Positions 1 through 16,709 of a stretch of DNA of 16,709 nt are shown here, one piece after another. The notes beneath the pieces are model-generated. The model searched no databases, was not told the origin of the DNA, and worked only from the letters and a program-made list of their open reading frames with translations. Numbering within the stretch: the stretch's first letter is position 1; each line of letters opens with the position of its first letter. Source of the DNA: a bacterium (GTDB lineage: Bacteria; JAMCPX01); NCBI GenBank assembly GCA_021789095.1, contig JAJYJX010000034.1:1-16709 (forward strand), read 5' to 3'. Made by a program: the position numbers and the translations under genes.

Positions 1-154
1 CCTTTGCAGCTTGTTCTGTTGGCGGCTTCAATGCCGCACCGGCAAAGATGGTAAGGTCTCCTCCAGCATATACTCCTGTGCTGAATATTGTCATTGCGAT
101 ACCTGCGACAATAAAAAGCAACAAGATCTTTGCAAAATTCTTCATCCGGTTCAT
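1..154 (-). CDS. modA: Molybdate ABC transporter substrate-binding protein, N-terminal part (partial)
   Basis: Only the first 51 codons are inside the window; the gene runs off the left edge. The reverse strand starts with MNRMKNFAKI, followed by a hydrophobic stretch and a signal-peptidase-like site (GVYA before GGD). The mature protein would begin with DLTIFAGAALKPP, which closely matches the ModA-family opening 'L-T-V-F-A-A-A-S-L-K'. Family members are periplasmic (or lipid-anchored) proteins that bind molybdate or tungstate and deliver it to ModBC. An AGAGGT Shine-Dalgarno lies seven bases before the ATG at 154. A second ATG three codons in (145) is possible but less well placed. Because the ligand-binding residues lie outside the window, another oxyanion-binding relative cannot be excluded. 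Confidence 0.72.
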   Translation of the reverse strand, partial: MNRMKNFAKILLLFIVAGIAMTIFSTGVYAGGDLTIFAGAALKPPTEQAAK

Positions 155-259
155 ATTTTTACCTCTACTTTAAGCGTTATATTTACATGACTACAACGGT
201 AGAAAAGATTTTGTCAAGGAATATCTTTTGAGCATTGAGAAAGGCTGATATAATGAGAA

Positions 260-332
260 AGCGCCTGAGGGGATTTGAACCCCTGACCTGCGGAGCCGGA
301 GTCCGCCGCTCTATCCACTGGGCTACAGGCGC
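260..332 (-). tRNA. tRNA-Arg (anticodon CCG)
   Basis: The reverse strand folds into a full cloverleaf: acceptor GCGCCTG pairs with CAGGCGC, the anticodon stem GCGGA/TCCGC encloses the loop CTCCGGC with anticodon CCG (reads CGG), and the T stem AGGGG/CCCCT encloses TTCAAAT. The D stem has one C-A mismatch. CCA is not encoded. The base at the discriminator position reads T, which is unusual for tRNA-Arg (normally A or G). It begins 25 bases downstream of the stop codon of the isochorismatase-like gene on the same strand, so it may be cotranscribed with it. No promoter of its own was recognised. Confidence 0.95.
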
Positions 333-357
333 ACATACGTTCAATAGCAAATTTTGC

Positions 358-996
358 TTATTCGTTCAACCTCCAGTTTTTAATGATCTCGGCGCCGGTT
401 GTAACAATGGACATCCTTGTCATGACCTTTAAGGTAAACTCGTGCATCTCTCTGTCCATTGATGACACGCAGTCGCTTGCAATGACAGGATAAAACCCCC
501 TGTTCGATGCGTCCCGTGCACTTGATGCAACGCCGAATTCAGTAGCAATGCCTGTAAAGATCAGGGTCTCTATACCCCTGTTCCTCAGCATGTACTCGAT
601 ATGGGTGCCGATAAACAGGCTTGCCGTATGCTTGTTCAGGACAACATCCTCCACAGACGGCTCTATTTCGGCTGTTATATCGGCATCCGTGGTCCCGGGC
701 TTCATGAACTGGGGAAGCTTCGAAGGGTCATCAACTTTGTATCTCTTCATCATGGAATATATATTCCATGATGAATTGTAATGCACCGGCAGCGGCGTGA
801 TCTTTGAGTAAATCACGGAAACACCTTTTTCCCTTGCCTTGTTTAACAGTTTTTTCAGGTTGCCCAGGAATTCTTCCCTGTTGAATATATTGTTGACCAG
901 CGCATTCTGGACGTCCCACACAACCAGGCCGGTATGTTCCGGCTCAATGATTTCGCCCAGAGTTTCATAGATAATTTTATTGTGAAATGTCTTCAT
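358..996 (-). CDS. Isochorismatase-family hydrolase-like protein lacking the usual catalytic cysteine
   Basis: A 212-residue protein with the isochorismatase/cysteine hydrolase fold. The catalytic-type Asp is D28 (VVWDVQNAL) and the catalytic-type Lys is K122 (LNKHTASLF). The loop that normally carries the nucleophilic Cys reads GIATEFGVASSARD, placing G155 at that site. True isochorismatases such as EntB and PhzD also have Gly there and hydrolyse a vinyl ether without a covalent intermediate, while nicotinamidases and other amidases need Cys. The chemistry is therefore probably not amide hydrolysis by a Cys nucleophile; the substrate is unknown. No siderophore or phenazine genes are nearby. 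The start is secure: AAGGAGGT lies seven bases before the ATG. The protein seems cytoplasmic, with no signal peptide. Confidence 0.85.
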   Translation of the reverse strand: MKTFHNKIIYETLGEIIEPEHTGLVVWDVQNALVNNIFNREEFLGNLKKLLNKAREKGVSVIYSKITPLPVHYNSSWNIYSMMKRYKVDDPSKLPQFMKPGTTDADITAEIEPSVEDVVLNKHTASLFIGTHIEYMLRNRGIETLIFTGIATEFGVASSARDASNRGFYPVIASDCVSSMDREMHEFTLKVMTRMSIVTTGAEIIKNWRLNE

Positions 997-1019
997 GACA
1001 GCAACCTCCTTTTGTTTTC

Positions 1020-1048
1020 ATAGTAATCATAACGGATAACTATTTCAA
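1020..1048 (-). promoter_or_regulatory. Sigma70-type promoter for the isochorismatase-like gene (and possibly tRNA-Arg)
   Basis: On the minus strand TTGAAA (1048-1043) is followed after 17 bases by TACTAT (1025-1020). This places transcription start near 1013, just before the AAGGAGG ribosome-binding site and the ATG at 996. The spacing is optimal and the -35 matches consensus at five of six positions. Confidence 0.5.
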
Positions 1049-1096
1049 CCCAACCCGCAGCACTGTTCCGAATGCTGGAGTAACCCTCGGTAGATA

Positions 1097-1116
1097 CCTA
1101 CGGGCAAGCCCGTGGA
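1097..1116. repeat. Short perfect palindrome (ACGGGC-AA-GCCCGT)
   Basis: ACGGGC (1100-1105) and GCCCGT (1108-1113) form a perfect inverted repeat with a two-base centre, extendable by a G-T and a C-G pair. It sits between two divergent genes, upstream of both promoters. There is no T-run, so it is not an obvious terminator. It may be part of a dispersed extragenic palindromic element, but no second copy is in the window. Confidence 0.45.
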
Positions 1117-1150
1117 ACTCTGCTTCATCAGTAAACACATCTTAACAATA

Positions 1151-1180
1151 TTGACATAACCTCCCATTGTGCAGTAGATA
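1151..1180 (+). promoter_or_regulatory. Candidate promoter of the GMC dehydrogenase operon
   Basis: A consensus -35 TTGACA (1151-1156) is followed after 18 bases by TAGATA (1175-1180). Transcription would start near 1187, giving a leader of about 14 bases before the ATG at 1201. That leader holds only a weak CAGG in place of a Shine-Dalgarno. The -10 is imperfect, so confidence is modest. Confidence 0.4.
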
Positions 1181-1200
1181 TCATTTCATCAGGTATATTT

Positions 1201-2625
1201 ATGGCCAATTCTTTTGATGCTGTAATTATAGGTTCAGGCTTTGGCGGTGCAATACCTGCTTTAAGGCTCGCCCAGGCAAACAAAAAGGTACTCGTGCTCG
1301 AACAGGGCAGGGTCTACACCGAAAACGACTTCAAGCAGACATGGGACCTCAAATACCTGTCTAATATGATGAGCATCACAACATCCGACGATTATGCGGT
1401 GTTTTTCAGATCAGGCATGGTGCTCGGCGGAGGATCCGTAGTTTTTTCGGGTCTTATGAACAGGTCTCCTTCGGAGGTGTTCCAGTTTGTAGATTACAAC
1501 GGTTACAGGGTATGGCCTGATGCTGTCAACAGACAGGCACTCGACCCGTATTACGACATGGTTGAAAGCATGATGCAGGTGAGGCAGGTAACTTGGCAGG
1601 AAGTATCCAAAACTGGCGGCATGTTCGCAAAGATGCTTGACAATGCAGGCCTGACCTGTGACAGAGCTCGGTTCCCGTATGTCAATTGCAGGGAATGCGG
1701 GTTCTGCGAGGCAGGCTGTATATACGGTGCAAAACAGTCACTGATGCACAACTATATACCGCAGGCGCAGGCAGCAGGTGTGGAATTCAGGACAGAATGC
1801 AGGGCAATGCTGATCCAGCCGGTCTCTACAGGCTATACTGTGCAGTACACAGGCCCGGACGACAGCATGTCCTCGGTGCAGGGCACCATTGTAATACTTG
1901 CAGCAGGCGCTATATATTCACCGGAACTGCTTCTGCGGTCAAAACAATACCTTCCCCAGCTTTCTGATCAGGTCGGAAAGAACTTTAACAACAACGGCGG
2001 CTTGAGGTTTGGGCTTGAACTGCCTGAAGGTCTGCCGTCCATAGAGTGTTATAAAGGAAGGGACAGCGCAGCGGTAATGACCTATGCATTCTGGAAGGAT
2101 TACGGGATTACCATTGAAGCAGGCACAAATCCGGCCTCTATCTTTTCATTAAATGTCCACAGGCCGGGTTCATACGGCTGGGGGCTTGATTTCAAGCACT
2201 GGGCAAAATCGGTATATCCGTCGCGGTTCATAATAGCCAATATAATGGGACCTGTTACAGGCGAGGGTTATGTACACCTGAAAAATGATCTGCCCGCTGT
2301 TAATTTCCCTATGACAAAGAACCTCTCAGATTACATAAACAGGGTAATTGCCCCTATCGGTGCGTTTGCAAAAATAAACAATGCGATCCTGCTCCAGACA
2401 ATGCCTTCAGGCTATATGTACTCCATAGACCACATGCTTGGTACATGCAGGATCGGCGATGACCCTGCTTATTCACCTGCAGACCCGAGCGGGCAGCTGC
2501 GGGGTTACCCGGGGCTGTTTGTTTCGGACTCAAGCTCGATACCGTGCGGCACCGGTGTTAACCCGTCCACCACTATCGCAGCAAATGCGGAAAGGATAGC
2601 GGCCTCCATCGTAAATAACTGGTAA
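1201..2625 (+). CDS. GMC-family FAD-dependent oxidoreductase with ferredoxin-like Cys cluster (large subunit)
   Basis: A 474-residue flavoprotein. The N-terminal dinucleotide-binding motif is G11-S-G-F-G-G16, with E34 after the second strand (VLVLEQG) to bind the FAD ribose. The C-terminal GMC domain contains HMLGTCRIG (H411) and GTGVNPSTT (N454), the usual His/Asn active-site pair. A segment at 163-173 reads C-x2-C-x2-C-x3-C (C163, C166, C169, C173), the spacing of a ferredoxin [4Fe-4S] ligand set and typical of the cholesterol-oxidase-like GMC branch. It has no signal peptide, so export would depend on its partner. The next gene starts six bases after its stop codon. The likely role is oxidation of an alcohol or sterol-like substrate with electrons leaving through the Fe-S site to the cytochrome encoded downstream. 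The substrate cannot be read from the sequence. Confidence 0.88.
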   Translation: MANSFDAVIIGSGFGGAIPALRLAQANKKVLVLEQGRVYTENDFKQTWDLKYLSNMMSITTSDDYAVFFRSGMVLGGGSVVFSGLMNRSPSEVFQFVDYNGYRVWPDAVNRQALDPYYDMVESMMQVRQVTWQEVSKTGGMFAKMLDNAGLTCDRARFPYVNCRECGFCEAGCIYGAKQSLMHNYIPQAQAAGVEFRTECRAMLIQPVSTGYTVQYTGPDDSMSSVQGTIVILAAGAIYSPELLLRSKQYLPQLSDQVGKNFNNNGGLRFGLELPEGLPSIECYKGRDSAAVMTYAFWKDYGITIEAGTNPASIFSLNVHRPGSYGWGLDFKHWAKSVYPSRFIIANIMGPVTGEGYVHLKNDLPAVNFPMTKNLSDYINRVIAPIGAFAKINNAILLQTMPSGYMYSIDHMLGTCRIGDDPAYSPADPSGQLRGYPGLFVSDSSSIPCGTGVNPSTTIAANAERIAASIVNNW

Positions 2626-2631
2626 TATTTT

Positions 2632-3243
2632 ATGGACATTTCAAAACTTTTTGAAGACATTATTAAAAAGGACATAGACAGAAGGCAGTTTTTCAAATGG
2701 ATCGGCAGGATCTCCGTGCTTGCGGCAATGTTTGAACTGGTGGATCAGGTGAGCTGCGGATCTGTTCCTCAGACCGCGCAGCCGGCATCAACATGCACGC
2801 AACCGCAGACAGAGGATGAAAAGATAATCTATGCTATGTGCGATACAATCCTGCCCGGCATGTCCTCTGACCCAACCGGTGCACCGGGTGCTGTTGACGC
2901 ATGCACTATGGATGTTGTTTACGATAAATTCTACGGGATTATCCAGGTCATCTCTCCGGTCCTCTTGATCATCAATGCAGAAGCTAAAAACAATGAGGGC
3001 AGGAATTTTTATGAACTGAATCTTGATCAGCGGACAACGGTGCTGAAGAGCGTAGAATCAATGCTCGGCATAATCGATCAGGTTTACATGTTCATGAAGG
3101 GACCGTTTTATATCGGAATTATAAGCAGGCTCGGTCTTGATTATATGGGAGACCCGGGCCCGAACCTTGGCTATAGGGACCAGGACTTCAGCTTCTACAA
3201 ACCCATGTCACAGGAGATGACATCGGATGGGAACCTGCCGTAA
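2632..3243 (+). CDS. Tat-exported small subunit, gluconate 2-dehydrogenase subunit 3-like
   Basis: A 203-residue protein beginning six bases after the GMC gene. Residues 18-30 read DRRQFFKWIGRIS, a twin-arginine motif followed by a hydrophobic segment, which marks Tat export. The mature part contains AMCDTILPGMSSDPTGAPGAVDAC, close to the 'D-x-I-x-P ... P-G-A-x-x-A' signature of the gluconate 2-dehydrogenase subunit 3 family. In characterised three-subunit dehydrogenases this small subunit carries the signal peptide and takes the folded flavoprotein across the membrane. That role is inferred here because the GMC protein has no signal. The upstream Shine-Dalgarno is poor, so translational coupling to the preceding gene is likely. 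Sequence similarity outside the motif is weak, so the family call is moderately sure. Confidence 0.72.
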   Translation: MDISKLFEDIIKKDIDRRQFFKWIGRISVLAAMFELVDQVSCGSVPQTAQPASTCTQPQTEDEKIIYAMCDTILPGMSSDPTGAPGAVDACTMDVVYDKFYGIIQVISPVLLIINAEAKNNEGRNFYELNLDQRTTVLKSVESMLGIIDQVYMFMKGPFYIGIISRLGLDYMGDPGPNLGYRDQDFSFYKPMSQEMTSDGNLP

Positions 3244-3272
3244 ACCCATGGACACAGAAATTGTGATACCCC

Positions 3273-3288
3273 CCAAAAGCTCTTTTGG
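3273..3288. repeat. Perfect 16-bp palindrome after the small-subunit gene
   Basis: CCAAAAG-CT-CTTTTGG (3273-3288) lies 30 bases downstream of the subunit stop codon. It could form a short hairpin in the operon transcript but lacks a T-run, so it is not a typical intrinsic terminator. It directly precedes the inverted-repeat copy described at 3293-3326 and may be part of that element. Confidence 0.5.
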
Positions 3289-3292
3289 AAAG

Positions 3293-3326
3293 GAGCGAGG
3301 TTTGTGAGGTGAGTGAAAAACCTGCG
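3293..3326 (-). repeat. Diverged repeat, intergenic copy (inverted relative to 3444-3475)
   Basis: Read on the minus strand this segment has CGCAGG, 18 bases, then AACCTCGCTC. The same two blocks occur on the plus strand at 3444-3475 with 16 bases between them. The 10-base block is identical in both. This suggests two copies of one small mobile or repetitive sequence placed head to head on each side of the cytochrome start codon. Confidence 0.4.
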
Positions 3327-3405
3327 TCAAATATAGGTATTCTTCGAATATCGACAAAAATGATAAGACAAGATGCCTGCATATAAACTTACAGAGGACT
3401 TAAAG

Positions 3406-4416
3406 ATGGGTAATATAAAAAAGTTTAAGTATCTTAATCGGATCGCAGGGTTGAACGAACGAGCGAACCTCGCTCTTGGACTTTTTCAGATAAGAAAGTT
3501 TGCCCGCTCTTTTATAAACCCCGATAATGTATTCTTCTGGTTTATCCTGCCTTTCCTGCTTGTAACCGGCTGCCAGACACAGAAGACCGTCCAATCAAAT
3601 GCTGTAAGCTGCTATGACTGCCATGACACGTACCAGATCACAGAGGCGCGGTCGAATGAATCATCCGGAATCAAAGAATGGATGCAGGCAGGCGGTACAG
3701 GTCTGGTAATGATACCTGCATATAACCCCCCGCCTCTTTTTATGTATGAACTTGAATGGCCGGCAAGAGGCAGGCATATATTTGATCTGAACACAGGCGA
3801 CTGCGCACAATGCCATCCCCTCTACAACAATGTGGAGAACCACAGCAACAGCGAGTATCCTCCGCAGGCAAAAAGCCTGCTCTACATGAACGGCGTAAAC
3901 TGTGCATCAACCTGTCATACATGGCTTGAAAACGATATCATCAGCGCAGGGTTTTCATCCAGTACGGGTGATACACCGACATATACAGGTACGCTTGATC
4001 CGTACACGCTGCTTACCTCTGTACAGACAGCCCACACAAAAATCTTTCTGTACGGCTTCAGGATCTCACAGGATGATCCGGCACTGAACATAAGGGCATT
4101 AAACCCGGGATGCGGGAGCTGTCATAACTGGGACGGTCCAAGGCACGGTCATATTGCACAATGCACGGACTGCCATAACTTTGATCCGTCAAACAGCTCG
4201 AGTCTTCACCAGAGCCACATAGCTGTCATAAGTGCTGCACAATCACAGATCGATCCTTCAGATTCAGGCCTGCCTGCCTGTGCATACTGCCATGGTTTTT
4301 CAGACACAACAACCAGCCATACACTGTCGAACCCGGTGTGCTATAATTGCCATCTCAGTGGACACCAGCCGGTTGGCGCTGACGGCATGCCCCAGTTCTG
4401 GGATACAAAAAAGTAA
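3406..4416 (+). CDS. Seven-heme c-type cytochrome lipoprotein
   Basis: A 336-residue protein when started at ATG 3406, chosen because AGAGGA lies seven bases upstream; an ATG at 3373 in the same frame has no comparable site. A hydrophobic segment (about 43-54) ends in the lipobox LVTGC (Cys56), so it is probably a lipid-anchored envelope protein. Heme c motifs are CYDCH (69), CAQCH (133), CASTCH (166), CGSCH (236), CTDCH (253), CAYCH (292) and CYNCH (312). Six are CxxCH and one is CxxxCH. It follows the GMC and Tat-subunit genes in the same direction, replacing the three-heme cytochrome of classical gluconate dehydrogenases, and probably accepts their electrons. Odd feature: the segment before the signal core is about 43 residues, much longer than usual, and part of it is encoded by a repeat also found upstream. 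No family name is assigned. Confidence 0.85.
   Translation: MGNIKKFKYLNRIAGLNERANLALGLFQIRKFARSFINPDNVFFWFILPFLLVTGCQTQKTVQSNAVSCYDCHDTYQITEARSNESSGIKEWMQAGGTGLVMIPAYNPPPLFMYELEWPARGRHIFDLNTGDCAQCHPLYNNVENHSNSEYPPQAKSLLYMNGVNCASTCHTWLENDIISAGFSSSTGDTPTYTGTLDPYTLLTSVQTAHTKIFLYGFRISQDDPALNIRALNPGCGSCHNWDGPRHGHIAQCTDCHNFDPSNSSSLHQSHIAVISAAQSQIDPSDSGLPACAYCHGFSDTTTSHTLSNPVCYNCHLSGHQPVGADGMPQFWDTKK
3444..3475 (+). repeat. Diverged repeat, copy inside the cytochrome reading frame
   Basis: CGCAGG (3444-3449) and AACCTCGCTC (3466-3475) repeat, in inverted orientation, the blocks at 3293-3326. GAGCG (3461-3465) and CGCTC (3471-3475) can also pair as a local hairpin. The copy is read in frame and encodes part of the unusually long N-terminal region before the lipoprotein signal core. 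Confidence 0.4.
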
Positions 4417-4422
4417 AACACC

Positions 4423-5346
4423 TCACCACTGCTGCACAAAATAGCTTGATTCCCTGCACGCCTGATCGAAGTTGATCTTCATGGAATAAACCTTGTCAAA
4501 TCCGAATATCCCTGTTCTGTCCCATTTCAGAACATACAAAGCATAGCGACATTCAGGTGAGATGTTATCGGGCTTCCCGAGTATTGCAAGTACACCCTGC
4601 TTGGACAGGCCGTCGAATGTTTTGTTATGAACAATGTCCTTGTAAAACATATACCGCTTGATCATCTGGGTTTCACGCCATGCATCGGATGAAAATGATG
4701 CATTGGGCCAATCCTTTATCGATGGGGTGCCGAGCGGTATGATCGCATAGGCATACACGCTCATCACAACAATTGCCGCGACAAGTGTTGCTGCAGCCGC
4801 TATTGCGGCCTTCTTGTATGCCCTGTGCTCAAAAGTCCTCTTCCATAATTGCAGGGACAAATCAGACACTCTGCCAGAAACCCATGCAGCAATTACGATC
4901 AGGATTATAAAGTATATAACTGCCAGGATCTTATACCGTAAAGGAAATCCGAACATTACAAAAGGTGATACCAGGGTCACAAACCGGTACGGCAGACCTA
5001 TAAAAGCAGCCCAGAAATAATACAATGCAACACCAAGCCGGGGCTTAAAAAAATCGTACCGTGTCCTGAGCATGCTGCTGAAAAAGCTGAACATGATAAA
5101 CCCCGAAAAATACGGCACTGCCGACACTATAAGATCGTCTTTTATCCTCATATGGAAGAATATGAATGAGTAGTTTTTCATTATCAGGTTTTCTATCTCA
5201 TCCATGGATAGATGTCTGTTTAAATAGGCCAGGAGATACAGCTTGGAGTATATAGGTAGAAGACAGTAATAAATGAAAAAATACAACACAAAAGCCGTTA
5301 ACACTGAACCCGCCAAAAACTTCATAGAGTCCTTTTTGTAATCCAT
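4423..5346 (-). CDS. Multispanning membrane protein with BamE/SmpA-like C-terminal domain, function unknown
   Basis: A 307-residue protein with about five hydrophobic segments: near residues 9-30, 74-92, 104-134 (possibly two), 136-155 and 183-207. The C-terminal 95 residues look soluble and contain RYMFYKDIVHN...FDGLSKQGVLAILGKPDNIS, which resembles the 'R..M..DL...L.GLSK..V..LLG.P' pattern of BamE/SmpA-like small domains. I do not recognise the whole protein. It converges on the cytochrome gene with six bases between the stop codons, so the two ends may share a termination zone. The ATG at 5346 is preceded by AGGGGGAAG at suitable spacing. Function and any link to the redox genes are unknown. 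Confidence 0.7.
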   Translation of the reverse strand: MDYKKDSMKFLAGSVLTAFVLYFFIYYCLLPIYSKLYLLAYLNRHLSMDEIENLIMKNYSFIFFHMRIKDDLIVSAVPYFSGFIMFSFFSSMLRTRYDFFKPRLGVALYYFWAAFIGLPYRFVTLVSPFVMFGFPLRYKILAVIYFIILIVIAAWVSGRVSDLSLQLWKRTFEHRAYKKAAIAAAATLVAAIVVMSVYAYAIIPLGTPSIKDWPNASFSSDAWRETQMIKRYMFYKDIVHNKTFDGLSKQGVLAILGKPDNISPECRYALYVLKWDRTGIFGFDKVYSMKINFDQACRESSYFVQQW

Positions 5347-5551
5347 ACGCTTCCCCCTTCAGCACATTCTTTGATCACAGGTATAACAAATCAGTCAATA
5401 GTGCATGTGAACCTTCTTATCATGCCTACAGGATTTTGTAACGCTATTCGTGATGAAGGATTTTAAATATTAAATATTGGATTTTGATATTGCTTAGGAA
5501 TGAGAACTTCGGATTAAGGATTTAATTGCCTACTATCCTTTTTTAAAAGGT

Positions 5552-7546
5552 CTATGCCAGTACGTATGCGTCTTTTAGTGTCTTTATGCGGTCCCTGATC
5601 TGTGCGGCTTTCTCAAAATCAAGGGCTTTGGCCGCCCTGCGCATTTCTTTTTCAAGATCCTTGAGCATACCGGGTATCTTGTCTGGATTGATATACTCTT
5701 GTCCGCCCTCCGCGGTTGTTACCGGCACAGTATAATAATCCTGCTCATAGATCGATGTGCGTATCTCGCGGATGTTCTTCCTGATTGTCTCGGGCTTGAT
5801 ACCGTGCTCTTCATTGTACATTAACTGCTTAGCACGCCGCCTGTTTGTCTCATCCACTGCCTGCTGAATTGCACCGGTAATGGTATCTGCAAATATGATT
5901 ACAGTCCCGTTCACGTTCCTGGAAGCCCTGCCGATCGTCTGTATAAGCGAACGGGCTGATCTCAGGAATCCCTCCTTATCGCCGTCAAGTATCGCTACAA
6001 GCGACACCTCCGGCAGGTCGAGCCCTTCCCGAAGCAAGTTTATACCTATAAGTACATCGAACTTGCCCAGTCTGAGGTCCCTTATGATATCAACACGCTC
6101 GAGTGTCTCTATGTCGGAGTGCATATATTTTACCTTTATTCCGAGCCCTGCGTAGTATTCCGTAAGCTCCTCCGACATGCGCTTTGTGAGCGTAGTAACA
6201 AGGACCCTTTCGTTATTTTCTATACGCTTTCTGATCTCCTCAAGCAGCGTATCAATCTGGTTTGTTGCCTGTTTCAAAACGATTTCCGGATCAACAAGCC
6301 CCGTCGGCCTTATGATCTGTTCCACAACCCCGCCGTGTGATTTACCTATCTCATAATCGGCAGGCGTTGCCGATACATAGATAACCCTGTTTACCCTATG
6401 CTCAAACTCATCAAACTTCAACGGCCTGTTATCAAGTGCAGAAGGCAGCCTGAAGCCGTACTCAACGAGTGTCTGTTTCCTGCTTCGGTCGCCTTCATAC
6501 ATGCCTCCTATCTGCGGTACGGTTATGTGGCTCTCATCGATAAACAGAAGGAAGTTTGAAGGGAAATAATCCAGCAGTGTAGGCGGCGGTTCGCCCGGAG
6601 CCCTTCCGCTTAAATGCCGCGAGTAGTTTTCTATGCCCGTGCAGTAACCCATTTCCTCCAGCATCTCAAGGTCGTACAGCGTCCGCCTCTGAAGCCTTTC
6701 CACCTCGAGCAGCTTACCTGCCTGTCCGAGCTCCTTCAATCTTTCCGCAAGTTCCTGCTTTATGGCTTCCACAGCACGGTTCAGCGCATGCTCCTCTGTA
6801 ACATAATGGCTCGCAGGATAGATGACCACTCTTTTCAGCAGATCCTTTTTAACACCCCTGACGGGATCAAACGTGTAAATCGTATCAACAACATCACCAA
6901 AGAACTCCACATGTATCGCAATATCATTTTCATAAGCAGGGAATACCTCCACAGTGTCACCAAGCACCCTGAACACGCCCCTGTAAAAGTCATAATTGTT
7001 CCTGTTGTACTGGATCTTTACGAGTTTTCTTATGAACTCGTCCCTGTTCAGCTGCCTTCCCGTTTCCGCATAGGCAAGCATGCCCTTATAAGCTTCGGGA
7101 GAGCCCAGGCCGTATATACATGACACGCTTGCAACAATAATAACGTCTTCCCTTTCAAGCAGAGAATGTGTTGCAGAATGCCTGAGCTTGTCTATCTCGT
7201 CGTTTATGTCTGCGTCCTTTTCAATGTATGTGTCTGTCTCGGGCTTGTATGCCTCGGGCTGATAATAATCATAATAGCTTACAAAGTACTCAACCGCATT
7301 GTCAGGAAACAGCTCGCGCATCTCTGTATAGAGCTGTGCCGCAAGCGTTTTATTTGGTGCTATAATGAGCGTTGGCAGCTGGATCTGTTCTATCACATTC
7401 GCCATGGTAAAGGTCTTGCCTGAACCGGTAACACCGAGCAGCGTCTGGTGCTTATAATCTTTTCTCAGTCCGTCCACAAGCCTGACTATGGCCTCCGGCT
7501 GATCCCCGCTTGGTTTATAATCGGAAACTAACTTGAATGGACCCAT
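5552..7546 (-). CDS. uvrB: Excinuclease ABC subunit B
   Basis: UvrB is the DNA-dependent ATPase that receives damaged DNA from UvrA and positions UvrC for incision in nucleotide excision repair. From ATG 7546 it has 664 residues, the usual family length, and starts [20 protein letters not shown] like its relatives. The frame stays open to a GTG at 7600, but those 18 extra residues do not match the family. Walker A is GVTGSGKT (38-45). The beta-hairpin region reads [10 protein letters not shown] with a conserved RHSAT segment. Walker B is LLFIDESH, and motif VI is QTIGRASRN. The C-terminal UVR motif ([13 protein letters not shown]) contacts UvrC. The flanking genes are unrelated to repair. No clear Shine-Dalgarno precedes ATG 7546, which fits a promoter placed almost at the start codon. 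Confidence 0.98.
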
Positions 7547-7555
7547 GGTACTATC

Positions 7556-7585
7556 AAAATAATACCCTGCGGCAGGTAAAGTCAA
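7556..7585 (-). promoter_or_regulatory. Candidate uvrB promoter with palindrome in the spacer
   Basis: On the minus strand TTGACT (7585-7580) is followed after 18 bases by TATTTT (7561-7556), or after 17 by TTATTT. Transcription would begin two to four bases before the ATG at 7546. The spacer contains the perfect inverted repeat CCTGC-C-GCAGG (7576-7566 on the minus strand), well placed for a repressor. If used, it argues for the ATG at 7546 over the upstream GTG. Confidence 0.42.
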
Positions 7586-7670
7586 TCTTGAACAAGCCAC
7601 AGCTTTTAGATTAACTTAGAAACCCGCCATTTTTGAATACGGTTGTGCACATTTGCCTACGCCATTTTTC

Positions 7671-7755
7671 TGTTATTCCCACGAAAGTGGAAATCCAGAA
7701 ATCTTTTTTTATAAAAATAATCAAGAACTGGATTCCCGTTTACACGGGAATGACA
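7671..7755. repeat. Dispersed palindromic element of the ATTCCC...GGGAAT type
   Basis: The left arm (7671-7698) contains TTATTCCCACGAAAGTGG and AATCCAG; the right arm (7728-7755) contains CTGGATTCCCGTTTACACGG and GAATGACA. The arms are imperfect inverted copies separated by an AT-rich 29-base centre, and each arm is itself a small hairpin. Read as protein the element gives the IPTKVEIQ-like peptide often mis-annotated as a gene in proteobacterial genomes. Such elements are MITE-like and resemble neisserial dRS3 repeats. It lies between the mazF and uvrB transcription units and may terminate the former. Confidence 0.75.
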
Positions 7756-7839
7756 CTTTTCTGCTTTCAGTCGAAAATGAAGCCACGGCCTTGTCGGGCA
7801 ACCCCAAACAAACAAACCTTGTCCATGACAATTTTGGAC

Positions 7840-8199
7840 CTATATATCTATAGTTCTTGGTTCTGTAAGAAGTTTAACCCCGTCTATTATTTGGTCTATT
7901 TTTGCAATCGGCAGAGTGCCTGCCTTCTCAACAAGGAAAGCCTTATCGACCGTTATTATCTGGGATATATTTACCACACTGTCTTTGGGCAATCCCCCTT
8001 CACCTTTCTGTAAAAAGACATTGCCGGGAGCATTTGCAAGGTTTAGATTGGATGTTACGGTACAGACAACCACGGTGCTGATCCTGCTTTTGTTGAAAAC
8101 ATTGTTTTGTATGATGACAAAGGGGCGTCTGTACCCGGGCTCCGAGCCTTCAGGAGCGTCTAAATCAATCCAGAAGATGTCCCCCTGCTTTATGTCCAC
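7840..8199 (-). CDS. MazF/PemK-family endoribonuclease toxin
   Basis: A 119-residue protein of the normal family length. It begins MDIKQGDIFWIDLDAPEGSE followed by GYRRPFVIIQNN, the hallmark opening of MazF/PemK/ChpK toxins, with VVVCTVTSNL (about 43-52) forming the second conserved strand around the active site. Family members cleave mRNA at short sequence motifs and slow growth when freed from their antitoxin. The start codon is GTG at 8199, which follows directly after the TAA of the antitoxin gene; AGAG nine bases upstream can serve as ribosome-binding site. The tight junction implies coupled translation with the antitoxin made first. No inactivating change is seen. Confidence 0.93.
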   Translation of the reverse strand: MDIKQGDIFWIDLDAPEGSEPGYRRPFVIIQNNVFNKSRISTVVVCTVTSNLNLANAPGNVFLQKGEGGLPKDSVVNISQIITVDKAFLVEKAGTLPIAKIDQIIDGVKLLTEPRTIDI

Positions 8200-8451
8200 T
8201 TAATATCGCTCTTTCTTTAACACATGGACGGCAAGGTGTTTAAGACTTTTCTTTCTTGTCGCAGCGTCCCGGTCTGTTTCGGTGTCTGCATAGGCTTTGT
8301 TGAGCGCATCAAGAAGCTCTCCGGAGGCCTTCTTTTCGAGGAGTTCTTTGACCGCTCTGACAAACACCTCACTGCGCGAGTAATGGTGCTGTTTTGCAAA
8401 TGCATCCACTTCCTTGAATATGCTTTCCGGTACCGATATGGCTGTTTTCAT
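8200..8451 (-). CDS. Ribbon-helix-helix antitoxin of the MazF partner
   Basis: From ATG 8451 the protein has 83 residues and opens MKTAISVPESIFKEVDAFAK, a typical ribbon-helix-helix start in which the first strand (TAISVP) binds the DNA groove and YSRSEVFVRAVKELLEK forms the second helix. The C-terminal half, rich in charge (ALNKAYADTETDRDAA), would wrap the toxin. The reading frame extends upstream to a TTG at 8502, but that would cover the promoter and lacks similarity. The gene has no Shine-Dalgarno; the predicted transcription start coincides with the ATG, so translation may be leaderless. It precedes the toxin gene with no gap. Family members repress their own operon. Confidence 0.9.
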   Translation of the reverse strand: MKTAISVPESIFKEVDAFAKQHHYSRSEVFVRAVKELLEKKASGELLDALNKAYADTETDRDAATRKKSLKHLAVHVLKKERY

Positions 8452-8457
8452 ACCATA

Positions 8458-8486
8458 AATATAACCTATAGTAATACCTATGTCAA
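8458..8486 (-). promoter_or_regulatory. Consensus promoter of the toxin-antitoxin operon
   Basis: On the minus strand TTGACA (8486-8481, full match) is followed after exactly 17 bases by TATATT (8463-8458, five of six). Start of transcription seven bases later falls at about 8451, the A of the antitoxin ATG. This is the best-matching promoter in the window and supports the ATG at 8451 as the true start. Confidence 0.7.
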
Positions 8487-8493
8487 TACCTAT
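8461..8493 (-). promoter_or_regulatory. Three tandem 12-bp operator repeats overlapping the promoter
   Basis: On the minus strand the 12-mers ATAGGTATTGAC, ATAGGTATTACT and ATAGGTTATATT follow each other without gaps (CCTAT on the plus strand at 8465, 8477 and 8489). Regular tandem sites about one helical turn apart are typical operators for ribbon-helix-helix repressors. The first repeat contributes to the -35 and the third to the -10, so bound antitoxin would block RNA polymerase. Confidence 0.6.
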
Positions 8494-8606
8494 TGTAGTC
8501 AAAACCCACCCAATACTATTTTATATTCTTTTTTTATATTTCCTCCTTTAATTTTTTTAATTATCATTGCGTCAATTAGTGTTCCTTCTATCTGCATTTT
8601 TCTATT

Positions 8607-8738
8607 TTACATATCATAGTGACAGCAGTATGCCAGTCGGTTTTTAAGAAAAATAGCGATAAGAATATATTTTACACCCTTTTCACTGAGTTCCCTGCAA
8701 ACAGCTACCAGGTCGTCTACTGTCGGTGGTCTGGATAC
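8607..8738 (-). pseudogene. Remnant of a nucleotidyltransferase-type toxin gene
   Basis: In one minus-strand frame the segment reads RPPTVDDLVAVCRELSEKG then VKYILI, which resembles the N-terminus of AbiEii-like or other minimal nucleotidyltransferases ('PTVDDL...CR.L...GV.Y.VIGG'). The similarity stops just where the catalytic GG...D-x-D region should begin, and the frame ends after about 20 unrelated residues at 8607. There is no start codon: a TAA precedes it at 8741-8739. It overlaps the tail of the upstream remnant by about 20 bases, as partner genes often do. It is broken and cannot encode an active enzyme. Confidence 0.55.
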
Positions 8739-8915
8739 TTACCCATGAGCATCCTGTGATGCCATGTATCCGCCTCTTCAAATGTCTTAAATCTGAAAAC
8801 GCCCCTTGGCAGGAACACCTTTTTTTTCCTGAATTCTGCGGCTAACTGGAAGAATTTGTTTGATTCGTCTGTAAATCCTTTTCTGAATTTTTATTGTCCT
8901 TCCAACGGTCTTCAT
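8717..8915 (-). pseudogene. Frameshifted partner gene (antitoxin-like) of the nucleotidyltransferase remnant
   Basis: The ATG at 8915 opens MKTVGRTIKIQ in one frame; the continuation KGFTDESNKFFQLAAEFRKK then VFLPRGVFRFKTFEEADTW lies in a neighbouring frame and ends at TAG 8717. The break falls at an A-run around 8878-8885. Joined, the product would be about 65 residues. The 'PRGVFRFKTFEEADxW' tail is familiar from small proteins encoded just before nucleotidyltransferase-type toxins. Its end overlaps the start of the toxin remnant. The call rests on remembered family resemblance plus the arrangement. Together with 8607-8738 this fills most of the 630-base gap between the antitoxin promoter and cysS; 8503-8606 is AT-rich with nothing recognisable. 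Confidence 0.5.
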
Positions 8916-9034
8916 CTTTTATCCGCCTGTTTTTATAACATGGAAACTAATAAAAAATTACTTCAAATGCATTCGTATGTCAACACTGATAAAATATGTC
9001 ATTCATGCTTCTACAAAAATTAGAATTTCTGGTG

Positions 9035-9130
9035 TAACGGGGCTTACCCCGTTAGAAGCACCCCCCTATGAAGAGCCGTTTTGCCCTGTTAAAAAGTTAT
9101 CTATAAAATATACTATGCTTCTAACGGGGT
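9035..9130. repeat. Compound inverted repeat abutting the cysS stop codon
   Basis: TAACGGGG (9035-9042) pairs with CCCCGTTA (9047-9054) around a four-base loop. The 15 bases at 9046-9060 are also an exact inverted copy of 9116-9130 (TGCTTCTAACGGGGT), 55 bases apart. The shared block means only one of the two hairpins can form at a time. The outer arm ends one base before the cysS stop codon, so the element may act as 3' structure or terminator for the cysS operon. It may be a small MITE-like or REP-like insertion. Confidence 0.65.
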
Positions 9131-10588
9131 TTACTCTTCCGCGATGTCCCAGACCGTGCCTGCGGGTGTGTCCATGATGGCAATGCCCTGCTTTAAAAGC
9201 CCTGACCGTATCTTATCCGCATCTTTAAATTTTTTTTCTTTTCTCAGAAGCGCCCTCTGCGCTATTTTTTGCTCTATCTCACCTGCTGCCAGGCCGAGCC
9301 ACGCAAGCCTTTTTTCGCGCCTTGATGAAAGGAACAACTGCGGATCGTTGTCGAACACGCCGAGTATTTCTACTGCAGACTTCACAAATGTATTGAGCTT
9401 TTTTACAGCCTCTGTATCCGGCTTTGAGGTTGCGTCTTTGAAATGCGTGTTTATAAGCCGCATTAAATCAAAAAAACCCGACAAAGCGCCTGCGGTATTG
9501 AAATCATCGTCCATTGCATTGTAAAAGCAGGCCTCATATTCTGAGAGTTTTTGCATAAAAGCGCCGAGATTTTCAGAGGACAATGCGGGCTTGCCCTGCA
9601 CGGGAAGGGACTGCACAAACCTCAGGCTTGCATACCCCCTGTAAAGTGCTTTTTCGGCCTCTTTTAACGACTGGTCGGAGAAATCAATAGGGCTCCTGTA
9701 ATGGTGCATAAGGATAAACAGCCGCAAGGCCTGCGGTTCATACCTGTCCAGTATCTCCCTTATCGTGAAGAAGTTTCCAAGGGACTTTGACATCTTTTCC
9801 TTGTTTATCTGGACAAAACCGTTGTGCAGCCAATAACTGACAAAGGGTTTATGTGTAAAAGCCTCCGTCTGCGCTATCTCGTTTTCATGGTGCGGAAAGA
9901 TCAGGTCCATGCCGCCGCCGTGTATGTCAAAGTGCTGTCCCAGGTACGATGTACTCATTGCAGAGCATTCTATATGCCATCCGGGCCTGCCCTTGCCCCA
10001 GGGACTGTCCCATGAAGGCTCCCCGGGTTTGCTGGCTTTCCACAATGCGAAATCAAGCGGGTCGTCCTTTGCCTCGCCCGGCTCAACCCTTGCACCAGAC
10101 TCAAGGTCATCGATGTTCTTTCCGGAGAGTTTACCATAACCGTCAAACTTTCTTACCGAGAAATATATATCGCCGTTGGATTCATAAGCATAGCCGTCCT
10201 CTATAAGCCCTTTTATAAAATCGATTATTCCCTGGACGTGCATCGTTGCCCTTGGTTCATGCGTGGGTTTTTTAAGGCCAAGCCTGTCCATGTCCCTGTA
10301 GTATTCTTCAATATACTTTTCAGAAACCTGTGCGGTTGTTAAGCCTTCCTTGTTTGCCCGGTTTATGATCTTGTCGTCTATGTCCGTGAAATTTTTTACA
10401 AAGGTAACATCGTACCCTTTTGCCTGAAGGTACCTGTAGATCGTGTCAAATACGATCGCAGAACGGGCATGACCTATGTGGCAAAGGTCGTAAACCGTCA
10501 CCCCGCATACATACATGCCGACATGGTTGTCATGAAGAGGTTTAAATTCCTGCTTGCTCTGCGTTAATGTGTTATAGACCCTCAGCAC
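9131..10588 (-). CDS. cysS: Cysteinyl-tRNA synthetase
   Basis: A 485-residue class I aminoacyl-tRNA synthetase that charges tRNA-Cys. Catalytic signatures are intact: C28 (VCGVTVYD) as first zinc ligand, HIGH at 37-40 (CHIGHARS), the zinc/Cys-binding region HIECSAMS and HGGGMDLIFPHHENE, and KMSKS at 265-269 for ATP. The C-terminal part (LLRKEKKFKDADKIRSGL) is the usual tRNA anticodon-contact tail. The start is GTG at 10588, three bases after the ispF stop; GGAG overlapping the end of ispF serves as ribosome-binding site, so translation is coupled. It is the last gene of the carD-led cluster and its stop codon touches an inverted repeat. Confidence 0.98.
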   Translation of the reverse strand: MLRVYNTLTQSKQEFKPLHDNHVGMYVCGVTVYDLCHIGHARSAIVFDTIYRYLQAKGYDVTFVKNFTDIDDKIINRANKEGLTTAQVSEKYIEEYYRDMDRLGLKKPTHEPRATMHVQGIIDFIKGLIEDGYAYESNGDIYFSVRKFDGYGKLSGKNIDDLESGARVEPGEAKDDPLDFALWKASKPGEPSWDSPWGKGRPGWHIECSAMSTSYLGQHFDIHGGGMDLIFPHHENEIAQTEAFTHKPFVSYWLHNGFVQINKEKMSKSLGNFFTIREILDRYEPQALRLFILMHHYRSPIDFSDQSLKEAEKALYRGYASLRFVQSLPVQGKPALSSENLGAFMQKLSEYEACFYNAMDDDFNTAGALSGFFDLMRLINTHFKDATSKPDTEAVKKLNTFVKSAVEILGVFDNDPQLFLSSRREKRLAWLGLAAGEIEQKIAQRALLRKEKKFKDADKIRSGLLKQGIAIMDTPAGTVWDIAEE

Positions 10589-10591
10589 AGC

Positions 10592-11065
10592 CTATTTCTC
10601 CATCATAACAACCGCATATGCAGCTATTGCTTCCCCCCTGCCCGTTGAATCAAGTCCTTCATTGGTTTTTGCCTTGACGCTTACGGCAGACTCCGGAATG
10701 CCTGCGAGTTGAGAAACTGAACTGACAATGGCCCTGTAGTATCCTGAAAGCCTGGGCTTCTCCGCAATTACAACACTGTCTATATTCACAAGGCGAAAGC
10801 CTTCCCGGCCTGCAATCTCCAGTGCCTTTTTAAGTATCAAAGAACTGTCCATGTCTCTGTACCTGTCATCATCCGGCGGGGAATATGTGCCTATGTCGCC
10901 CTTTGATACTGCGCCCAGCACTGCATCGCTTATAGCATGCAAAAGTACATCAGCGTCCGAGTGCCCTGAGAGCCCCTTACCGTACGGGATGTTTACACCG
11001 CCTATGATAAGGGGCCTGCCTTCAACCAGCCTGTGGATGTCATAGCCGATGCCTGTTCTGTTCAC
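10592..11065 (-). CDS. ispF: 2-C-methyl-D-erythritol 2,4-cyclodiphosphate synthase
   Basis: A 157-residue enzyme of normal length. IspF makes the cyclic diphosphate of methylerythritol with release of CMP, the fifth step of the MEP isoprenoid pathway. Metal ligands are visible as D9 and H11 (GIGYDIH) and H43 (SGHSDADVLLH). The conserved substrate segment KAKTNEGLDSTGRGEAIAA is present near the C-terminus. The loop usually written DIGxHFPDTD reads DIGTYSPPDD, so the His-Phe pair is replaced. The start is GTG at 11065 and the sequence GTGA overlaps the ispD stop codon, a strong sign of translational coupling. IspD and IspF act close together in the pathway and are fused in some bacteria; here they are separate. 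Confidence 0.97.
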   Translation of the reverse strand: MNRTGIGYDIHRLVEGRPLIIGGVNIPYGKGLSGHSDADVLLHAISDAVLGAVSKGDIGTYSPPDDDRYRDMDSSLILKKALEIAGREGFRLVNIDSVVIAEKPRLSGYYRAIVSSVSQLAGIPESAVSVKAKTNEGLDSTGRGEAIAAYAVVMMEK

Positions 11066-11742
11066 CGGATCCCCGCTATCAATTTTGCAAGTATAAGGTC
11101 GGATTCCGTTGTAATCTTGATGTTGAATATGCTGCCTTGTACGATCTTTACCTTTGTACCTTGAAGCTCCATTATTCCTGATTCGTCCGTTGCCTCAACA
11201 GGGTTTCTATCATACATCCTGTAGGCCTCAGAAAGCAGATCGTAACTGAACACCTGGGGTGTCTGTGCCAGCCACAGGCCGTTACGTTCGATGTTTTTTA
11301 CGATTATATTGTCCTTATCAGCGAACTTTACCGTATCTGTAACAGGGACCGCGCTTATTGCTGCGCCGTAAGATATGCCTGCATGTATAACGTCTACTAC
11401 CGCACTTTCCGTTATAAACGGTCTTACCGCATCATGTATGAGCACATAATCTGCCGAACTTATACGGTTAAATGCATTTCTGACGGATTGTGTACGCTCT
11501 TTCCCGCCTTCGACAACGTCTGTAACCTTTTTTATACAGAAATCCTTTATCATTTTCCTTATAATCTCTGTTTCGGATTGTGACGCTGAGACAATGATAG
11601 CGCTGATGAGTTCCACATTATCAAGCACGCCAAGGCAGTGCACAAGAACCGGTCTGCCTTCTAATTCTATAAATTGTTTCGGGACTGTTGCCCCAAGTCT
11701 GGTACCTCTGCCCGCAGCAGGCACTATGGCCGTTATGCGCAT
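11062..11742 (-). CDS. ispD: 2-C-methyl-D-erythritol 4-phosphate cytidylyltransferase
   Basis: Catalyses the CTP-dependent activation of methylerythritol phosphate in the MEP pathway. With ATG 11742 as start it has 226 residues and opens MRITAIVPAAGRGTRLG, the nucleotide-binding loop. KQFIELEGRPVL, HDAVRPF, VPVTDTVK and ATDES are all conserved family blocks. The frame continues upstream to TTG 11787 inside the preceding gene, but these residues are foreign to the family. The chosen start lies one base after the stop of the preceding gene and lacks a strong Shine-Dalgarno; a G-rich stretch about 15 bases upstream and coupling probably drive initiation. Its stop overlaps the ispF start by four bases. 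Confidence 0.95.
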   Translation of the reverse strand: MRITAIVPAAGRGTRLGATVPKQFIELEGRPVLVHCLGVLDNVELISAIIVSASQSETEIIRKMIKDFCIKKVTDVVEGGKERTQSVRNAFNRISSADYVLIHDAVRPFITESAVVDVIHAGISYGAAISAVPVTDTVKFADKDNIIVKNIERNGLWLAQTPQVFSYDLLSEAYRMYDRNPVEATDESGIMELQGTKVKIVQGSIFNIKITTESDLILAKLIAGIR

Positions 11743-11743
11743 G

Positions 11744-12763
11744 CTATTGATGCTGGCCGCCCCCATTTTCCTCTTTGGGCCTTGCAAAGATCATTCTTCC
11801 GGCTGTTGTCTGGAGGACGCTTGTTACTACCGTATCAACTGTCTTACCTATAAGCCTTTTGCCGTTGTCCACAACAACCATTGTGCCGTCATCAAGATAT
11901 GCAACACCCTGGTTCGATTCAGAGCCCTCCTTTATTACCTTGAGCCTCATAAATTCCCCTGGTATTACAACAGGTTTCAGGGCATTTGACAGCTGGTTCA
12001 GATTAAGCACTGTTACACCCTGCAGTTCCGCCACCTTGTTCAGGTTGAAATCGTTTGTTATAACCTTTGCGTTGAGTTTTTTTCCAAGGGCTACAAGCTT
12101 TGCATCAACACTTTTGATCTTCGGGAAATCCTGGTCGCTTATTCTTACCTCAAGATCCGTCATTTTCTGCATGCGCTTCAGTATATCAAGACCCCTTCTT
12201 CCCCTTGTCCTCTTAAGAGGATCGGCAGAATCAGCAATGTACTGAAGTTCCTGAAGCACAAACTGCGGTATAAGGAATACACCCTCTATAAAACCTGTTT
12301 CGCACACATCTGCTATCCTTCCGTCTATGATCACGGATGTATCGAGTAATTTATAGCTCGCTGCTGTGTTTGCAGGTGCTGCTCCTGCTTTCAGCTCGGT
12401 GATATCAAATTCCGAGCCCTTTCTTGCGCCAATGACAAGCCCGATATAGCCGAGCAGGAAGTTAGTTACTATGTAAATGGAAAGACTTACTGACGGTTCA
12501 TCGAGCAGATCTCTCAGAACCCCGTACGTAAAAAGGTTACCAGCAACGAGCCCGGCAATGAGGCCAAGTGTGCCGCCTATAACCGCCTTGATATGCTGTT
12601 TTCTTATTGCCTTTTCAAATAGTATTGCCAGCAGTGCAAGGGCAACACCGAGTCCTGCCCCTGCCAGGGCAGCCCCCTGATACTGGAGCAGTTTCAGAAA
12701 GATAACATAACCGCCTAATCCTGAAAAAATCAGGATTACCAGCCTTAATAAAATAAGACCCAT
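11744..12763 (-). CDS. PIN/TRAM-domain membrane protein (YacL family)
   Basis: A 339-residue protein with about four N-terminal membrane segments (residues about 5-25, 30-50, 60-82 and 92-112), then a PIN nuclease-fold domain beginning with YKLLDTSVIIDGRI (first acidic residue near 142) and containing VITNDFNLNKVAEL, and finally a TRAM domain (about 275-330), a predicted RNA-binding beta-barrel. Bacillus YacL has the same design and often lies beside ispD; its exact role is not established. Acidic PIN residues are kept, so nuclease activity is possible. AAGGA about ten bases before the ATG serves as ribosome-binding site. It lies 55 bases after carD with no visible terminator, consistent with one operon. 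Confidence 0.92.
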   Translation of the reverse strand: MGLILLRLVILIFSGLGGYVIFLKLLQYQGAALAGAGLGVALALLAILFEKAIRKQHIKAVIGGTLGLIAGLVAGNLFTYGVLRDLLDEPSVSLSIYIVTNFLLGYIGLVIGARKGSEFDITELKAGAAPANTAASYKLLDTSVIIDGRIADVCETGFIEGVFLIPQFVLQELQYIADSADPLKRTRGRRGLDILKRMQKMTDLEVRISDQDFPKIKSVDAKLVALGKKLNAKVITNDFNLNKVAELQGVTVLNLNQLSNALKPVVIPGEFMRLKVIKEGSESNQGVAYLDDGTMVVVDNGKRLIGKTVDTVVTSVLQTTAGRMIFARPKEENGGGQHQ

Positions 12764-12818
12764 TATTAACCATCCTTTCCATCATATAAGATAGATCCTT
12801 AATTAAAATAATACAAAA

Positions 12819-13301
12819 TTACTTGCCGAAAATACTATTTATTTCCTTTTCCAGTACTTCCTCATCCTTGCCGGTAACAATGACCAACTCCTTTAAGAGA
12901 AGATTCCTTGCAGTGTCAAGCAATTTTCTTTCCCCGAAAGACAGTTCTTTCTGTGTCTTGAGCAGAAAAAGATCCTTCAGAACCTCCGCTATCTCAAAAA
13001 CCGAGCCTGTCTTTATCTTCTCCGTATATTCCCTGAACCTTCTGTTCCACGTCTGGCTGTCAACGGTAATCCTCTTTTCCCTGAATATTTCAAATATCTT
13101 TGGCACCATATCGTTTGATATAACCCTTCTTAACCCGACTGCATTGGCATTGTTGGTTGGCACCATAACCCTCATGTTGTTTTCAAGTATGTTCATTACA
13201 TAGAATGTATACTTGTCACCACCGACCTCTTTCATCTCTATAGCAACTATTTTCCCTACTCCGTGAGCAGGATAAACAGCGATATCACCGACTTTAAACA
13301 T
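12819..13301 (-). CDS. carD: CarD/CdnL-family RNA polymerase-binding regulator
   Basis: A 160-residue protein opening MFKVGDIAVYPAHGVGKIVA, the hallmark of the CarD/CdnL/TRCF N-terminal domain that binds the RNA polymerase beta subunit. The helical C-terminal part includes the conserved tryptophan region SQTWNRRFREY (about residue 84), which in characterised CarD stabilises the open promoter complex. It lacks the HMGA-like tail of the longer Myxococcus CarD, so it is CdnL-like. The start is firm: AAGGAGG lies six bases before the ATG. As first gene of the carD – PIN/TRAM – ispD – ispF – cysS cluster it probably is expressed constitutively from the strong promoter just upstream. Confidence 0.95.
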   Translation of the reverse strand: MFKVGDIAVYPAHGVGKIVAIEMKEVGGDKYTFYVMNILENNMRVMVPTNNANAVGLRRVISNDMVPKIFEIFREKRITVDSQTWNRRFREYTEKIKTGSVFEIAEVLKDLFLLKTQKELSFGERKLLDTARNLLLKELVIVTGKDEEVLEKEINSIFGK

Positions 13302-13327
13302 TACTGGCCTCCTTGAAAAACGTGCTT

Positions 13328-13356
13328 AGTATACACAAAATCAATAAAAAAGTCAA
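13328..13356 (-). promoter_or_regulatory. Strong promoter of the carD-cysS operon
   Basis: On the minus strand TTGACT (13356-13351) is followed after exactly 17 bases by TATACT (13333-13328); both boxes match consensus at five of six. Transcription would start near 13321, giving a leader of about 20 bases with the AAGGAGG site before the carD ATG. The spacer is T-rich. Confidence 0.7.
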
Positions 13357-13420
13357 CAACGCTTTTTTACTGCACGTTAAACTGCAGGATCACAATACTT
13401 ATAGGTTATTCTATAAATAT

Positions 13421-13449
13421 TTGTCTTGCAATTATGCTTTAAATATAAT
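13421..13449 (+). promoter_or_regulatory. Promoter of the small exported protein gene
   Basis: TTGTCT (13421-13426) is followed after 17 bases by a perfect TATAAT (13444-13449). Transcription would start near 13456, about 38 bases before the ATG. It faces away from the carD promoter, making 13302-13493 a divergent control region. Confidence 0.6.
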
Positions 13450-13493
13450 ACATTTATCCTATCTTATCAAGGGTTAAGGAAGGTATTGTAAAT

Positions 13494-13979
13494 ATGAAAA
13501 GATTACTAACTTTTGTGTTCCTTTTTGTGCTGACAATGCTGCCGGCCAGCAGCATTTACGCTATGGGCGTATTTCAGGGTGATATGGGCTACATACCCAC
13601 ACCTGCAACCAACATAGGTTTTACAATAATTGATACAATCGGTGTAAGGACATATGTTGAACACGGAAGCATCGACGGCAAAGCTTACATATCCGGATAC
13701 AGCGGGCTGATCCTGAACGTAATACCACTCGACAATATTGCATCGGTGTCTTTTACAAAAACAACAGGTGCCCCTGCCCAGCTCATGGACAAACTGGACA
13801 ACAGTCCCCTGCTCGCGGTCATTCATTTAAAGGATAATAAGGTACTGAATATTATAGTTGATGGATCCCTGCTGTGCTACGGCCGCACCCCATACGGGTT
13901 CATAAGGGTAAAGCTGTCCTCGCTTGAGGGTATAGACGACATCAAAATATTCAAGAAACAAAATCCCCGCCAGCAGTAA
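13494..13979 (+). CDS. Small exported protein of unknown function
   Basis: A 161-residue protein. MKRLLTFVFLFVLTMLPAS followed by SIYA-MG is a clear Sec signal peptide with a signal-peptidase I site after residue 23, so the mature protein of about 138 residues should lie in the periplasm or outside. The mature part is rich in beta-prone segments (IGFTIIDTIGVRTYVEHGSI, LILNVIPLDNIASVSF, LLAVIHLKDNKVLNIIVDG), with one Cys and no membrane anchor. I do not recognise a family. AAGGAAGG ten bases before the ATG and an upstream TATAAT promoter support expression. It precedes the penicillin-binding protein gene by 91 bases on the same strand, and they may be cotranscribed, but a shared function is not shown. 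Confidence 0.8.
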   Translation: MKRLLTFVFLFVLTMLPASSIYAMGVFQGDMGYIPTPATNIGFTIIDTIGVRTYVEHGSIDGKAYISGYSGLILNVIPLDNIASVSFTKTTGAPAQLMDKLDNSPLLAVIHLKDNKVLNIIVDGSLLCYGRTPYGFIRVKLSSLEGIDDIKIFKKQNPRQQ

Positions 13980-14070
13980 ACACCTGCATAACGTCCGATC
14001 ATAAACTTCTTGCAATAAGGTTGCAAAACCATGATTATTAGCTTAAATTTTAGACTGAAAGAGGCCACAA

Positions 14071-16686
14071 ATGACAGAAGATACAAATGGCAAACAACAG
14101 GAAACAGGTACCGCTCATTCCACTCCAGTACCCAGGCGCAGCAAAATAATATGGTATGTTGCAGCTGCGGTGCTGCTGTGCATCATCATACCTGTGGGCG
14201 GTTATTTTTATATAACCTACGATATACCAAAAATAAACACTATAACAGACTATAAGCCGTCTGTTATAACGAAAGTTTACGGTGATGATGGATCTGCTGT
14301 AGGGGAATTGTTTCTCCAGCGCCGCATACCTATCTCCATGGATCAGATGGCGAAATATGTACCCGAAGCATTCATAGCGGCGGAAGACGCAACATTCTAC
14401 CAGCACGGAGGAGTTGATTATGAGGCCATTATCCGGGCGGCCATAAAGGACCTTCTGGCAGGTCAGATCGTACAGGGGGGCAGTACCATAACACAGCAGC
14501 TTGTCAAAACACTGCTTTTAACGCCCCAGAAGACCATTACAAGGAAGATCCGGGAATTCATTCTCGCAACGCAGCTGGAAAGGCATCTCACAAAAAATGA
14601 GATATTGGACATATATCTGAACCAGATCTATCTGGGCGACGGCTGTTACGGCGTGGAGGCCGCGAGTGAGCAGTATTTCGGTAAAAAGGCAAAAGACCTT
14701 TCTCTTGCCGAGGCTGCCATACTTGGGGGCCTGCCGAGATCCCCGAATACATACTCTCCGGTGAATTCTCCCTCTAGGGCCAAGCTGCGCCAGAAGTATG
14801 TCCTGCATAGAATGATGGAACAGGGGTATATAACAAAAGTGCAGGAAGCGCTCGCGTACAACCAGCCTGTCAAGATTTACTTTAACAACGCATATTCGGT
14901 CAAAAACATTTCTCCCTATTTCTTGGATATGCTGAGACAGCAGGTGTACACAAAATACAGCGAAGACGCAGTGCTTGAACAGGGATTAAAGATCTATACA
15001 ACCATTGATCCGATGATGCAGAAAGCAGCCAACACGGCGGTTAAAGAAGGTCTTGAACAAATAACCATGAAGCAGGGATATACCGGCCCTGAAGAGCACC
15101 TTGCAAACGATAAAGACATAAAGGACTATGAAAACAGTATAAGGGAAAACGAACTTGCAGTGAATCCCGATTACTACGTACTGACACCTTCTATGGCTGA
15201 CAACGGCACCTTACCTGTTCAGTATATTGTAATGCCTGGCAAATCGTACCATGCAGTTGTAACAGGATTTTTACTGTCGGATAAAGGCGTTGAAATCAAT
15301 GTGGGCGGTGAAAAGGGCATAATCTATACTTCGACGATGAGATGGGCGCATCCATTTGATCCTGATAAATGGTATCCGCCTGTTACCGACCCGCACAGGG
15401 TATTAAAGACCGGGGATGTGATACTGGTAAATTTTGTTAAAAAGGACAAAAATATAATGGAATTTACGCTTCAACCCGAGCCTGAAATCCAGGGCGCGCT
15501 TGTGGCACTTGATGTCTCAACCGGCGGCATAAGGGCAATGGTCGGAGGATACAGCTTCCTCCGGTCGCAGTACAACCACGCTGTCCAGGCACAGCGGCAG
15601 CCGGGGTCTGCTTTTAAGCCGATCTACTACGCGGCCGCACTGGAAAAGGGCTACACGCCTGCATCAATAATACTCGATACACCCGTGGTTTACCAATACA
15701 CGGCGACAACAACGGGTACAACCGAGACCGGGACAACGCCAACAGCACCGACCGTGTGGAAGCCGCGAAATTATGATAAAACATTTACAGGGCCAATAAC
15801 GCTGCAGAACGCCATAACACACTCAAAGAATAATCCGTCTATAAGGCTGCTCAATGCCATTGGTGTCGAATATGCCATAAATTTCGCGAGGAAGTTCGGC
15901 ATAACAGCCCCCCTTACCAATGATTTAACGCTTGCTCTGGGCTCATCTTCCTTAAGCCTTATGGACCTGGTTACTGCTTACAACGTATTTCCGAACTACG
16001 GCACCCTTATCCATCCGTACTATATAAAAAAGATTATAGACAGGGACGGGACCGTGCTTGAAGACAATGAGGTTGCGCCCCATACCGTTAACCTTAATTA
16101 TATTTCAACCACGGCATTTGCTTCGCAATCCGTCTCCCAAACTACCGCACAACCCGTTACCTTAACCTCGGCACAAAAAACTACAGGGACATCATTAACT
16201 CCGTCTGTAAGCTATGCTTTCGATCCTGCAGCTGCTTATGTCATGATAAGCATGCTGAGAAATGTTGTGCAACACGGAACAGGCTGGAGGGCCAATGCAC
16301 TTGGCAGACCCGCTGCAGGCAAAACAGGTACAACAGAGGACAACAGGGATGCATGGTTCATTGGTTTTACGCCAAACGTTATAGCGGGCGTCTGGGTCGG
16401 GTTCGATGATAACAGAAGTCTGGGCACAGCTGAAACAGGCGGCAATACCGCAGCACCGATCTGGCTGGATTTTATGAAGGAGGCAGTTACTGCATACCCT
16501 GACAGTGATTTTCCCATACCGTCGGGTGTAGTGTTTGCAAGGATAGACGCAAAAACAGGTTATCTTGCAACAGCGGATGATCCGGATGCCAGATTTGAGG
16601 CATTTGTTTCAGGCACACAGCCTACACAAACAGCTGCACAGGTGACTGCCCAGCACGGCAATGAGTTTTTCAGGTTCGGACAGTAA
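14071..16686 (+). CDS. Class A penicillin-binding protein (bifunctional transglycosylase/transpeptidase)
   Basis: An 871-residue PBP1A-type enzyme that polymerises glycan strands from lipid II and cross-links them. Order: cytoplasmic tail (1-25), one membrane helix (about 26-48), glycosyltransferase 51 domain with E105 in AAEDATFYQHGG, GGSTITQQLVK (about 138), RKIREFILATQLE and EILDIYLNQIYLG; then an OB-like insert (about 330-470) and the transpeptidase domain with SxxK at S513-K516, SxN at S585-N587 and KTGT at 751-754. All catalytic motifs are intact. Two Thr/Ser-rich stretches (about 543-558 and 678-713) interrupt the transpeptidase half and are unusual. AGAGG lies six bases before the ATG. 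No terminator is visible in the 23 bases after the stop. Confidence 0.96.
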   Translation: MTEDTNGKQQETGTAHSTPVPRRSKIIWYVAAAVLLCIIIPVGGYFYITYDIPKINTITDYKPSVITKVYGDDGSAVGELFLQRRIPISMDQMAKYVPEAFIAAEDATFYQHGGVDYEAIIRAAIKDLLAGQIVQGGSTITQQLVKTLLLTPQKTITRKIREFILATQLERHLTKNEILDIYLNQIYLGDGCYGVEAASEQYFGKKAKDLSLAEAAILGGLPRSPNTYSPVNSPSRAKLRQKYVLHRMMEQGYITKVQEALAYNQPVKIYFNNAYSVKNISPYFLDMLRQQVYTKYSEDAVLEQGLKIYTTIDPMMQKAANTAVKEGLEQITMKQGYTGPEEHLANDKDIKDYENSIRENELAVNPDYYVLTPSMADNGTLPVQYIVMPGKSYHAVVTGFLLSDKGVEINVGGEKGIIYTSTMRWAHPFDPDKWYPPVTDPHRVLKTGDVILVNFVKKDKNIMEFTLQPEPEIQGALVALDVSTGGIRAMVGGYSFLRSQYNHAVQAQRQPGSAFKPIYYAAALEKGYTPASIILDTPVVYQYTATTTGTTETGTTPTAPTVWKPRNYDKTFTGPITLQNAITHSKNNPSIRLLNAIGVEYAINFARKFGITAPLTNDLTLALGSSSLSLMDLVTAYNVFPNYGTLIHPYYIKKIIDRDGTVLEDNEVAPHTVNLNYISTTAFASQSVSQTTAQPVTLTSAQKTTGTSLTPSVSYAFDPAAAYVMISMLRNVVQHGTGWRANALGRPAAGKTGTTEDNRDAWFIGFTPNVIAGVWVGFDDNRSLGTAETGGNTAAPIWLDFMKEAVTAYPDSDFPIPSGVVFARIDAKTGYLATADDPDARFEAFVSGTQPTQTAAQVTAQHGNEFFRFGQ

Positions 16687-16709
16687 CCGGGTTAAAGGAT
16701 CAAGCGTTT

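Follow-up and report, generated by a model that had tools for sequence, protein, structure and literature searches.

A conserved three-gene cassette of uncultured bacteria predicted to pair a GMC dehydrogenase with a heptaheme lipoprotein

Three tandem genes of the window (the whole stretch of DNA analyzed, 16,709 nt), encoding in this order a GMC flavoprotein, a small subunit with a Tat signal (PF13618), and a multiheme lipoprotein, are a real conserved unit. The best reading of this cassette is that it is a variant of the FAD-dependent dehydrogenase complexes whose triheme subunit is replaced by a heptaheme lipoprotein. The relevant features are as follows.

1201..2625, + strand: GMC flavoprotein, catalytic subunit, 474 aa, without a signal peptide of its own (Pfam, predicted fold)
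1231..1248, + strand: FAD dinucleotide-binding motif GSGFGG, residues 11-16 (invariant in 48 homologues)
1687..1719, + strand: predicted Fe-S site at the cysteines C163-x2-C166-x2-C169-x3-C173 (unchanged across 10 close homologues)
2431..2433, + strand: predicted catalytic His411, at the position of cholesterol oxidase His447 (alignment; invariant in 48 sequences)
2560..2562, + strand: predicted catalytic Asn454, at the position of cholesterol oxidase Asn485 (alignment; invariant in 48 sequences)
2632..3243, + strand: small "hitch-hiker" subunit with Tat signal, Gluconate_2-dh3-like, 203 aa (PF13618, invariant RR)
2755..2757, + strand: Cys42, just past the Tat hydrophobic stretch, possible lipid-anchor cysteine (Cys-Gly invariant in 11 homologues)
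about 3266..3486, + strand: dispersed MITE-like repeat between small subunit and cytochrome, supplying the start codon (own-genome matches)
3412..4416, + strand: heptaheme lipoprotein from its likelier start, 334 aa (AGAGGA before ATG 3412; class III-like heme matches to PF14522 and PF14537)
3562..3573, + strand: lipobox VTGC with Cys67 (sequence; equivalent Cys in most homologues)
3610..3624, + strand: heme motif 1, CYDCH (homologue alignment; degenerate, CYCH, in contig L050)
3802..3816, + strand: heme motif 2, CAQCH (homologue alignment)
3901..3918, + strand: heme motif 3, the atypical CX3CH (CASTCH; CX3CH invariant in nine aligned homologues)
4111..4125, + strand: heme motif 4, CGSCH (homologue alignment)
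4162..4176, + strand: heme motif 5, CTDCH (homologue alignment)
4279..4293, + strand: heme motif 6, CAYCH (homologue alignment)
4339..4353, + strand: heme motif 7, CYNCH, followed by invariant His331 (homologue alignment)

The cassette is complete in nine searched genomes (G000, G001, G002, G003, G006, G007, G022, G158, and G193) and in two named MAG contigs (L055 and L056), while contig ends truncate it in two further genomes (G008 and G005). Its carriers represent several phyla and distantly related groups of uncultured bacteria. The G+C content of the window, 46%, is above the range published for the phylum SZUA-79, and assignment of the host to that phylum was dropped for this reason. A preliminary description of this DNA had suggested looking for the three genes together across genomes; they co-occur elsewhere, which clearly disposes of the possibility, raised there, that they never do so. 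A 606-aa fusion in L056 was rejected as an artefact; the small subunit there is encoded in a different frame, with the cytochrome after it.

In a tree of 24 GMC sequences, every cassette member fell into one clade (support 100/100), within which only a three-member paralogue branch is without the cytochrome. GMC paralogues of this clade in G005 and G002 have no adjoining cytochrome gene and would be compatible with a cytochrome that is an independent periplasmic carrier, merely cotranscribed, while the GMC/small-subunit pair uses another acceptor. Nevertheless, every cytochrome homologue in the genomes searched was in a cassette or at a contig end, never away from the pair, and the association spans several phyla, so that an independent carrier appears decidedly unlikely.

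The GMC open reading frame matches GMC_oxred_N (E value of 4e-21) and GMC_oxred_C (1.4e-11), and its AlphaFold model (pLDDT of 93.1) resembles cholesterol oxidase (Z score of 43, 24% identity, the closest solved fold), fructose dehydrogenase (Z score of 40), and the alpha subunit of the Burkholderia cepacia FAD-dependent glucose dehydrogenase (BcGDH; Z score of 37). Fold and catalytic His and Asn positions are shared with the cholesterol oxidases (class I GMC enzymes of Streptomyces and Brevibacterium), but these are single-subunit oxidases, to which the cassette adds a cysteine cluster and two further proteins, the small subunit and the cytochrome. The NCBIfam cholesterol oxidase equivalog scored 107.9 bits, below its cut-off of 850.

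The 3Fe-4S ligands of BcGDH are Cys212, Cys218, and Cys222 (PMC6719666). The spacing C163-x5-C169-x3-C173 is identical to that of these experimentally shown ligands, a match by spacing only, and C166 is an extra cysteine relative to the BcGDH set. Because a fourth cysteine is present, the Fe-S cluster predicted at C163, C166, C169, and C173 is probably 4Fe-4S. The residue beside C163 is Arg, Leu, or Val, and the BcGDH alpha-gamma disulfide (Cys213-Cys152) is not conserved; the BcGDH authors report this disulfide to be dispensable for complex formation (PMC6719666). The cluster is not confined to the cassette: it occurs in most of the wider GMC group with no multiheme gene nearby. Binding of zinc or a structural role for the four cysteines, in an oxidase-like GMC enzyme, would fit the closest solved fold and a subthreshold zinc-ribbon match on the cysteine stretch (PF09855, E value of 4e-4). 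Set against the BcGDH-like spacing and the PF13618 small subunit and cytochrome gene alongside, this alternative seems very improbable.

The small-subunit open reading frame begins six bases past the GMC stop codon. Its match to PF13618 in the window is weak when searched alone (E value of 2.9e-4, just under the cut-off), but all 11 small-subunit homologues match this family (best E value of 2.1e-8). R17 and R18 of the N-terminal DRRQFF are invariant in 11 homologues, and TatC was found in eight of nine genomes of the host family. C42, near the N terminus, is the sole invariant cysteine; its context is lipobox-like in L050 (LAGC), L055 (LPAC), and L051 (LEGC) but not in the window (QVSC). No solved structure was matched significantly in a profile search of the small subunit. 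The GMC flavoprotein with a C-x2-C-x2-C-x3-C motif and the twin-arginine subunit six bases later are both present as the preliminary description had it.

The cytochrome open reading frame as listed (positions 3373 to 4416, 347 aa) has its signal peptide as its sole hydrophobic stretch, with no other transmembrane helix. The seven heme c motifs reported earlier stand as a total, but only six are CXXCH and the third is CX3CH (CASTCH). Six CXXCH motifs compare with at most two in 20,000 shuffles of the open reading frame, and the literature treats CX3CH motifs as heme sites, e.g., in ImcH (PMC6295460). No significant match to solved structures, triheme subunits included, was obtained in a profile search, and PF03264 (the NapC/NrfH domain) did not match. 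Structure prediction from a five-sequence alignment did not yield a usable fold (pLDDT of 34). ImcH, an inner-membrane heptaheme cytochrome of Geobacter, likewise has six CX2CH motifs and one atypical CX3CH (PMC6295460). It differs in having three transmembrane segments with the CX3CH beside them, whereas the cassette cytochrome is a lipoprotein without such helices and its CX3CH is the third motif.

The FAD-dependent complexes used for comparison were B. cepacia FAD-GDH, Gluconobacter fructose dehydrogenase, and the gluconate, 2-ketogluconate, and sorbitol dehydrogenases. Like the cassette, they combine a GMC catalytic subunit, a Tat-carrying PF13618-type small subunit, and a c-type cytochrome gene, and they share with it the Cys-x5-Cys-x3-Cys spacing and the catalytic-subunit fold (Z scores of 37 to 40). 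Their cytochromes carry three CXXCH hemes, in contrast to the seven motifs (one of them CX3CH), class III-like Pfam matches, and lipobox of the cassette cytochrome; the cassette also has the fourth cysteine in the cluster and lacks the alpha-gamma disulfide cysteines. The conserved unit, the protein families, and the GMC fold bear out the resemblance to gluconate/sorbitol-type dehydrogenases, with a seven-heme lipoprotein replacing the triheme subunit, that had been noted before. A literature search turned up no description of the combination, in keeping with the earlier suggestion that it may be undescribed. Known three-subunit FAD dehydrogenases serve in biosensors because their triheme subunit delivers electrons directly to electrodes.

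We consider it likely that the three gene products assemble into a single lipid-anchored dehydrogenase complex in the periplasm, operating in the manner of the FAD-dependent fructose, gluconate, and glucose dehydrogenase complexes; that the proteins associate, which cluster they hold, how electrons travel, and where the complex sits are inferred rather than observed. The GMC subunit would fold with FAD in the cytoplasm and be exported by means of the small subunit's Tat signal. At the FAD, an alcohol-type substrate would be oxidized with His411 and Asn454, and electrons could then move from FAD to the Fe-S cluster at C163, C166, C169, and C173. From there they may enter the heptaheme lipoprotein and subsequently other periplasmic or membrane cytochromes. 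Counting against a single complex are the occurrence of the cysteine cluster without a multiheme neighbor elsewhere, the cytochrome-less paralogues in G005 and G002, the unconserved disulfide, and the repeat in the window.

Genomes of the host family provide context for the electron acceptor. Seven of nine carry dsrA above the cut-off, seven of nine carry heme-copper oxidase-superfamily genes, all nine encode NapC/NrfH-domain multihemes, and an MtrB/PioB porin was detected in none. No other multiheme gene adjoins any cassette examined. Two earlier proposals, an anaerobic host and a quinone-independent or extracellular acceptor, are unsupported because of dsrA, the heme-copper oxidase-superfamily genes, and the failure to find an MtrB-type porin, with NapC/NrfH-domain multihemes in every genome. 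Transfer by the heptaheme protein to the cell surface is unlikely. It would suit a multiheme lipoprotein with no Asp at position +2 (CQT), which may be sorted to the outer membrane by the E. coli Lol rule, but no MtrB/PioB homologue was found in the nine family genomes and no further multiheme gene lies beside the cassettes examined. Delivery to the quinone pool via a NapC/NrfH-type or other membrane cytochrome, with the seven hemes merely lengthening the wire, is a credible possibility, somewhat short of an even chance: PMC9171043 lists the known enzymes of this type as ubiquinone reductases, and NapC/NrfH-domain proteins were found throughout the family but an MtrB-type porin in none of its nine genomes; conversely, the cassette has no membrane partner and its cytochrome no transmembrane helix past the signal. 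This reading departs from the preferred complex in the acceptor only. A distinct class, in which a GMC enzyme with a four-cysteine (4Fe-4S) relay directly feeds a lipid-anchored heptaheme protein and then a network of multihemes in the periplasm without passing through the quinone pool, is rather doubtful.

If the proposed complex is real, it would show that the catalytic module and the Tat carrier can accept unrelated cytochromes as partners, and the cassette would offer a testable case of the cofactor relay (3Fe-4S versus 4Fe-4S) and possibly a new direct-electron-transfer enzyme. It also supplies a functional hypothesis for uncultured lineages known from MAGs only, apparently including those of lake sediment and groundwater. 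Cassette neighbors vary by lineage (an acyltransferase, a TauE-type exporter, an FGGY kinase, an FAD glycerol-phosphate-oxidase-like protein, and a glycoside hydrolase-like protein), and therefore no substrate is proposed from context. A promoter and terminator scan gave counts close to chance.

The 220-bp repeat has at least 44 copies in its own genome (matches at E values of ≤1e-5). Relatives lack it at this spot, and their cytochrome directly follows the small subunit. The apparent cytochrome start, ATG 3373, falls inside the repeat; ATG 3412, preceded by AGAGGA, is the likelier start. From about residue 43 on the cytochrome is native, lipobox and all hemes included. In the window, the repeat parts the cytochrome from the other two cassette genes.

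The cassette's mode of action is most likely that of the FAD-dependent dehydrogenase complexes. Their triheme subunit is absent and is replaced by another cytochrome, so the cassette is not classed among them. Literature text searches, which did not cover subscription papers and are no proof of novelty, found no description of the three-gene combination. In the window, the order on the + strand is GMC flavoprotein, small subunit, and multiheme ORF, with six bases between the GMC stop and the small-subunit start:

1201-2625, + strand: GMC flavoprotein gene (Pfam GMC_oxred_N and GMC_oxred_C matches)
2632-3243, + strand: small-subunit gene, a divergent Gluconate_2-dh3 (PF13618)
3266-3486 (about 3255-3500 with its ends): MITE-like dispersed repeat, ~220 bp
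3373-4416, + strand: multiheme ORF, six CXXCH motifs and one CX3CH motif
3901-3918, + strand: heme motif three, CASTCH (CX3CH)

The GMC protein was searched against 98 relatives, and the neighbourhoods were then inspected. All three genes occur together in G001, G002, G003, G006, and G007, and the cassette is also present in G022, a genome of another family. A genome-collection scan located it in two metagenome-assembled genomes described by their record titles as Proteobacteria from Lake Pavin sediment (L055) and Deltaproteobacteria from groundwater (L056). A cytochrome profile search of 193 genomes gave matches in 10 and none outside the cassette; G158 (new from this search) and G193 hold all three genes, and contig ends interrupt the cassette in G008 and G005. 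The co-occurrence on which the preliminary description depended is clearly seen in other genomes. No multiheme gene was found, within the inspected stretch, near more distant GMC relatives (≤37% identity in the scan). Cassette members form one clade (100/100) in a 24-sequence GMC tree, and nested within it are three paralogues from G005 and G002 (67-69% identical) that have no cytochrome gene next to them, which would most simply reflect one loss:

L047, 5604-7046: GMC paralogue
L048, 6734-8164: GMC paralogue
L049, 2215-3705: GMC paralogue

A small subunit accompanies two of the three, and ORF listing found none behind the L048 copy.

The four-cysteine cluster described for the flavoprotein is present, with C163, C166, C169, and C173 invariant in an alignment of ten close homologues. 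The C163-x5-C169-x3-C173 spacing is identical to that of the 3Fe-4S ligands Cys212, Cys218, and Cys222 in the FAD-dependent glucose dehydrogenase (FAD-GDH) of Burkholderia cepacia (PMC6719666), but there is one extra cysteine, C166, between C163 and C169. We infer a surface Fe-S relay positioned as in FAD-GDH, probably of the 4Fe-4S type. In FAD-GDH, Cys213, beside Cys212, is disulfide-bonded to the small subunit (PMC6719666), whereas no cysteine adjoins C163 and the intersubunit disulfide is predicted to be absent. Most of the wider GMC group shares the four-cysteine pattern, which on its own is therefore no predictor of a partner cytochrome. Among solved structures, the confident GMC model (pLDDT 93.1) comes closest in fold to cholesterol oxidase (Z 43), followed by fructose dehydrogenase (Z 40) and the FAD-GDH catalytic subunit (Z 37). 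His411 and Asn454 align with His447 and Asn485 of cholesterol oxidase and are invariant in 48 sequences.

The small subunit likewise carries the expected twin arginine, invariant in 11 aligned homologues. The window's copy falls just under the PF13618 cut-off, but 11/11 homologues match (best, 2.1e-8). An invariant Cys-Gly directly behind the Tat hydrophobic stretch, lying within a recognisable lipobox in loci L050, L051, and L055, suggests that this subunit may be lipid-anchored as well.

Seven heme c motifs had been claimed for the cytochrome. Six are CXXCH (at most two per sequence arose in 20,000 same-composition shuffles), and motif three is not, but its CX3CH is kept in 9/9 aligned homologues, which indicates a conserved atypical site rather than a decayed one. 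CX3CH is counted as a heme site in published surveys, and Geobacter ImcH likewise has six regular motifs and one CX3CH. In the G003 homologue (L050 2959-3798), the first motif is CYCH, and that protein may hold six hemes. The signal peptide of the cytochrome contains a VTGC lipobox, and a sequence scan shows no further hydrophobic segment. Class III/c7-type Pfam matches are weak, and sequence and profile searches gave no significant match to solved structures. Five non-motif histidines invariant among homologues (H135, H157, H221, H258, and H331) could be distal heme ligands.

The first ~40 residues of the cytochrome ORF match many places in its own genome and are translated repeat. In the 2.15-Mb assembly, the repeat has at least 44 matches (E ≤ 1e-5); its inverted ends, judged by eye, are AGCGAGGTT-like. 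The cytochrome gene of relatives starts right behind or overlaps the small-subunit gene, indicating that the repeat inserted there in the window's lineage. Inspection of the reading frame found no in-frame ATG, GTG, or TTG between repeat end and lipobox, and translation must therefore begin within the repeat; the likeliest start is ATG 3412, preceded by AGAGGA. The repeat, inserted inside the operon, thus supplies the start codon, a Shine-Dalgarno-like sequence, and the N-terminal part of the signal peptide of the lipoprotein. This is an example, in a bacterium, of a protein whose N-terminus comes from a repeat.

The proposal of an anaerobic host using a quinone-independent or extracellular acceptor is not supported. 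Among the nine host-family genomes, dsrA and heme-copper oxidase-superfamily matches each exceed the cut-off in seven (shorter oxidase matches are possibly nitric-oxide-reductase-like or fragments), TatC occurs in 8/9, NapC/NrfH-domain multihemes in 9/9, and an MtrB/PioB porin was found in 0/9. This content agrees with dissimilatory sulfur metabolism and a multiheme network; it does not establish that the host is strictly anaerobic, nor does it point to a conduit of the MtrCAB type to the cell surface. PMC9171043 lists the known enzymes with this architecture as ubiquinone reductases. NapC/NrfH-domain matches (G000:C153 7781-7939 and 12338-12505) also fall in two large ORFs of 680 and 673 aa, which lie ~4.5 kb apart on opposite strands, and G001, G005, and G006 have a similar pair.

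A TPR-type secreted protein is encoded behind the cytochrome in G007, G002, G005, and G008 and is absent there in the window:

L046, 4272-5060: TPR-type secreted protein gene
L042, 9694-10509: TPR-type secreted protein gene
L144, 7861-8826: TPR-type secreted protein gene
L145, 5282-6040: TPR-type secreted protein gene

Directly behind the window cassette, on the opposite strand (4423-5346, - strand), is a gene whose hydrophobic product is probably a membrane protein and matches nothing in Pfam or NCBIfam. Further on (7840-8502, - strand) is a toxin-antitoxin-like pair, in which a short regulator-like ORF lies upstream of a gene for a MazF-like protein (phrog_1936; E, 1.2e-19).
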